A model generated the notes under the pieces. That model was not told the origin of the DNA and made no database searches. It saw only the letters and a list, made by a program, of their open reading frames with translations. DNA of 55,227 nt from Methylacidiphilum sp. Yel (GTDB taxonomy: Bacteria > Verrucomicrobiota > Verrucomicrobiia > Methylacidiphilales > Methylacidiphilaceae): NCBI RefSeq assembly GCF_004421185.1, contig NZ_LXQB01000001.1, positions 1 through 55,227 of the forward strand. The letters run 5' to 3'. The translations under genes and the position numbers were made by a program. Of the stretch, positions 1 through 55,227 are shown in pieces (position 1 is the stretch's first letter; the number at the start of each line of letters is the position of its first letter).

Positions 1-119
1 CCGATGAGAGTGTCAGGGTCTATCAAAACCTCAACACCCTCATCGGAGAGCTTGCCCTGGCTAAATCTGGTCAGTTATCTCCAGGAATCCCCTGCCTTTA
101 GGCATGGGGAGGATGTCAA
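1..119 (+). repeat. Terminal inverted repeat, left copy (IS200/IS605-type right end)
   Basis: The 119 bases are identical to the reverse complement of 55107-55225. They contain a near-perfect stem (1-12 with 35-46, one mismatch), a CCTGG/CCAGG stem (56-60 with 81-85), and the hairpin CCCC-TGCC-TTTA-GGCA-T-GGGG at 89-109, followed by AGGATGTCAA. That last hairpin is the form seen at right ends of TnpB-encoding IS200/IS605 elements, where it belongs to the omega RNA scaffold. The frame beginning at base 3 is open to a TAG inside the hairpin (97-102 region), so it may be the tail of a tnpB gene cut off by the contig edge. The body of the element is outside the window. The family assignment is inference; the repeat itself is directly visible. 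Confidence 0.85.
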
Positions 120-138
120 ATAAAACTAAATACTAATA

Positions 139-1194
139 CTATAGTATAGAAACAACTCGACACCCGTGGCATGAAAAGCCTGCGCCAAAACTGAACAACC
201 AAAGTTCTTTTTCTATTGGCTGGGATTCAATTCCTTTTTGAAAGGCGAACATAACCGATGGACTGCTCATATTGCCAAAAGCTTTAAGAACTGCCTCGCT
301 CTCTTCGAATTTTCCACTAGGCAAGGCTTTTCTTAATTCGGTCAATACCTCTTTCCCTCCCGGATGAGCAATGAGCCTTTTCGAATCAGTTTGCGCATGC
401 TTTTCAAATCTTTTATAAAGTTCCCATACCGCTTCAGTGGCAAGCACAGGTACCGTTCGATGAAGTTTATTCCGAAGCTTGCCAAAAGCATTTTCGAACC
501 GAAGCTTCTCTCGATTTTTTGGAATATGTAATGAAGAAAAATCTTTGCAATGCCATCCTAAACCCTTTTTCGTATGGTGCCATAGGGTGGTATTGACCCC
601 ATCGGCAAAAATACAAAGGCTAACCAGACATCCTGGATCATCGTCCACATAGAAAGCCGTCGAAGAAAGTTCTACGGCAATGGCAGCAGCATAGCAATCT
701 GGGTTTTCTTTTAGAAAACCTTTGACCGAATACAGCATAGGGAGAGCTGCTCCGCAGCCATGGCCTACGATATCGATTAAAAAACTATCCGGTCGCATTC
801 CCACTTTCTCTGCAATGTGACTGGAAAGGCCTGGACAAAGATAACCCGTGCAGGTACAAACAAAAAGGGCGTCCAGTTCTGTGGCCTTGAGTCCAGATTG
901 ATCCAGCGCAGCTTTGAGGGATTTTGCAGCCAGTGCAGGAGCCAATTTTTCAAAGGCCTTGTTTAAAGCTTCTGCCGACATCTCAAAGACTGACTCGATA
1001 GGGTCCACAGCAAAATACCGGCGTTCAATCCAGCTATCTCCAAGTAGAATTTTTTTTACTAAATCCAAAGAAGCCTCTTTGAGGGTTTTAGCCGCTATAG
1101 ACTGGCTAAAGATTTCCCAGCATTCAGACTGCGTATAACCATGCTCTGGGACCATGGAGCAGATAGATTGAAGTATCATAGTCTCTTTATGCAT
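139..1194 (-). CDS. Type III polyketide synthase (chalcone/stilbene synthase family)
   Basis: 351 aa, the usual length for a type III PKS. These homodimeric ketosynthases condense a starter acyl-CoA with malonyl-CoA units and cyclise the product to a pyrone, resorcinol or similar ring. The catalytic triad is visible: Cys147 in GHGCGAALP, His277 in AHPGG and Asn308 in FGNMSSP. It is the last gene of a minus-strand operon with a flavoprotein and a methyltransferase, the same three activities as the Streptomyces srsABC phenolic-lipid cluster, so a methylated and oxidised polyketide lipid is a reasonable guess. Starter unit and product cannot be read from the sequence. A second in-frame ATG at codon 6 is a possible alternative start. 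The stop codon lies only 19 bases from the contig-end repeat. Confidence 0.9.
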   Translation of the reverse strand: MHKETMILQSICSMVPEHGYTQSECWEIFSQSIAAKTLKEASLDLVKKILLGDSWIERRYFAVDPIESVFEMSAEALNKAFEKLAPALAAKSLKAALDQSGLKATELDALFVCTCTGYLCPGLSSHIAEKVGMRPDSFLIDIVGHGCGAALPMLYSVKGFLKENPDCYAAAIAVELSSTAFYVDDDPGCLVSLCIFADGVNTTLWHHTKKGLGWHCKDFSSLHIPKNREKLRFENAFGKLRNKLHRTVPVLATEAVWELYKRFEKHAQTDSKRLIAHPGGKEVLTELRKALPSGKFEESEAVLKAFGNMSSPSVMFAFQKGIESQPIEKELWLFSFGAGFSCHGCRVVSIL

Positions 1195-1269
1195 AAAATA
1201 TAGTCTAGAAGCGGACAGGAGACTAAACGAATTCTTAGATTTTCCCTGTATTAGTCATTAGTAGTTTGA

Positions 1270-2292
1270 CTAAGGCTCCATGGACCTAGTCAAGGTATAA
1301 AGAAAGGAAGCGATAGGCTTTTTGATCAGCACCGATTGGAGGGGAGATTGTTTAAAAAGAAGAGGGTGCAAGCAAAGGCCAAGGGTTATCCGAAGGGCAA
1401 AGGTCTTTTTCAGTTTTTGGTGGATTTGCCTTAGGGTTTCTGCCCAACTTTTGGAGCCTTGGGCGTAGGCTATGAGGTCATCGAGGGCTAAAGCGGCCGA
1501 TTCCATAGCCATGGCCATACCGTTTCCTAGGAAAGGTGGGAGCACGCCAAAGGCATCTCCCAGGGCTACCATAGGTTCGGACTTAGTCGGTTGGAATCCA
1601 AGAGAAAAAGAAGGAATGGCTACAAAACTCTTTTCCATAAAGTTAGCTTCTTCTAAGTAATGGTAAGGCTTTGCAAGCTGCGATGCATTGAGAAAAGAGG
1701 CAAAGAGTTCTTTTTTAGACGTAACCAAAAATTTCTTATTTTTGAATAACCCACAAAGGTTAACGGTGCCATGCCCGATCTTGCAAAGCCCAACGTAGCC
1801 GTCTTTGGCTGCATACATTTCCAAATCATGTTTTAATTCAATCCCTTGGAGATGCACTTTAAGCCCGATCCATGGTCCACCAATCCGCTGTTTACCGGTA
1901 GCCAAGACAACAGCTTCGTGATAGAGGGTAGTAGGATCGCACCGGGTTTTTGTATACAGACTGCCCCCATGATCCACGAAAAGTTGTGCAAGCTCTGTAT
2001 CTAACCGTTCTCGAGGGGTTAAATACACAGGCAAAGTGAAGCGAAGAAGGGTTGGTTTGCTATCTCCGATCGATAGACTGGCCGATTGAGCCAGCGGAAA
2101 CCGATCGAGGATCGGCATGATTCCTAATTGCTGAATTACCCTTTGAGGCAGCCCTGAAAGGAATTCCCCGCAGACTTTTTTAAGCGGATAATCATTTCTT
2201 TCGTAGACAGCAACTGGGATCTTGTAGCGACGCAGTCCTATGCCCAAAGCTAAGCCAGCTAGTCCTCCGCCAATGATCGTAATGGATTTCAT
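1270..2292 (-). CDS. FAD-dependent oxidoreductase, geranylgeranyl-reductase/monooxygenase type
   Basis: 340 aa. The N-terminus has the dinucleotide-binding motif GGGLAGLALG (residues 8-17), then YERNDYPLKKVCGEFLSG, which is characteristic of the geranylgeranyl reductase-like branch of FAD monooxygenases. The second flavin motif, GDAFGVLPPFLGNGMAMA, is in the C-terminal third. The start codon overlaps the stop of the upstream methyltransferase by 4 bases, so the two are translationally coupled. The polyketide synthase follows 75 bases downstream. By analogy with flavoproteins in type III PKS clusters it probably hydroxylates or reduces the polyketide product; a role in saturating an isoprenoid chain is the alternative. 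Confidence 0.82.
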   Translation of the reverse strand: MKSITIIGGGLAGLALGIGLRRYKIPVAVYERNDYPLKKVCGEFLSGLPQRVIQQLGIMPILDRFPLAQSASLSIGDSKPTLLRFTLPVYLTPRERLDTELAQLFVDHGGSLYTKTRCDPTTLYHEAVVLATGKQRIGGPWIGLKVHLQGIELKHDLEMYAAKDGYVGLCKIGHGTVNLCGLFKNKKFLVTSKKELFASFLNASQLAKPYHYLEEANFMEKSFVAIPSFSLGFQPTKSEPMVALGDAFGVLPPFLGNGMAMAMESAALALDDLIAYAQGSKSWAETLRQIHQKLKKTFALRITLGLCLHPLLFKQSPLQSVLIKKPIASFLYTLTRSMEP

Positions 2293-2969
2293 TTTTTTGT
2301 GGCTTCTAACCGGTAAGCTCCCAAGAGGGTTACATCGATCTTATATTGCCACTGCTTGGAACTGAGATTTAAAAGCTCTGGCAGTTCCAATCCCATAAAC
2401 CCACTCTTGATGCTTAGCCAACCGTCATGAAAGGTTATTTGATTGAGTCCGACTAATCTGAGCAAGAACAGTTCGAAGAGAGAAAGAGAAGAACGGAGTG
2501 GTTCAATACAAAAGAGGCAAAGGGCAGAGAGCTGTACGATCCAATTGCCAATGATAGCCAGTTGGGCAGAGGAAAAATGATGCAGCACCATATTGGCTAG
2601 TATGCCATGGTAGCTTCCTGGGGCAAAGGTGCCAGTGTTAATCAGATCAAAAAGATCGGTTTGAATCCACGGCCAAGGAGCAGGCCAGTATTGTGGCCTA
2701 GGAAACCTATCTATTCCCGTTAGCAACAGATATTTTTGTAACAACGGATCGGCATAAAGGAACCTTCCCATGGACCCATCGCCTGCGCCTATTTCTATAA
2801 AGTTTACTGCTCCCTGTAGAGAGACTATTTGCCGAAGCCTTTTTTTAAACCATACAAAATTTCCCATTATATAATTAATTTTCTTTAGTCCTTTTCTTCC
2901 TTTTTTAGCCAGATAAGAATCATAAGCCAACTCATCCAGGTATTCCTTTTCTTCGAGTTTTCTTTGCAT
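2289..2969 (-). CDS. Class I SAM-dependent methyltransferase of the polyketide operon
   Basis: 226 aa from the chosen ATG. SAM-binding motif I is FIEIGAGDGSMG, motif II lies around TGIDRFPRP, and the post-motif strand is ILANMVLHHF. The reading frame is open further upstream to a TTG at 3014, but that TTG touches its purine tract with no spacing. The ATG at 2969 instead follows GAGAGGGGGG at a suitable distance, so it is preferred. It is the first gene of the operon and overlaps the flavoprotein gene by 4 bases. The likely job is methylation of the polyketide or its oxidised derivative; the substrate is not visible. Confidence 0.78.
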   Translation of the reverse strand: MQRKLEEKEYLDELAYDSYLAKKGRKGLKKINYIMGNFVWFKKRLRQIVSLQGAVNFIEIGAGDGSMGRFLYADPLLQKYLLLTGIDRFPRPQYWPAPWPWIQTDLFDLINTGTFAPGSYHGILANMVLHHFSSAQLAIIGNWIVQLSALCLFCIEPLRSSLSLFELFLLRLVGLNQITFHDGWLSIKSGFMGLELPELLNLSSKQWQYKIDVTLLGAYRLEATKK

Positions 2970-3200
2970 GAAGCCCCCCCTCTCTTTTTTTCCCTCCAAG
3001 ATAGAGCTTGCCAACCTTCTTGAAGTTCTCCTACAAAAAGGAGAGTTTTTGACTCTTCAAAAGAAGGAAGGACTAGAGCTTTCTTTCTCTCTCTCTTTTT
3101 AAAGATATAGCCTAGAGCAAGGAAAAGGAACAGGAAAGATCTTTTGGCAGGCTGTCTATGCTTCTTTTAAAAACTCATAGAAAAAGCAAAACCCAAAAGA

Positions 3201-4289
3201 TCAGCCTTTAGTGTACCATCCTTGAGTTTTTTTCACGATTGCCACAACAGAGAGCATGACGGGAACTTCGATGAGTACGCCGACAACAGTTGCCAGTGCT
3301 GCTCCAGAGTCTAGTCCATAAAGACTGATGGCTGTGGCCACAGCGAGTTCAAAAAAATTACTTGCTCCAATCAGAGCGGAAGGGCCAGCGGCACAGTGAG
3401 CCACTTTGAACTTTCGATTGAGCATATAAGCTAAGGCCGAGTTGAAATAGACCTGCACCAAGATAGGAATAGCAAGGAGCAGAATGACAAGAGGGTTATG
3501 CAGAATGACTTTTCCTTGAAAGCCGAATAGCAAGATAAGGGTTGCCAGCAGGGCAAAGAGGGTAGGATTATGGAGCAGGGAAAGTACCCTATCGAGCTTT
3601 TGCTTCCCTCCCTCTTTAAGAATTCTTGCACGGAGCCATTGACTAAAGAGAAGGGGGATGAGGATATAGAAGATGACTGAGAGCAGTAAAGTGTCCCAGG
3701 GCACGTGGAGGGAAGAAACACCAAGGAGCAACCCAACAATGGGAGCGAAAGCAAACACCATGATAGTATCATTGAGAGCGACTTGGCAGAGGGTAAAGTA
3801 AGGATCCCCAAGACAAAGATGGCTCCAAACAAACACCATTGCTGTGCAGGGGGCTGCGGCCAATAAAATCAGTCCTGCTATGTACGAATCGAGTTGATCG
3901 GGAGGAAGGAACTGGAAAAAGATTTTTTTCAAAAAAAGCCAACCGAAAAAAGCCATGGAGAAGGGTTTAATGGCCCAGTTGACAAGCAGGGTGACAAGCA
4001 TGCCTCGGGTATGGGTTCTTACCCTGTGGAGAACACTAAAATCGATTTTCATGAGCATAGGGATAATCATGAGCCAGACAAAAAAGCCGACGACCAAATT
4101 CACATGCATGAGTTCTATACTTCCAAGGAACTGAAAAAGGCCAGGGAACAATTTCCCTAATCCGATCCCAGCGCCTATACACAGGGCTACCCACAGCGTT
4201 AAATACTTCTCAAAAAACCCAATCCCTTCTTTTTGTTCTAAGGGCTTTTCCACCGTTACTTCAGATTTCATAGCAAATATATTATCCAT
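3201..4289 (-). CDS. acr3: Arsenite efflux permease, ACR3 family
   Basis: About 362 aa with ten hydrophobic segments starting at YLTLWVALCIGAGIG. It exports As(III) across the cytoplasmic membrane using the membrane potential. Family hallmarks are the conserved cysteine in LLAAAPCTAMVFVWS and the glutamate in LIGASNFFELAVA. The frame extends upstream to a TTG at 4379, giving a lysine-rich head unlike the family, so an ATG at 4289 or 4271 is more likely. It is divergent from arsR-arsC and probably repressed from the shared inverted repeat at 4395-4424. ArsC makes arsenite from arsenate, and Acr3 removes it. Confidence 0.93.
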   Translation of the reverse strand: MDNIFAMKSEVTVEKPLEQKEGIGFFEKYLTLWVALCIGAGIGLGKLFPGLFQFLGSIELMHVNLVVGFFVWLMIIPMLMKIDFSVLHRVRTHTRGMLVTLLVNWAIKPFSMAFFGWLFLKKIFFQFLPPDQLDSYIAGLILLAAAPCTAMVFVWSHLCLGDPYFTLCQVALNDTIMVFAFAPIVGLLLGVSSLHVPWDTLLLSVIFYILIPLLFSQWLRARILKEGGKQKLDRVLSLLHNPTLFALLATLILLFGFQGKVILHNPLVILLLAIPILVQVYFNSALAYMLNRKFKVAHCAAGPSALIGASNFFELAVATAISLYGLDSGAALATVVGVLIEVPVMLSVVAIVKKTQGWYTKG

Positions 4290-4394
4290 TTTTCTAAAAA
4301 TATGGAAATATTTTTTTCTTTTTTTCTTAGTTTGTGATCCGCCGTTTTTTTTTTGCTTTTCTGTAGTTTTTAGTAACAATTAGGCTTGAATATT

Positions 4395-4424
4395 ACAATA
4401 GTTCCAATAGAATAAAACTATTGT
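4395..4424. promoter_or_regulatory. Candidate ArsR operator between acr3 and arsR
   Basis: A perfect 9-bp inverted repeat, ACAATAGTT (4395-4403) and AACTATTGT (4416-4424), separated by 12 bases. It lies in the only intergenic space between the divergent acr3 and arsR genes and ends 17 bases before the arsR ATG. ArsR/SmtB dimers bind imperfect 12-2-12-like palindromes in such positions, so one site could control both directions. The role is inferred from position and symmetry. Confidence 0.6.
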
Positions 4425-4441
4425 TCGTTTCACCCTTCGCT

Positions 4442-4810
4442 ATGGATAATAAGACGGCTCTTTTGATTTTAAATGCGCTAGCGCATAAAACTCGGATTGA
4501 GATCTTCAAGCTGCTTATAAAAGCTGGGGCCAAGGGGAGTTGTCCTGGGGAGCTGGCCGAAAAACTGCAAGTGCCCTTGACAACTCTTTCCTTTCATTTG
4601 CATCATTTAAAAAATTCGACGCTTATTGAAGCCACACAGAAAGGCAGGCAGATTGTCTATTGTGCTGATTTTGGAAAGATCGCTGAGTTAATTGGCTATT
4701 TGCTCGAAGACTGTTGCGGCAAAGATGTGGAAGCGTTGATTCAATTCTTCTGTAAAACAAAAGAAAAAGGGGAAAGGCCACTTTCAACTGAAAGGCAGAG
4801 CTGCAGATGA
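4442..4810 (+). CDS. arsR: Arsenic-responsive repressor, ArsR/SmtB family
   Basis: 122 aa winged-helix repressor. The DNA-recognition helix region is PLTTLSFHLHHLKNSTLIEATQ. The classical ELCVC metal site is absent. Instead there are Cys91-Cys92 and Cys104 near the C-terminus (LLEDCCGKD then QFFC), similar to the Acidithiobacillus ferrooxidans-type ArsR, which senses As(III) through C-terminal cysteines. The ATG at 4442 is preferred to a TTG at 4421, which would lie inside the operator repeat. No Shine-Dalgarno is seen before the ATG, so the transcript may be nearly leaderless. The stop overlaps the arsC start by 4 bases. Confidence 0.92.
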   Translation: MDNKTALLILNALAHKTRIEIFKLLIKAGAKGSCPGELAEKLQVPLTTLSFHLHHLKNSTLIEATQKGRQIVYCADFGKIAELIGYLLEDCCGKDVEALIQFFCKTKEKGERPLSTERQSCR

Positions 4811-5241
4811 TGTTCCCATTGCATGTTTTGTTTTTGTGTACAGGCAATTCGGCCCGATCGATCATGGCGGAGGCCATTTTAAACCATTCTAGTGGAGGCC
4901 GTTTCCGCGCCTATAGCGCAGGGAGCAGGCCAAAAGGACTAGTGCATCCCCTTGCTTTGGAAACTCTCCAATCTCATGGAATTTCCATCGATGGACTACG
5001 GAGTAAGCCATTGACTGAGTTTTTGCAAGCCAATGCCCCTGTGATCGATTATGTAGTGACGGTTTGTTCAAGTGCTGCAAAAGAGGCCTGTCCACTTTTT
5101 CCTAAAAAGGCGATTGTTGAACATTGGGATTTGCCAGATCCGGCTGCTGTCGAAGGGGATGTAGGCAAACAAAAAGAAGCTTTCCAAGAAATCTTTGACC
5201 TATTGCATCAGAAAATTCTCCTTTATTTTCTTAGTCGCTAG
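4807..5241 (+). CDS. arsC: Arsenate reductase, low-molecular-weight phosphatase (thioredoxin-linked) type
   Basis: 144 aa. The phosphatase-type active site is LFLCTGNSARS, with nucleophile Cys11 and Arg17. The two shuttle cysteines of the thioredoxin-coupled class are present as Cys87 and Cys95 (VTVCSSAAKEACP), and the general-acid loop is DLPDPA. It reduces arsenate to arsenite in the cytoplasm for export by Acr3. The start is within an ATGATG that overlaps the arsR stop, so translation is coupled and the two genes form one transcript. Confidence 0.94.
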   Translation: MMFPLHVLFLCTGNSARSIMAEAILNHSSGGRFRAYSAGSRPKGLVHPLALETLQSHGISIDGLRSKPLTEFLQANAPVIDYVVTVCSSAAKEACPLFPKKAIVEHWDLPDPAAVEGDVGKQKEAFQEIFDLLHQKILLYFLSR

Positions 5242-5345
5242 GCTCCTTTTGGGTGTGTTTCTTGTTGACCAAACGAAAAATTTCTCGATTCTGAGCTAAT
5301 AAAAAAAATCTATTTTTCAACAAATGGTTTTATAAACTCAGGATC

Positions 5346-6563
5346 GTGAAGATTTTAAAATGGAATTGTTCTCCGAAAAACAAGCCGGGGCTTGTATTAT
5401 CCTTTCCAAGTTCAAGGCTGTTCATCCACTCTTTTTGTCTTTTGTTCTTTTTCCCTCTTTTTTTTTCTCTTTTCGGTAGAAATGCTCCAGAGAATAAAAA
5501 CAAGAAAGATTTAAATAAGAAAGACTTAATTCTTTATTTAATTCCTGTGCCCTGCAACTATCCAACTTGTTCAGCCCAGTGGATCCATGGCAAGATCTCT
5601 CTGAATCAAGAACAAACCGCTCTGCTAGATAAACTTTCTGTCCTCCCGATCGAATCTCCCGACTGGATCGGATGGGTAGAAGGTCGGCACGAAGGAGTCG
5701 GAGTGGGGATCGACTATGTTTGCGATCGACTCATAGTTCAGAAAAAGAAAAAAGGGATCCCTCGACAATTAACCCTTACAAGTGCCTATCCGTTCATAGA
5801 AGCTTGGCTTTTTTGTCGGATTGAAGGCTTAAGAGACATGGCCGTAGGGCTTCGATCAAGGGATTTCAATGGGCAAATACTGGTGGAAGTCTTTGATCTG
5901 GACACAGGCAGAAGGATTAAGGCTGAAGATAAACTGGAAGCAAGCTTTGGGAGGACTGCCTGGGAGCAGCTCCTTAGGGAAGATGTCGATTTTCTGCCCT
6001 ATGTGTTTCATCATGCAGAGGCTAAAGAAGACTATCCTGTTGCGATAGTCGGCAAGGTGGTGGATGACAGAGAACCTGCAAAAAAGACTACTGTAGTGAC
6101 CCTCCTCTTTAAAAGCGGTAAAAGAGCCGAACTAAGGTATCCTGGGGTGTGTCGAAATTTTAAGATAGCCCGGAACGGGACGGCAGGATGGATTCGAGAG
6201 ACTCAAAGTTCAGGGAGTTGGTCTTTCCTCGAATTTTACAAGGCTGGTGACATTTTTTTAAGGATATTTGGCAAATACCCACAATTGATCGACTGGTATT
6301 TTGAAAAGGAAGGCCAAGGAGTAGTGTTTGGTTCGACAGAAAAAAACAAGGCTCCTTTCTATGAACGTTACGATTTGACTCTAGGCAAAAGACTCGATTC
6401 AGAAGAACAACCGGAGTATGACTGGATAGAACTAAAGCCTTGGGCAAAACCTATTGAATCGGAGGGCAAAACGATTTTTTGGTCGACGCAACTGGAGTTA
6501 AAGCCGGGTACTGGCTTGTTTCGATCAGATTCAAAGGAACCTCTTTGGGTTCGACGACAATGA
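5346..6563 (+). CDS. Uncharacterised protein with N-terminal hydrophobic segment
   Basis: 405 aa from a GTG start. I do not recognise a family. A strongly hydrophobic segment at about residues 27-43, rich in Phe and Leu, looks like a signal peptide or membrane anchor after an unusually long N-terminal region; an uncleaved anchor is possible. The rest alternates short beta-like stretches with charged loops (IGWVEGRHEGVGVGIDY; WIELKPWAKP), suggesting a soluble exported beta-rich protein. The last 113 bases overlap the 3' end of the convergent DUF1460 gene. No cofactor or catalytic motif was seen. Confidence 0.7.
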   Translation: MKILKWNCSPKNKPGLVLSFPSSRLFIHSFCLLFFFPLFFSLFGRNAPENKNKKDLNKKDLILYLIPVPCNYPTCSAQWIHGKISLNQEQTALLDKLSVLPIESPDWIGWVEGRHEGVGVGIDYVCDRLIVQKKKKGIPRQLTLTSAYPFIEAWLFCRIEGLRDMAVGLRSRDFNGQILVEVFDLDTGRRIKAEDKLEASFGRTAWEQLLREDVDFLPYVFHHAEAKEDYPVAIVGKVVDDREPAKKTTVVTLLFKSGKRAELRYPGVCRNFKIARNGTAGWIRETQSSGSWSFLEFYKAGDIFLRIFGKYPQLIDWYFEKEGQGVVFGSTEKNKAPFYERYDLTLGKRLDSEEQPEYDWIELKPWAKPIESEGKTIFWSTQLELKPGTGLFRSDSKEPLWVRRQ

Positions 6564-7428
6564 TACCGGCATCACTCGCAATGGAATTTAAATAATCGGA
6601 AAGTCGTTTGTCTATATAGACCTGATGGTGTGTAGAAGAAGCATGGAGGAAATGAAGAATGCCTTGAGAATCCCTGTAGGCGATTCCGACATGGGAAGTA
6701 TAGGAATGGAGATGGTGCGTAGTAATGGCAATAATATCCCCATTTTTGATTTTTGGTTCGATTGCCGGGACGGCGGCTTTGGGGATATGATAGACCGGAA
6801 GGGCTGAGACCCGCTCTTCTATTTTTGCCATAGCGGGCAAAAGAGTCGGGTTATGACGCAGGTAGCGATATTGGTGCCAACCGACTGTCATTTCCCTTAC
6901 CTTCCGGTGGATAGGGACGCCACCAAGGCTTCTTGTCTTATCGACCAAAAGCCCCCTTTTTTGATTATCTACAAAGAGTTCTTCTAAAAAATGGATCCTC
7001 GAAAGATAGCTCCCAGTGCATTCTCCGTTCCGGTACCTTTCAATTTCGATGAGTTTCAGCAAGGTTTCAGGACTCCAATAGCTTTCGTCATAATGGAGCA
7101 TTCGGGCGAAAGCTAAACTGATTTCATAGAATGTCCAGCAATCCATGGCCTGGAAATTTACCGAAGGCGATTCAATCTGATCATCTATTTCAAGGGTATA
7201 ATGCTGGTAAGGAGTACCCACTAAATAAAGACCTATTCGGACGGTTCTTTCACCTAAAGGAAGGGCTGCTAAGCCTTCTTCTTTGGCAAAGCGTAGGAGC
7301 TTCTCAAAGGTATCCATGCCCACGAAGACCCTGGAAAAAGGAAGACAAATCTTTCCATACGCCGGAAAAAGGAGGAGGAAAAGGGAGAAAAGAAAAGGGA
7401 AAATAAGTTTTTTTTGGACCTTTCCCAC
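6451..7428 (-). CDS. DUF1460 protein, N-acetylmuramoyl-alanine amidase-like, exported
   Basis: 325 aa from a GTG start that places a clear signal peptide first (KKLIFPFLFSLFLLLFPAYG). The fold family is DUF1460, an NlpC/P60-like papain-type group that probably cleaves peptidoglycan stems. Visible features are VGTPYQHYTLE, the probable catalytic Cys in AMDCWTFYE, and a later histidine in SYTSHVGIAYRD after KNGDIIAIT. It should act in the periplasm or at the outer envelope. Its 3' end overlaps that of the convergent gene 5346-6563 by 113 bases. Family membership is fairly secure; the substrate is inferred. Confidence 0.83.
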   Translation of the reverse strand: MGKVQKKLIFPFLFSLFLLLFPAYGKICLPFSRVFVGMDTFEKLLRFAKEEGLAALPLGERTVRIGLYLVGTPYQHYTLEIDDQIESPSVNFQAMDCWTFYEISLAFARMLHYDESYWSPETLLKLIEIERYRNGECTGSYLSRIHFLEELFVDNQKRGLLVDKTRSLGGVPIHRKVREMTVGWHQYRYLRHNPTLLPAMAKIEERVSALPVYHIPKAAVPAIEPKIKNGDIIAITTHHLHSYTSHVGIAYRDSQGILHFLHASSTHHQVYIDKRLSDYLNSIASDAGIIVVEPKEVPLNLIETSQYPALTPVASTKKSFCPPIQ

Positions 7429-7458
7429 TCTTACAGCCTATGCCGCTTAGAAAAAATA

Positions 7459-9054
7459 TCAACTAAAATAATTGAGATTAAGGGTTGGGAAAAGATTGTC
7501 GGTATATTCACAGTATTCGAGCAAGCTTTTGTTAATCTTTTGTTGGATAATTCCCTCGCAGAGTTCTGAAAAACGGTTCAGATGGGTAATGACTCGTAAA
7601 AAGGCATATTCTTTAGCAGTGGCCTTACTGATCAGAAAGGGCCAGTCGCTTGCTTGGGCAAGCAATAGCTCTCTTGCTGCCTGTTTCAAAGATCGAACAG
7701 TTTGTTTATTGCCATTTTTATATTTTCTGACGAGTTCCACTAGAAGATAAGCGGCCTCATGCAAATGCTGATAGATAAAATCGTTCGTTTCATTAAGCCA
7801 CATTTTGGAATATCCCTCGAGTCCCCAAGACGAATAGGTCGGACGGCAGATCTGCTGGGTAGGATAACGTTGGAGATATGCTAAAGGAGTGGTTAGCTCA
7901 AGGATTTCGCTCTGATGCGCTTTCTTTATTAGTTCTTTTAAAAAAAGCGGGCCTTCGAACCACCAATGACCGAAGAGTTCACAGTCGAAAGGACAAAGGA
8001 GAATGGGCTTAGTGAAAGTAGGGAATAGAGGGGCTGTTTTTTTAATTTCTTCTTCTCTTTTCATGATAAAATTTTCGGCATGTTCCTTAGCTCTTTCCTG
8101 GGCTTTTTTGGGATCATAGAGCGCCTTTTGTTCAGTTTTTCCTGTAATCCTGTGGTATTTGATACCTGTAAATTTCCTCTGTCCGGTAGGCAGGATATAG
8201 GGTCTAATGTACTCGAGGTCGGATTCAAAACCTAAATCCCAGTAGAACTCTCTATACACAGGATCTCCGGGATATCCTTCTTGAGCGCTCCATACTTCTT
8301 TGCTTGAAAGAGAGTCACGGCCAAAGGCAGCCGGACCAGAAGGAGTGTAGATTGGGGCAAAAAGCCCTAGAAAGGGACGAGGCTCAGAAAAAAGTAGGCC
8401 ATGCGCTTCCAGAACAAACCAGCGGATTTCGGCAGATTGAAGGAAAAATTCAATTCCTGGATAATAACCGCATTCGGGCAGCCAGAAGCCTTTAGGATAG
8501 GTCTGGAAGGAGTCAAAAAAACTCTCAATAGCCACAAAAATTTGGGCGTTAACCGCCTGTTCTGGATTTTTTAGCAGCGGCAAATACCCGTGTGTGGCCG
8601 AAGAGGTGGCCAGTTCTAAAAGGCTTTTTTCTTGGTATTTTTTAAACTGGCCAAGAATATCTTCAGCATACGCTTCTGTAAAACTCTTCCAGACATTCTG
8701 AAATCTTTCCTTATAAAATTTCGCAAGCATCAATCTTTCAGGATCAGTTGCGGCATACCGCTCTATTTCTTTAGAGCAAAGCTCGATCCGTTGTAGAAGG
8801 TAGCGTTTGTAGCGTTGGATAAGCAGGGGATCCTTTAGCATGGCACAGAGGGTTGGACTTAAGGAAAGGGTCAGTTTACACCGAATCGCCCCCTGATAAA
8901 GTTCTTCAAGTATCCACAAAAGCGGAATATAACATTCGGTGATTGCTTCAAAGAGCCAATCTTCTTCTAAAACCTCCTCCTTATCAGGATGACGCACAAA
9001 GGGTAGGTGCGCATGCAGTAGCAATGCTAGATAGCCCAGAGGGGATGATTTCAT
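7459..9054 (-). CDS. Glycoside hydrolase family 57 protein, probable 1,4-alpha-glucan branching enzyme
   Basis: 531 aa from the ATG at 9054, which has an AGAG tract 8-10 bases upstream; the frame also reaches a TTG two codons earlier. GH57 signatures are ALLLHAHLPFVRHP near the N-terminus, the nucleophile Glu in FWLPECGYYPG (about residue 194) and the acid/base Asp in LLCPFDCELFGHWW (about residue 357). Length and order match the GH57 branching enzymes of thermophiles, which introduce alpha-1,6 branches into glycogen-like glucan in the cytoplasm. The upstream DUF4912 gene is 37 bases away on the same strand, consistent with a glycogen-related pair. Amylase activity is the alternative. Confidence 0.88.
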   Translation of the reverse strand: MKSSPLGYLALLLHAHLPFVRHPDKEEVLEEDWLFEAITECYIPLLWILEELYQGAIRCKLTLSLSPTLCAMLKDPLLIQRYKRYLLQRIELCSKEIERYAATDPERLMLAKFYKERFQNVWKSFTEAYAEDILGQFKKYQEKSLLELATSSATHGYLPLLKNPEQAVNAQIFVAIESFFDSFQTYPKGFWLPECGYYPGIEFFLQSAEIRWFVLEAHGLLFSEPRPFLGLFAPIYTPSGPAAFGRDSLSSKEVWSAQEGYPGDPVYREFYWDLGFESDLEYIRPYILPTGQRKFTGIKYHRITGKTEQKALYDPKKAQERAKEHAENFIMKREEEIKKTAPLFPTFTKPILLCPFDCELFGHWWFEGPLFLKELIKKAHQSEILELTTPLAYLQRYPTQQICRPTYSSWGLEGYSKMWLNETNDFIYQHLHEAAYLLVELVRKYKNGNKQTVRSLKQAARELLLAQASDWPFLISKATAKEYAFLRVITHLNRFSELCEGIIQQKINKSLLEYCEYTDNLFPTLNLNYFS

Positions 9055-9091
9055 TAGCAATCTCTAGCTGTAAGCCAATAGCCTTTAAGAG

Positions 9092-10300
9092 TCAAGGAGA
9101 AGGAAAAAAGGATAGAGCATCCGGGAAAGGTCGACTGAAACGGGAAAAGAACAAAACGAGCTTTTCTGTCTGTAGATTTTCTTGGTCAAAGGCTTCAATG
9201 GGAACTTCATAAATGCCATCGGCAAAATCGAACCGAAAAGTAAAAGAGCCATCTTCAGCTATTTGTATTTTTTTATTGTCGACTTTTAGGAGGGCATTTG
9301 GGGAAGTTTTGCCTCGGATAACAAGTTCAACTTCTAGTTCCAAAGGAAAATGCCGGGTTTCAGAGGGTTCATTCTGTGGGAACGATCCCTCTTTTGTTTC
9401 AAATCCAAAAGAAGCAGGCCAAAGGAACTGGAGAGGAAAGTCTTTGAGTTGGAACCACGGAAAGAATTCAAAGCTAGAGAATTCTTTTAGGGGAGCAGAA
9501 GGGGGAATGGGAGAAGCATACGAACTAGTTAATGAGGAGTCTTGGGGGAAGAGAAAATTTTGAATCGCATCTAGAAAAGAGAAAAGATCGCTTGTTTGTT
9601 CTGAGGATTGGATCACAGATTCTTTTTCAGTGAGGAGCTGGTGGATTTTCGGAGGAGGAAGCTCAAAGGCCTCGGCGAGGGTTTCTTTTTTAATGCCTTT
9701 TTTTGTGGCTTTTTGGATAAGCTTTTGAAAAGAAAGCTGTGGGGGGAGTGTTGCCAGTCTTATTTCGTTTTTTGCAGAGAAAGAAAGAGCAGGGGTATGA
9801 GCTTCGGGAGATTTGGCAATGAGGATAAAATGCGTACTGCTGCTAATATAGAACCCAATTTCAGCATGGTAGCGGGTGTTGGGTTTTGCTTTAGTATAAT
9901 AGATTCTATGCGTTGACTCTTCTAATGGCAGTTCTGCTTCCAATTGAGAGCCATTACTAACCAACCGAAATACCCAACGGCTCTTTTCGAAAGCCCTGAA
10001 GGCATTTTGATCCATAATCCAGTAGGCATGTAAGGAATGTGGGTCTACTGCAAAAAGATAGAAAAAGAGCTGTTTTCTCCCAGTCTTTGGAAGCGAAGCA
10101 AGAATATGAGGAAAAGAAGAGGGTTGGGCTGCGGTAGATAATTGGGTTTCTTTTTGCGTTTTTCCTTGACCTTTGGAGCTGAAAACTGCTTTGGTCTTTA
10201 AAAGAATATTCTTTTTAGCTCCATGTGGTAAAGGAGGGTGGCTGGGAGTAAAGTGTTTTATTTTTTTTCCAGTTTTTTTCGACATATTATTGAGATCCAC
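9092..10300 (-). CDS. DUF4912 domain protein next to GH57 enzyme
   Basis: 402 aa from a GTG start; an ATG at 10285 is an alternative. The N-terminal 50 residues are basic and low-complexity. A DUF4912 domain follows at about 75-190 (LFFYLFAVDPHSLHAYWIM; PNTRYHAEIGFY). The C-terminal 80 residues look like an Ig-like beta domain (ELVIRGKTSPNALLKVDNKK; EDGSFTFRFDFADG). DUF4912 has no established activity, but it recurs beside GH57 branching enzymes, and the beta domains could bind glucan. No secretion signal is visible. It sits just upstream of the GH57 gene and is presumably co-transcribed. Confidence 0.8.
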   Translation of the reverse strand: MDLNNMSKKTGKKIKHFTPSHPPLPHGAKKNILLKTKAVFSSKGQGKTQKETQLSTAAQPSSFPHILASLPKTGRKQLFFYLFAVDPHSLHAYWIMDQNAFRAFEKSRWVFRLVSNGSQLEAELPLEESTHRIYYTKAKPNTRYHAEIGFYISSSTHFILIAKSPEAHTPALSFSAKNEIRLATLPPQLSFQKLIQKATKKGIKKETLAEAFELPPPKIHQLLTEKESVIQSSEQTSDLFSFLDAIQNFLFPQDSSLTSSYASPIPPSAPLKEFSSFEFFPWFQLKDFPLQFLWPASFGFETKEGSFPQNEPSETRHFPLELEVELVIRGKTSPNALLKVDNKKIQIAEDGSFTFRFDFADGIYEVPIEAFDQENLQTEKLVLFFSRFSRPFPDALSFFPSP

Positions 10301-10462
10301 AGTCTAATAACTTGAGGAAGGAAAAAGAATACTTATTTTTGATGATTACAACGCCCATGGAATCCAAAGTTACTTAATTAAAAAAAAATTTTGAATTTTT
10401 TTTTCCTATAAACAAAAAGACTTTTCTATCGACGAAAAGCTAAACCATTAAAAAGGGAGAAT

Positions 10463-11551
10463 GTGATTAAGTCAATGAACACTTTTCGTTATCGAAAAGT
10501 TTTACTCCTTTTTTTCTTGACTTTTTTCTTTTTAAAGGTTGAGCTTTATGCTCCATTGGTCTGGAGACCAGGAGAAGGTTGGGTGGATGAAAGTACAGGA
10601 ACGGGTCTTTCTGCTTCCAGTTCCAGGGATCAGCTCAATTTAGCCAAAAAGTTTGAAGAAGCCAAAGATTATGACAACGCCTTGAAAGCGTATCGGATTC
10701 TCATTAGGAAATGGCCCTATGCAGTGTTTGCTCCCGAAGCACAATTCCGTATTGGACAATGTCTAGAAAAAAAGGGGGATTTTCTTGGAGCCAATAAGGC
10801 CTACGATCGGATGATCCAGAAATATCCTTCATCAAGTTTTTTCGAACAGGCGCTGGAAAGAAAATTGGCTATTGGTAATCTTTATCTCGCAGGTGAACCC
10901 AAACGGTTGTTTAATATCCCCATGGGTTCCGGACTGGATATCGCAGCGGATATTTTTGAAAGCATTATTCGGGCGGCTCCTTATGGTCGTTTTGCTCCAC
11001 AGGCAGAATTTCAGCTTGGCTTGACGCGGATTAAACAAAAAAAATTTACCGATGCGATCGCAACTTTTAATCGTCTGCTTGATAAATATCCCAATCATTC
11101 CCTAGCGGATGATGCCCAGTATGAAATTGGGTATACGTGGTATATCGCCTCACAGGCTGCTGAATACGATCAGAGTGCAACCGAAAAGGCGATTGAGGGT
11201 TTTGAAGATTACATTGTTCGGTATCCTTCGGGGGATAAGGTAGAAGCGGCTAAAGCCCATATTGCCGAACTTAAGGGAAAGTCCACTTTGGGCAGTTTTC
11301 ATATTGCCCAGTATTATGAAAAGGCTAAAAATTTCAAAGCCGCCTACATTTATTATAGTGATGTGATCAAACAGAACCCCACCTCGGATCAGGCAAAAAT
11401 TGCTGAGCAAAAAATTATCCAACTGCGGCCTCTGGTTGCCAAAGATTTGGGATTGCCTTCTTTAACCTCTAATCCCCCTTCTGCGCCTTCTCCCAATGGG
11501 AACGCCGCTTCTTCTTCCTCTGAAACCCAGCAAACGAAAGGAACCCCTTAA
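10463..11551 (+). CDS. bamD: Outer-membrane assembly TPR protein, BamD/YfiO-like
   Basis: 362 aa from a GTG; AAGGGAG lies just upstream. A hydrophobic segment (VLLLFFLTFFFLKVELYA) serves as export signal, without an obvious lipobox cysteine. Tetratricopeptide units follow: AKDYDNALKAYRILIRKWP, KGDFLGANKAYDRMIQKYP, QKKFTDAIATFNRLLDKYP and KNFKAAYIYYSDVIKQNP. The spacing and the alternating APEAQFRIG/ADDAQYEIG helices are typical of BamD, the lipoprotein partner of BamA in beta-barrel insertion. The C-terminal 35 residues are Ser/Pro-rich. The stop overlaps the lptE start (TAATG). The missing lipobox leaves some doubt about anchoring. Confidence 0.85.
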   Translation: MIKSMNTFRYRKVLLLFFLTFFFLKVELYAPLVWRPGEGWVDESTGTGLSASSSRDQLNLAKKFEEAKDYDNALKAYRILIRKWPYAVFAPEAQFRIGQCLEKKGDFLGANKAYDRMIQKYPSSSFFEQALERKLAIGNLYLAGEPKRLFNIPMGSGLDIAADIFESIIRAAPYGRFAPQAEFQLGLTRIKQKKFTDAIATFNRLLDKYPNHSLADDAQYEIGYTWYIASQAAEYDQSATEKAIEGFEDYIVRYPSGDKVEAAKAHIAELKGKSTLGSFHIAQYYEKAKNFKAAYIYYSDVIKQNPTSDQAKIAEQKIIQLRPLVAKDLGLPSLTSNPPSAPSPNGNAASSSSETQQTKGTP

Positions 11552-12084
11552 TGACACATCGAAGAGCGATCTTTTGGCTATGGATTGTGGGTTTTTTCTT
11601 TTGTATTGGTGTTGTTGGATGTTCGGGTGGGTACCGGCTTGGTAGTATTGGCGGACCAGCGATTCAGGGGATCAAGACGATTTATGTCCCGACGGTGAAA
11701 AACAAGACGGTTATTCCGGGGTTGCAATCGATGGTGACCAATGAGATCATCAGGGCTATCGATAATGATGGGACCATGCAAACATCTAGGAATGTTGATG
11801 CGGATGCTGAACTAGATGTGACAATTGTAGATTTCAACAGAGTCATCCTCAGGCCTGAAATTCTGGATCCTTTTACTACCGCTGAATACAAGCTCATTAT
11901 TACTGCTTCGGTCACCTTAATTAATAGGAAGCTTGGCAGAGCAACGATAAAGGGGGCTCAGGTCAGCGGCTCTTCCTATTATTTTACCCAAACAAACATG
12001 CCTGAAGCCCAAAGGCAAGATCTTCCGTTAGTCGCAGAAGATTTGGCCAATCGGATCGTTAATCTATTGACAGAAGGCTGGTAA
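11551..12084 (+). CDS. lptE: LPS-assembly lipoprotein LptE-like
   Basis: 177 aa. The signal sequence ends in a lipobox (VVGCSGGY), with Cys24 as the lipidation site. The mature part begins YRLGSIGGPAIQGIKTIYVP, which matches the LptE-type lipoproteins that plug the LptD barrel and help place lipopolysaccharide in the outer leaflet. The start codon shares a base with the bamD stop, so the two envelope-biogenesis genes are translationally coupled. Confidence 0.85.
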   Translation: MTHRRAIFWLWIVGFFFCIGVVGCSGGYRLGSIGGPAIQGIKTIYVPTVKNKTVIPGLQSMVTNEIIRAIDNDGTMQTSRNVDADAELDVTIVDFNRVILRPEILDPFTTAEYKLIITASVTLINRKLGRATIKGAQVSGSSYYFTQTNMPEAQRQDLPLVAEDLANRIVNLLTEGW

Positions 12085-12285
12085 ATATTCTGAATAACTG
12101 AGCCTTTGGAGATCCAGAACGCTCTTGCTTTTTTTTTCTGCGAAAGGAAAAACAAGCTAAGTAGGTCTCAATAGAAAACTTTCTTTTTTTGATTGATCCT
12201 TGGGATGGAAAGGTCCGCTGGCTGATTAGCAAGAGTGAGTATTTTATTCTGGAGAAGATAGGCTTTCTTGTGCATTTAGTAGAGA

Positions 12286-13314
12286 ATGAAAGCAGTGAGG
12301 ATTCATACTTTTGGACTTGATGGACTTGCCATGGTTGATCTGGCGGATCCAATGGAACCCAAAGACAAAGAAATTCTGGTACGGCTTCAGGCGGTTTCTT
12401 TGAACTATAGGGATTTGTTGATGGTAAAAGGCCTGTATAATCCCGATCAAGCTTTGCCTTTGATCCCCTGCTCTGATGGAGCGGGCGAAGTGGTGGCCGT
12501 AGGCAAAGCGGTCCAGTCCTTTCGACCTGGGGATAGAGTTGTTGGAACTTTTTTTCAAGACTGGTTAGCTGGTCCTTTCGAAAAAAAATACGGTCAATCG
12601 GTGCTGGGCGGCCCTCTTGATGGTACCCTTGCTGAATATATCTTTTTGAAAGAAGAGGGGGCGCTACCGATTCCTAAAAATCTTAGTTTTGAAGAAGCGG
12701 CTACGCTACCTTGTGCCGCACTGACAGCCTGGAATGGGATTGTGGAAGAAGCAGCCCTCTCTCCTGGACAAACCGTCGTGGTGCAGGGCAGTGGAGGCGT
12801 AAGCCTTTTTTCCTTGCAATTTGCGATGGCCTGTGGGGCTCAAGTGATCTTTCTGTCACGGAGTGAAGAAAAAATAGAAAAAGCAAAAAAACTGGGAGCC
12901 AAGGAGGGCATACATATCACTAAAGAGAAGAATTGGCATAAAAAAGTTCGGGAACTGACCGAGGGAAGGGGTGCAGATGTACTGATCAATGTCCTGGGTG
13001 GGGATTTGGAGGAAAGCATTAAGGCTGTCAAACATGGAGGAATGATATGTTCGATTGGGATTTTGATTGGATCAAAAGCCCAGATTGATGTGGTTTCTCT
13101 TCTTATGAGACAAGCAAAAATCCATGGGATCTATGTGGGTAACCGGCTTATGTTTGAGGCGATGAATAGAGCCATTACAACATTGGGAATTAAACCGCTG
13201 ATCGATACCGTCTTTCCTTTTTCTCAATATAAGGAGGCTTTTCTGCGTTTAGAAAGTGGCGAGCATTTTGGAAAGATTGTCCTTCGGTTAGGCGATACAT
13301 CAGGAGGTTTATAA
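12286..13314 (+). CDS. NAD(P)-dependent alcohol dehydrogenase / quinone oxidoreductase, MDR family
   Basis: 342 aa medium-chain dehydrogenase. The N-terminal GroES-like domain contains NYRDLLMVKGLY and the segment LIPCSDGAGEVVAVG. The Rossmann domain carries the cofactor loop VQGSGGVSLFSLQFA. The usual cluster of four structural-zinc cysteines is not visible, which favours the quinone oxidoreductase-like side of the family. The gene stands alone between the lptE gene and the convergent thiD; the substrate is unknown. Its 3' end shares a short hairpin with thiD. Confidence 0.85.
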   Translation: MKAVRIHTFGLDGLAMVDLADPMEPKDKEILVRLQAVSLNYRDLLMVKGLYNPDQALPLIPCSDGAGEVVAVGKAVQSFRPGDRVVGTFFQDWLAGPFEKKYGQSVLGGPLDGTLAEYIFLKEEGALPIPKNLSFEEAATLPCAALTAWNGIVEEAALSPGQTVVVQGSGGVSLFSLQFAMACGAQVIFLSRSEEKIEKAKKLGAKEGIHITKEKNWHKKVRELTEGRGADVLINVLGGDLEESIKAVKHGGMICSIGILIGSKAQIDVVSLLMRQAKIHGIYVGNRLMFEAMNRAITTLGIKPLIDTVFPFSQYKEAFLRLESGEHFGKIVLRLGDTSGGL

Positions 13315-13322
13315 AAAACCTC
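13304..13322. terminator. Possible bidirectional terminator between MDR gene and thiD
   Basis: A 7-bp perfect stem, GAGGTTT (13304-13310) with AAACCTC (13316-13322), and a 5-base AT-rich loop span the 6-base gap between the two convergent stop codons. There is no long U tract on either side, so it may be weak. Confidence 0.45.
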
Positions 13323-14094
13323 ATTGTGGAGGCAAAAAATAAAAGGGACCGATTTGTATTTCTCTTTTTATTTTCTCATAGAGGGTGTGTTTGGCTCTTT
13401 CTACAGCTTTAGGTACCTCCAACCCTTGGGCAAGAAAAACAGCAATCATGGAAGCCATAGAACATCCCGTTCCATGGGGATTGGCAGAAAAAATCCGTGG
13501 CAATTCAAACGAGTAGGTTTTGCCATTGTGGTGGAGCACATCGAGTGTCGTTTTCCCTTGAAGATGCCCGCCTTTGATCATAAAGGAGGTGCCGTACTGT
13601 TCGGCCAAGTCTTGAGCTACTCTGGGTAAGTCTTCGGGACCTTCAATGATAAAACCGCTCAATATTTCGGCTTCTTCTATGTTGGGAGTGACGATTGTGG
13701 CTAAGGGAAAAAGGTTTTTAGGCAGTTCTTCTTCCATTCCAGGTTCGGCAAGGGGATCTCCGTTTCCGGCAGCCAGCACCGGATCAATGACTATGGGAGC
13801 TTTAATGCGAAACTTCTGAATGAATTCCGCAATTTTTTCTGGAAGTTCCTTTTTGTAGAGCATCCCAATTTTGATTGCTGAGATCGGAAAAAAGTCTAGA
13901 ATGGAATGAAACTGAGATTCAATAATCGAAAAGGGGAGGGGATAGAGGGATTCCACACGGCCAGGATGCTCGGCCACAATGCTGGTTATAATGGTTGTCC
14001 CATAGGCTCCAAGGTTTGTAACAGTTTTTAAATCGCCTTGTATGCCAGCTCCGCAACTACAATCAGATCCTCCAATAATAAGTATTCCAATCAT
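13321..14094 (-). CDS. thiD: Hydroxymethylpyrimidine/phosphomethylpyrimidine kinase
   Basis: 257 aa ribokinase-fold kinase of thiamine biosynthesis, which phosphorylates HMP and then HMP-P to HMP-PP. Visible hallmarks are GGSDCSCGAGIQGDLKT at the N-terminus, VIDPVLAAGNGDPL, and the anion-hole/catalytic motif PHGTGCSMASMIA near the C-terminus (Asp replaced by His before GTGC in the usual GTGDT/GTGC pattern). No TPP riboswitch can be seen in the 59 bases between it and apaG. Convergent with the preceding gene. Confidence 0.92.
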   Translation of the reverse strand: MIGILIIGGSDCSCGAGIQGDLKTVTNLGAYGTTIITSIVAEHPGRVESLYPLPFSIIESQFHSILDFFPISAIKIGMLYKKELPEKIAEFIQKFRIKAPIVIDPVLAAGNGDPLAEPGMEEELPKNLFPLATIVTPNIEEAEILSGFIIEGPEDLPRVAQDLAEQYGTSFMIKGGHLQGKTTLDVLHHNGKTYSFELPRIFSANPHGTGCSMASMIAVFLAQGLEVPKAVERAKHTLYEKIKREIQIGPFYFLPPQ

Positions 14095-14153
14095 CTTGTT
14101 AGATCCTACAAATAAGATAAAATGGATACACAGAAAAACAAATAAAGATTCAA

Positions 14154-14540
14154 ATGGAAGAATTTTTAAAAGTCAATGAGATCAAAGTGATTATTGAACA
14201 TCTCGAATATGAACGCTCCAAAAGCCTTTCTTCCAATTATCTTTATGTCTGTTTTTATTATATTTCGATTCTGAATTTTAGCCCCAAAACAGTGCTCTTA
14301 AAAGGTAGAAAATGGATAGTAACCAATGATTTAGGTGAAAAAACGGTCATTGAAGGCCTTGGGATTGTTGGGACTTATCCAAGGTTGAAGATGGGAGAAA
14401 AGTTCCGTTATTCAAGCCACCATTTCTATTCGAGACCTAGTGTCGTCGAAGGCTCTTATTTTGGCATTAATTCAGAAGGCTCTCTGATTGTGATCCCTAT
14501 CCCTAAGTTTGCTCTTTTGATTCCTGAAGATATTATTTAG
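14154..14540 (+). CDS. apaG: ApaG-domain (DUF525) protein
   Basis: 128 aa. It has the immunoglobulin-like ApaG fold pattern: YLYVCFYYISILNFSPKTVLLKGRKWIV, then a glycine-rich turn (EGLGIVGTYPRL), GEKFRYSSHHF and a final IPKFALLIP. ApaG proteins bind pyrophosphate or metal in some members but have no firm enzymatic role. Divergent from thiD with a 59-base gap. Confidence 0.88.
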   Translation: MEEFLKVNEIKVIIEHLEYERSKSLSSNYLYVCFYYISILNFSPKTVLLKGRKWIVTNDLGEKTVIEGLGIVGTYPRLKMGEKFRYSSHHFYSRPSVVEGSYFGINSEGSLIVIPIPKFALLIPEDII

Positions 14541-15101
14541 CCGATTGAGCCTTCTGACATAGACTTTTTGCCTACGCATTGGCTCTTTTTTAAGTAAGTT
14601 AAAAGGACCCTTAATAAAGGGCGTGTGGTGACTTTTAAATGAAAATCCAAAATTAAATGAAAAAATTTTGAACAAATCCCATTTTATTCTATTTTTTTAT
14701 AGCGGGATATAAATCAAGAGGCCTGCGGGGGTTAGTGAATGGAATGTTATCACTCAGTTGGTGGCTAAAAACAGCTACAAGAGCCAAAAAAGAAGGTATA
14801 AGATTGAAGGGCAATTCAATACAATATGAATCCAGTATGGATGAAAGAGAAGGAATAATTAGCCCGCTTACATTCCTTCTTTTAGAGAATGCGTTTTTTC
14901 CTGCACGCACAGGCAGGAAAGACCATAACAGGCCTTCTCTCTTTTTTTTCTTGGGACTATTCTTTATTTTAGCCCTTTGGAAAGGTGTTTACCCAAACCG
15001 GTTCTCCTCATTTGTTTTTTCTCAGATGAAAAGAAGGGAACCATCCGCAGCCAATAATGATCCTCATCCAACAGCTGGATTCCTTAAGAAAGGAAACAAC
15101 A
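14541..15101. other. Gene-free stretch upstream of the RRM gene, with one strong hairpin
   Basis: 561 bases in which no protein family, tRNA or mobile-element end was recognised. A reading frame is open from 14735 on the plus strand but has no recognisable content and runs into the RRM gene in another frame. The clearest structure is an 8-bp perfect inverted repeat, TTTCCTGC (14897-14904) and GCAGGAAA (14913-14920), with an 8-base loop, about 180 bases before the RRM gene start. It could be a leader structure for that gene. Confidence 0.4.
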
Positions 15102-15824
15102 ATGAAAGATCGTCAATTAAGAAGTACTTACAGAAAGGATTCTTCTCGAAGATATTCCAGAAAAAATCGGTATGCCTTACGTTCGGAAGAAACAAAAAAA
15201 GTCAAAACTTCTTTTTGGAAGAGTTTAAAAGAAAAGATTTCCTCGTATTTTGGAAATCTTTTTGGTTCTCACCCGACCAAATCAGTTGCTCTTACAAAAC
15301 AAACTGATAAAAAGGAGGAGACAAAAACCGAAGAGAGGAAAGCTCCAGAGAAGTCTTATACAGAAGCAAAGGCTCTAAGCAAACCGACTGTGACTAAATC
15401 CAAAGAGCAGGGAGCGACCTATAAGGAGTGGTCACCTAAGGCTACAGTGGATCAAGGGACTGAGCCTACCGAAGCAAAAACAGTTACGGAGAGCCTAGAA
15501 GAACAAAAAGAAGCTCAGAGCCCACCTCCTGCACCGTCTATCGAAGAGCTTGTTACTTCCAACAAACTCTACGTGGGTAATCTTCCCTACAATTTAACGG
15601 ATAGCGATCTATTTGAGATTTTTGCCAAAGTCGGACCAATAAAAAATGTGGAGATTATTCGAGATAGAAGGACGAATCGTACCAAAGGTTTTGGGTTTGT
15701 AGAAATGGCAGATCTTGATTCCGCTCGCAAAGCCGTGACTATTCTCAATAGAATAGAGGTTATGGGCAGACGCATAATCGTCACTGGGGCGAAATCCGAA
15801 AAGAAAGATTCCACCCAGGAATAA
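15102..15824 (+). CDS. RNA-binding protein with C-terminal RRM and long basic, low-complexity N-terminus
   Basis: 240 aa from an ATG preceded by AAAGGA at 7 bases; the frame also reaches an ATG at 15057 with no such site. Residues about 165-235 form an RNA recognition motif: RNP2 is KLYVGNLPY and RNP1 is KGFGFVEM. The first 150 residues are unlike ordinary bacterial RRM proteins, which are about 90 aa: a Lys/Arg/Ser-rich head (residues 1-60) followed by a Lys/Glu/Thr-rich linker. RRM proteins of bacteria bind single-stranded RNA and are often cold-inducible. The extended tail could add non-specific RNA contacts; that is inference. Confidence 0.87.
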   Translation: MKDRQLRSTYRKDSSRRYSRKNRYALRSEETKKVKTSFWKSLKEKISSYFGNLFGSHPTKSVALTKQTDKKEETKTEERKAPEKSYTEAKALSKPTVTKSKEQGATYKEWSPKATVDQGTEPTEAKTVTESLEEQKEAQSPPPAPSIEELVTSNKLYVGNLPYNLTDSDLFEIFAKVGPIKNVEIIRDRRTNRTKGFGFVEMADLDSARKAVTILNRIEVMGRRIIVTGAKSEKKDSTQE

Positions 15825-15890
15825 AATCTCTTAAAAGAAAGCTAGATCCCTATCTTTTTGGAACAAAGGCCATGGGGCCACCATTGAGCT

Positions 15891-17048
15891 ATGCACCCTC
15901 TTTTAAAGATATTGACTAGAGGTACCGAACAGGTCATTTCAGAAGAAGAGCTAGACAAGCTCCTTAGTAGCGGAAAAAAGTTGCGAATCAAGTTTGGCGT
16001 GGATCCAACCTCGGCCAATCTTCATCTGGGTCATGCCCTTTCCTTGCTGAAACTCAAACAATTTCAAGACGTAGGCCATCAAGTGCTTTTAGTGATTGGT
16101 GATTTTACTGCTTCGATTGGTGATCCAAGCGGAAGAAACACTACAAGGCCGCTAGTACCTAAGGAACAGATCCTTAAGAATGCCCAAACCTATACTGAGC
16201 AGGCTTTCAAAATCCTTGATAAAGAGCAGACGGAAATTTTTTGGAACGGCAGCTGGTTTGGGCGCCTATCAGCCGAAGAACTGCTTGGTCTAGGAAGAAG
16301 AGTCACGGTCAATCAGCTTCTGCACAGGCAGGATTTTCATGACCGGTTCACTGCTGATCAATCCATATTCCTTCATGAGCTGTTTTATCCGCTATTGCAA
16401 GCTTGGGATTCGGTCATGGTGAAGGCTGACATTGAAATTGGGGGAAGGGATCAGCTCTTCAATATGTTGTTAGGAAGAGATTTTCAAAAGGAAGAGGGAC
16501 AGAATCCGCAAGTGGTGATAACTCTTCCTATTTTAGAGGGCTTGGATGGCTCAAGAAAAATGAGTAAGTCTTTAGGAAACGATATCGGGATTACGGAGCC
16601 TCCGAAGGAAATCTTCGGTAAAACCATGAGCATTTCAGATTGGCTAATGAAAAGATGGTTTCTGGTGCTTTTCGGCGAAGAGGTTGATCCCCATGCTAAT
16701 CCCATGGAAGAAAAGAAGAGACTTGCCGAAAAAATTGTGACTCTTTTTTATGGAAAGGAAGAAGCTATCAAAGCTAGAACTGAATTTGAGCGAGTGTTTT
16801 CCAAAAAAGAACTTCCCGAAGAGATGCCTGAGTTTTGCTTCTCTCAAAAGCAGATGCCCATTGTAGAGCTATTAGTTGCTGTGGGAGCAGTAAAAAGCAA
16901 ATCAGAAGCCCGAAGGTTGATTAGCCAGGGTGGAGTCTCTTACCAAGGCAAGAAGGTTACTGATGTTCACCATTCCGTTGAGATACAACCGGATGCTGTT
17001 TTAAGATGCGGGAAAAGATTTTTTGCTAGAATCAACCCTTCTAGCTAA
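15891..17048 (+). CDS. tyrS: Tyrosyl-tRNA synthetase
   Basis: 385 aa class I synthetase charging tRNA-Tyr. The HIGH-type signature is HLGH at residues 45-48, within KFGVDPTSANLHLGHALSL. The KMSKS signature is RKMSKSLGN around residue 224. A C-terminal S4-like RNA-binding domain is seen in KSKSEARRLISQGGVSYQGK. Length and motif spacing fit the TyrRS subgroup typified by TyrZ. A probable intrinsic terminator follows at 17114. Confidence 0.96.
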   Translation: MHPLLKILTRGTEQVISEEELDKLLSSGKKLRIKFGVDPTSANLHLGHALSLLKLKQFQDVGHQVLLVIGDFTASIGDPSGRNTTRPLVPKEQILKNAQTYTEQAFKILDKEQTEIFWNGSWFGRLSAEELLGLGRRVTVNQLLHRQDFHDRFTADQSIFLHELFYPLLQAWDSVMVKADIEIGGRDQLFNMLLGRDFQKEEGQNPQVVITLPILEGLDGSRKMSKSLGNDIGITEPPKEIFGKTMSISDWLMKRWFLVLFGEEVDPHANPMEEKKRLAEKIVTLFYGKEEAIKARTEFERVFSKKELPEEMPEFCFSQKQMPIVELLVAVGAVKSKSEARRLISQGGVSYQGKKVTDVHHSVEIQPDAVLRCGKRFFARINPSS

Positions 17049-17113
17049 AAGACTTTTTTGACCATGTGTGCGACAAACCCAGCCCTTTAGAGCCAGAGAG
17101 GGAAAAAGGGATA

Positions 17114-17134
17114 GCGGCTGAGCCAGCTGCTTTT
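17114..17134 (+). terminator. Candidate intrinsic terminator after tyrS
   Basis: GCGGCT (17114-17119) pairs with AGCTGC (17125-17130) through one G-U pair across a 5-base loop, followed directly by TTTT. It lies 65 bases after the tyrS stop and 80 bases before the end of the convergent SulP gene. Confidence 0.55.
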
Positions 17135-17213
17135 CCTTAGGCTATCGTGTGGGATCTATTGCTGCTGTTTGATTCAATGGGGCTTGCGGGGAGGAGAAGA
17201 GGAACAGAGTCGA

Positions 17214-19061
17214 TCATTTTTTAGGGAGTTTTTCAAAGAAAATTTTGACTTCACTCTCCTTTTTCCCCAAAAGTTCTTGAGCCCTGATGAGGGCCTGACG
17301 AGTCGAAAGATTGGGTTGGGTAGGAATCAGTGGGAACACATTTTTTCTACCGATACGATCTAAGACCCCAGAGTTTCTCAAGACGCGGAAAACGGGACGG
17401 ATGACCCCACTGATCAGCAGAAACTTCCCCTGTTCAGTGAGCCAATGATGCAGTTCTTCTAAAGCCATTGCATTGGTAGCATCCAGGTGATGGGCGTTAC
17501 GCATTCTTAAAATGACCACTCGTATTTTTGGATTCAGAGCAAGGATCTTGTTGATCTGTGTTCTAAAAAGTTCTGAAACTCCAAAAAAGAGTTCTCCTTC
17601 GATATGGATGATAGAAATATCTGGATGAACGGTCGTTTCCCCTTTTATCTTTTCTCTTAGATCCCCCTGTTCGGTATCGAAAGTGTACTCGACAAAAAAG
17701 GGCTCTCCAGCTTGTTTGAGAAAGAACAGAATGGAAGCTCCAATGCCAAGGCCGATGGCAAAATCCAGTGGAGTGAGCAGTGCGCCGATGAAGGTGACAA
17801 CAAAGACCGTAAAATCGAATCGAGTGGCTGTAAGCGCAATTTTGATTTCGTTAGGATTTATGAGGGATAATCCTGCGCTTATGACGAGGGCCGAAAGAGC
17901 TGGAATGGGAATATAGCCTAGAAGAGGGCCTCCGAATAGCAGAGCTATGGACATGAGGATGCCGCTCCATAAATTGGCAAGCTGGGTGGCTGGTTTGCTT
18001 GCCCAGTTTAATGCGGATCGTGTTAAGGAGCCTGATACAGGCATACCACTAAAGAAGCTGCATCCAATATTAGCAATTCCCTGAGCGAACAGATCGCGGT
18101 TTAGTTCTAAAGATTCTCCGGACCTATTGGCAAGCGATCTGGCAATGCCTGTGCCTTCTACGGCAGCAAAAAAAGCGAGCGCAAAAGACATGCTTGCTAG
18201 GGTGGAAAACCAGTGAAAATTCATCGTTGGGAGCGTGATTGGCCAGGTGGCCATGGGAATAGGTTTTAGGAATTCAATAGGTAGATGCAAAGAATGCATC
18301 AAGGTGCCTAGAAAACTCATCAAAACAAGGCTTAGGGCAATAGCTGGGAGTTTCGGAAACCGCTTTTTAAGCAACCACCAACAGCCAAGCGAGCAGATAC
18401 CGATAGCTACAGATGGCCACTGGATGAGATGTAGTCGACTCAATGTTTGCAGAACAATATCGAAAAACGTATAGGCTTCCGAAAGCTCAAACCCCATAAC
18501 TCGGTGCAGCTGTCCTGCAATAATAAGGAAAGAAGCCCCGGTAATGTACCCAACAATAACCGTTCTGGATACATATTGAGTGAGGCCTGCCATTCTAAAA
18601 AGGCTGATGAGGATCAAAATGATCCCCACAAAAAGCAATACAAAGGGTAGGGTGGAAAGTTTGTCTACTTGCTTTTGGATATTTAAATAGGTACTAAACA
18701 AAAGGACTGAGGTGGCATTGGTTGGACCAAGTACGACATAGCGGGAGCTTTGAAAAAGGGGGCCAAGCAAAGAAGAGATAGCGCAAGCATAAAGTCCATA
18801 CTGGACAGGCAATCCAGCAATGAGAGCATAAGCCATTCCCTGTGGGATGGATAAGAGGGCCACATTAATGCCTGCTTTGAAATCGGTTTGAAACTTTTCT
18901 TTCGAATAGTTTTTGATTGTGTCCCGGAACGGACCAAGATCAAAATGCAAATCCTGAATTTGCTCAATAAACCGTCCTTTCCATCGATTAAAGGATGGAA
19001 TAGAACGCCTGATCAGGAATTTGATATTACGCTTGAATCTAAACCCATCTTTTGGAGCCAT
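17214..19061 (-). CDS. SulP-family anion transporter with STAS domain
   Basis: 615 aa. Ten to fourteen membrane segments span about residues 70-460, with the family motif LSIPQGMAYALIAGLPVQYGLYA in the first of them. A cytoplasmic STAS domain occupies about 480-590 (ISIIHIEGELFFGVSELF; MRNAHHLDATNAMALEELH). SulP proteins carry sulfate, bicarbonate or other anions; the substrate here is not readable. The start codon lies 49 bases inside the 3' end of the upstream AhbA/B-like gene, so the pair is tightly coupled. That neighbour belongs to a siroheme-processing family, which weakly favours sulfate. Confidence 0.92.
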   Translation of the reverse strand: MAPKDGFRFKRNIKFLIRRSIPSFNRWKGRFIEQIQDLHFDLGPFRDTIKNYSKEKFQTDFKAGINVALLSIPQGMAYALIAGLPVQYGLYACAISSLLGPLFQSSRYVVLGPTNATSVLLFSTYLNIQKQVDKLSTLPFVLLFVGIILILISLFRMAGLTQYVSRTVIVGYITGASFLIIAGQLHRVMGFELSEAYTFFDIVLQTLSRLHLIQWPSVAIGICSLGCWWLLKKRFPKLPAIALSLVLMSFLGTLMHSLHLPIEFLKPIPMATWPITLPTMNFHWFSTLASMSFALAFFAAVEGTGIARSLANRSGESLELNRDLFAQGIANIGCSFFSGMPVSGSLTRSALNWASKPATQLANLWSGILMSIALLFGGPLLGYIPIPALSALVISAGLSLINPNEIKIALTATRFDFTVFVVTFIGALLTPLDFAIGLGIGASILFFLKQAGEPFFVEYTFDTEQGDLREKIKGETTVHPDISIIHIEGELFFGVSELFRTQINKILALNPKIRVVILRMRNAHHLDATNAMALEELHHWLTEQGKFLLISGVIRPVFRVLRNSGVLDRIGRKNVFPLIPTQPNLSTRQALIRAQELLGKKESEVKIFFEKLPKK

Positions 19062-20167
19062 TCTTTGTAAGCCTCGGGGAAAATTTCTGAAGGTTTAATT
19101 TCGCTTCTTCCTCCCCAAAAAATGTTCGTATAGGAAACTGGGATACCGACCGCCTCCAAATGTTCGTCGATCGCTTTCTTATGAGATTCCAACAGTCCTT
19201 TTTCCTTTCCATGGGCTACTGCCATGATATTGACGTTTTTAAACTCACTTCCTGCTTCCCTCCAATAGCAATGAGTAAGAATTTCAAATCTTCCGATTTG
19301 CCCCCCCGCTTCTCTTTCCATGCCTTGAGGAACGGCCCAGTGGAAAAGGGCGTTAAACTTAGTCACTTTTTTCCCGTCATACAAGGGTTTAACATGTTCC
19401 AAAAAGGTAGAAAACCTTCCTAAAATCCCAATTTTTTCAAGCTCTTTGGCTATTGAGAAAAATTCCTGGCTACTCATCCCTATTTTGCTTGCTCTTTTTT
19501 CCCATAATCCCTCCTCAATTTCTTCCAAAGTCAATTCTTCTTTCAAGGATTTCAGCACAAGCCACTGTTTTTCACTAAGCGTTTTTATGGCGATCGGATG
19601 CATGACAGCTGCCCTTGGCGATTTTGTTCCAGGAAGAATCGTTTTTCGGCGGATATGTCCCACCCCTAAAGTAAAGATTCCTTTGGCGGGCATGATCTTG
19701 TAGTCTTCAGCGCCAATAAGATTTTTTAGTAGTTCACAATGAGTTTGAATAGAAAAGCCTTGAGGGACTTTTAAGGTGCTCCATAGTCGATACCGGGCCC
19801 CTGCCGCCGCCGGATCTGTAGAACGAATCACTACATGGCCACTAAATGGATCTTTTTGAAACAGAAAGTCAAAAGCTTCATGCAGACTGCTCTCCGGTAT
19901 TTTCCAGGCTACTAATGCTCCAGGCGCTAAATCATTAGCTAAAAGGGTTAGCCGTATGCGCCGGATTGTTCCAGCAGAAAACATCAAACGGATTCGTTCT
20001 AAGACCAGAGCAAGAGGTAGGTTTGTCAAATGGGCAATTTCTCTGAAAGGATCCGCAATAAAGCCCTGCAGTCGATCTTCTGAGACCGAAAGGATTTTTT
20101 GATTGATCTCATCTTCAATACTGGCAGTGGAATCAAAAGCTGAAAGGGGCATATTCGTATAAATCAT
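19013..20167 (-). CDS. Siroheme decarboxylase-like (AhbA/AhbB, NirD/NirL) two-domain protein, Lrp/AsnC fold
   Basis: 384 aa consisting of two repeats of an HTH plus AsnC-like domain, about 25-185 and 205-375. The family converts siroheme to didecarboxysiroheme as two separate subunits or as a fused NirDL-type chain. The C-terminal half keeps the family signature: FNALFHWAVP and EILTHCYWREAGSEFKNVNI followed by AVAHG. The N-terminal half has AGTIRRIRLTLLANDLAPGALVAW where active members carry a His/Arg pair, so it looks degenerate. A divergent regulator is the alternative. It overlaps the downstream SulP gene by 49 bases. Confidence 0.7.
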   Translation of the reverse strand: MIYTNMPLSAFDSTASIEDEINQKILSVSEDRLQGFIADPFREIAHLTNLPLALVLERIRLMFSAGTIRRIRLTLLANDLAPGALVAWKIPESSLHEAFDFLFQKDPFSGHVVIRSTDPAAAGARYRLWSTLKVPQGFSIQTHCELLKNLIGAEDYKIMPAKGIFTLGVGHIRRKTILPGTKSPRAAVMHPIAIKTLSEKQWLVLKSLKEELTLEEIEEGLWEKRASKIGMSSQEFFSIAKELEKIGILGRFSTFLEHVKPLYDGKKVTKFNALFHWAVPQGMEREAGGQIGRFEILTHCYWREAGSEFKNVNIMAVAHGKEKGLLESHKKAIDEHLEAVGIPVSYTNIFWGGRSEIKPSEIFPEAYKEWLQKMGLDSSVISNS

Positions 20168-20220
20168 TGGTCTAAGTACTATATTATTATAAAAAGAACT
20201 GCATTTTAAGATTTTTTTCT

Positions 20221-21333
20221 TTAGCTCTCTTGCTGTTTTTTCTTCTTGAAATTTACTTCAAGCTTCTGAGCCACTTTTTGAGCGAACTCTTCAGTCGTAC
20301 AATAGGCAGCAGAGCCTTTAGCAATATCCATCGTTCGATACCCATCTTTTAGAACCTCTCTTACGGCATCTTTTATAGCCTGGGCAGCTTCTTCTTCCTG
20401 GAAACTATATTCCAACATCAACGCCGCGGACAAAATCTGTGAAATAGGATTAGCTATTCCTTTGCCAGCAATGTCAGGAGCGGATCCTCCGGCAGGCTCG
20501 TATAAGCCGAATTTGGTGGCACCAATGGAAGCACTGGCTAAAAGCCCAAGGCTTCCAGCAATGCCCGCCGCCTCATCACTGAGGATGTCTCCAAAAAGAT
20601 TTTCGCAAAGAAGGACATCGAACTGCGTGGGTTTTAATACAAGCTGCATGGCCGCATTGTCTACGTACATAAACTTCAAGTCGACCTCAGGATAGTTTTT
20701 GGCAATTTCCTTGACAGTCTTTCTCCATAACAAACTCGATTCCAGAACATTAGCTTTGTCAATAAGGGTCAAACTCTTTTTTCTCCGCAAAGCTATTTCG
20801 AAGGCGACTGTGGCCACTCTTTCAATTTCAGAGCTATCATAAAGAAGCGTATCGATCGCTCTTTCCCCTTGCTCCGTTAAAACCCTTCCTTTGGGCTGAC
20901 CAAAATAAATGCCCCCTGTCAGTTCTCTTACGATAAGCAGGTCTACCCCAGAAGCTATTTCGGGTTTAAGGGGAGAAGCGTCGATGATTTCTGGATAACA
21001 GGTAATTGGCCTAAGGTTGGCAAAAAGCGAAAAAGTTTTTCGTAAGGGAAGCAAGGCAGCCCTCTCAGGTTGTTTTTCTGGCGGCAGACTTTCCCATTGT
21101 TTTCCTCCTACTGCACCAAAAAAAATGGCTTGTGCCCGCTTGCAGATTTCCAGAGTTTCTGGAGGCAGGGCTTTACCCGTTGCTTCTATAGCCGTTCCTC
21201 CCACTAAGGCTTCTTCAAAAATGAGTTCAAAACCGTACAGATAGGAAGCTAATCGTAAAATTGGAATAGTGACTCGCACCAATTCTGGACCTATACCATC
21301 TCCAGCAAGAACAGCGACACGATAAGTTTTCAT
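20221..21333 (-). CDS. leuB: 3-Isopropylmalate dehydrogenase
   Basis: 370 aa. Catalyses NAD-dependent oxidative decarboxylation of 3-isopropylmalate in leucine synthesis. Seen are the N-terminal VAVLAGDGIGPELVR, the substrate arginines in PLRKTFSLFANLRPI, LLIVRELTGGIYFGQPKG, and the metal/NAD region NLFGDILSDEAAGIAGSLG with EPAGGSAPDIAGKGIANP. It follows leuD by 33 bases on the same strand. leuC and leuA are not in this window. Confidence 0.97.
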   Translation of the reverse strand: MKTYRVAVLAGDGIGPELVRVTIPILRLASYLYGFELIFEEALVGGTAIEATGKALPPETLEICKRAQAIFFGAVGGKQWESLPPEKQPERAALLPLRKTFSLFANLRPITCYPEIIDASPLKPEIASGVDLLIVRELTGGIYFGQPKGRVLTEQGERAIDTLLYDSSEIERVATVAFEIALRRKKSLTLIDKANVLESSLLWRKTVKEIAKNYPEVDLKFMYVDNAAMQLVLKPTQFDVLLCENLFGDILSDEAAGIAGSLGLLASASIGATKFGLYEPAGGSAPDIAGKGIANPISQILSAALMLEYSFQEEEAAQAIKDAVREVLKDGYRTMDIAKGSAAYCTTEEFAQKVAQKLEVNFKKKKQQES

Positions 21334-21366
21334 AAAGGAAAAACTAAAATGAGACTCAATAGAAAA

Positions 21367-21915
21367 TTAAGAGCCAGCTGGAATCATCCCCGTTTTTTTT
21401 GCATAGTTAAATATTCCACCAGCTTCGATGACCTCTTTGGCATCCCCAAGAGGCTTTAAGGGATAAGCATGATCTGCCACCAACAGAGTCTCCGTTTCTA
21501 GGTCAACGACCAGTTCTTGGCCAATCTCTATTTTTTCTGGAAATCTCTCTCCGATCTCATAAGGAAAAAGAACCCCTGTGGCAATACAGTTGCGAAAGAA
21601 AATTCTTGCATAGCTTTTGGCAATGACCACTCGACAGCCAGCAGCAGCTAGAGCAATGGGAGCATGCTCTCGAGATGAACCACAGCCGAAGTTTTTTCCT
21701 GCAATAATAATGGGATATTCCGTCTTGGTTTTACCTGCTTCAACAAACCGAAGGGGATAGAGAGATTCAGGCAATCCGCAAAGGGCATAACTGCCCAATT
21801 TTTCGAGTTCTTCAGGAACCGTTGGGACATACATAAGATATTGTGCTGGAATAATTTGATCGGTATCGATATTATCCCCCACAACGTAAGCTTTACCAAA
21901 AATTCTTTTTGTCAT
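21367..21915 (-). CDS. leuD: 3-Isopropylmalate dehydratase small subunit
   Basis: 182 aa, the short form (LeuD/HacB type) of the aconitase swivel domain. Hallmarks are GDNIDTDQIIPAQYL near the N-terminus and GKNFGCGSSREHAPIALAAAG. It works with the iron-sulfur large subunit LeuC, not present here, to isomerise 2- to 3-isopropylmalate. Divergent from pyrB with only 39 bases between the two start codons, so both promoters must overlap or extend into coding sequence. Confidence 0.95.
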   Translation of the reverse strand: MTKRIFGKAYVVGDNIDTDQIIPAQYLMYVPTVPEELEKLGSYALCGLPESLYPLRFVEAGKTKTEYPIIIAGKNFGCGSSREHAPIALAAAGCRVVIAKSYARIFFRNCIATGVLFPYEIGERFPEKIEIGQELVVDLETETLLVADHAYPLKPLGDAKEVIEAGGIFNYAKKTGMIPAGS

Positions 21916-21954
21916 TTTCTTCTTTTGCTTCTTTCTATATTTTTCTCTAGATCA

Positions 21955-22914
21955 ATGCAAAACTTAAAACTTGATGCAATAAAAAGAAAGTGGAAAAGAA
22001 AAGATTTAGTTGCTTTAGAAACACTAGATTTTTCTGAAATCGAGGCCATTTTGCTTGCGGCCAAAGAGTTTAAGACAATTCTCAAGGAAAACCTTCCTCT
22101 TCCTTTTTTAAAAAGACGCACTGCCTTGGCTTTGATGGTTGAACCAAGTACCCGCACACGGGTTTCCTTTGAAATTGCGGCTAAAAAACTGGGCATTTCT
22201 TTTTTATCGATTGACTACAAAACCAGTTCTATTCAAAAAGGTGAATCCTTGAAGGATACGGCTAAGAATCTCGAAGCCTTGGGGATCGATTTTCTCATCA
22301 TTCGCCATCCAGCGGCAGGCTCTGCTGCCTTTCTGGCAAAACTCCTTAACATTTCGGTCATTAATGGAGGGGATGGTGCCCATGAACATCCAACGCAGGG
22401 GCTTCTTGATTTGATGACTATTGAAGAGCATTTTGGGACCGTCCGTGGGCTTAAGGTATTAATCGTTGGGGATATTCTGCATAGTCGAGTGGCCCGTTCG
22501 ACGTTTTGGGCTCTTTCGAAGTATGGGGCAAAGGTAAAATTTGTCGGGCCTATCACCCTCCTGCCTAGCTATTTCAAAGATTTTGGAGCAGAGATCAGCT
22601 ACAATCTGGATGAGTCCTTGCCTTTTGCTGATTGCATCATTCTGCTCCGGCTTCAGCATGAAAGACAAAGAAAAGATCTTTTCCCCTCCATAAGCGAATA
22701 CATTGCCTCTTATAGCTTGACTACAGAAAGAATGAAAAAGTGCAAAAAAGATGTTCTCATTATGCATCCAGGTCCGGTGGAAAGAGGGGTAGAAATGGAA
22801 AGCGAACTGGCTGATTCGCCCAATTCAGCCATTCTAAAGCAGGTAGAAAATGGTTTAGCCATCCGAATGGCTGTGTTCTACCTGCTTGGTAGCTACTTTG
22901 AGAATCGGCCATAA
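21955..22914 (+). CDS. pyrB: Aspartate carbamoyltransferase catalytic subunit
   Basis: 319 aa from the ATG at 21955; the upstream frame runs through leuD in antisense and adds an unlike head, so it was not used. Carbamoyl phosphate binding is in EPSTRTRVSFE, the K-containing loop in YKTSSIQKGESLKDT, then HPTQGLLDLMTI and the aspartate-binding HPGPVERGVE. It makes N-carbamoyl-aspartate, the first committed pyrimidine step. First gene of pyrB-pyrC-carA, 16 bases before pyrC. No pyrI or pyrR is nearby. Confidence 0.96.
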   Translation: MQNLKLDAIKRKWKRKDLVALETLDFSEIEAILLAAKEFKTILKENLPLPFLKRRTALALMVEPSTRTRVSFEIAAKKLGISFLSIDYKTSSIQKGESLKDTAKNLEALGIDFLIIRHPAAGSAAFLAKLLNISVINGGDGAHEHPTQGLLDLMTIEEHFGTVRGLKVLIVGDILHSRVARSTFWALSKYGAKVKFVGPITLLPSYFKDFGAEISYNLDESLPFADCIILLRLQHERQRKDLFPSISEYIASYSLTTERMKKCKKDVLIMHPGPVERGVEMESELADSPNSAILKQVENGLAIRMAVFYLLGSYFENRP

Positions 22915-22930
22915 ACTAGCTTGGTAGACA

Positions 22931-24250
22931 ATGAAAACTGAGGAGGCTTTTTTTATATCGGCCGGCCGGCTCATTGATCCGCTCCTAAGGCGTGACGAGG
23001 AGCCAGCTGATCTTTATGTAGCAGAGGGTAAAATTGTAGATCCTGCCAACTATCCCAAAGATTTTCCTTGGACCAAAATAGACGCTCAGGGCCTTATCAT
23101 TCTGCCTGGGTTGACCGATATGCATGTGCATTTGCGGGAGCCCGGCGAATCTAGAAAAGAAACGATTAGAACGGCCACGATGGCTGCTGCCGCAGGCGGC
23201 ATAACGACTGTGGTGGCTATGCCCAATACTATTCCACCAGCCGATCATCCCGATACGATCGCTTGGATCCGTAAAAAAGTGGAGAAGGAAGCGCTAGTAA
23301 AAGTCTATCCTACAGGATGTCTCACTGAGGATCGGTTGGGAGAAAAACTGGCTCCCTTTCAATCTCTTATTCAGGCTGGAGCTATTGCGTTGACAGATGA
23401 TGGCAGCTGCGTTCAGAATGCCCGAATAATGCGCCGGGCAATGGAATATGCATCTGTTTTAGGAGTGCCCATTCTGGATCATTGCGAGGATACGGCTCTA
23501 TCGGATGGAGGGGTAATGAACGAAGGGCTATGGAGTACGCTTTTGGGGTTGCCTGGTTGGCCCAGTATTGCTGAAGAGCTGATCGTTAGCCGTGATATCC
23601 TTCTTTGCGAAAAAACCGGGGCGAAAATTCATTTGCAGCATTTAACTACAGAAGGATCCATTCGGCTCTTGAGGGATGCTAAAAAAAGGGGGCTTCCCGT
23701 AAGCGCTGAAGTTTGTCCGCATCATATTGCCTTAACCGAATCTGCCCTCAAAGAGTATGATCCCCGCTTTAAAATGAACCCTCCCTTGCGGACGCAAAAA
23801 GATCGAGAAGCCTTGATAGAGGCTCTAGTTGATGGTACTGTGGAAGTCATTGCTTCGGATCATGCCCCTCATGCTCGTTTCGAAAAAGAGGTGGAGTTTG
23901 AAAAAGCGCCCTTTGGAGTCGTTGGTTTAGAAACGCTAGTGGCAGTTTGTCTCAAGGAGCTCTATTACTCGAAAAAAATGGAACTGGTGGATTTGTTTGC
24001 TAAGTTAACCGTAGGTCCCAGTCGAGTCCTTGGACTAGAGCCTCCCTCCCTACGATATGGATCGCCTGCGGACCTTATTCTGCTAGACCTCAACGCTTCC
24101 TGGCAAGTCGACTCTAAGGCCTTTTTTTCCAAAGGCAAGAATACACCATTTGAAGGAATGAATCTAAAAGGAAAGGTTGTGTTGACCATGATTGATGGCA
24201 AGATTGTATGGAGGGAAAAAAGGCTAGTGGAGGAACAAAAAATGGTGTAA
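22931..24250 (+). CDS. pyrC: Dihydroorotase, multifunctional-complex type
   Basis: 439 aa amidohydrolase that cyclises carbamoyl aspartate to dihydroorotate. Metal ligands are in TDMHVHLREPG, DHCED, LQHLTTEGS and IASDHAPHA. This is the longer type I form that associates with PyrB in some bacteria, which fits its place directly after pyrB. carA follows after 24 bases. Confidence 0.95.
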   Translation: MKTEEAFFISAGRLIDPLLRRDEEPADLYVAEGKIVDPANYPKDFPWTKIDAQGLIILPGLTDMHVHLREPGESRKETIRTATMAAAAGGITTVVAMPNTIPPADHPDTIAWIRKKVEKEALVKVYPTGCLTEDRLGEKLAPFQSLIQAGAIALTDDGSCVQNARIMRRAMEYASVLGVPILDHCEDTALSDGGVMNEGLWSTLLGLPGWPSIAEELIVSRDILLCEKTGAKIHLQHLTTEGSIRLLRDAKKRGLPVSAEVCPHHIALTESALKEYDPRFKMNPPLRTQKDREALIEALVDGTVEVIASDHAPHARFEKEVEFEKAPFGVVGLETLVAVCLKELYYSKKMELVDLFAKLTVGPSRVLGLEPPSLRYGSPADLILLDLNASWQVDSKAFFSKGKNTPFEGMNLKGKVVLTMIDGKIVWREKRLVEEQKMV

Positions 24251-24274
24251 AAAAAATAGCTTTAACCAATAGAG

Positions 24275-25486
24275 ATGAAAAAACATAAAAAGAAGGCATT
24301 CTTAGTCCTTGAAGATGGTAGGGTGTTCGCTGGTGAATCTTTTGGAGCGGAAGGCACGGTCATTGGAGAGATCTGTTTTAATACTTCGATGACAGGCTAT
24401 CAGGAAATACTGACGGATCCTTCCTATCGAGGCCAGATTGTGTGCCTGACCTATCCAGAAATCGGTAATTATGGACTTTGTCCTTTCGACCATCAGTCCA
24501 GGGATATTCAAGTAGCCGGTTTAATCATCCGTTCTCTTTCTCCGATACCTAGTAGTTGGAGAGCTTTCTGTTCGCTGCCTGAATTTTTAAAACAGAAGGG
24601 AGTAATTGGGATCCAAGGAGTCGATACGAGGCGACTGACGCTGCACATACGGGAAGCTGGGGTATTGCGAGCGGTCTTGACAACAGAAGACATGGAAAGG
24701 ACGGAGGCGGTAGCATTAACCCAAAATTGGGACTATTCCAAAGTCGATTTTATAGCTCAGGTAACGACACCAGTGCCCTACCGGTGGGATGAAATAGAAG
24801 CGTTGAAACCGATCATTGAAGAGATGAAGGGGGCAGATGGTTGGGATGCCCATAAAAAGGAGTTGATCGAAAAATGGAATCAGCGGCTCACACGGCTGGC
24901 TCCACCCATTTATCGGTTAGCGGTCATGGATTTTGGCGTCAAGTTCTCTACTTTACGCTATCTTCGCAGAAAAGGTTTTGATCTGCACGTATTCCCAGCC
25001 TATGCGTCTGCAAAACGTATTTTAGAAAGTGATCCTGACGCTATTTTTCTCTCTAACGGTCCCGGAGATCCTGCGTTTTTCGAAAGGTTGCATGCAGAAA
25101 TAAAACCGCTTTTAGGAGCCAGGCCTGTTTTTGGTATTTGCCTAGGGCATCAACTCATAGCTATTGCTTTGGGAGCGAGAACCTTCAAGCTGCGCTTTGG
25201 GCATCGAGGAGCAAATCATCCGGTAAAAAATCTCTTTGATTCGACCATCAAGATTACTTCTCAGAATCATGGGTATGCGGTTTGTGCCGAATCGATTCCT
25301 GATTGCTTGAAAATTAGTGAAATCAACCTCAACGATGGAACCATTGAAGGGATGGTGCATAAGACTAAGCCCATTTTTTCTGTGCAGTATCATCCAGAAG
25401 CTGCTCCAGGACCGCATGATGCGTTAGGCTATTTTGAAGTTTTTTTCAATAAAGTCCGGGCAAGTAAAATTTATCAGGTAGGATAA
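24275..25486 (+). CDS. carA: Carbamoyl-phosphate synthase small subunit (glutaminase)
   Basis: 403 aa. The N-terminal CPSase small domain begins AFLVLEDGRVFAGESFG, with GEICFNTSMTGYQEILTDP. The C-terminal class I amidotransferase has the catalytic Cys in FGICLGHQL and the His/Glu pair in VQYHPEAAPGP. It releases ammonia from glutamine for CarB, whose gene is not here. About 20 residues longer than Escherichia coli CarA, with the extra length in the middle (residues ~175-205). Confidence 0.95.
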   Translation: MKKHKKKAFLVLEDGRVFAGESFGAEGTVIGEICFNTSMTGYQEILTDPSYRGQIVCLTYPEIGNYGLCPFDHQSRDIQVAGLIIRSLSPIPSSWRAFCSLPEFLKQKGVIGIQGVDTRRLTLHIREAGVLRAVLTTEDMERTEAVALTQNWDYSKVDFIAQVTTPVPYRWDEIEALKPIIEEMKGADGWDAHKKELIEKWNQRLTRLAPPIYRLAVMDFGVKFSTLRYLRRKGFDLHVFPAYASAKRILESDPDAIFLSNGPGDPAFFERLHAEIKPLLGARPVFGICLGHQLIAIALGARTFKLRFGHRGANHPVKNLFDSTIKITSQNHGYAVCAESIPDCLKISEINLNDGTIEGMVHKTKPIFSVQYHPEAAPGPHDALGYFEVFFNKVRASKIYQVG

Positions 25487-25492
25487 AACACG

Positions 25493-26575
25493 ATGAAATG
25501 GCAGTTGCATGCCCTTTCTCTAGAAATTAACGCTGGTAGGGAGTTGGATGAAGGGCAAGTTCAAGAAGCAGTAGCGTGGCTGTTGAATCCATCTATACCT
25601 GATTCAGAAAAAGAGCAGTTTTTGGTTTGCATGGCGCGTCGTGGGATGCGGCCCAAAGAATTGGTTGCCTTTGCTAGGGTCTTTTTAGAAAAGAGTCTTA
25701 GATTATCCTTTCAAAAGCAATGGGATAGTCTCCCCCTTTTTGATTGTTGTGGATCGGGAGGAGGGGGATTGTCGCTATTCAATGTTTCCACTGCTATGGT
25801 TTTTGTCCTGGCTTCTCTGGGAGTACCGGTAATCAAGCATGGGAATAAGGGGATAACAAAAATCTCAGGCAGTGCGGACGTTCTGGAAAAGCTGGGGATA
25901 GCCTATAGGCTTTCTCCAGATGGGGTAGATCGGTCAATGAGGGAGATAGGTTTTGCTTTTGTTTATGCGCCCGATTATCATCCTAGCTTTATGCAATTAG
26001 CTCCTTTAAGGAAGAAGCTGGGCGAAAAAAAGATACAGACCGTTTTCCATTTCCTTGGGCCATTAATGAATCCTGCTCGACCAATGGTACAGGTAGTCGG
26101 CGTGTTTAGAGAAGAGCATGTGGATCTTTTTGACGCGGCCCTTGAAGCTATGGGAATAGAACAGCGGGCCATCGTATACGGGCTAGATGAGCAATCGAAT
26201 CCTTTAGGAGAACTAGGTGTCGAAGGATTAGGGAAAGCCGCAGGCATAGCTTTAGAAGCAATACGGCCTTTGCTGAAAAAACATGCTCTCAAAAAGGGGT
26301 ATGCTTGTGGATCGATGGCCGAAGCACTGGTGCATTCTCCTCTAGAAAGTGCCCAAAAAATCGAAGCGATTTTCAGAGCAACCCTAAAAGGGTATGCCAG
26401 AGGACTGGTGGTAGCAAATTGTCTGGTAGGCCTCTTACAGTGGGGATGGAAAAGAAAAGTGGAAGATGCTCTAGAGGCTATTGAGGAAGCGATCGATTCA
26501 GGCAAAGTCTATAGAAAATTGCAAGAAGCAAGGCATTTTGCCCTTGTGTGGCAGAGAGCCTCTTCTTCTTCTTAA
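25493..26575 (+). CDS. Anthranilate phosphoribosyltransferase-like protein (TrpD/TrpD2 family)
   Basis: 360 aa of the glycosyltransferase family 3 / nucleoside phosphorylase class. It has FNVSTAMVFVLASLG, VIKHGNKG, SGSADVLEKLG and FLGPLMNPARP. Two TrpD signatures differ: the PRPP loop GTGGD is GSGGGG, and the anthranilate-binding segment normally reading IRTIFN is IQTVFH after a three-residue insertion. A DE pair survives in GLDEQSNPLGE. It is the last gene of the pyrimidine cluster, 6 bases after carA. It may be a TrpD2-like protein with another substrate rather than the tryptophan enzyme. Confidence 0.78.
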   Translation: MKWQLHALSLEINAGRELDEGQVQEAVAWLLNPSIPDSEKEQFLVCMARRGMRPKELVAFARVFLEKSLRLSFQKQWDSLPLFDCCGSGGGGLSLFNVSTAMVFVLASLGVPVIKHGNKGITKISGSADVLEKLGIAYRLSPDGVDRSMREIGFAFVYAPDYHPSFMQLAPLRKKLGEKKIQTVFHFLGPLMNPARPMVQVVGVFREEHVDLFDAALEAMGIEQRAIVYGLDEQSNPLGELGVEGLGKAAGIALEAIRPLLKKHALKKGYACGSMAEALVHSPLESAQKIEAIFRATLKGYARGLVVANCLVGLLQWGWKRKVEDALEAIEEAIDSGKVYRKLQEARHFALVWQRASSSS

Positions 26576-26685
26576 AATATTCAAAGAAGAAGGAGTGAAT
26601 TTTTTATCGAGAATCTTAAAAAAAGAGCCTATCTTTTCTTTTAGCTTGTGGCAAAGCCTCAGAATGTAAAACAGGAAGAACTCCG

Positions 26686-27870
26686 ATGAATTTTTTCCCC
26701 TTTGATTCTCAACGCTTGTCTAGGACGCTTTTTTCTTCCTATGCTTGCTTAGGGCGGCAGCAGAAAGGAAAGCTTGTTTTGGGCCTCTGCTTTTTTTTCT
26801 TTCTTAGTTCCGGATGGTCCCAAAACAAAATCCCTTATCGGGCCGAAGATGAACCCACGGTGCTTGTGGTGCAAAAGGTGATGCCTGCCGTAGTCAATAT
26901 CAGCTCAGAAAGAATCATACAGAAAAGAGTACAGGATCCTTTTGATCTTTTCTTTGGCAGGTATTATAGCTATAAGGAAAGAGTCAAGAGTTTGGGCTCT
27001 GGTGTTTTGGTCAGTGCCGAAGGCTACATCATTACCTGTGCGCATGTAGTGGAAAGGTCCATCGAGCGCAAAGTCCAAGTGACTCTAAACGAAAAAAAAT
27101 CCGCTGTGGAAGGCAAAGTGTTAATCATTGATCCTGCTGTGGATCTAGCTCTTTTAAAAATCGAATCTAAAACTGCCCTTCCTTTTCTTGATATTCAGAG
27201 TAGCTCCCCCACGCTGCTTGGTCAAACGGTTATCGTTCTGGGCAATCCAGTGGGCTATCAGAATAGTGTTTCCAAAGGAATCCTCAGCGCGATGGACCGG
27301 ACGATTGAAACCGATGAGGGTAGGATCGAGGGACTCCTACAAACGGATGCCGCGATCAATCCCGGCAATAGTGGCGGTCCGATTGTGGATATTTCAGGTA
27401 AGTTTGTGGGTATCAGTTCTGCTAAGTTTGCTGGAGAAGCGATAGAAGGGATAGGATTTGCTATTCCTGCTAAAAAAGTGAATATTTTTTATCAAGAGGC
27501 ATTGTCCGAAATAAAAAACGGAACCCCCTCTCAAAAAACAGTAACAATTGAGCAAATATTAGCTAAGAAATTTGGGTTGCATGTCCAAGAGATAAACAGG
27601 GAGTTAGCAGAAGCTTTCCATGTGCAGGAGGGAATGGGTTTGCTCATTTCTGATGTAGAACCCAATAGCCCTGCAGCCAAAGCGGGAATCAAATCTGGAA
27701 TGATCCTTCTAGCAATTGGCAACCGTAGAGTCGATGAATTGGAGTCCTATCCTATGCTGCTCAAGGATATTAAAAGTGGTGAAGGAGTATTAATGACTAT
27801 TATGGTGGTTCGGGAAAGCCAAGGGTTTTTCCTCAGTCAAACCTCTACGGTGCAAGTATTTTCTAGATAA
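26686..27870 (+). CDS. HtrA/DegP-type serine protease with one PDZ domain
   Basis: 394 aa; ATG preceded by AGGAAGAA. A hydrophobic export segment (KLVLGLCFFFFLSSGWS) lies about 30 residues in. The trypsin-like domain has the full triad: His120 in TCAHVV, Asp153 in DPAVDLALL and Ser229 in NPGNSGGP. A single PDZ domain follows (EGMGLLISDVEPNSPAAKAG), as in DegS. It should degrade or sense misfolded envelope proteins in the periplasm. It sits directly upstream of secA on the same strand. Confidence 0.93.
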   Translation: MNFFPFDSQRLSRTLFSSYACLGRQQKGKLVLGLCFFFFLSSGWSQNKIPYRAEDEPTVLVVQKVMPAVVNISSERIIQKRVQDPFDLFFGRYYSYKERVKSLGSGVLVSAEGYIITCAHVVERSIERKVQVTLNEKKSAVEGKVLIIDPAVDLALLKIESKTALPFLDIQSSSPTLLGQTVIVLGNPVGYQNSVSKGILSAMDRTIETDEGRIEGLLQTDAAINPGNSGGPIVDISGKFVGISSAKFAGEAIEGIGFAIPAKKVNIFYQEALSEIKNGTPSQKTVTIEQILAKKFGLHVQEINRELAEAFHVQEGMGLLISDVEPNSPAAKAGIKSGMILLAIGNRRVDELESYPMLLKDIKSGEGVLMTIMVVRESQGFFLSQTSTVQVFSR

Positions 27871-27986
27871 GATTTTTTGCTATTAGCTAACGAAGAGAAA
27901 AGCGTGTATTTTTTTCTAGATTATTTTACACATAAAATAAAAAAAGAGTTTTTTCTCTATTCAAGATTGGAATAGAAAGAAGTGAT

Positions 27987-30900
27987 ATGATAAAGCAATT
28001 GCTGCAAAAGGTATTTGGCTCAAAAAACGAAAGAGAGCTAAGTAGGCTTTGGCCTATTGTCCATAGAATCAACGAGCTAGAAAAGGATCTTTTTTCCCTT
28101 TCTGATGAGGCGCTGTCCAATAAGACTTTTGAATTTAAAAAACGGCTGAACGAAGGGGAAAGCCTTGATGATCTACTTCCCGAAGCTTTTGCTGTGGTAA
28201 AACATGTCTGCCGCAGGTTTAAGGAAAGCGGCAAAGTGATCATTGTTCGCGGTCATCCAGTGGTTTGGGACATGGTCCCTTTTGATGTCCAGCTTTTAGG
28301 GGGCATTGTCCTGCATATGGGCAAGATTGCTGAAATGGCCACCGGCGAAGGGAAAACTTTGGTTGCCACTCTGCCTGTTTATTTAAATGCATTGCTTGGT
28401 CAAGGGGTGCATGTGGTAACCGTCAATGATTATTTGGCAGCTAGAGACAGTGAATGGATGGGGGAGATTTATCGGTTTTTGAATCTAACGGTGGGCTGCC
28501 TCCAACAAGGACAGTCTTATGAGGAACGCAGAGCGCAGTACGCCTGTGATGTTACCTATGGGACCAACAGTGAGTTTGGCTTTGATTATCTTAGGGATAA
28601 CAGCATCGTGACGCAAAAAGAGGAGAAAGTTCAAAGAGGTCATTTTTATGCGATTATCGATGAAGTGGACAGTATCCTCATTGATGAAGCCCGTACGCCA
28701 TTGATCATTTCTGGTCCTGCCACCGTTGGAGCTACTCAGGAATATAGTCGCTACAAACCTCAAGTCAGCCGGCTTGTTCAGCAACAAGTGATCGAATGCG
28801 CACGCATGGCCGAGGACGTCCAAGGGTTGCTTAAGGATAAGGCAGCCAATAAAGAAAAAATCGGTCGACTTCTCTTCAAAATAAAGCTGGGTATGCCCAG
28901 GAATAAACAACTAATGAAATTCTTGGAAGACCCAGAGATTAGAAGGTATATGGATGATGCCGAGCTTTCTCTTTACCAGGATTCGCGTAGAACTGAGTTA
29001 TATGCCATAAAAGAAGAACTCCTTTTTTCTATTGATGAGAAAAACAACGAGGTAGACATCAGTGAAAGGGGAAGAAAGTTTTTAAATCCAACCGATCCCG
29101 ATTATTTTGCTCCTCCAGATCTAGCTGCTCTCTTCGATCAGTTAGACAAAAATCCTGGATTGGATATTCAGCAGAAAGAAAAAATTCGGTTACAAGCCCA
29201 ACAAAAATATGAAGAAGCAACCGAAAGGATCCATTGCGTTTCCCAGTTGCTAAGAGCCTACTGCCTGTATGAAAAGGATGTCCATTACGTGATTCAGGAC
29301 AATAAAGTTGTCATTGTCGATGAGTTTACAGGGAGGCTTATGCCTGGAAGACGATGGAGCGAGGGGTTGCATCAGGCCATAGAAGCCAAAGAAGGGGTGC
29401 AAATTGATCGAGAAACGCAGACCTTGGCGACCATAACCATACAAAATTATTTTAGGCTTTATAAGAAACTGGCTGGAATGACAGGCACCGCTGAGACAGA
29501 GGCCAATGAGTTTCATGATATATATAAGCTAGATGTGGTGGTTATTCCGACGAACAAACCCTGCCGTAGAATAGATTATGAAGATACCATTTTTAAGACG
29601 CGCCGGGCGAAGTACCAAAATATAGTCCAGAAGATAAAAGAACTGCATGCTAAGGGACAACCTGTGCTGGTAGGCACGATTTCCGTTGAAGCTTCCGAAC
29701 TGTTGAGTCGAATGCTAAAAAGAGAAAACATACCGCATAACGTTCTCAATGCCAAACATCATCAACAGGAAGCTGAAATTATTGCGCGTGCGGGCTTACG
29801 GGGAGCGGTGACGATTGCGACGAATATGGCAGGAAGAGGCACGGACATTAAGCTAGGTGAAGGGGTTGCGGAGCTGGGGGGACTCTATGTTTTGGGAACA
29901 GAAAGGCATGAGGCTAGGCGGATCGATCTCCAGTTGCGAGGTCGATGCGCCAGACAAGGGGATCCAGGGATCTCAAAATTTTATATTTCTCTAGAAGATG
30001 ATCTGATGCGGAATTTTGGGGATTCTAGGAAAATTGCTTCTCTTTTGACTAGTATGGGAATGAAGGAGGATGAGGAATTAGAGCATCCATGGCTGACTAA
30101 AGCAGTAGCGGCTGCTCAGAAAAGGGTAGAACAAAGAAATTACATGATTCGCAAACACACCCTGCAGTATGATGACGTGCTGAATCTGCAAAGAGAAGTG
30201 GTTTATGGGTACCGCAATGAAATCCTTGAAACGGATAATCCCCGAGAAGAAATTTTTTCAGCGGTTCAGGAAGTGATCGAAAAGGAGGTCAAAAACCGGA
30301 TTAGTAGTGGAGAGCGTCCAGATTTTGTGGGGCTTGCCCATTGGGTCAATCAGATGTTCCCGGTTGTGGTGAGGCCGGAAGAAATCGAAAAGTTGGGGAC
30401 TGAGAAAGAGCTAAGCGACTATCTTTTAGATAAGGTCAGGAAAGCTTATGAATTAAAGATTAAATTTGAGAAGAGTGATGAGTTGATTTCTCTGGAAAGA
30501 TACATTGTCCTTTCGGCTATTGACAAGCTGTGGCAGGAGCATCTCTACTCAATGGACGGCCTTCGAGGCAGCATTGGATTAAGAGCCTATGGGCAGAAAG
30601 ATCCTTTGATTGAATACAAACAGGAAGCTTATCTTCTTTTTGAGGATCTTATGGATCGAATCAAAAAAGAAATAGTCCATAATCTATTCAGATCGGCTTC
30701 TAGTGTTGTCGCTTTTGAACAATTTCTTTCTTCTTTAACGCGCAGCGAGCATACCGATCAGCTGCCGGCGGCAGTTTCTCCTGTTGCCCACGAAGAGGAA
30801 GAAGAGGGGGGAGAAGAAAAAAAGGCAGCGAAAGTAAGCTTGCCTATAAGAAGAGCTGGGCCAAAAATGGGAAGGAATGACCCCTGTCCATTGGATCCAA

Positions 30901-31007
30901 GGAAAAAATTTAAAAATTGTTGTGGTGCCCAAGGAGCCAAATGCTGTTTAAAGATAGCTATGGAATATCCCTATTCAGAAGAAGGGCATCGAGAGGCTAA
31001 GAAATGA
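27987..31007 (+). CDS. secA: Preprotein translocase ATPase SecA
   Basis: 1006 aa motor that drives preproteins through SecYEG. Walker A is ATGEGKTLVA; the DEAD-like box is YAIIDEVDSILIDEARTP; the second helicase domain has TNMAGRGTDIKLG and QLRGRCARQGDPG. An insertion of about 100 residues (roughly 260-370) interrupts the first nucleotide-binding domain, a feature I associate with Bacteroidetes/Verrucomicrobia SecA. The C-terminal SEC-C zinc motif is NDPCPLDPRKKFKNCCG, followed by an unusual further 26 residues with two more cysteines. Confidence 0.97.
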   Translation: MIKQLLQKVFGSKNERELSRLWPIVHRINELEKDLFSLSDEALSNKTFEFKKRLNEGESLDDLLPEAFAVVKHVCRRFKESGKVIIVRGHPVVWDMVPFDVQLLGGIVLHMGKIAEMATGEGKTLVATLPVYLNALLGQGVHVVTVNDYLAARDSEWMGEIYRFLNLTVGCLQQGQSYEERRAQYACDVTYGTNSEFGFDYLRDNSIVTQKEEKVQRGHFYAIIDEVDSILIDEARTPLIISGPATVGATQEYSRYKPQVSRLVQQQVIECARMAEDVQGLLKDKAANKEKIGRLLFKIKLGMPRNKQLMKFLEDPEIRRYMDDAELSLYQDSRRTELYAIKEELLFSIDEKNNEVDISERGRKFLNPTDPDYFAPPDLAALFDQLDKNPGLDIQQKEKIRLQAQQKYEEATERIHCVSQLLRAYCLYEKDVHYVIQDNKVVIVDEFTGRLMPGRRWSEGLHQAIEAKEGVQIDRETQTLATITIQNYFRLYKKLAGMTGTAETEANEFHDIYKLDVVVIPTNKPCRRIDYEDTIFKTRRAKYQNIVQKIKELHAKGQPVLVGTISVEASELLSRMLKRENIPHNVLNAKHHQQEAEIIARAGLRGAVTIATNMAGRGTDIKLGEGVAELGGLYVLGTERHEARRIDLQLRGRCARQGDPGISKFYISLEDDLMRNFGDSRKIASLLTSMGMKEDEELEHPWLTKAVAAAQKRVEQRNYMIRKHTLQYDDVLNLQREVVYGYRNEILETDNPREEIFSAVQEVIEKEVKNRISSGERPDFVGLAHWVNQMFPVVVRPEEIEKLGTEKELSDYLLDKVRKAYELKIKFEKSDELISLERYIVLSAIDKLWQEHLYSMDGLRGSIGLRAYGQKDPLIEYKQEAYLLFEDLMDRIKKEIVHNLFRSASSVVAFEQFLSSLTRSEHTDQLPAAVSPVAHEEEEEGGEEKKAAKVSLPIRRAGPKMGRNDPCPLDPRKKFKNCCGAQGAKCCLKIAMEYPYSEEGHREAKK

Positions 31008-31037
31008 GCTTCGATGAGCCCAGAATAGTTACTTTTG

Positions 31038-32276
31038 ATGAGAATTGAATTGATCAATACGGGGACGGAAATCCTATTGGGATATAAGCCCAATACGCAT
31101 CTAGAATTTCTAGCCAATCAACTCTTTTTCCTTGATAGAAAAATTGCTTTACAACAGACCGTGGGGGATGAGGAGGAGCTAAAAGAAGTGATTAAAACTT
31201 CTTTTGCTCGTTCCACCGTTACGATTGTTACAGGGGGCTTAGGACCAACATCGGATGATTTGACAAGGGAGGCAGCGGCAGCAGCCCTTAATCTTCCCTT
31301 GGTTTTTTATCCAGAAGTTTCGAAAAAGGTGCAATCCCTCTATGAAGCCCAAGGGATTCAAGCTCCTGAATGGGCAGTACAAAAACAGTCATTTTTCCCT
31401 GAAAACTCTCTTATTTTGGAAAATCCTTATGGTACGGCTTGTGGAGCTATCATTGAAAAAGAAGGCCATTACTTGATCTTGCTTCCAGGACCGCCAAGGG
31501 AACTCGAACCGATGTGGAAAAAAAGCGTCATTCCCTGGTGGAAAGCCCATTTTCATTCTGAAAAAACCACCCGATTAGTTTGCCGAATCATCGGAGTACC
31601 CGAATCGGTCATACAGGAAAAAATAGAATCGAAATTGAAGTTGGCGGGTATAGAGGAAATAGGGTATTGTGAAAGCCCCGGAGAAGTCTCTCTAAGATTG
31701 CTTTTCAAAGACCCCGATGCTATAGAGAAGATCGCTCAGCTTCTGATCGAAGCCTTCGGCGATGATTTGTATACTCTAGAAGACCAAACGCTCGAAGAGG
31801 TCGTTATTAAAAGTGCTGCGGCAAGGAATTTGAAAATTGCTACCGCTGAATCCTGCACGGGAGGCTTGATAAGCAACAGGCTTACCGACGTGCCTGGAAG
31901 CTCAGCCGTCTTTACCTATGGCTGGGTGACCTATTCGAACGAAGCGAAAATCTCTCAATTGAAAGTCAACAGCCATCTCTTTTCTTCGGTTGGTGCCGTT
32001 AGCAGGGAAGTCGCAGAAGCTATGGCATTGGGTGCTTTGGAAGCAAGTGGTGCAGATATATCCCTTGCTGTCACTGGCATTGCTGGACCTCAAGGTGGCA
32101 CTCCAGAAAAGCCTGTGGGGCTTGTTTGGTTGGCCATCGGGAGAAAAGGAAAACCGATAAAATCCTATGAACGATTTTTCCCTTCCGATAGACTAACTTT
32201 TAAACGACTTGTATCCCAATTTGGTATAGATCTATTAAGACGATCTATTCTCGACAAAAATTTGCCTAAATGTTAA
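31038..32276 (+). CDS. cinA: CinA family protein: MoCF-like domain plus NMN deamidase
   Basis: 412 aa from the ATG at 31038 (a TTG one codon earlier is in frame). The N-terminal domain is molybdopterin-binding-like (ELINTGTEILLG; VTGGLGPTSDDLTRE), associated with ADP-ribose pyrophosphatase activity in CinA. The C-terminal domain is the nicotinamide-nucleotide amidohydrolase (TAESCTGGLISNRLTDVPGS; SLAVTGIAGPQGG). It recycles NMN in the pyridine nucleotide cycle. Starts 30 bases after secA. Confidence 0.95.
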   Translation: MRIELINTGTEILLGYKPNTHLEFLANQLFFLDRKIALQQTVGDEEELKEVIKTSFARSTVTIVTGGLGPTSDDLTREAAAAALNLPLVFYPEVSKKVQSLYEAQGIQAPEWAVQKQSFFPENSLILENPYGTACGAIIEKEGHYLILLPGPPRELEPMWKKSVIPWWKAHFHSEKTTRLVCRIIGVPESVIQEKIESKLKLAGIEEIGYCESPGEVSLRLLFKDPDAIEKIAQLLIEAFGDDLYTLEDQTLEEVVIKSAAARNLKIATAESCTGGLISNRLTDVPGSSAVFTYGWVTYSNEAKISQLKVNSHLFSSVGAVSREVAEAMALGALEASGADISLAVTGIAGPQGGTPEKPVGLVWLAIGRKGKPIKSYERFFPSDRLTFKRLVSQFGIDLLRRSILDKNLPKC

Positions 32277-32322
32277 GAAAATTAAATGTTGCATTAATCT
32301 ATTTTTTGTTAATTTTATAACC

Positions 32323-32985
32323 GTGGCAGCTGTCATTCTAAATATTTTTCGGATACAATTTCCAGATGTAGCGAAAGCCGATCCCGATGGACTTGTCGCA
32401 GTGGGTGGGGATTTATCGATTTCTAGGCTGCTAGCGGGGTATCGTTCTGGTATATTTCCCTGGACCGATCGCCCATTGACCTGGTGGTCTCCTGATCCAA
32501 GAGCGATATTCGATATTGCTTCTTTTAAGCCTCCTAGACGCCTAGCACAAAAAATAAGGCAAGGGCAATTTCAATTTACTATCAACCAATGTTTTAGCGA
32601 GGTGATTCAAAATTGCGCAAAGCCAGCCCCTGGCAGAGAACATACCTGGATCAGCCCACGGTTTATAAAAGCCTATACCGATTTGCATCGCTATGGGTAT
32701 GCGCATAGTGTGGAAGTTTGGTACAAAGGGATGCTAGCGGGAGGCCTCTATGGCGTTTCGATTGGTGGGTTTTTTGCTGGAGAATCGATGTTCCATAGGG
32801 TGACTGATGCGTCGAAAGCGGCTCTAGCTTTCACCATTGCCCATCTAAGAGAAAGAGGTTTTGTGCTATTTGATACACAGGTTGCTACGCCGGTAACCCG
32901 ACTTATGGGTGCTGTGGATATTCCGCGTAGTGAGTATCTTCAAAGGCTTTCTCAAGCTTTAAAAGTTCCGACTAGCTTCGTCTAA
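32323..32985 (+). CDS. aat: Leucyl/phenylalanyl-tRNA-protein transferase
   Basis: 220 aa; GTG start. It transfers Leu or Phe from tRNA to N-terminal Arg/Lys of proteins, tagging them for ClpS/ClpAP. Signatures are DGLVAVGGDLS, YRSGIFPW with TWWSPDPRAIF, EVWYKGMLAGGLYGVSIGG and FAGESMFHR. Length is that of the family. Confidence 0.95.
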   Translation: MAAVILNIFRIQFPDVAKADPDGLVAVGGDLSISRLLAGYRSGIFPWTDRPLTWWSPDPRAIFDIASFKPPRRLAQKIRQGQFQFTINQCFSEVIQNCAKPAPGREHTWISPRFIKAYTDLHRYGYAHSVEVWYKGMLAGGLYGVSIGGFFAGESMFHRVTDASKAALAFTIAHLRERGFVLFDTQVATPVTRLMGAVDIPRSEYLQRLSQALKVPTSFV

Positions 32986-33049
32986 AAATCTAAAAATTTT
33001 AGGGAAAAACTTTTTCTTGTCATTGTCTCCAAAAAAGGCAAAAAGTCGA

Positions 33050-33772
33050 ATGTTTCGATTTTTTGACTTTCCTATGAATCAACATGCTAGAGATGGTTTT
33101 TTCTTCTTTTCTGGTGTCATTTGCAAAAGGATTTTAACTTTATCCTCTAAAATGCATATTCAGGGGCTAGAGAAAATCCCCTTGAGCGGGGGCTGTCTGC
33201 TTGTTTCTAATCATATCAGTCATTTTGATCCCATCATCTTAGGCATGAATTCTCCTCGGCCAATCGATTATGTAGCCGATGGGAAACTGTTCAATGATCT
33301 CGTTCTTTCTCAGATTTTGACGAACCTGAATGTCATTCCAGTAGATAGAGAGCGGATGGATCCGAAAGCCGCAAAGTCAATAGTCAGTCGACTCAAAGCG
33401 GGTCGATTGGTTGGATTATTCCCAGAAAGAGGGATCAGGCATGGTAAAAATTCCATTTTGCTGGGAGCGAAACTTTCGTTGAGCCCAGCCGTTCTTTGCC
33501 AATTGTCCCAGTGCCCAATCTTGCCTACGGTCATTGTCGGCTCTGATCTTCTTTATCAGCCAAAGACCTGGTTTTATAGACCAAGAATATTCGTAAAATT
33601 TGGCGAGCTGATTTATCCGGAAGCTTCGGAGAAAAGAGGGGAATTGACCAAAAGAATCCATGAGTATCTCCTTATGCTTTTTTGGCAGCTTGTAAAAGAG
33701 TATAATATCGATCCATTTGAATGGCCTTGCTCAGCTCAGCAAAGGTGGAAGGAAAAACCCCGCCGTTTTTGA
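33050..33772 (+). CDS. 1-Acyl-sn-glycerol-3-phosphate acyltransferase-like (PlsC family)
   Basis: 240 aa from the ATG at 33050; the frame reaches back to a TTG at 33017, with an AGGG at 33001 that is rather distant. The acyltransferase signature HX4D is in LLVSNHISHFDPIILG, and the second block is LFPERGIRHGKN (EG replaced by ER). It would acylate a lysophospholipid at the inner membrane; the exact acceptor is not visible. Confidence 0.86.
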   Translation: MFRFFDFPMNQHARDGFFFFSGVICKRILTLSSKMHIQGLEKIPLSGGCLLVSNHISHFDPIILGMNSPRPIDYVADGKLFNDLVLSQILTNLNVIPVDRERMDPKAAKSIVSRLKAGRLVGLFPERGIRHGKNSILLGAKLSLSPAVLCQLSQCPILPTVIVGSDLLYQPKTWFYRPRIFVKFGELIYPEASEKRGELTKRIHEYLLMLFWQLVKEYNIDPFEWPCSAQQRWKEKPRRF

Positions 33773-33921
33773 AAAAAGCAATTCTTTAAGGCTCTGATTT
33801 CTCTCCTATCTTCTTGTACTCTCTCTTTCTTTTATTTCCTCTAGCTATTGGAGATTCTCTTAGCGCTTGCATCGATGCTGGTCTTGGATGAAGCTCCAAG
33901 GCAAGAAGGCACTGTTTGTTG

Positions 33922-34674
33922 CTAAGAGTTAAGCAATGAAAGCGCCGTGTCGATCGCTGAGAGATGCGCCTGAACTCTTTTGACAATATCCCATTCGGAG
34001 GGGGTCTCGATGGTGTAGATTTTCTTGCAGCCTAATTGAAAATAAAAATAAATGGCTTCTGGATAGCCATTTTTTTCAAACCAACTTTTTTTGACGGGTC
34101 TAGAGAGGACCCCCCCATTGTGTTTCCGCCCTTCAATCTTTGGTCGGTTATCAATCGCACAGGTCTTCGAAACTTCCTCTAGGATCTTTTTGCCTAAGCA
34201 GAGGTTTGCGGGAGTTTCATAGAGATAGACCCCTTGCGCATCGTAGTCCTCATGTAAAATCAAAGCTAAATCAAAAGGGGCGCGATCTTCTAAGAAGCGC
34301 CGGATTTCTTTGATAGGGGATAGATCAACTTTGTGAAAAGCCCTGTTAAGATCGATTCCCTGCTCGTTTAGTCGACTGTTATGTTTCAGTCCCCAGGGAT
34401 TAATAAGAGGAATCACAGTAAATTGGTAATTGTAAGAAGCCGATGAAAGATTTTCCAACCATTCAATAAGAGCTAAAACACCAGCTGGTTCATCTCCATG
34501 GATGCCTGCAGAAAGATAGACATGTTTGGCAGAGGGGCTAGGTGCCGAAGAAAAAAGAGCTGTGATTGAGTAGTTGCTAACGGTAGCAAGGTGCTTTTTT
34601 TTCCAGCCCAGTTTCTTGCTTAGGCTTGTAATTTTTTTCTGAACCCACAGTGGATCATGAAACGGTACTGTCAT
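33922..34674 (-). CDS. M14 / succinylglutamate desuccinylase-type zinc hydrolase
   Basis: 250 aa. The zinc motif is LSAGIHGDEPAG (His59, Glu62), a second block is NPWGLKHNSRLNEQGIDLNR, and a later histidine is in ALILHEDYDAQG. This matches the AstE/aspartoacylase and short M14 carboxypeptidase group. No signal peptide, so cytoplasmic. Possible substrates are N-acyl amino acids or muropeptide fragments; the sequence does not decide. It faces plsC-like gene convergently. Confidence 0.82.
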   Translation of the reverse strand: MTVPFHDPLWVQKKITSLSKKLGWKKKHLATVSNYSITALFSSAPSPSAKHVYLSAGIHGDEPAGVLALIEWLENLSSASYNYQFTVIPLINPWGLKHNSRLNEQGIDLNRAFHKVDLSPIKEIRRFLEDRAPFDLALILHEDYDAQGVYLYETPANLCLGKKILEEVSKTCAIDNRPKIEGRKHNGGVLSRPVKKSWFEKNGYPEAIYFYFQLGCKKIYTIETPSEWDIVKRVQAHLSAIDTALSLLNS

Positions 34675-35069
34675 AACTAGAGAATATTTTGAAGAGCTAA
34701 CATCTTTAATAACAATTTTTTATTCAATTCGATAATCATTAAAATATATAATAGAAATGGAGTCTATGGATTTATAGCCAGACCTCAGAAGCTATTGGCT
34801 TTTTTTTAAGGAGGATAGCTCACCCTGTTTGCTGACCGAATGCGGCCGCCGCAAGCCCCTTGCTTCAGACATGGGGAGGTTCAGTAGTAATTGAGCTAGG
34901 TGGCTAAAAAACTGTGGCATCTATCTAGCTTACAGCTACTCCGAAATAGTGCTCTATTGTGCTCGAAGCACACACTTTCTATTTTTTTTTGTTATTTTAG
35001 CTTCCTTAGAGATACAATCAATTCGAAAACGAAAAAGACAGAGCATCCATTCCATCCTCTACCAAACCA
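34675..35069. other. Intergenic stretch holding a decayed IS200/IS605 right end
   Basis: 395 bases without a gene. The left part is AT-rich and may carry the promoter of the M14 peptidase gene. From about 34807 the base composition changes: a GC-rich segment ending in the hairpin described separately at 34856-34884. The remainder to mazG shows nothing recognisable. Confidence 0.5.
34856..34884 (+). mobile_element. Degenerate IS200/IS605-type right-end hairpin
   Basis: CCCC (34856-34859), a partly paired inner arm around CTTCAGA, then CATGGGG and AGGTTCAG. The tail CATGGGGAGGTTCAG is identical to that at 43368-43382. The preceding 50 bases are GC-rich compared with their surroundings. No tnpB coding remains nearby. 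It reads as a leftover right end, with the inner stem decayed. Confidence 0.6.
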
Positions 35070-35855
35070 TTAGGAATATTCCTCTTTGGCTCTTTCCCAT
35101 AGCTTGTCCAGTTCTTCAGGGGAAACTGGATTAGCTTTGTCTTTGAGTTCTTTTTCGACAAACCGACATCTTTTTTCAAAAGTCAACAAGGAGGCTTTAA
35201 TAGCTTCTTCTGGATCGATCCCAAGCAATCTTGTAAAATTGATTGCTGAAAAAATAAGATCGCCAATTTCTTTTTTGATCTTTTCTAGGTCCTTTTCCTT
35301 GTAGGCGTCTTTGATTTCTTGGAGTTCTTCTTCCATTTTCAAAAGGGGACCTTCTGGACTGGTCCAATCCAGATGCATTTTGGAAGCCCTGGATTGGAGT
35401 TTTATGGCTTTAAGGAGGGGTGGCAGTAGGGATGGAATACCGTCGAATAAGCTTTCTCTATGCGGTTTTTCTACTTTCTTAATTTTTTCCCAATGCTTAT
35501 GGACCTCGTCGGTAGTGGTGGCTGATTCGGTACCGAATACATGAGGATGACGGCGTATTAGCTTGGTGCAAAGAGCATCTAAAACTTCCAAGAAAGAAAA
35601 GTTTCCCTCTTCTTGAGCTATTTGTGCATGGAAAAAGACATGAAGAAGAATGTCTCCAAGTTCTTCCTTCATTGATGCCATATCTTCAGAGTCAATGGCT
35701 TCAATCAGCTCATAACATTCCTCAATGAGTTTTGCTTTCAAACTCTTGTGGGTCTGTTCCCTATCCCAGGGACAGCCTTGGGGCGATCTCAAAATGGTCA
35801 TAATAGAAAGGATTCGGAGTAAGGGGTCTTGGGGCAGAGAGTCGTATGGATTCAT
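35070..35855 (-). CDS. mazG: Nucleoside triphosphate pyrophosphohydrolase MazG
   Basis: 261 aa from the ATG at 35855, which begins the family-typical PLLRILSIMTILRSPQGCPWDREQT; the frame extends 20 residues upstream with an unlike hydrophobic head. Two MazG domains are present, with metal-binding acids in LIEECYELIEAID and ELGDILLHVFF (first) and KKEIGDLIFSAIN (second). It hydrolyses NTPs to NMP and pyrophosphate as a house-cleaning enzyme and can lower ppGpp. Confidence 0.95.
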   Translation of the reverse strand: MNPYDSLPQDPLLRILSIMTILRSPQGCPWDREQTHKSLKAKLIEECYELIEAIDSEDMASMKEELGDILLHVFFHAQIAQEEGNFSFLEVLDALCTKLIRRHPHVFGTESATTTDEVHKHWEKIKKVEKPHRESLFDGIPSLLPPLLKAIKLQSRASKMHLDWTSPEGPLLKMEEELQEIKDAYKEKDLEKIKKEIGDLIFSAINFTRLLGIDPEEAIKASLLTFEKRCRFVEKELKDKANPVSPEELDKLWERAKEEYS

Positions 35856-35925
35856 AGGTGGCTTAAAAAAAGAGAAAAGCAACATTATAATACAAAAGCA
35901 AAGTCTTTCAAACAACAGTTTATCT

Positions 35926-37044
35926 TTAGGGAGAAAAGGAATTGCGGATAACCTGAATTTTCCTACTGTCCGCTATACCAAGACCATATTCTTCAGCCGT
36001 TTGAATGTAATGGGAATAAGGACTCAGTGGAGGAATTCTTGCCGAACTCCTCCAGGAGTCCATTTGCGGAAGCACGATAGAATCAATAGCAACAGGATCC
36101 GTACTCAAATAGATACTGCCAGTCACTACCGCATATTCTGGGCTGAACTGTGGACCTCCAGCATATCCGGCAATCAATGCATCCATAACATGGAGGATGA
36201 CCTTTTTCCTGACTATAGGTTGATCGAGGATTTCAGCGATGGCTGGATCGCCCCATACCCCTTCTCCCTGGAACCGCCGCGTATTATCGACCATTCCTAG
36301 AGCAAGCGAAGCAAGACAACCATTAAGTCCGATGTTGGGATTGTCACAAAACACAGGCACGTTGATAATTTTTGAGCAGATCTGTGTGACAATTTTCGCA
36401 TAGAAGGATTTGTTACTTACCCGTCTTTCGAGGCTGCTGACTGGGACTCCTTTTTCGTACAATTTGGCAACGTTCTCTTCTGAGTTCGAAGCCTCTTTCT
36501 TTTCAAATGGCGAAGGCTTGAGTCCTTGAAAGAGCATATCTCCCCAGATGAGTTTGCCTAAAATTTCGTTGACATAAAAAACCTTTGGATCGAATCCGGT
36601 TTGGGGAATCACCGATTTGACCAGATAGCGGCTATCTTCGGTAAGCGGTAGATAGTTCGCGTTATAAAGATCATCTTCGTATTTATCCCAAACGATGATA
36701 TGCTGGGCAGGAACCCCTGCTTCCATAAGACTTTCTGCTATGGCATTGACCAACGCTTTTCTTGTGGACATAACGGTCCCTCCTGATGCGTTGATCTTTA
36801 TGCCCACTACATCCTTTGAGCTGACATGAAAAAAGCTTGACCAGGCCTCTCGGCTTGATGATTTCTGAGTGTAGGTTTTCAGAGCGGATTGAAACATTGC
36901 TTTAACTATTGAAAAATTAGCTTCATAGCCTACGACCGAAGCAGGATTTTCAACGATAAGAACACGGTGTTTTTCGGTCGTTTGAGCCCAAAGAGCAGCT
37001 AACAAAAGGCAAAACTCAAGCAGTAAAACCCAAAAAGTAAGCAT
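35926..37044 (-). CDS. Exported DUF362 domain protein
   Basis: 372 aa from the ATG at 37044 (a TTG five codons upstream is in frame). A signal peptide is clear: LTFWVLLLEFCLLLAALWAQ. The body has the DUF362 pattern: DVVGIKINASGGTV, VIVWDKYEDDL-like segment, CSKIINVPVFCDNPNIGLNGCLA and STDPVAIDSI. No ferredoxin-type CX2CX2C cluster is present, unlike many DUF362 proteins. Function of the family is not established. It is divergent from dnaG. Confidence 0.82.
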   Translation of the reverse strand: MLTFWVLLLEFCLLLAALWAQTTEKHRVLIVENPASVVGYEANFSIVKAMFQSALKTYTQKSSSREAWSSFFHVSSKDVVGIKINASGGTVMSTRKALVNAIAESLMEAGVPAQHIIVWDKYEDDLYNANYLPLTEDSRYLVKSVIPQTGFDPKVFYVNEILGKLIWGDMLFQGLKPSPFEKKEASNSEENVAKLYEKGVPVSSLERRVSNKSFYAKIVTQICSKIINVPVFCDNPNIGLNGCLASLALGMVDNTRRFQGEGVWGDPAIAEILDQPIVRKKVILHVMDALIAGYAGGPQFSPEYAVVTGSIYLSTDPVAIDSIVLPQMDSWRSSARIPPLSPYSHYIQTAEEYGLGIADSRKIQVIRNSFSP

Positions 37045-37135
37045 TTTAGAAAAGTCCAATTTTTAATTCGGTTTTTCTTCATAATAGCGTAAAATAGTTT
37101 GACACGAAAGCATAGGGTCATCATCCAACTTTGCG

Positions 37136-38911
37136 ATGGATACAATCGGCTTCAAAGAATTTGTGGAAAGGGTACGCAGGGCTAATGACATCGTTGAGGT
37201 CGTGAGTGAATATGTGGTCTTAAAAAAAGCCGGTTCCAAGTTTAAGTCCCTTAGTCCATTTAAAAAAGAAAAAACGCCTTCTTTCTTTGTTGATCCGCAA
37301 AAACAACTCTTTAAATGCTTCAGCAGTGGGTATGGGGGGACTGTTTTTGATTTTATCATGTATTATGAAAAGCTCGACTTTTTAGGGGCATTGAAATATT
37401 TAGCCCAAAGAGCGGGAATTGCCTTTCCTTCTTCCTTTCGGTCTTCGGAGAAGGCAGAAAAGCTTTCTATTCAGCAAAGGTTATGGGATCTCCACAGAGC
37501 TGTTGCCGAATATTGGACCAAAATACTACTCGAAGAGCCAGAAGGGGAAGTGGGAAGAGCCTATCTGAAAGAAAGGGGGATAGATCTAGAGACAGCTAAA
37601 ACCTTTGGCCTCGGCTATGCCCCAGCCCTCTGGGATGGATTGCTTAGATGGGCTGCAGAGAAAAGTGGGTTTCTTGAACTCTTAGAACCCGCTGGTCTTG
37701 TCGTCCGGGCTGAAAATTCAAAAATATATGATCGGTTCCGTGGGAGACTCATCTTCAGGATCGCTGATGAAACTGGAAAAATTGTGGGTTTCAGTGGCAG
37801 GCTTATAGGAACGGATCAGGGTCCTAAATATTTGAATTCTCCTGAAAGTCTGATTTTTTCGAAAGGGAAAATTCTCTACGGGCTCAATGTGGCAAAAAAA
37901 GCGATCGTAGAGTCTGACAAAGCGATTTTGTGCGAAGGCCATATCGATTTGATCCGACTGCATGCCTCGGGATTTCCCACGGCTGTTGCCACGCAAGGTA
38001 CAGCCTTAACGGATCACCAAGCTGCCCTTTTGAAAAGGTTTTGTTCTGAAGTAATAGTTGCCTATGATGGGGATAGGGCTGGGGAGGATGCGGCAGTCAG
38101 AGCACTGGATATCCTTTTGGAGGAAGGTTTTGAAGTAAAAGTAGCGCAGCTTCCAAGTGGCGAGGACCCAGATAGCCTCATTGCAAAAGGCGGCCGAGCC
38201 GCTTTCGAACAGATCCTTGCCACCGCTCTGCCTTATCCTTCTTTCGTTTTAAATAAGGCTTCTATAGAGTATTGCCCACAGACTGCTATAGGAAAAAGCA
38301 AAATTGCTGAAAAGATGGCTAGACTCATTGTCAAAATCAATGATCCCATACGCAGGCATGTTGCTTGTCTAGAAGTTGCCGCGCGGATTGGGGTCAGTGT
38401 GGAAGCCTTTGAAAAGAAAATTGAACAGACGCTACTTACTAAACGGGATAACCAGGAAGCAGTCGAAGAGGAGAGGTGGGCAAAAGACAGTATCAGCCCA
38501 GCTGTTTCAGAAACGATCTGGTTTTTAATCGAAAATCCCGAGTATATGCCCCGGTTCAAAGAAGCTCTGCCTCAGGAGGCATTGAAGGAGATTCCTGGAG
38601 GAGAGCTATTGGCAAAACTTTACAGAGTGGATGCTCTAAGAGAGCTCAATGGAACAACCCATTTTTTGGAAATGCTTTCTCAAGAAGAAAGGGAAAGGGT
38701 TGTTTCTTTTTTGTTTGAGCTACAGCAGGAACCACAGGGGGATTATTCTAAAGAAGAACATTTTTTGATGCTCAAAGAGCGGCTCTCTTCATTATGGTGT
38801 CAGCACCGAATAGAAAAAATAAGGCTACAAATCGCTTCCGAAAAACTATCTTCAGAAGAAATTTCAGCAAAATTAAAGGAGATTGTTGACTTAAGAAAAA
38901 AGCTTCTATAA
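37136..38911 (+). CDS. dnaG: DNA primase, with degraded zinc-binding domain
   Basis: 591 aa. Synthesises RNA primers at the replication fork. The TOPRIM acids are in AILCEGHIDLIRLH and VIVAYDGDRAGEDAA, and the RNA polymerase basic core is in the middle (YDRFRGRLIFRI). In the N-terminal zinc ribbon the usual Cys-His-Cys-Cys set reads Ser40, Lys43, Cys61 and Ser64 (LSPFKKEKTPSF; KCFSSGYGG), so zinc cannot be held normally. The surrounding fold is intact, so this is lineage divergence rather than damage. Upstream of rpoD by 55 bases, as in the classic macromolecular synthesis operon. Confidence 0.95.
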   Translation: MDTIGFKEFVERVRRANDIVEVVSEYVVLKKAGSKFKSLSPFKKEKTPSFFVDPQKQLFKCFSSGYGGTVFDFIMYYEKLDFLGALKYLAQRAGIAFPSSFRSSEKAEKLSIQQRLWDLHRAVAEYWTKILLEEPEGEVGRAYLKERGIDLETAKTFGLGYAPALWDGLLRWAAEKSGFLELLEPAGLVVRAENSKIYDRFRGRLIFRIADETGKIVGFSGRLIGTDQGPKYLNSPESLIFSKGKILYGLNVAKKAIVESDKAILCEGHIDLIRLHASGFPTAVATQGTALTDHQAALLKRFCSEVIVAYDGDRAGEDAAVRALDILLEEGFEVKVAQLPSGEDPDSLIAKGGRAAFEQILATALPYPSFVLNKASIEYCPQTAIGKSKIAEKMARLIVKINDPIRRHVACLEVAARIGVSVEAFEKKIEQTLLTKRDNQEAVEEERWAKDSISPAVSETIWFLIENPEYMPRFKEALPQEALKEIPGGELLAKLYRVDALRELNGTTHFLEMLSQEERERVVSFLFELQQEPQGDYSKEEHFLMLKERLSSLWCQHRIEKIRLQIASEKLSSEEISAKLKEIVDLRKKLL

Positions 38912-38966
38912 TTTAACTACTCGTTGTCAAAACATGTCCAAAGACTGATTCCAAAAGCTCTTCTCT

Positions 38967-40841
38967 ATGAAAAAGAAATCGAGAAAAACCAATGATGTTG
39001 TCTCTCTATCTTCATGCTGCTCAATGAATAATGGATCATCTGATCCTTCCCACGATTCGGAGGGGAGGTACAAACGGGAGGAGGGGGGTGAAAAATGCCA
39101 GGATGGTTCTCCAGGAAATTGTCCGACTGACAAACAATGCTCTACGAAACTACTCGTTTTAGAAGACCGTCAGATTGCCTCGAGGCTAGCTAAAATTTGG
39201 GAAGAGTATCCAGACAGGCAGGAAAAGCTTCGGTCTTTGATTAAACTAGCCAAGGAACAGACTTATCTCACCTACGATGATATTAACGAAGCTCTTTCCG
39301 ATAGCATTAACAATCCGGAAGAAATCGATGCCGTCCTCGACTTTTTAAGGACTCTAGAGATTGAAATTATAGACAGCTCAGATGTGGATAATGCCAAATC
39401 GGCGGTAGTGGCTGACATAGAGGAAAGCGAAGGAAGAGAAGCGAAATTGGACATCGTCGATGATCCGGTTCGAATGTATTTGAAGCAGATGGGGCAGGTG
39501 CCTCTTTTGACGAGAGAACAGGAGGTGGAAATTTCCAAAAAAATCGAGCAGTCTGAAGCAAATGTCAAGAGTTGTTTGCATAGCTTCCATTTTATTGCCA
39601 AAGAATATTTAAAATTGGCGAAGAAATTGGGTCAGGGTAAAGAAAGGTTTGATCGGGTCATTCAGGATAAACATGTGGAGTGTCGCGAAGAGTATTTGAA
39701 GAAGTTGCCCGAACTGATTGAACGGCTGGAATTTTATATAGCTAAAATAGAAGAATTGTATCCAAAGATAGCAAAGCTTGCGGAGAAATCCAAAGAAAGA
39801 AAGAACTTGGAAAAAGAGTTCCAAAGAGCTAAGAGTTGCCTTGAGAAAATTTTTGAAAAGCTGTATTTCAAGCAGAAAGTCATCGAGGATTTCGTACAAG
39901 TCAGCGAATCCTATTATCAAGAAGTACTCAAGTTAGAAAAAGAAAAGGAGGCTTTAGAAAAAAGTGAATTGGATCCTGAAGCAAAAGAAAAAAAATGTAA
40001 GCAACTCAGCTTGAAGTTTGAGCAATTAGAACATCAAATACATCTGCCAGTTGATCTTTTCAAAAATAAGCATGAAGAATTAAAACAATGGCTTAACGAG
40101 GCTCTAAAGGCGAAAAGTTGCATGGTTGAAGCGAACTTGCGACTAGTCATTTCTATAGCCAAAAAATACAGTAACAGAGGCCTTTCTTTCTTGGATTTAA
40201 TCCAGGAGGGAAATATGGGCCTTATGAAAGCGGTTGAAAAATTTGAATACCGCAGGGGCTATAAATTTTCGACTTATGCGACATGGTGGATTCGGCAGGC
40301 GATCACTCGGAGTATTGCTGATCAGGCTCGGACGATTCGTATTCCTGTGCACATGATCGAAACGATCAATAAATTGATGCGCGTTCAAAAACAATTAATT
40401 CAGGAGCTTGGAAGAGAACCTACCCCTGAAGAAATTGCTGAAGAAACGCAGATGAGCGTGGATAGAATCCGAGCTATCATCAAAATGGCACAACATCCCA
40501 TTTCCCTTCAAGCTCAAGTGGGAGAAAGCGAAGATACGACCTTTGGAGATTTTATAGAAGATAAAGCTGCTGAAAATCCCTCCGAGATGACTGGCTATTC
40601 TCTTTTGAGAGAAAAGATTAGAGATGTGCTCCATACCCTTGCAGAGCGCGAAAGAACGGTTATCGAACAACGCTTTGGGTTGCTCGATGGCTATCCTCGA
40701 ACCCTTGAGGAGGTAGGCAAACAGTTTCGAGTAACACGGGAAAGGATCCGGCAGATTGAAGCCAAAGCCCTTCGGAAAATGCGTCATCCAACGAGATTAC
40801 GTCATTTGAAAGGCTTTCTTGAAATCGATCAACTTTTTTAA
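38967..40841 (+). CDS. rpoD: RNA polymerase primary sigma factor (sigma-70)
   Basis: 624 aa. Regions in order: 1.1-like (about 70-130), 1.2 ([21 protein letters not shown]), a charged coiled non-conserved region of about 190 residues, region 2 ([37 protein letters not shown]), region 3, and region 4 HTH ([19 protein letters not shown]). The first 60 residues contain five cysteines (17, 18, 44, 52, 58) in a Ser/Gly-rich setting, not usual for RpoD. An ATG at 39024 is an alternative start that would keep three of them. Confidence 0.96.
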
Positions 40842-41021
40842 GCCTTTTAAGAAAATCATTGTTTATAGGAAAAAGATGGGCTTTGAAGGATGTAACAGGC
40901 AGTTTCCTTCTGGATAATGAAGGATTTGGAGCGGAGGCTTACCAAAAATCCAACGTTGAAGCGATACCGTTGGGATCAAAGACAGGAAAAGAGATAGAAC
41001 GCTGAAGAAGCCTCAATTGGT

Positions 41022-41350
41022 CTAGGTCCTGGCGTCGTACCGGATGGGTACGACACTCCCATGCGGCCGTCTCACCTTGCGGTCTTTATTCAGACGGTTC
41101 AAGGCGGACTTGATAGCCTCCGTTGCACGCACACTCTAGCAGAAATCACAAGCCCGGAAGGCATATCCGGATGCTCCGTACGGAGTCTCCAGTACGTCTC
41201 GTGATGCAATTTCACACCGTTCTTGCAACGCTTCTGTCAGCCAACAGCGCAGACAGCGTTGAAACAATCAGTGTACTCAGGGAGTATGCGCAAGAGGATT
41301 TGAGCCTGTTTGGTTGTAGGTTGTAGAAACAATCGGATTGTCCTCCTCAT
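41022..41350 (-). pseudogene. tnpB: N-terminal half of a decayed tnpB (IS200/IS605 OrfB)
   Basis: Reading from an ATG at 41350 on the minus strand gives a TnpB-like start: MRRTIRLFLQPTTKQAQILL, then EYTDCFNAVCAVG, a TGA at 41237-41239, KLHHETYWRLRTEHPDMPSG and LVISARV. A one-base frameshift near 41122-41130 leads to TEAIKSALNRLNKDRKVRRP, VVPIRYDART and a TAG at 41022. The Q-x-L, LH..Y..LR and IRYDART blocks are those of the TnpB N-terminal and early RuvC-proximal region. The nuclease domain is missing. It lies opposite in orientation to the C-terminal piece at 41503. Confidence 0.75.
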
Positions 41351-41395
41351 ACTTCACATACTATCCTATTTTGCGAAGCGTGAGTAGCGCCGCTC

Positions 41396-41420
41396 CTCCC
41401 CATGCCTAAAGGAAGGGGTC
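41396..41420 (-). mobile_element. IS200/IS605-type end hairpin, minus orientation
   Basis: On the minus strand this reads CCCC-TTCC-TTTA-GGCA-T-GGGG followed by AGG, the same architecture as the contig-end repeat with one mismatch in the inner stem (GGAA against TGCC on the plus strand). It lies between the two divergently placed tnpB fragments, so it could be the end of either, or of a third lost copy. Confidence 0.6.
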
Positions 41421-41502
41421 GTGCGCAACGCTGTTGGCTGATGACGATTGCTCCAACGGGTTAGACCCATCCCCTACGAGACTATCCGTGTCGGCTTGAA
41501 GG

Positions 41503-41774
41503 AGGATAGGTCAAAAGTACAAAGCGGAGGGAAAAGAATGTGTCGTTGTTGGCATCGATCCTCACACTACACCTCACAAATGTGCTCGTGTTGTGGGGAT
41601 GCCCATTGATACAATCGCCAAACACAATCAGGTTTTGTGTGCCGAAATTGCGGCTTCGAACTGAACGCCAAGCTAAAGGCGGCTTGGAACATTACTCGGA
41701 AATACCTTGCCGGAGGAGGCGGCATGTCCACTTCCGGCGGGCTGCTGTCAGCCAGCCTATCGTGTCAGCCGTAA
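41503..41774 (+). pseudogene. tnpB: C-terminal zinc-ribbon fragment of a decayed tnpB
   Basis: Frame 1 reads QKYKAEGKECVVVGIDPH (41512-41565), then a shift of two bases leads to YTSQMCSCCGDAH, a TGA at 41607-41609, YNRQTQSGFVCRNCGFELNA and KLKAAWNITRKYL, ending at a TAA at 41772-41774. The TSQ-C-x2-CG ... C-x2-CG-x3-NA pattern is the C-terminal zinc ribbon and final RuvC segment of TnpB. Most of the gene is absent upstream. A right-end hairpin follows 14 bases later. Confidence 0.85.
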
Positions 41775-41787
41775 GGCTAGGCGCAAG

Positions 41788-41808
41788 CCTCGCCCTTTAG
41801 GGCTGGGG
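41788..41808 (+). mobile_element. IS200/IS605-type right-end hairpin after tnpB fragment
   Basis: CCTC-GCCC-TTTA-GGGC-T-GGGG then TAGCTGAC. The inner stem differs from the contig-end copy (TGCC/GGCA) but remains fully paired. It follows the tnpB C-terminal fragment at the expected place for an element right end, with an altered tail sequence. Confidence 0.65.
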
Positions 41809-41942
41809 TAGCTGACCACTGGCAGAACTTCATAGTTTGTAAAAATAAAGAATAATTTCCTTATGTGCTTTTGATTTCCTAAAAATCCTGTTCGATCTAG
41901 AAGAGAAATGCTAAAATAATAGAATAAAGGAGAATTAGATTT

Positions 41943-42998
41943 ATGGCAAATAGAGTTGAGGATAAATCGCCATTTAAAGATAAAAGTTTAGAGCTTGCGA
42001 TTCAATCCATTGCAAAAGAGTTTGGAGATGGATCGATCTTACGATTAGGAGATGATCGCTCAAAGCTTAAGATAGAAACGATCCCCACAGGTTGTTTAGC
42101 CATCGATAGGGCTCTTGGCGTAGGTGGCTTTCCTAGAGGCAGAATCATAGAAATTTATGGTCCAGAATCTTCTGGTAAAACAACACTTGCCCTAACGGTC
42201 ATTGCGCAAGCTCAAAAAATGGGAGGAGTCGGAGTGATTATCGATGTCGAACATGCTCTAGATCCACATTATTGCCGGAAATTAGGAGTGAACATGAACG
42301 AATTGCTTATTTCTCAGCCTGATTCGGGTGAAGAAGCTTTGACAATCGCTGAAACGCTCATTCGCTCTAATGCTGTGGATGTGATTGTGATTGATTCAGT
42401 GGCTGCTTTGACCCCTAGAGCTGAAATAGAAGGTCAAATGGGAGATGCTGTGGTGGGAGCGCAAGCCAGACTCATGAGTAGTGCCCTTAGGAAACTGACG
42501 GCGCAGATTAGCAAGGCCAAAACCGTTTGCATTTTTACCAACCAGCTTAGAGACAAAATAGGAGTGATGTTCGGTAATCCCGAGACAACCCCTGGAGGTA
42601 AGGCATTAAAGTTTTATGCTTCGGTCAGAATTGACATTAGAAAGTTGGCTCAATTAAAGGGACCGGATGGGACGGTTTATGGGAATAGAACGAAGCTTAA
42701 GGTCGTTAAGAATAAGGTTGCCCCTCCATTTACTGAATGTGAATTTGATATTCTCTATAATGAGGGTATATCTAGGGAAGGGTCGTTGATCGATTTAGCT
42801 ATTGAAGAGCAGATAGTCGAAAAAAGAGGCTCTTGGATTTATTTTGAAGGAACGCAACTTGGCCAGGGACGGGAATCTGTTGTTAATCTCTTGAAATCAG
42901 ATCCCGTTCTGTGTGCTAAGTTGGAAGCGGCAACCAGGGAAAAAGTTTTTGGAGCCGATGCTTCTGTCCCCTCGGATAGGTCAACTACTCCCTCCTAA
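41943..42998 (+). CDS. recA: Recombinase RecA
   Basis: 351 aa. ATP-dependent strand-exchange protein and SOS coprotease. Walker A is [11 protein letters not shown], Walker B is [12 protein letters not shown], and the signature loops are [14 protein letters not shown] and [22 protein letters not shown]. The C-terminus is short and ends in Ser/Thr/Pro without the acidic tail of proteobacterial RecA. Ribosome site AAAGGAG is well placed. Transposon remnants lie on both sides of the gene, and the GC-rich debris begins directly after its stop. Confidence 0.98.
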
Positions 42999-43404
42999 AA
43001 GACGGAGCTTGCATCCAGGCTCCACTGCTGCGACTGCGGACTGCTTCCCCTCCAGAGGGCCTCTTCTCTGACTTCCTTGCTCGCTTCGTCTCCGAAGACA
43101 GGCTCGATGCACGCCAAGGCCAAGACGGCCTGGCCGGGTGCGGAACCGCTCCTGCGTCGGGCGGCCGTCGAGCTTCAATCAACCTACAAGCGGAGCCGGT
43201 CGTCGCCGCCTCTCACGCCCTCCGGGGCATCAGAGCGGGCCGTCTGCCGAAGGGGAACGCTAGCCGCCGATGAAAACGCGCACGTCGTACCGCTTGTCTT
43301 CTCAAGCAAGCGGGAGGGGGGCGCGAGGAATCGGCGTGTCTCATCCCCAACCCCCCCTGGCTTTAGCCATGGGGAGGTTCAGAATGGCCTACGTACAGCC
43401 TCAA
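42999..43404 (+). mobile_element. GC-rich decayed IS200/IS605-type element end between recA and valS
   Basis: About 400 bases clearly richer in GC than the neighbouring genes. The right part carries CCCC-TGGC-TTTA-GCCA-T-GGGG (43354-43374) and AGGTTCAG, the same right-end hairpin with another compensated inner stem. One plus-strand frame is open from about 43010 and contains HCCDCGL followed by a long low-complexity tail, weakly like a TnpB zinc ribbon, but no further TnpB motif is convincing. Probably a 3' remnant of an element transferred from a GC-rich source. Confidence 0.6.
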
Positions 43405-46050
43405 TCAGTCGGTCTGGATACTACTAATATGTTCCAATTGTTCTTCTAACCTTTTAATTTTTAGGTCGATAACCTTCTTTTCTTCTTTCCATTGTTCAAT
43501 TTTTTCTTTCGGGGCTTTAGAAAGAGTCCGTTCGTCGGTTAATCTTTTTTCTAAAAGTAATTGATCTTTTTTTAATTTAGATAGTTCTTTATCAATCCGT
43601 TTTTTTTCTGACTCGAAATCGATCAATTCCAAAGGCAGGTATAATTCTCCTATTGGCGTAGAAACCAGTGGCATTTTTGGAGGTCTGACATCGATGGAAA
43701 GGATCGAAGTGGCACCAACAAGACCGCAAAGTACAGTTTTTTCAAGATGGGATATTTCTTTGTCTTTCTTAATCAAGAACTTAATTTTTTGGTTGAAGTT
43801 AGGACAATATTGAGCCCTGAGATTACGCGCAGCTACGACGGTTTCAAAAATAGCCTGGGCAATAGAGGCAGCATGGGGATCATAGAGCGGTTTTTTTAAG
43901 ATTTCCTGTAGCTCTTCATTCGGCCAAGGTTCGAGTTGGATAGTGGCATGGCCGAAAGCCATTCTCTGCCAGAGCTCTTCTGTTACAAAAGGAACAAATG
44001 GATGGAGCCATCTTAAAAGAACTGACATGGAATAATCGAAGGTTTCCAAAGCTCCCTGATGGGTTTCTTTAGAAACGAAAGTCAATTCCCATTTGGTTGC
44101 TTCAATGAATTTCGAACAGAATTCATTCCAAACAAATTCATAAAGAATGATGGCTGCCTGGTTAAATTCAAAGGCCTCAAAGGCTTCTTTTAGGAGAATA
44201 GAGGTTTGAGCCAGTTTTCTCAAGATATCTTGAGCAAAAGAGGATCTAGGATAATCCCAAGGCCTAGCCTTAGGATTGATGCTTCCAAAACGGATCCGAA
44301 ACCGACATGCATTCCAGAGTTTGTTGCAGAAATTTCTGCCTTCCTCAATTTGCGATTCCTCAAAACGAATGTCTTGGCCTTGGGGAGCGATACGAAGCAG
44401 GCCAAACCGCAGGCCATCGGCTCCGTATTTTTGAATGAGCTCTAGGGGATCAGGTGAATTCCCTAAGGACTTGGACATTTTTCTTCCCAACCGATCTCTA
44501 ATCAATCCAGTAAAATAGACCTTCCGGAAGGGAATATTTTGGTAAATATCATCCGAAAGACTAGGCTTAAATTCTAATCCAGCGATTACCATTCTGGCAA
44601 CCCATAGGAAAATGATATCCGGACCAGTTACTAGAACGTTTGTTGGATAAAACTTTTTCCTTGTCTCCTCATCCATCGTTTCATAGGCCCAGAGCCATGA
44701 AGAAAACCAGGTATCCAGAGTATCTGGATCTCGTTGCCATTCTACCCCAGGAGATTCCTCTTGGCAGATGTATTGGCCATTTTTCCACCATACGGGGATG
44801 GGATGACCCCACCATACTTGTCTTGAAATACACCAGTCTTTAATATTTTTTATCCAATGTTCGTAAACCTTTTCCCAGTAAGCGGGGAAAAAAGTGATGA
44901 TTTTGTCTTTTACGACTTCGAGAGCCTCTTTTGTCTTTGGATATCTCAAAAACCATTGTTCACTAATCCTTGGTTCAATGACCGCATCGGCTCGTTCGCT
45001 GAAACCCACGACATGACTGTAAGGTTGTTGGGATTCGAGAAGACCAAGGGACGATAAAAGTTCGATGGATTTTTTGCGGGCCTCAAACCGGTCTAAGCCA
45101 TGGAGTGCCGGCAACTCAGGGCAATTGATCTTGCCGTCTGCTGTAAGGATATCCCTGATTGGTAAATGATGCTCGCAGCCAATCTCAAAATCGAGGGTAT
45201 CATGGGCAGGGGTAATTTTGAGAACTCCAGTCCCGAACTTTGGATCAACCCTAGTATCGGCAATCACAGGTATAGGTTCTTTGGGAAAAGGTCTCAAACA
45301 GAACTTCCCGATAAATTGCTGGTAGCGTTGGTCCTCCGGGTGAACGGCCAAAGCTGAGTCAGCTGGAATGGTCTCGGGTCGGGTCGTGGCAACGGTCAAA
45401 AAAAGAGAGGGTTGATCCGCTAAAGGATAGCGTACGTAGAAAAGGAAGCCATCTATTTTCTTTGGAATGACTTCTTCGTCCGAAAGAGCCGTTTGCGAGG
45501 CTGGACACCAGTTGATCATTCGTTTGCCTCTATAAATTAACCCCTTATGATAAAGTTTTATGAAAGCCCTCGCAACGGCTTTGCTATAAGCAGGATCCAT
45601 GGTAAAGCGGGTTCTTTCCCAGTCCGCTGAGCAACCAAGTTTTTGGAGCTGTTCAAGGATTCTCTTGGAATGACTCTCTTTCCATTCCCATACAATTTTT
45701 AAGAATTCTTCTTTGGATAAGGTCCGTGGATCTGTGTTTTTGGTCTTCAGCAGATATTTTTCAACAGCGACTTGAGTGGCTAAACCGGCGTGATCTAATC
45801 CAGGCAGCCAAAGTACCTCGTAGCCTTCCATGCGGGCTTTTCGGGACAAAATATCTTGTATGGTATTGTTTAGGACATGGCCTAGAGTCAGCACGCCTGT
45901 AATATTGGGAGGGGGCATGACAATGGAAAAGGAAGGTTTTGAAGAACTCGGGTTGGCATGGAAAATTTTTTGATCAAGCCACTCTCTATACAGACGGTCC
46001 TGAATAGCAGCTGGCTCGTAAGCTTTTGGAAATGTCTCTTCGGTATGCAT
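43405..46050 (-). CDS. valS: Valyl-tRNA synthetase
   Basis: 881 aa class Ia synthetase with editing domain. The HIGH-type motif is PPPNITGVLTLGHVLN, the editing domain is in the middle (VATTRPETIPADSALAVHP; GTGVLKITPAHDTLDFEIG), KMSKS is GRKMSKSLGNSPDPLE, and the C-terminal coiled coil is FESEKKRIDKELSKLKKDQ. No T-box leader is visible in the 179 bases upstream. Convergent with recA across the transposon debris. Confidence 0.97.
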   Translation of the reverse strand: MHTEETFPKAYEPAAIQDRLYREWLDQKIFHANPSSSKPSFSIVMPPPNITGVLTLGHVLNNTIQDILSRKARMEGYEVLWLPGLDHAGLATQVAVEKYLLKTKNTDPRTLSKEEFLKIVWEWKESHSKRILEQLQKLGCSADWERTRFTMDPAYSKAVARAFIKLYHKGLIYRGKRMINWCPASQTALSDEEVIPKKIDGFLFYVRYPLADQPSLFLTVATTRPETIPADSALAVHPEDQRYQQFIGKFCLRPFPKEPIPVIADTRVDPKFGTGVLKITPAHDTLDFEIGCEHHLPIRDILTADGKINCPELPALHGLDRFEARKKSIELLSSLGLLESQQPYSHVVGFSERADAVIEPRISEQWFLRYPKTKEALEVVKDKIITFFPAYWEKVYEHWIKNIKDWCISRQVWWGHPIPVWWKNGQYICQEESPGVEWQRDPDTLDTWFSSWLWAYETMDEETRKKFYPTNVLVTGPDIIFLWVARMVIAGLEFKPSLSDDIYQNIPFRKVYFTGLIRDRLGRKMSKSLGNSPDPLELIQKYGADGLRFGLLRIAPQGQDIRFEESQIEEGRNFCNKLWNACRFRIRFGSINPKARPWDYPRSSFAQDILRKLAQTSILLKEAFEAFEFNQAAIILYEFVWNEFCSKFIEATKWELTFVSKETHQGALETFDYSMSVLLRWLHPFVPFVTEELWQRMAFGHATIQLEPWPNEELQEILKKPLYDPHAASIAQAIFETVVAARNLRAQYCPNFNQKIKFLIKKDKEISHLEKTVLCGLVGATSILSIDVRPPKMPLVSTPIGELYLPLELIDFESEKKRIDKELSKLKKDQLLLEKRLTDERTLSKAPKEKIEQWKEEKKVIDLKIKRLEEQLEHISSIQTD

Positions 46051-46229
46051 TATTTCAAATTTATCTTTATGGGGAGAAAGAAAAAAAATCTTTCTAGCCT
46101 CATGGTTGTCTGTTTCGTTTAATTGTTAAATCAATCATCTGCTCTTGCAAGTTCAAATGAGAAGTTATAGAAAAAGGAAAAAGAGATTGTTTTTTTTGAA
46201 AATTTTGTTCTAATAGTGCTTCTAGCTTT

Positions 46230-46745
46230 ATGCCCACCTATTTCATTTGGAATTCCATCTCCGAAGAATTATCTCACCAGATCCTTCTTTGCGCCCACCA
46301 GTCTGACAAAAAACTGTATCGACTGCTCTTAGATATGGTTTCAAAAGGATTTGGAATTCGGATCAATAAACTACTGGAAATGCCCAAAACAAAAAGGCAT
46401 TCCCTGTGCAAAAAAGTCCTGTCGCATCCTAGAAGTGAAACGATGAGTTTTTATCTTCTTTCCCACTGGCTTATAGAAACTCAAAGCCCGATGTTATGTC
46501 GTTGGCTTGATATGCTAGGCATAGCTCATGATGAAAAAGGCATTCTTGAGGTGGATCCTGAAGAGCCTCCTTTAGAAACCTTACAAGAAGCTGTCAATAC
46601 ACTTTTTGAGGAATTCCCAAAAGAATATGTTTCTATTTATCTTCAGGGTTTTTATGAGATGGAAGGAGTAAAGTGGAAAAATCTTGGATCTTTAATAGCA
46701 ACCGATCCACGGTTTAAAATAGGAACCTACCAACCAGTGACTTGA
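46230..46745 (+). CDS. Uncharacterised alpha-helical protein upstream of xseB-dxs
   Basis: 171 aa, not assigned to a family. The first half is basic and Leu-rich (DKKLYRLLLDMVSKGFGIRI), the second acidic (DEKGILEVDPEEPPLETLQE). No membrane segment, signal or metal motif. The pattern of helices with HWLIETQSPMLCRWLDMLGI suggests a small all-alpha cytoplasmic protein. It starts the operon leading to xseB, dxs, argG and a hydrolase, with only 45 bases to the preferred xseB start. Confidence 0.7.
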   Translation: MPTYFIWNSISEELSHQILLCAHQSDKKLYRLLLDMVSKGFGIRINKLLEMPKTKRHSLCKKVLSHPRSETMSFYLLSHWLIETQSPMLCRWLDMLGIAHDEKGILEVDPEEPPLETLQEAVNTLFEEFPKEYVSIYLQGFYEMEGVKWKNLGSLIATDPRFKIGTYQPVT

Positions 46746-46790
46746 TTGCCTATGAGCCAGATCGACAAGCAGAGTGGGGGAGAAAAAGAG

Positions 46791-46997
46791 ATGCGATTTG
46801 AAGAAGCGTTCAAAAGACTCCAAGAGATCGTCAATAGCCTCGAATCTGGTCAAATGCCTTTAGAAGATCTCTTGCAGAAATACGAAGAGGGCAGAAGGTT
46901 ATTAAAGATCTGTGATGAGAAGCTCAACGAAGCTGAACAAAGGATCATCGTATTGTCCGCTAAAGAAGAGAATAGTTGTGGAGCCAAGGAGAACTAA
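46791..46997 (+). CDS. xseB: Exodeoxyribonuclease VII small subunit
   Basis: 68 aa from the ATG at 46791, which follows GGGGGAGAAAAAGAG at good spacing; an ATG at 46752 would add 13 residues and is also acceptable for the family. The core is FEEAFKRLQEIVNSLESGQM and PLEDLLQKYEEGRRLLKIC, the usual helical hairpin that coats XseA. The large-subunit gene is not in this window. The start of dxs follows after 29 bases. Confidence 0.9.
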   Translation: MRFEEAFKRLQEIVNSLESGQMPLEDLLQKYEEGRRLLKICDEKLNEAEQRIIVLSAKEENSCGAKEN

Positions 46998-47026
46998 AGG
47001 AGCAGTTTTTTCAAGATGGAGGAACT

Positions 47027-48919
47027 ATGGATAGACTCTTAGACCAAATAGACAGTCCTTCGGATCTAAAAAAAATTCCCATTCCTGAATTGCCTAAACT
47101 GGCCGAAGAGATCCGACAGGAAATGATCACCGTGCTATCTAAAAACGGAGGGCATCTTGGACCAAATCTTGGAGTGGTGGAACTGACCCTCGCCTTGCAT
47201 TACGTTTTTGATGTTCCCAAGGATAATTTTGTATTTGATGTTAGCCATCAAGCCTATGTCCATAAAATTCTGACAGGTAGGAAAAATAGGTTCCATACGA
47301 TTCGACAACCAGGAGGGATTTCGGGGTTCATGTGTCGAGAAGAAAGTGAATATGACTGTTATGGGGCAGGGCATGCGGGAACGGCCCTATCGGCTGCCCT
47401 TGGAATGGCTGTAGGAAGGGATCGGAGAGGGGGCAAAGAGCACGTCATTGCTCTCTGTGGTGATGCCGCCTTTACTTGCGGCATTACCTTTGAAGCATTG
47501 AATAACATTGCCTCAACAACACAAAGACTCATTGTCATTCTTAATGACAATGAATGGTCGATTGATAAGAATGTGGGGGCAATAGCGAGTTATTTTAACA
47601 AGATCGTTACCAATCCTGCCTATTCCTATTTGCGTGATCGAGTGGAAAAGGTGCTAGAAAAATGGCCAGGCAAAAATGTTCTTAAAGTCGCCAGGAAAGC
47701 TGAAGAGGCCTTTAAAAGTCTTCTCTGGCCAAGTGTTATTTTTGAAGAATTGGGGCTGACTTATCATGGTCCTATCGATGGACATGATATTCCTAGGTTG
47801 ATTTCGACTTTTGAATTTCTCAAAAATCAAGAATACCCGGTGTTGCTTCATGTTATCACGCAAAAAGGAAGGGGCTTTCCTCCCGCTTTAGAAAAGCAAA
47901 AGAAATTTCATGGTCTAGGGCCTTATAATCCTATTACTGGTGAAACTCCCACAAGCCCAAGAAAAACATTTTCAGAAGTCTTTGCTGAGACAATGATTAA
48001 GTTGGCTGAGATGAACAGGAATGTTGTGGCGATCACAGCGGCAATGCCCAATGGGACAGCCCTGGATAAGTTCCAGCCTAAATTTCCGGATAGGTATTTT
48101 GATGTGGGTATTGCAGAAGAGCATGCAGTCATTTTTGCTGCTGGTCTTGCCACCAAGGGATTCAAACCTTATTGTGCGATCTATTCAACTTTTCTTCAAA
48201 GGGCTTATGATCCTATCATTCATGATGTTTGCTTGCAGAAATTACCAGTAGTCTTCTGCTTGGATCGTGGAGGACTTTCAGGAGATGATGGACCGACCCA
48301 TCATGGGCTTTTCGATGTAGCCTATTTACGGACCGTACCGAATATTACGATCATGCATCCAAAAGATGAAGATGAACTAGCCGATATGCTTTTTACTGCC
48401 ATGCATCACCCTGCTCCGGTGGCTATCCGGTATCCAAGGGGGACAGGCAGCGGGGTAGCGGTCAAAGAGCAACCGGAATTGATCCCTATTGGACGGGCTG
48501 AGGTCCTTCAACATGGTAGGGAGTTGGCAATCTTTGGACTAGGAGTGATGATAGAAATGGCAAAAGAATTAGCGGCAAGATTTGAAGAGCTTGGTTATTC
48601 GGCAGCGGTGATTAACCCAAGGACTGTCAAGCCCTTTGATAGAGGAACGCTTGAGTTTTTCGCTAGACATGTCGAGCTAATTGTAACGATTGAAGATCAT
48701 GTGCTAGCTGGAGGCTTTGGCTCGCTTGTGCTTGAGGAGCTGCAGCAGCTCGGATTGCGAACCCCTGTAGTTAGAATTGGCTGGCCAGATCAGTTTATTG
48801 AACATGGGAAGGTGGATATCCTCAGGAAAAAATATGGAGTAACGGTCGAGAATGCTCTAGAGCAGTCCTTGAAAATTTTAAAGGGATCGAAGGCCGCAGG
48901 CCATCTAGAAATTGCTTGA
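47027..48919 (+). CDS. dxs: 1-Deoxy-D-xylulose-5-phosphate synthase
   Basis: 630 aa from the ATG at 47027, preceded by GGAGG at 5 bases; the frame extends 17 codons upstream through xseB. A ThDP-dependent enzyme joining pyruvate and glyceraldehyde-3-phosphate at the head of the MEP isoprenoid pathway. Visible are [21 protein letters not shown], the ThDP/Mg motif GDAAFTCG with [14 protein letters not shown], the catalytic Glu region [11 protein letters not shown], and [15 protein letters not shown]. xseB-dxs adjacency is common in bacteria. Confidence 0.96.
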
Positions 48920-48941
48920 GACTAAAAGGAATGGCGTGGGC

Positions 48942-50144
48942 ATGAAGATCGTCTTGGCTTATTCAGGAGGATTAGATACTTCGGTGATACTTCGATGGCT
49001 TATTGAGCAGTATCAGGCGGAGGTTATTGCCTATTGTGCCAATTTAGGTCAGGAAGAAGAACTCATAGGATTAGAGGAAAAGGCACGGAAGCTTGGTGCT
49101 TCAAAATGTATTGTGGAAGACCTGACCGAAGAGTTTGTTAGGGATTATGTCTATCCGATGCTTCGAGCAGGAGCCATATACGAAAATCAGTATCTTTTGG
49201 GCACAAGTATTGCTAGACCCTTAATTGCTAAAAGACAGGTGGAGGTTGCAAGGAAAGAAGGAGCTGATTCGCTTGCGCATGGAGCTACGGGTAAAGGGAA
49301 TGATCAGGTCCGTTTCGAGTTGGCTTATGCCGCTTTAGCGCCTGAGTTTAAAGTCATTTCTCCATGGAGAGAATGGAGCTTTCAGGGAAGAGAAGAGCTG
49401 ATAGCCTACGCTAGAAAACAGGGTATTGAGGTGCCTGTCAGCCGAGAAAAACCTTATTCAATGGACAGGAATATCCTACACATTAGCTATGAAAGCGGTG
49501 TTTTAGAAGATCCTTGGCAAGAACCGCCTCAGGACTTGTTTCGGTTAACTAAAAGTCCCGAAGAGGCACCTAATCAACCAGAAGTGGTAGAGTTAGAATT
49601 TGAAGAAGGTAACTGTGTGGGGGTCAACGGGGAGAAAAAAAGTCCAGTCGAAATTTTAAAGTCTTTGAATAGCCTTGGAGCAAAGCATGGAATCGGCAGA
49701 GTTGACATCGTTGAAAATCGCTTTGTAGGAATAAAATCTAGGGGTGTCTATGAGTGTCCTGGAGGAACGATCCTTTATTTTGGGCATCGGCAGATGGAAA
49801 CGATCACTCTGGATAGGGAAGTCATGCACCTGCGGGATAGCTTGATTCCAAAATATGCTGAGTTGATTTATAATGGATTTTGGTTTTCTCCAGAAAGATC
49901 TTTCCTTCAAGCTGCATTCGATCAAACGCAGCGTTTTGTAACAGGAACTGTTCGGCTGAAACTCTTCAAAGGCCAGCTCTATACGCTTGGGAGGAAAAGT
50001 CCCTATTCGCTTTATAACCCAAAGCTGGCAACGATGGAGGCTGATCAAGGTGCCTATGACCCAAAGGATGCCACAGGATTTATCAAGCTTCAGTCTTTGC
50101 GGCTTAGGACGGTTGCTCAGTCTCAAAAAGGTCTATTCGGCTAA
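48942..50144 (+). CDS. argG: Argininosuccinate synthase
   Basis: 400 aa from the ATG at 48942, which begins [15 protein letters not shown], the family N-terminus with its PP-loop; the frame overlaps the dxs 3' end upstream but that part is not family-like. Further motifs are [15 protein letters not shown] and [19 protein letters not shown]-like ([11 protein letters not shown]). It joins citrulline and aspartate using ATP in arginine synthesis. Same strand as dxs with 22 bases between. Confidence 0.97.
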
Positions 50145-50158
50145 GGAAGAAGCCATTC

Positions 50159-50869
50159 TTGATTTCTTTATTCCTAACTGTCATATTTATTTTTGTGCTT
50201 AATGAAGCGATCAAAGAAGAAGTCAACGTTACGATTGGGGAAATTTATCTCCCTGGGACATTAGAAATTCCTCCCGGAGCAAGGGGTATCGTTCTTTTTG
50301 CCCATGGCAGTGGTAGTAGCCGTTTTAGTCCGAGGAATCAGTTAGTTGCTAAAGTTTTAAGAGAAAAAGGGTCTGGCACCCTTCTTTTTGATCTTTTAAC
50401 TTCTGATGAAGAAGCCGAAGACGAGTTTAGTGGCATTTACCGGTTTGATATCGGACTTCTAGCTAGAAGGCTGGTAGGAGCTGCTCATTGGTTAAAAACA
50501 CAAAAACAAACCAGAAATTATCCAATAGGCTTTTTCGGCTCGAGCACAGGAGGAGGAGCTGCTTTAGTCGCTGCCGCCGAGCTTGGAGACAAAATAAAAG
50601 CTGTGGTTTCTCGAGGAGGAAGGCCGGATCTAGCCGGTGAATCGCTAAAAAAGGTGAAGTCTCCGACCCTACTCATAGTTGGGAGTCTGGATGAGTTCGT
50701 TTTAAGGCTTAATGAACAGGCATTAGAAGCCCTGCAGTGCAAAAAAGAACTGGTGGTTATTCCAGGAGCTTCCCATCTTTTTGAAGAACCAGGAACCCTC
50801 GATAAAGTCGCTGCGGTGGCTGCAGATTGGTTTTCTGCTCACTGGCCACACTCCGCTATCCTTTCATGA
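50159..50869 (+). CDS. Alpha/beta hydrolase, dienelactone-hydrolase-like
   Basis: 236 aa from a TTG preceded by AGGAAGAA at 7 bases; a GTG at 50195 would remove the short hydrophobic head (SLFLTVIFIFVL). The nucleophile elbow is GFFGSSTGGGAA (Ser in GSSTG), the oxyanion region is VLFAHGSGSSRFSPRN, the acid Asp is in VGSLDEFV and the His in PGASHLFEEPG. Substrate unknown; some relatives are fused to phosphoribosyltransferases. Last gene of the argG-side operon. Confidence 0.85.
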   Translation: MISLFLTVIFIFVLNEAIKEEVNVTIGEIYLPGTLEIPPGARGIVLFAHGSGSSRFSPRNQLVAKVLREKGSGTLLFDLLTSDEEAEDEFSGIYRFDIGLLARRLVGAAHWLKTQKQTRNYPIGFFGSSTGGGAALVAAAELGDKIKAVVSRGGRPDLAGESLKKVKSPTLLIVGSLDEFVLRLNEQALEALQCKKELVVIPGASHLFEEPGTLDKVAAVAADWFSAHWPHSAILS

Positions 50870-50887
50870 ACTGCTCCTCCCCTAATA

Positions 50888-52213
50888 TCAAACCAGCTGG
50901 TTTAGGGATTCTTTTAAAACAGCAACGATTTTCAGAATATCTTCTTCCTTCACGATAAGAGGTGGGCAAACAAGCACGGCTTCCCCTGAAAAGCCATCAG
51001 CCATTCCTTGACAAGGATAAAAAAATACTCCAAGTTCCAGCGCTTTTCTTAATAGCCGGTTTAAAAAGCCTTCTTCAGGAGGGAAAGGTTCTTTGGTGAT
51101 TTTGGATTTTACAAATTCTACTCCCCAAAAAAGGCCTTTGCCACGTATGTCTCCAACAACAGGATGATCCGCTAGTTCGTTTTTTAAGGACTGGCCAAGT
51201 AGTTCGCCCATTTTCATTGAGTGATCAATAAGGTTTTCAGCCTCCAAAATATCGATCACTTTTTTTGCAATCGCACAGCTTAGTGGATGGGAAGTATAAG
51301 TAAAGAACATGAAATTTTTTGCTATTTTTTCACATCTTTGGACAAGCTCTTCTCTGACAGCAAGCATACCCATGGGGATATAGCCGCCCGATAGACCTTT
51401 TGCACTGACAATAATGTCTGGTTGAAGCTTCCAGTGTTCAAAAGCAAATCGTTTGCCTGTCCTCCCAAAACCAGTCATTACTTCATCGATAATCAGTAAT
51501 AGGCCATATTTTTTAGAGATTTCCGCAATGGCAGGCCAGTACTCCTCGACGGGTACAATCGCTCCCCCACTAGCTCCAATAATAGGTTCGGCAATGAAAG
51601 CGGCTATGCCTTTGCCTGTCTGAGAGTGGAGCAGTTCCTCTAGTGCCTGAGCACAGGCAATGCCACAAGAGGGATAGGTTTTGGACCATGGACAACGATA
51701 ACAATAGGGAGGAGGGATTTTGGGCCAATCAAGCAGACAGTGTTCCAAATGCTCCCTTCGTAATCGGTTGCCGCTGGCTGATAAAGCGCCAAGGGTAATG
51801 CCATGATAGGAGGTCCAACGAGAAAGGATTTTGTTCTTCCAAGGCTTATTCTCAGCTACTTGATACAAAAAAGCAAAACGAAACGCTGCTTCTACAGATT
51901 CTGCGCCTCCCGTCGTAAAGTAGAACCGATAGGGTTCGGTTGGAAACCACTCGGATAGTTTTTTAACAAGCCCTTCAAGTGCTTCAGATAACCAAATGGG
52001 AACAATATAATCTAGTTTTTTTATTTGCTCCTGGGCTATTGTCGCGATTTCTTCTCTGCCTTGACCAATATTGACAACAACTGCCCCTGAAGCCGCATCG
52101 ATTATTTCCTTGCCTTCTTTGGTGTAGAGATAAATGCCTTGAGCCCGCTCTATAAAAAGCGGTAGGGTTACTGGGGTTGGCTCAAAAAAGAAATAAGAAG
52201 AAGGCAGGCTCAT
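50888..52213 (-). CDS. Class III PLP-dependent aminotransferase
   Basis: 441 aa. PLP Lys is in IIVSAKGLSGGYIPMG; the cofactor Asp is in LLIIDEVMTGFGRTG; the phosphate-binding segment is TTGGAESVEAAFRFA. The class includes omega-amino acid, GABA, acetylornithine and diamine aminotransferases, and sequence alone does not select one. A four-cysteine stretch, YCYRCPWSKTYPSCGIACA, interrupts the large domain and is notable. Divergent from an amino acid permease, suggesting a shared role in amino acid use. Confidence 0.88.
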   Translation of the reverse strand: MSLPSSYFFFEPTPVTLPLFIERAQGIYLYTKEGKEIIDAASGAVVVNIGQGREEIATIAQEQIKKLDYIVPIWLSEALEGLVKKLSEWFPTEPYRFYFTTGGAESVEAAFRFAFLYQVAENKPWKNKILSRWTSYHGITLGALSASGNRLRREHLEHCLLDWPKIPPPYCYRCPWSKTYPSCGIACAQALEELLHSQTGKGIAAFIAEPIIGASGGAIVPVEEYWPAIAEISKKYGLLLIIDEVMTGFGRTGKRFAFEHWKLQPDIIVSAKGLSGGYIPMGMLAVREELVQRCEKIAKNFMFFTYTSHPLSCAIAKKVIDILEAENLIDHSMKMGELLGQSLKNELADHPVVGDIRGKGLFWGVEFVKSKITKEPFPPEEGFLNRLLRKALELGVFFYPCQGMADGFSGEAVLVCPPLIVKEEDILKIVAVLKESLNQLV

Positions 52214-52311
52214 TAGAACATAAAGTAAAAAATTAATAGGCCTACTGACAATCGAAAAGAATAGGAGAATTAAGTGGTATTTTCTGTATAAAGAAGGAAA
52301 ATGGAGGAGTA

Positions 52312-53610
52312 ATGATCGGCCCTAGGAAAATATCGGCTCTAACAGCTATCTCCATCGTAATCGCTAATATGATTGGCACGGGCGTATTTACTACCCTTGG
52401 TTTTCAAGTAAAGGAAATTGCTTCGCCCTTTATCATCCTTTGCATTTGGATTTTGGGAGGCATTGTTGCTCTTAGTGGTGCTCTTTCCTATGCAGAACTT
52501 GGAGCTATCTTTCAAAGATCAGGAGGAGAATATCTGTTTTTAAGTAAAATTTATCATCCGATGATGGGCTTTTTGGCAGGTTTTTTGTCGGTGACTGTGG
52601 GGTTTGCTGCTCCTTCTGCAGCCACGGCGATGGCCCTTGGAAAGTATTTTCACTATGTCTTTCCCATGATACCACCCCTTTGGATTTCTTGTTGTGTGGC
52701 AATTCTCGTTTATGCTTTGCATCTTCGGAGCCTTCGTTGGGAATCAATTTTCCAAAATTTTTTTATTTTGGTCGAAATCTTTTTGATTTTGTTTTTTATT
52801 GTTAGCGGCATTGAGCATATAGAAAGACCAACACTCGATTTTCTTCTAAAGCCAGAAGATCTAGCTGTTTTTTTTAGCCCTCCTTTTGCCTTGTGTTTTA
52901 TTTACACGATGTATTCCTACTCCGGGTGGAACGCTGCAGCCTATATCGCTGGAGAGATCGAAAATCCAAAGAAAAACATTCCTCTTGCCCTTATTTTAGG
53001 ATCGACCATCGTGGTCATCATCTATACTTTTCTTAACGCAGTCTTTATATTTTCTGTTCCTCGAGATCAAATTTCAGGTCAAATTGAGGTCGGTGCCATT
53101 GTGGCTAGAAAAATTTTTGGGGAATGGGGCAGCCGGTTTGCCGGATTTTTAATTGGCGTAAGCCTCGTTTCTTCTCTGAGCGCCATGGCATGGACTGGAC
53201 CAAGGGTGGCTGCAGCTATAGGAGAGGATTATCCTTTTTTTCGTATTCTAAGTAAACGTTCAAAAGAAGGCGTACCTTACGTAGGGTTATTGCTTCAGGC
53301 CCTTATTATGTTTTGCCTTCTGTTTAGTTCCTCCTTTGCAAAGATAATCACTTATGTGGAGTTTGCTTTGGGCTTATCGACCGTTGTTACGGTTCTTGGA
53401 GTGATCGTGCTGCGTTTGAAAGCCCCTGAACTCAAGCGTTTTTATTCTACATGGGGCTACCCATTGACTCCCTTACTCTATATCATCATTGAGTCTATCA
53501 TTCTGTTGCAGGTGTTCAGGCAAAGACCAGTAGAATCATTGCTAGGACTCTCTACTTTTCTAGTGGGTGCCATTGTTTACTTCTTTTCGACTAAGTCTCC
53601 TTCGAAGTAA
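52312..53610 (+). CDS. APC-family amino acid permease
   Basis: 432 aa with about twelve membrane helices. Typical first-helix motif is VIANMIGTGVFTTLG, with the unwound glycine pair, and the loop SYAELGAIFQRSGGEY. It imports amino acids or polyamines through the inner membrane. The 98-base gap to the divergent aminotransferase gene should hold both promoters. ATG preceded by GGAGG. Confidence 0.93.
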   Translation: MIGPRKISALTAISIVIANMIGTGVFTTLGFQVKEIASPFIILCIWILGGIVALSGALSYAELGAIFQRSGGEYLFLSKIYHPMMGFLAGFLSVTVGFAAPSAATAMALGKYFHYVFPMIPPLWISCCVAILVYALHLRSLRWESIFQNFFILVEIFLILFFIVSGIEHIERPTLDFLLKPEDLAVFFSPPFALCFIYTMYSYSGWNAAAYIAGEIENPKKNIPLALILGSTIVVIIYTFLNAVFIFSVPRDQISGQIEVGAIVARKIFGEWGSRFAGFLIGVSLVSSLSAMAWTGPRVAAAIGEDYPFFRILSKRSKEGVPYVGLLLQALIMFCLLFSSSFAKIITYVEFALGLSTVVTVLGVIVLRLKAPELKRFYSTWGYPLTPLLYIIIESIILLQVFRQRPVESLLGLSTFLVGAIVYFFSTKSPSK

Positions 53611-54021
53611 GAGCTCGAGATAAAATCTGTTAGCATGGCCTTAGGTACCAAAAAGGCTTGCCTCTTATCTTTTGCGGTTTTTTCAAGCCACTTTCCCGCC
53701 ACTGGATCTAATGCCCTACATAGCTACTAGAGACTTTGAGCCTGTCGGAGAACTTGGCTATCTTTAGGAGTTTTGCAAATCCGGTTTTCCTAGGCCATAG
53801 CTAGTGTTCTGGATGCCGCTACCGCTCGTTCACACTACCTATACAGAACGGAGGAGCAGTCAATGCTTTTAAAGTGATTTTTTTTCTCTCTATTTTGAAA
53901 TTTATATTCCTCATGGGGTTTTTTCTCTTGATTGAGATCCTTCTAGCGATTATCACCTTTTTTCGATGCTTTTCTCTAAGCTTGCCTTTCAAAAGCCTAT
54001 TCTTTGAGGACGAATCAAACA
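53611..54021. other. Intergenic stretch with a possible solitary IS terminus
   Basis: 411 bases, no gene recognised. At about 53734-53757 the sequence GAGCCTGTCGGAGAACTT resembles the terminal inverted repeat style of some DDE transposons, but no partner repeat or transposase fragment was found. An AT-rich, T-tract segment at 53875-53990 precedes the last gene and may hold its promoter. Confidence 0.3.
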
Positions 54022-55110
54022 ATGGAACAAGAAATAACTATCGAATCCAAATCGAAGATGACCATAAGCCTATGGCTTCTTTTTTTTGTCTTTGGTTGGT
54101 TATCATCTCTTTTTGGACAACTTGAAGAAGAGGAGCCAATCCCTGAACAAACAAAAACGGGAACTGATGCCATTAGTTTGTTTTTAGGAGGATTGCCGGT
54201 TAAAGAACATGATTCAGCTTTATTGTATGCTTACGAAAAGTCGCAAACATGGCAGCAGTATGCTCAGTTACTGGAAAAGCAGTGGCAAAAACGCGACTCC
54301 TGGTCCTGGACACCGATTCGAGTTTTTTCTGAAAACAAAATAACTAAACTGGATGATCCCTATCTGCCCGTATTCTATCCTTTTAGTGGGCCAGACTTTA
54401 TGTTCGCCTTGGCTCTTTTCCCTTTTGCTTCCACCTATGTTCTGGCCAGTCGGGAGTCTGCTGGAAACTGTCCAGATCTTGAATCAGTAAAGACATTTGA
54501 AAGGACTTTTCCCCTGATCCTCGCTTCCTTGCACAGTTATTTTAAAGCCGGATACTTTGTGACAAAAGAATTACGTCAGGATCTTCCCATGCTTGGCGGC
54601 AATGTGCCTCTTTTTCTCATCATGATTGTTCGCTCTGGCGGGAGAGTTGTCGATTGCAAAACAATGGGCTCAAGAGCCATTATTCGGTTTTATTCAAAAG
54701 GGAAGCTCAAAACCCTTTACTATTTTCAGTCGGATCTCTCCAATGGGGGATTTGAAGGAAGCCTTATGAATTTTCTTTCTTCTTTGGGGCCGTTCAATAC
54801 TGTTATTAAATCAGCTTCTTATCTGCTGCATGGGAGTAATTTTTCATCTCTGCGAGAGTTTCTCCTTTCCCATAGCGAAATGATCATTCAAGATGATAGT
54901 GGTATTCCCTATCGATATTTGGTCGCTGGTGGACGAAATGTTGAGCTTTTTGGCGTCTATACCCCGCCTTTGAACATATTCAAGGAATTTTATCAAAAAG
55001 ATCTGGAAGAGGCATTTGCTCAGCAGAAAACCGAGCCTTTGCCATTTGGCTTTGGCTACAAATGGAACCCTAAGGAAGCAGGATTGATCGTTTCATTAAA
55101 AACTCATTGA
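54022..55110 (+). CDS. Uncharacterised exported protein, 3' end formed by the terminal repeat
   Basis: 362 aa from the ATG at 54022, with AGGA about 10 bases upstream; the frame reaches a TTG at 54004. A signal peptide is probable (ISLWLLFFVFGWLSSLFGQ). The mature part is not recognised: it has an acidic start, a Trp-rich segment (KRDSWSWTPIRVF), a hydrophobic stretch (DFMFALALFPFASTYVL) and a C-terminal YTPPLNIFKEFYQKDLEEAF. The stop codon (55108-55110) lies inside the 119-base repeat, so the natural C-terminus may have been cut by the element. Confidence 0.7.
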   Translation: MEQEITIESKSKMTISLWLLFFVFGWLSSLFGQLEEEEPIPEQTKTGTDAISLFLGGLPVKEHDSALLYAYEKSQTWQQYAQLLEKQWQKRDSWSWTPIRVFSENKITKLDDPYLPVFYPFSGPDFMFALALFPFASTYVLASRESAGNCPDLESVKTFERTFPLILASLHSYFKAGYFVTKELRQDLPMLGGNVPLFLIMIVRSGGRVVDCKTMGSRAIIRFYSKGKLKTLYYFQSDLSNGGFEGSLMNFLSSLGPFNTVIKSASYLLHGSNFSSLREFLLSHSEMIIQDDSGIPYRYLVAGGRNVELFGVYTPPLNIFKEFYQKDLEEAFAQQKTEPLPFGFGYKWNPKEAGLIVSLKTH

Positions 55111-55225
55111 CATCCTCCCCATGCCTAAAGGCAGGGGATTCCTGGAGATAACTGACCAGATTTAGCCAGGGCAAGCTCTCCGATGAGGGTGTTGAGGTTT
55201 TGATAGACCCTGACACTCTCATCGG
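55107..55225 (-). repeat. Terminal inverted repeat, right copy (IS200/IS605-type right end)
   Basis: Exact reverse complement of 1-119, with two further bases before the contig ends. Read on the minus strand it has the same three stems and the same CCCC-TGCC-TTTA-GGCA-T-GGGG hairpin. The element body would continue beyond the window. The repeat boundary falls 1 base before the stop codon of the preceding gene. Confidence 0.85.
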
Positions 55226-55227
55226 CC

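Follow-up and report, generated by a model that had tools for sequence, protein, structure and literature searches.

Three adjacent genes in a 55,227-nucleotide stretch of the Methylacidiphilum sp. Yel genome (the window) raise the question of what a condensing enzyme resembling type III polyketide synthases (PKSs), a flavoprotein and a methyltransferase (MT) might make together, and which described system they resemble most closely. The three predicted genes are all intact and lie on the minus strand between positions 139 and 2969; they are transcribed in the order MT, FAD oxidoreductase (FAD), synthase (PKS). The class I SAM MT gene (2289-2969, minus strand, 226 amino acids) has an ATG start with a purine-rich ribosome-binding site upstream, and its stop overlaps the start of the gene for the FAD oxidoreductase, a protein of the PHBH/halogenase fold (1270-2292, minus strand, 340 amino acids), in a 4-bp ATGA (2289-2292, minus strand). 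The type-III-PKS-like condensing enzyme (139-1194, minus strand, 351 amino acids), whose family-conserved start is probably Met6 at position 1179, follows after an intergenic gap of 75 bp (1195-1269, minus strand). The tight spacing with 4-base coupling described in the prediction is hence found between MT and FAD but not between FAD and PKS; across the phylum, the gap has a median of -4 bp for MT-FAD and of 11 bp for FAD-PKS. The 75-bp gap holds a -10-like element, CTAGACTATATTTT (1208-1195, minus strand), which is conserved among the nearest genomes. A sequence like it, the putatively promoter-like CTAGGCTATATCTT (3102-3115, minus strand), lies upstream of MT. Within the window, elements resembling CTAGACTATATTTT occur in intergenic DNA only twice, before PKS and, as a near-copy, before MT. 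Because of these two elements, the PKS gene may have a promoter of its own.

The host genome comprises 2.25 Mb in 88 contigs and carries three AMO/pmoA-type genes (G000 C19, C33 and C60), consistent with an acidophilic, Methylacidiphilum-like methanotroph of the Verrucomicrobiota. Both ends of the contig (1-120 and 55107-55225) are copies of one repeat, which is found in 36 places in the genome, resembles the right end of an IS200/IS605-type element and abuts the 3' end of PKS; the last three PKS residues are SIL in the window and MRH in the nearest genome. Neither an Rfam nor a tRNA scan found anything in the window. On its other side, the trio is adjoined by arsenic-type genes (3201-5241) for an ACR3-like SBF transporter, ArsR and the low-molecular-weight phosphatase ArsC. 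They were considered as part of the system and rejected: linkage to the trio is seen in two genomes (G003 and G004) and not in G001 or G002, and they are for this reason probably chance neighbours.

The closest described architecture is that of the hidABC and planctomycete MT-oxidoreductase-PKS operons, not that of srsABC. In Cyanobium sp. LEGE 06113 and related cyanobacteria, hidABC makes hierridins and consists of three genes in the order MT, oxidoreductase, PKS, as in the window (PMC8086630). Cyanobacteria contain 47 hierridin-like clusters in two gene arrangements (PMC8086630), and an alternative order is known in both groups, namely hidC-hidA-hidB there and PKS-MT-FAD in loci L130 and L131. 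The same trio, in the same order (MT-FAD-type III PKS), makes up 58 planctomycete operons, among them those of Gimesia maris and Rhodopirellula baltica; in C. glutamicum, the planctomycete PKS yields pentadecyl- and heptadecylresorcinols (C15/C17), and a single further methyl group is added, probably on carbon, when MT and FAD are co-expressed (PMC10896814). Deletion in Stieleria reportedly gave no phenotype in growth or towards beta-lactams. As the G. maris PKS is reported to be 54.8% identical to HidC, the planctomycete enzyme is of the HidC kind, whereas the window synthase, set apart from it by description, belongs to another group. In the open-access literature, no characterised verrucomicrobial type III PKS was found, only antiSMASH reports.

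The original prediction had instead likened the trio to srsABC, which directs the synthesis of phenolic lipids in Streptomyces griseus. The two do have the same set of activities (PKS, MT and FAD) in common; however, SrsB is an isoprenylcysteine-MT-type membrane enzyme unrelated to the class I MT of the window, and the gene order differs. On MT type and synthase phylogeny (see below), srsABC was rejected as the nearest model.

The MT has no match in Pfam. It carries the motifs EIGAGDG (motif I), NxxLHHF and HDxxxSIxxGF, and an AlphaFold2 model built from 45 relatives (pLDDT 95.0, pTM 0.90) shows a Rossmann-like fold with the topology of class I. The model is closest to class I small-molecule MTs, both O-MTs (resveratrol SbSOMT and isoflavone enzymes) and C-MTs (CouO and NovO). 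Topology and structural matches agree with the class assignment made earlier, and the protein, as modelled, is a class I SAM methyltransferase that, going by these matches, may act on O or C. No isoprenylcysteine-type (ICMT) match was found for the MT, and a plasmid search with it gave no match. The prediction had set off the class I enzyme as a difference from srsABC. It is no oddity, because the trio, its order and the soluble MT all match hidABC and the 58 planctomycete operons (PMC8086630, PMC10896814).

The FAD protein shows the motifs GGGLAG, VCGE and GDA, and its model (pLDDT 89.6) adopts a PHBH/halogenase fold, with Z-scores of 32.1 for PltA, 31.9 for RadH and 31.5 for ChlB4 and with hydroxylases and epoxidases close behind; the structural alignment search lists both halogenases and hydroxylases. 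GxGxxG is present in all 41 FAD sequences. The halogenase motif WxWxIP occurs in none of the 41, though the nearest folds are PltA and RadH, and neither the strict DG motif of class A flavoprotein monooxygenases nor the geranylgeranyl-reductase motif YxWxFP was found in any of them. With all three signatures absent, oxidation of an aromatic ring is a putative role of this enzyme.

How far the three genes belong together was judged from their relatives. When 84,980 genomes were scanned with the PKS profile, 478 relatives came up, the best 80 of which are all from Verrucomicrobiota. In 63 of these 80 loci, which were chosen by PKS alone and several of which end at contig ends, iterated profiles of the window MT and FAD found the order MT-FAD-PKS on one strand. 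Some relatives are without MT or without FAD, FAD being nearly always kept. Five genomes, all from a single family within the same taxonomic order, and a plasmid of Caballeronia sp. SBC2 have the arrangement PKS-MT-FAD. By score tier, 73 of 288 sampled genomes of the phylum match (35 strongly, 10 at an intermediate level and 28 weakly), and the window-type synthase group is present by score, with residues checked in part, in about 45 of the 288. The synthase with adjoining MT and FAD was found in all four same-genus genomes searched; in another genus of the family, of which seven genomes were sampled, the synthase was found in none, and a scan of viral contigs with the PKS profile found no relative. 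Against the nearest genome (G003), pN/pS values are 0.017/0.236 for PKS, 0.036/0.209 for FAD and 0.042/0.166 for MT, a pattern indicating that the trio is under purifying selection. A PKS frameshift around codon 47-51 in G004 (L123, G004:C1:1633000-1648000) is likely an assembly error, since ACR3 and further genes in this 15-kb region are also broken. Recurrence across the phylum, with pN far below pS, takes the trio beyond chance, and the comparison of loci supports the view that condensing enzyme, flavoprotein and class I MT are a co-inherited set. Since marine and soil Verrucomicrobiota have the trio as well, the membrane role in a thermoacidophile suggested in the prediction is not needed to explain it.

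The synthase matches FAE1_CUT1_RppA (PF08392, 43 bits), Chal_sti_synt_C (PF02797) and ACP_syn_III_C (PF08541), all above cut-off; PF00195 matches 45 of 45 family members, and the window synthase scores below its cut-off. By alignment, the catalytic triad is C147, H277 and N308, equivalent to CHS C164, H303 and N336, and the motifs HPGG and GNMSSPS are present. The gatekeepers are Phe196 (CHS215) and Asn242 (CHS265). All of 45 relatives, five remote members and Caballeronia have Asn at the CHS265 position, an invariance that arises partly by selection, since one scan pattern contained LRN; A1 and the tier-2 loci come from genome searches in which this pattern played no part. The HidC clade (3.2222), compared here by its published description only, has Met at this position instead (PMC8086630). 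Membership in hidABC was considered on these grounds and rejected, as the architecture fits and the gatekeeper residue does not.

A second difference concerns the GFGPG loop, which is important to cyclisation in CHS/STS-type PKSs (PMC3036156). In the window synthase, FGAG (residues 336-339) replaces the FGPG of this loop, as it does in 80 of 80 loci (the best 80 of 478 relatives) and in five of five remote members, whereas each canonical type III PKS row covering the loop has GPG. FGAG is also found in the FabH of the same organism, and plant ketoacyl-CoA synthases (KCSs) have FGSG. In particular, plant FAE1-type KCSs have FG(A/S)G in place of GPG, HxGG and GN(M/T)SSxS in common with the window synthase, but they are membrane enzymes of ~500 amino acids, and the window enzyme has 351 and is without the KCS membrane domain. 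FabH resembles the window synthase in its FG(A/S)G loop and differs in having HQAN instead of HxGG and other partners. Against the PDB, the family profile scores 130-135 bits for type III PKSs and 110 bits for KCS, and the alkylpyrone synthases Pks11 and Pks18 are among the top sequence matches.

The position of the window group (V) was assessed in trees computed under LG+C20+F+G4, the rows of which leave out HidC, ArsB/C, SrsA, CylI and the planctomycete PKSs. The PDB rows (THNS, Pks11, Pks18, Ectocarpus PKS and KCS) are partial and come from HMMER alignments, those for KCS being the PDB side of the alignment and not the FAE1 query; the alfalfa CHS2 row aligns over its full length to 1bi5 with one visible mismatch. 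In a tree with 29 further type III PKS rows, among which the row labelled 'H_L165' is not hid-like, V forms one side of a branch (100/99). When plant KCSs are added and FabH serves as the outgroup, 16 canonical type III PKSs form one branch (96/98) and V falls outside it, with no supported order among V, KCS and FabH; V+KCS has a p-AU of 0.48 and V+T3 a support of 24/29. Holding V with all canonical rows except DpgA, the mildest nesting tested, is 9.9 log units worse (p-AU 0.0375, post hoc). Owing to long branches, placement of V outside the canonical clade is suggestive only. In the phylogenetic comparison called for in the prediction, V did not group with Pks11, Pks18, BpsA, THNS, DpgA, CHS or the hid-like group, and stands as a deep group of its own.

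The weak-scoring matches in the phylum are of a different kind. Of the 15 that were read, 14 have Met or Ile at position 265, His at 197, Trp at 256 and a GPG loop, and most members of this GPG-type group have FAD and/or MT neighbours nearer to the FAD (34-43% identity) and MT of a plasmid trio in Deinococcus than to those of the window. Judged by these residues, the group fits what has been published on the HidC kind. Verrucomicrobiota thus appear to contain two distinct groups of synthases whose partners are analogous; loci L161 and L164, of the intermediate tier, combine a V-type synthase with Deinococcus-like partners. Plasmid PKSs with a class I MT and FAD are found in Deinococcus sp. QL22 (L145 2498-5479) and Psychrobacter urativorans (L146 2489-5312), and a PKS-FAD pair with ACP/KAS genes in Novosphingobium pentaromativorans (L143 2180-4394); in all three PKSs, the gatekeeper is Met or Ile and the loop is GPG. 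On the Caballeronia sp. SBC2 plasmid (L120 5010-9717), a synthase of the window type, with 37% identity, FGAG and Asn, precedes MT and FAD; genes for an acyl carrier protein and for a ketoacyl synthase come next, which hints at an ACP-bound starter. On a Bacillus velezensis plasmid (L142 2300-3800), a BpsA-like PKS, apparently 5'-truncated and with no gene listed, comes right after an azoreductase-like frame.

By analogy with the described operons, the trio may be a compact set of biosynthetic genes whose product is an alkylresorcinol-type lipid, oxidised by FAD and methylated by MT, a reading that we favour at slightly less than even chances because its operon plan is that of two systems with a known resorcinol product (PMC8086630, PMC10896814). 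A long-chain acyl thioester would be loaded on Cys147 and extended with about three malonyl-CoA units, and the chain would then be cyclised, most likely to a 5-alkylresorcinol. The FAD enzyme would hydroxylate or otherwise oxidise the ring, and the class I MT would methylate ring O or C, which would give a hierridin-like methoxylated or a C-methylated phenol or quinol. Retention of the MT-FAD-PKS order in most of the PKS-selected loci and in the genus-mates, the Cys-His-Asn triad with GNMSSPS, an FAD model nearest to enzymes for phenolic and related aromatic rings (PltA and RadH), an MT model near SbSOMT and CouO/NovO, and purifying selection all argue for the alkylresorcinol-type lipid. Against it stand the replaced GFGPG loop, the position of the synthase outside canonical type III PKSs, Asn rather than the Met of the HidC clade, and the relatives from which MT or FAD is missing.

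It is the FGAG loop, together with the tree, that keeps two other products in contention. In one case, synthesis would stop at the triketide, lactonisation without aldol ring closure would give an alkylpyrone, and the MT would O-methylate it, much as Bacillus BpsA-BpsB make an alkylpyrone and then O-methylate it. The altered loop could favour lactonisation, and the PDB matches to Pks11 and Pks18 point the same way; but the synthase groups apart from both and from the BpsA fragment, and an alkylpyrone gives no obvious need for the nearly always kept FAD partner, so that this outcome seems unlikely. In the other, a KCS/FabH-like beta-ketoacyl synthase would carry out one or two condensations, and oxidation and methylation of the beta-ketoacyl product would constitute a new fatty-acyl modification. 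An FGAG loop identical to that of the organism's own FabH and close to plant FGSG, placement outside canonical type III PKSs with V+KCS at a p-AU of 0.48, and PF08541 and PF08392 both above cut-off speak for it, whereas the higher profile scores for type III PKSs, the HPGG/GNMSSPS motifs with MT and FAD partners suited to aromatic products, and the missing KCS membrane domain make it quite improbable. Transfer of a true hidABC homologue into Verrucomicrobiota, making hierridins themselves, is very improbable: trio and order are identical, but the gatekeeper is Asn and not Met, the loop is FGAG and not GPG, and the Met/Ile265 GPG-type group with its own MT/FAD in the phylum and in Deinococcus fits HidC better.

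With the synthase in a group of its own, the expectation that the product is open to discovery holds, and the product is probably a lipid. It is conceivable, if rather doubtful, that V is a deep lineage outside canonical type III PKSs that retained a FabH/KCS-like FGAG loop, evolved an MT/FAD operon of its own within Verrucomicrobiota, in parallel to the hid-like trio, and makes an undescribed lipid class. The MT-FAD-PKS operon plan is known; the FGAG/Asn synthase group is apparently uncharacterised. This widespread group follows the operon plan of alkylresorcinol synthesis, yet its gatekeeper is Asn and its synthases are without the GPG cyclisation loop. The group would offer a natural test of which residues turn a KAS III-like enzyme into a PKS that forms aromatic rings, and it may be a source of new membrane lipids in a little-explored phylum.
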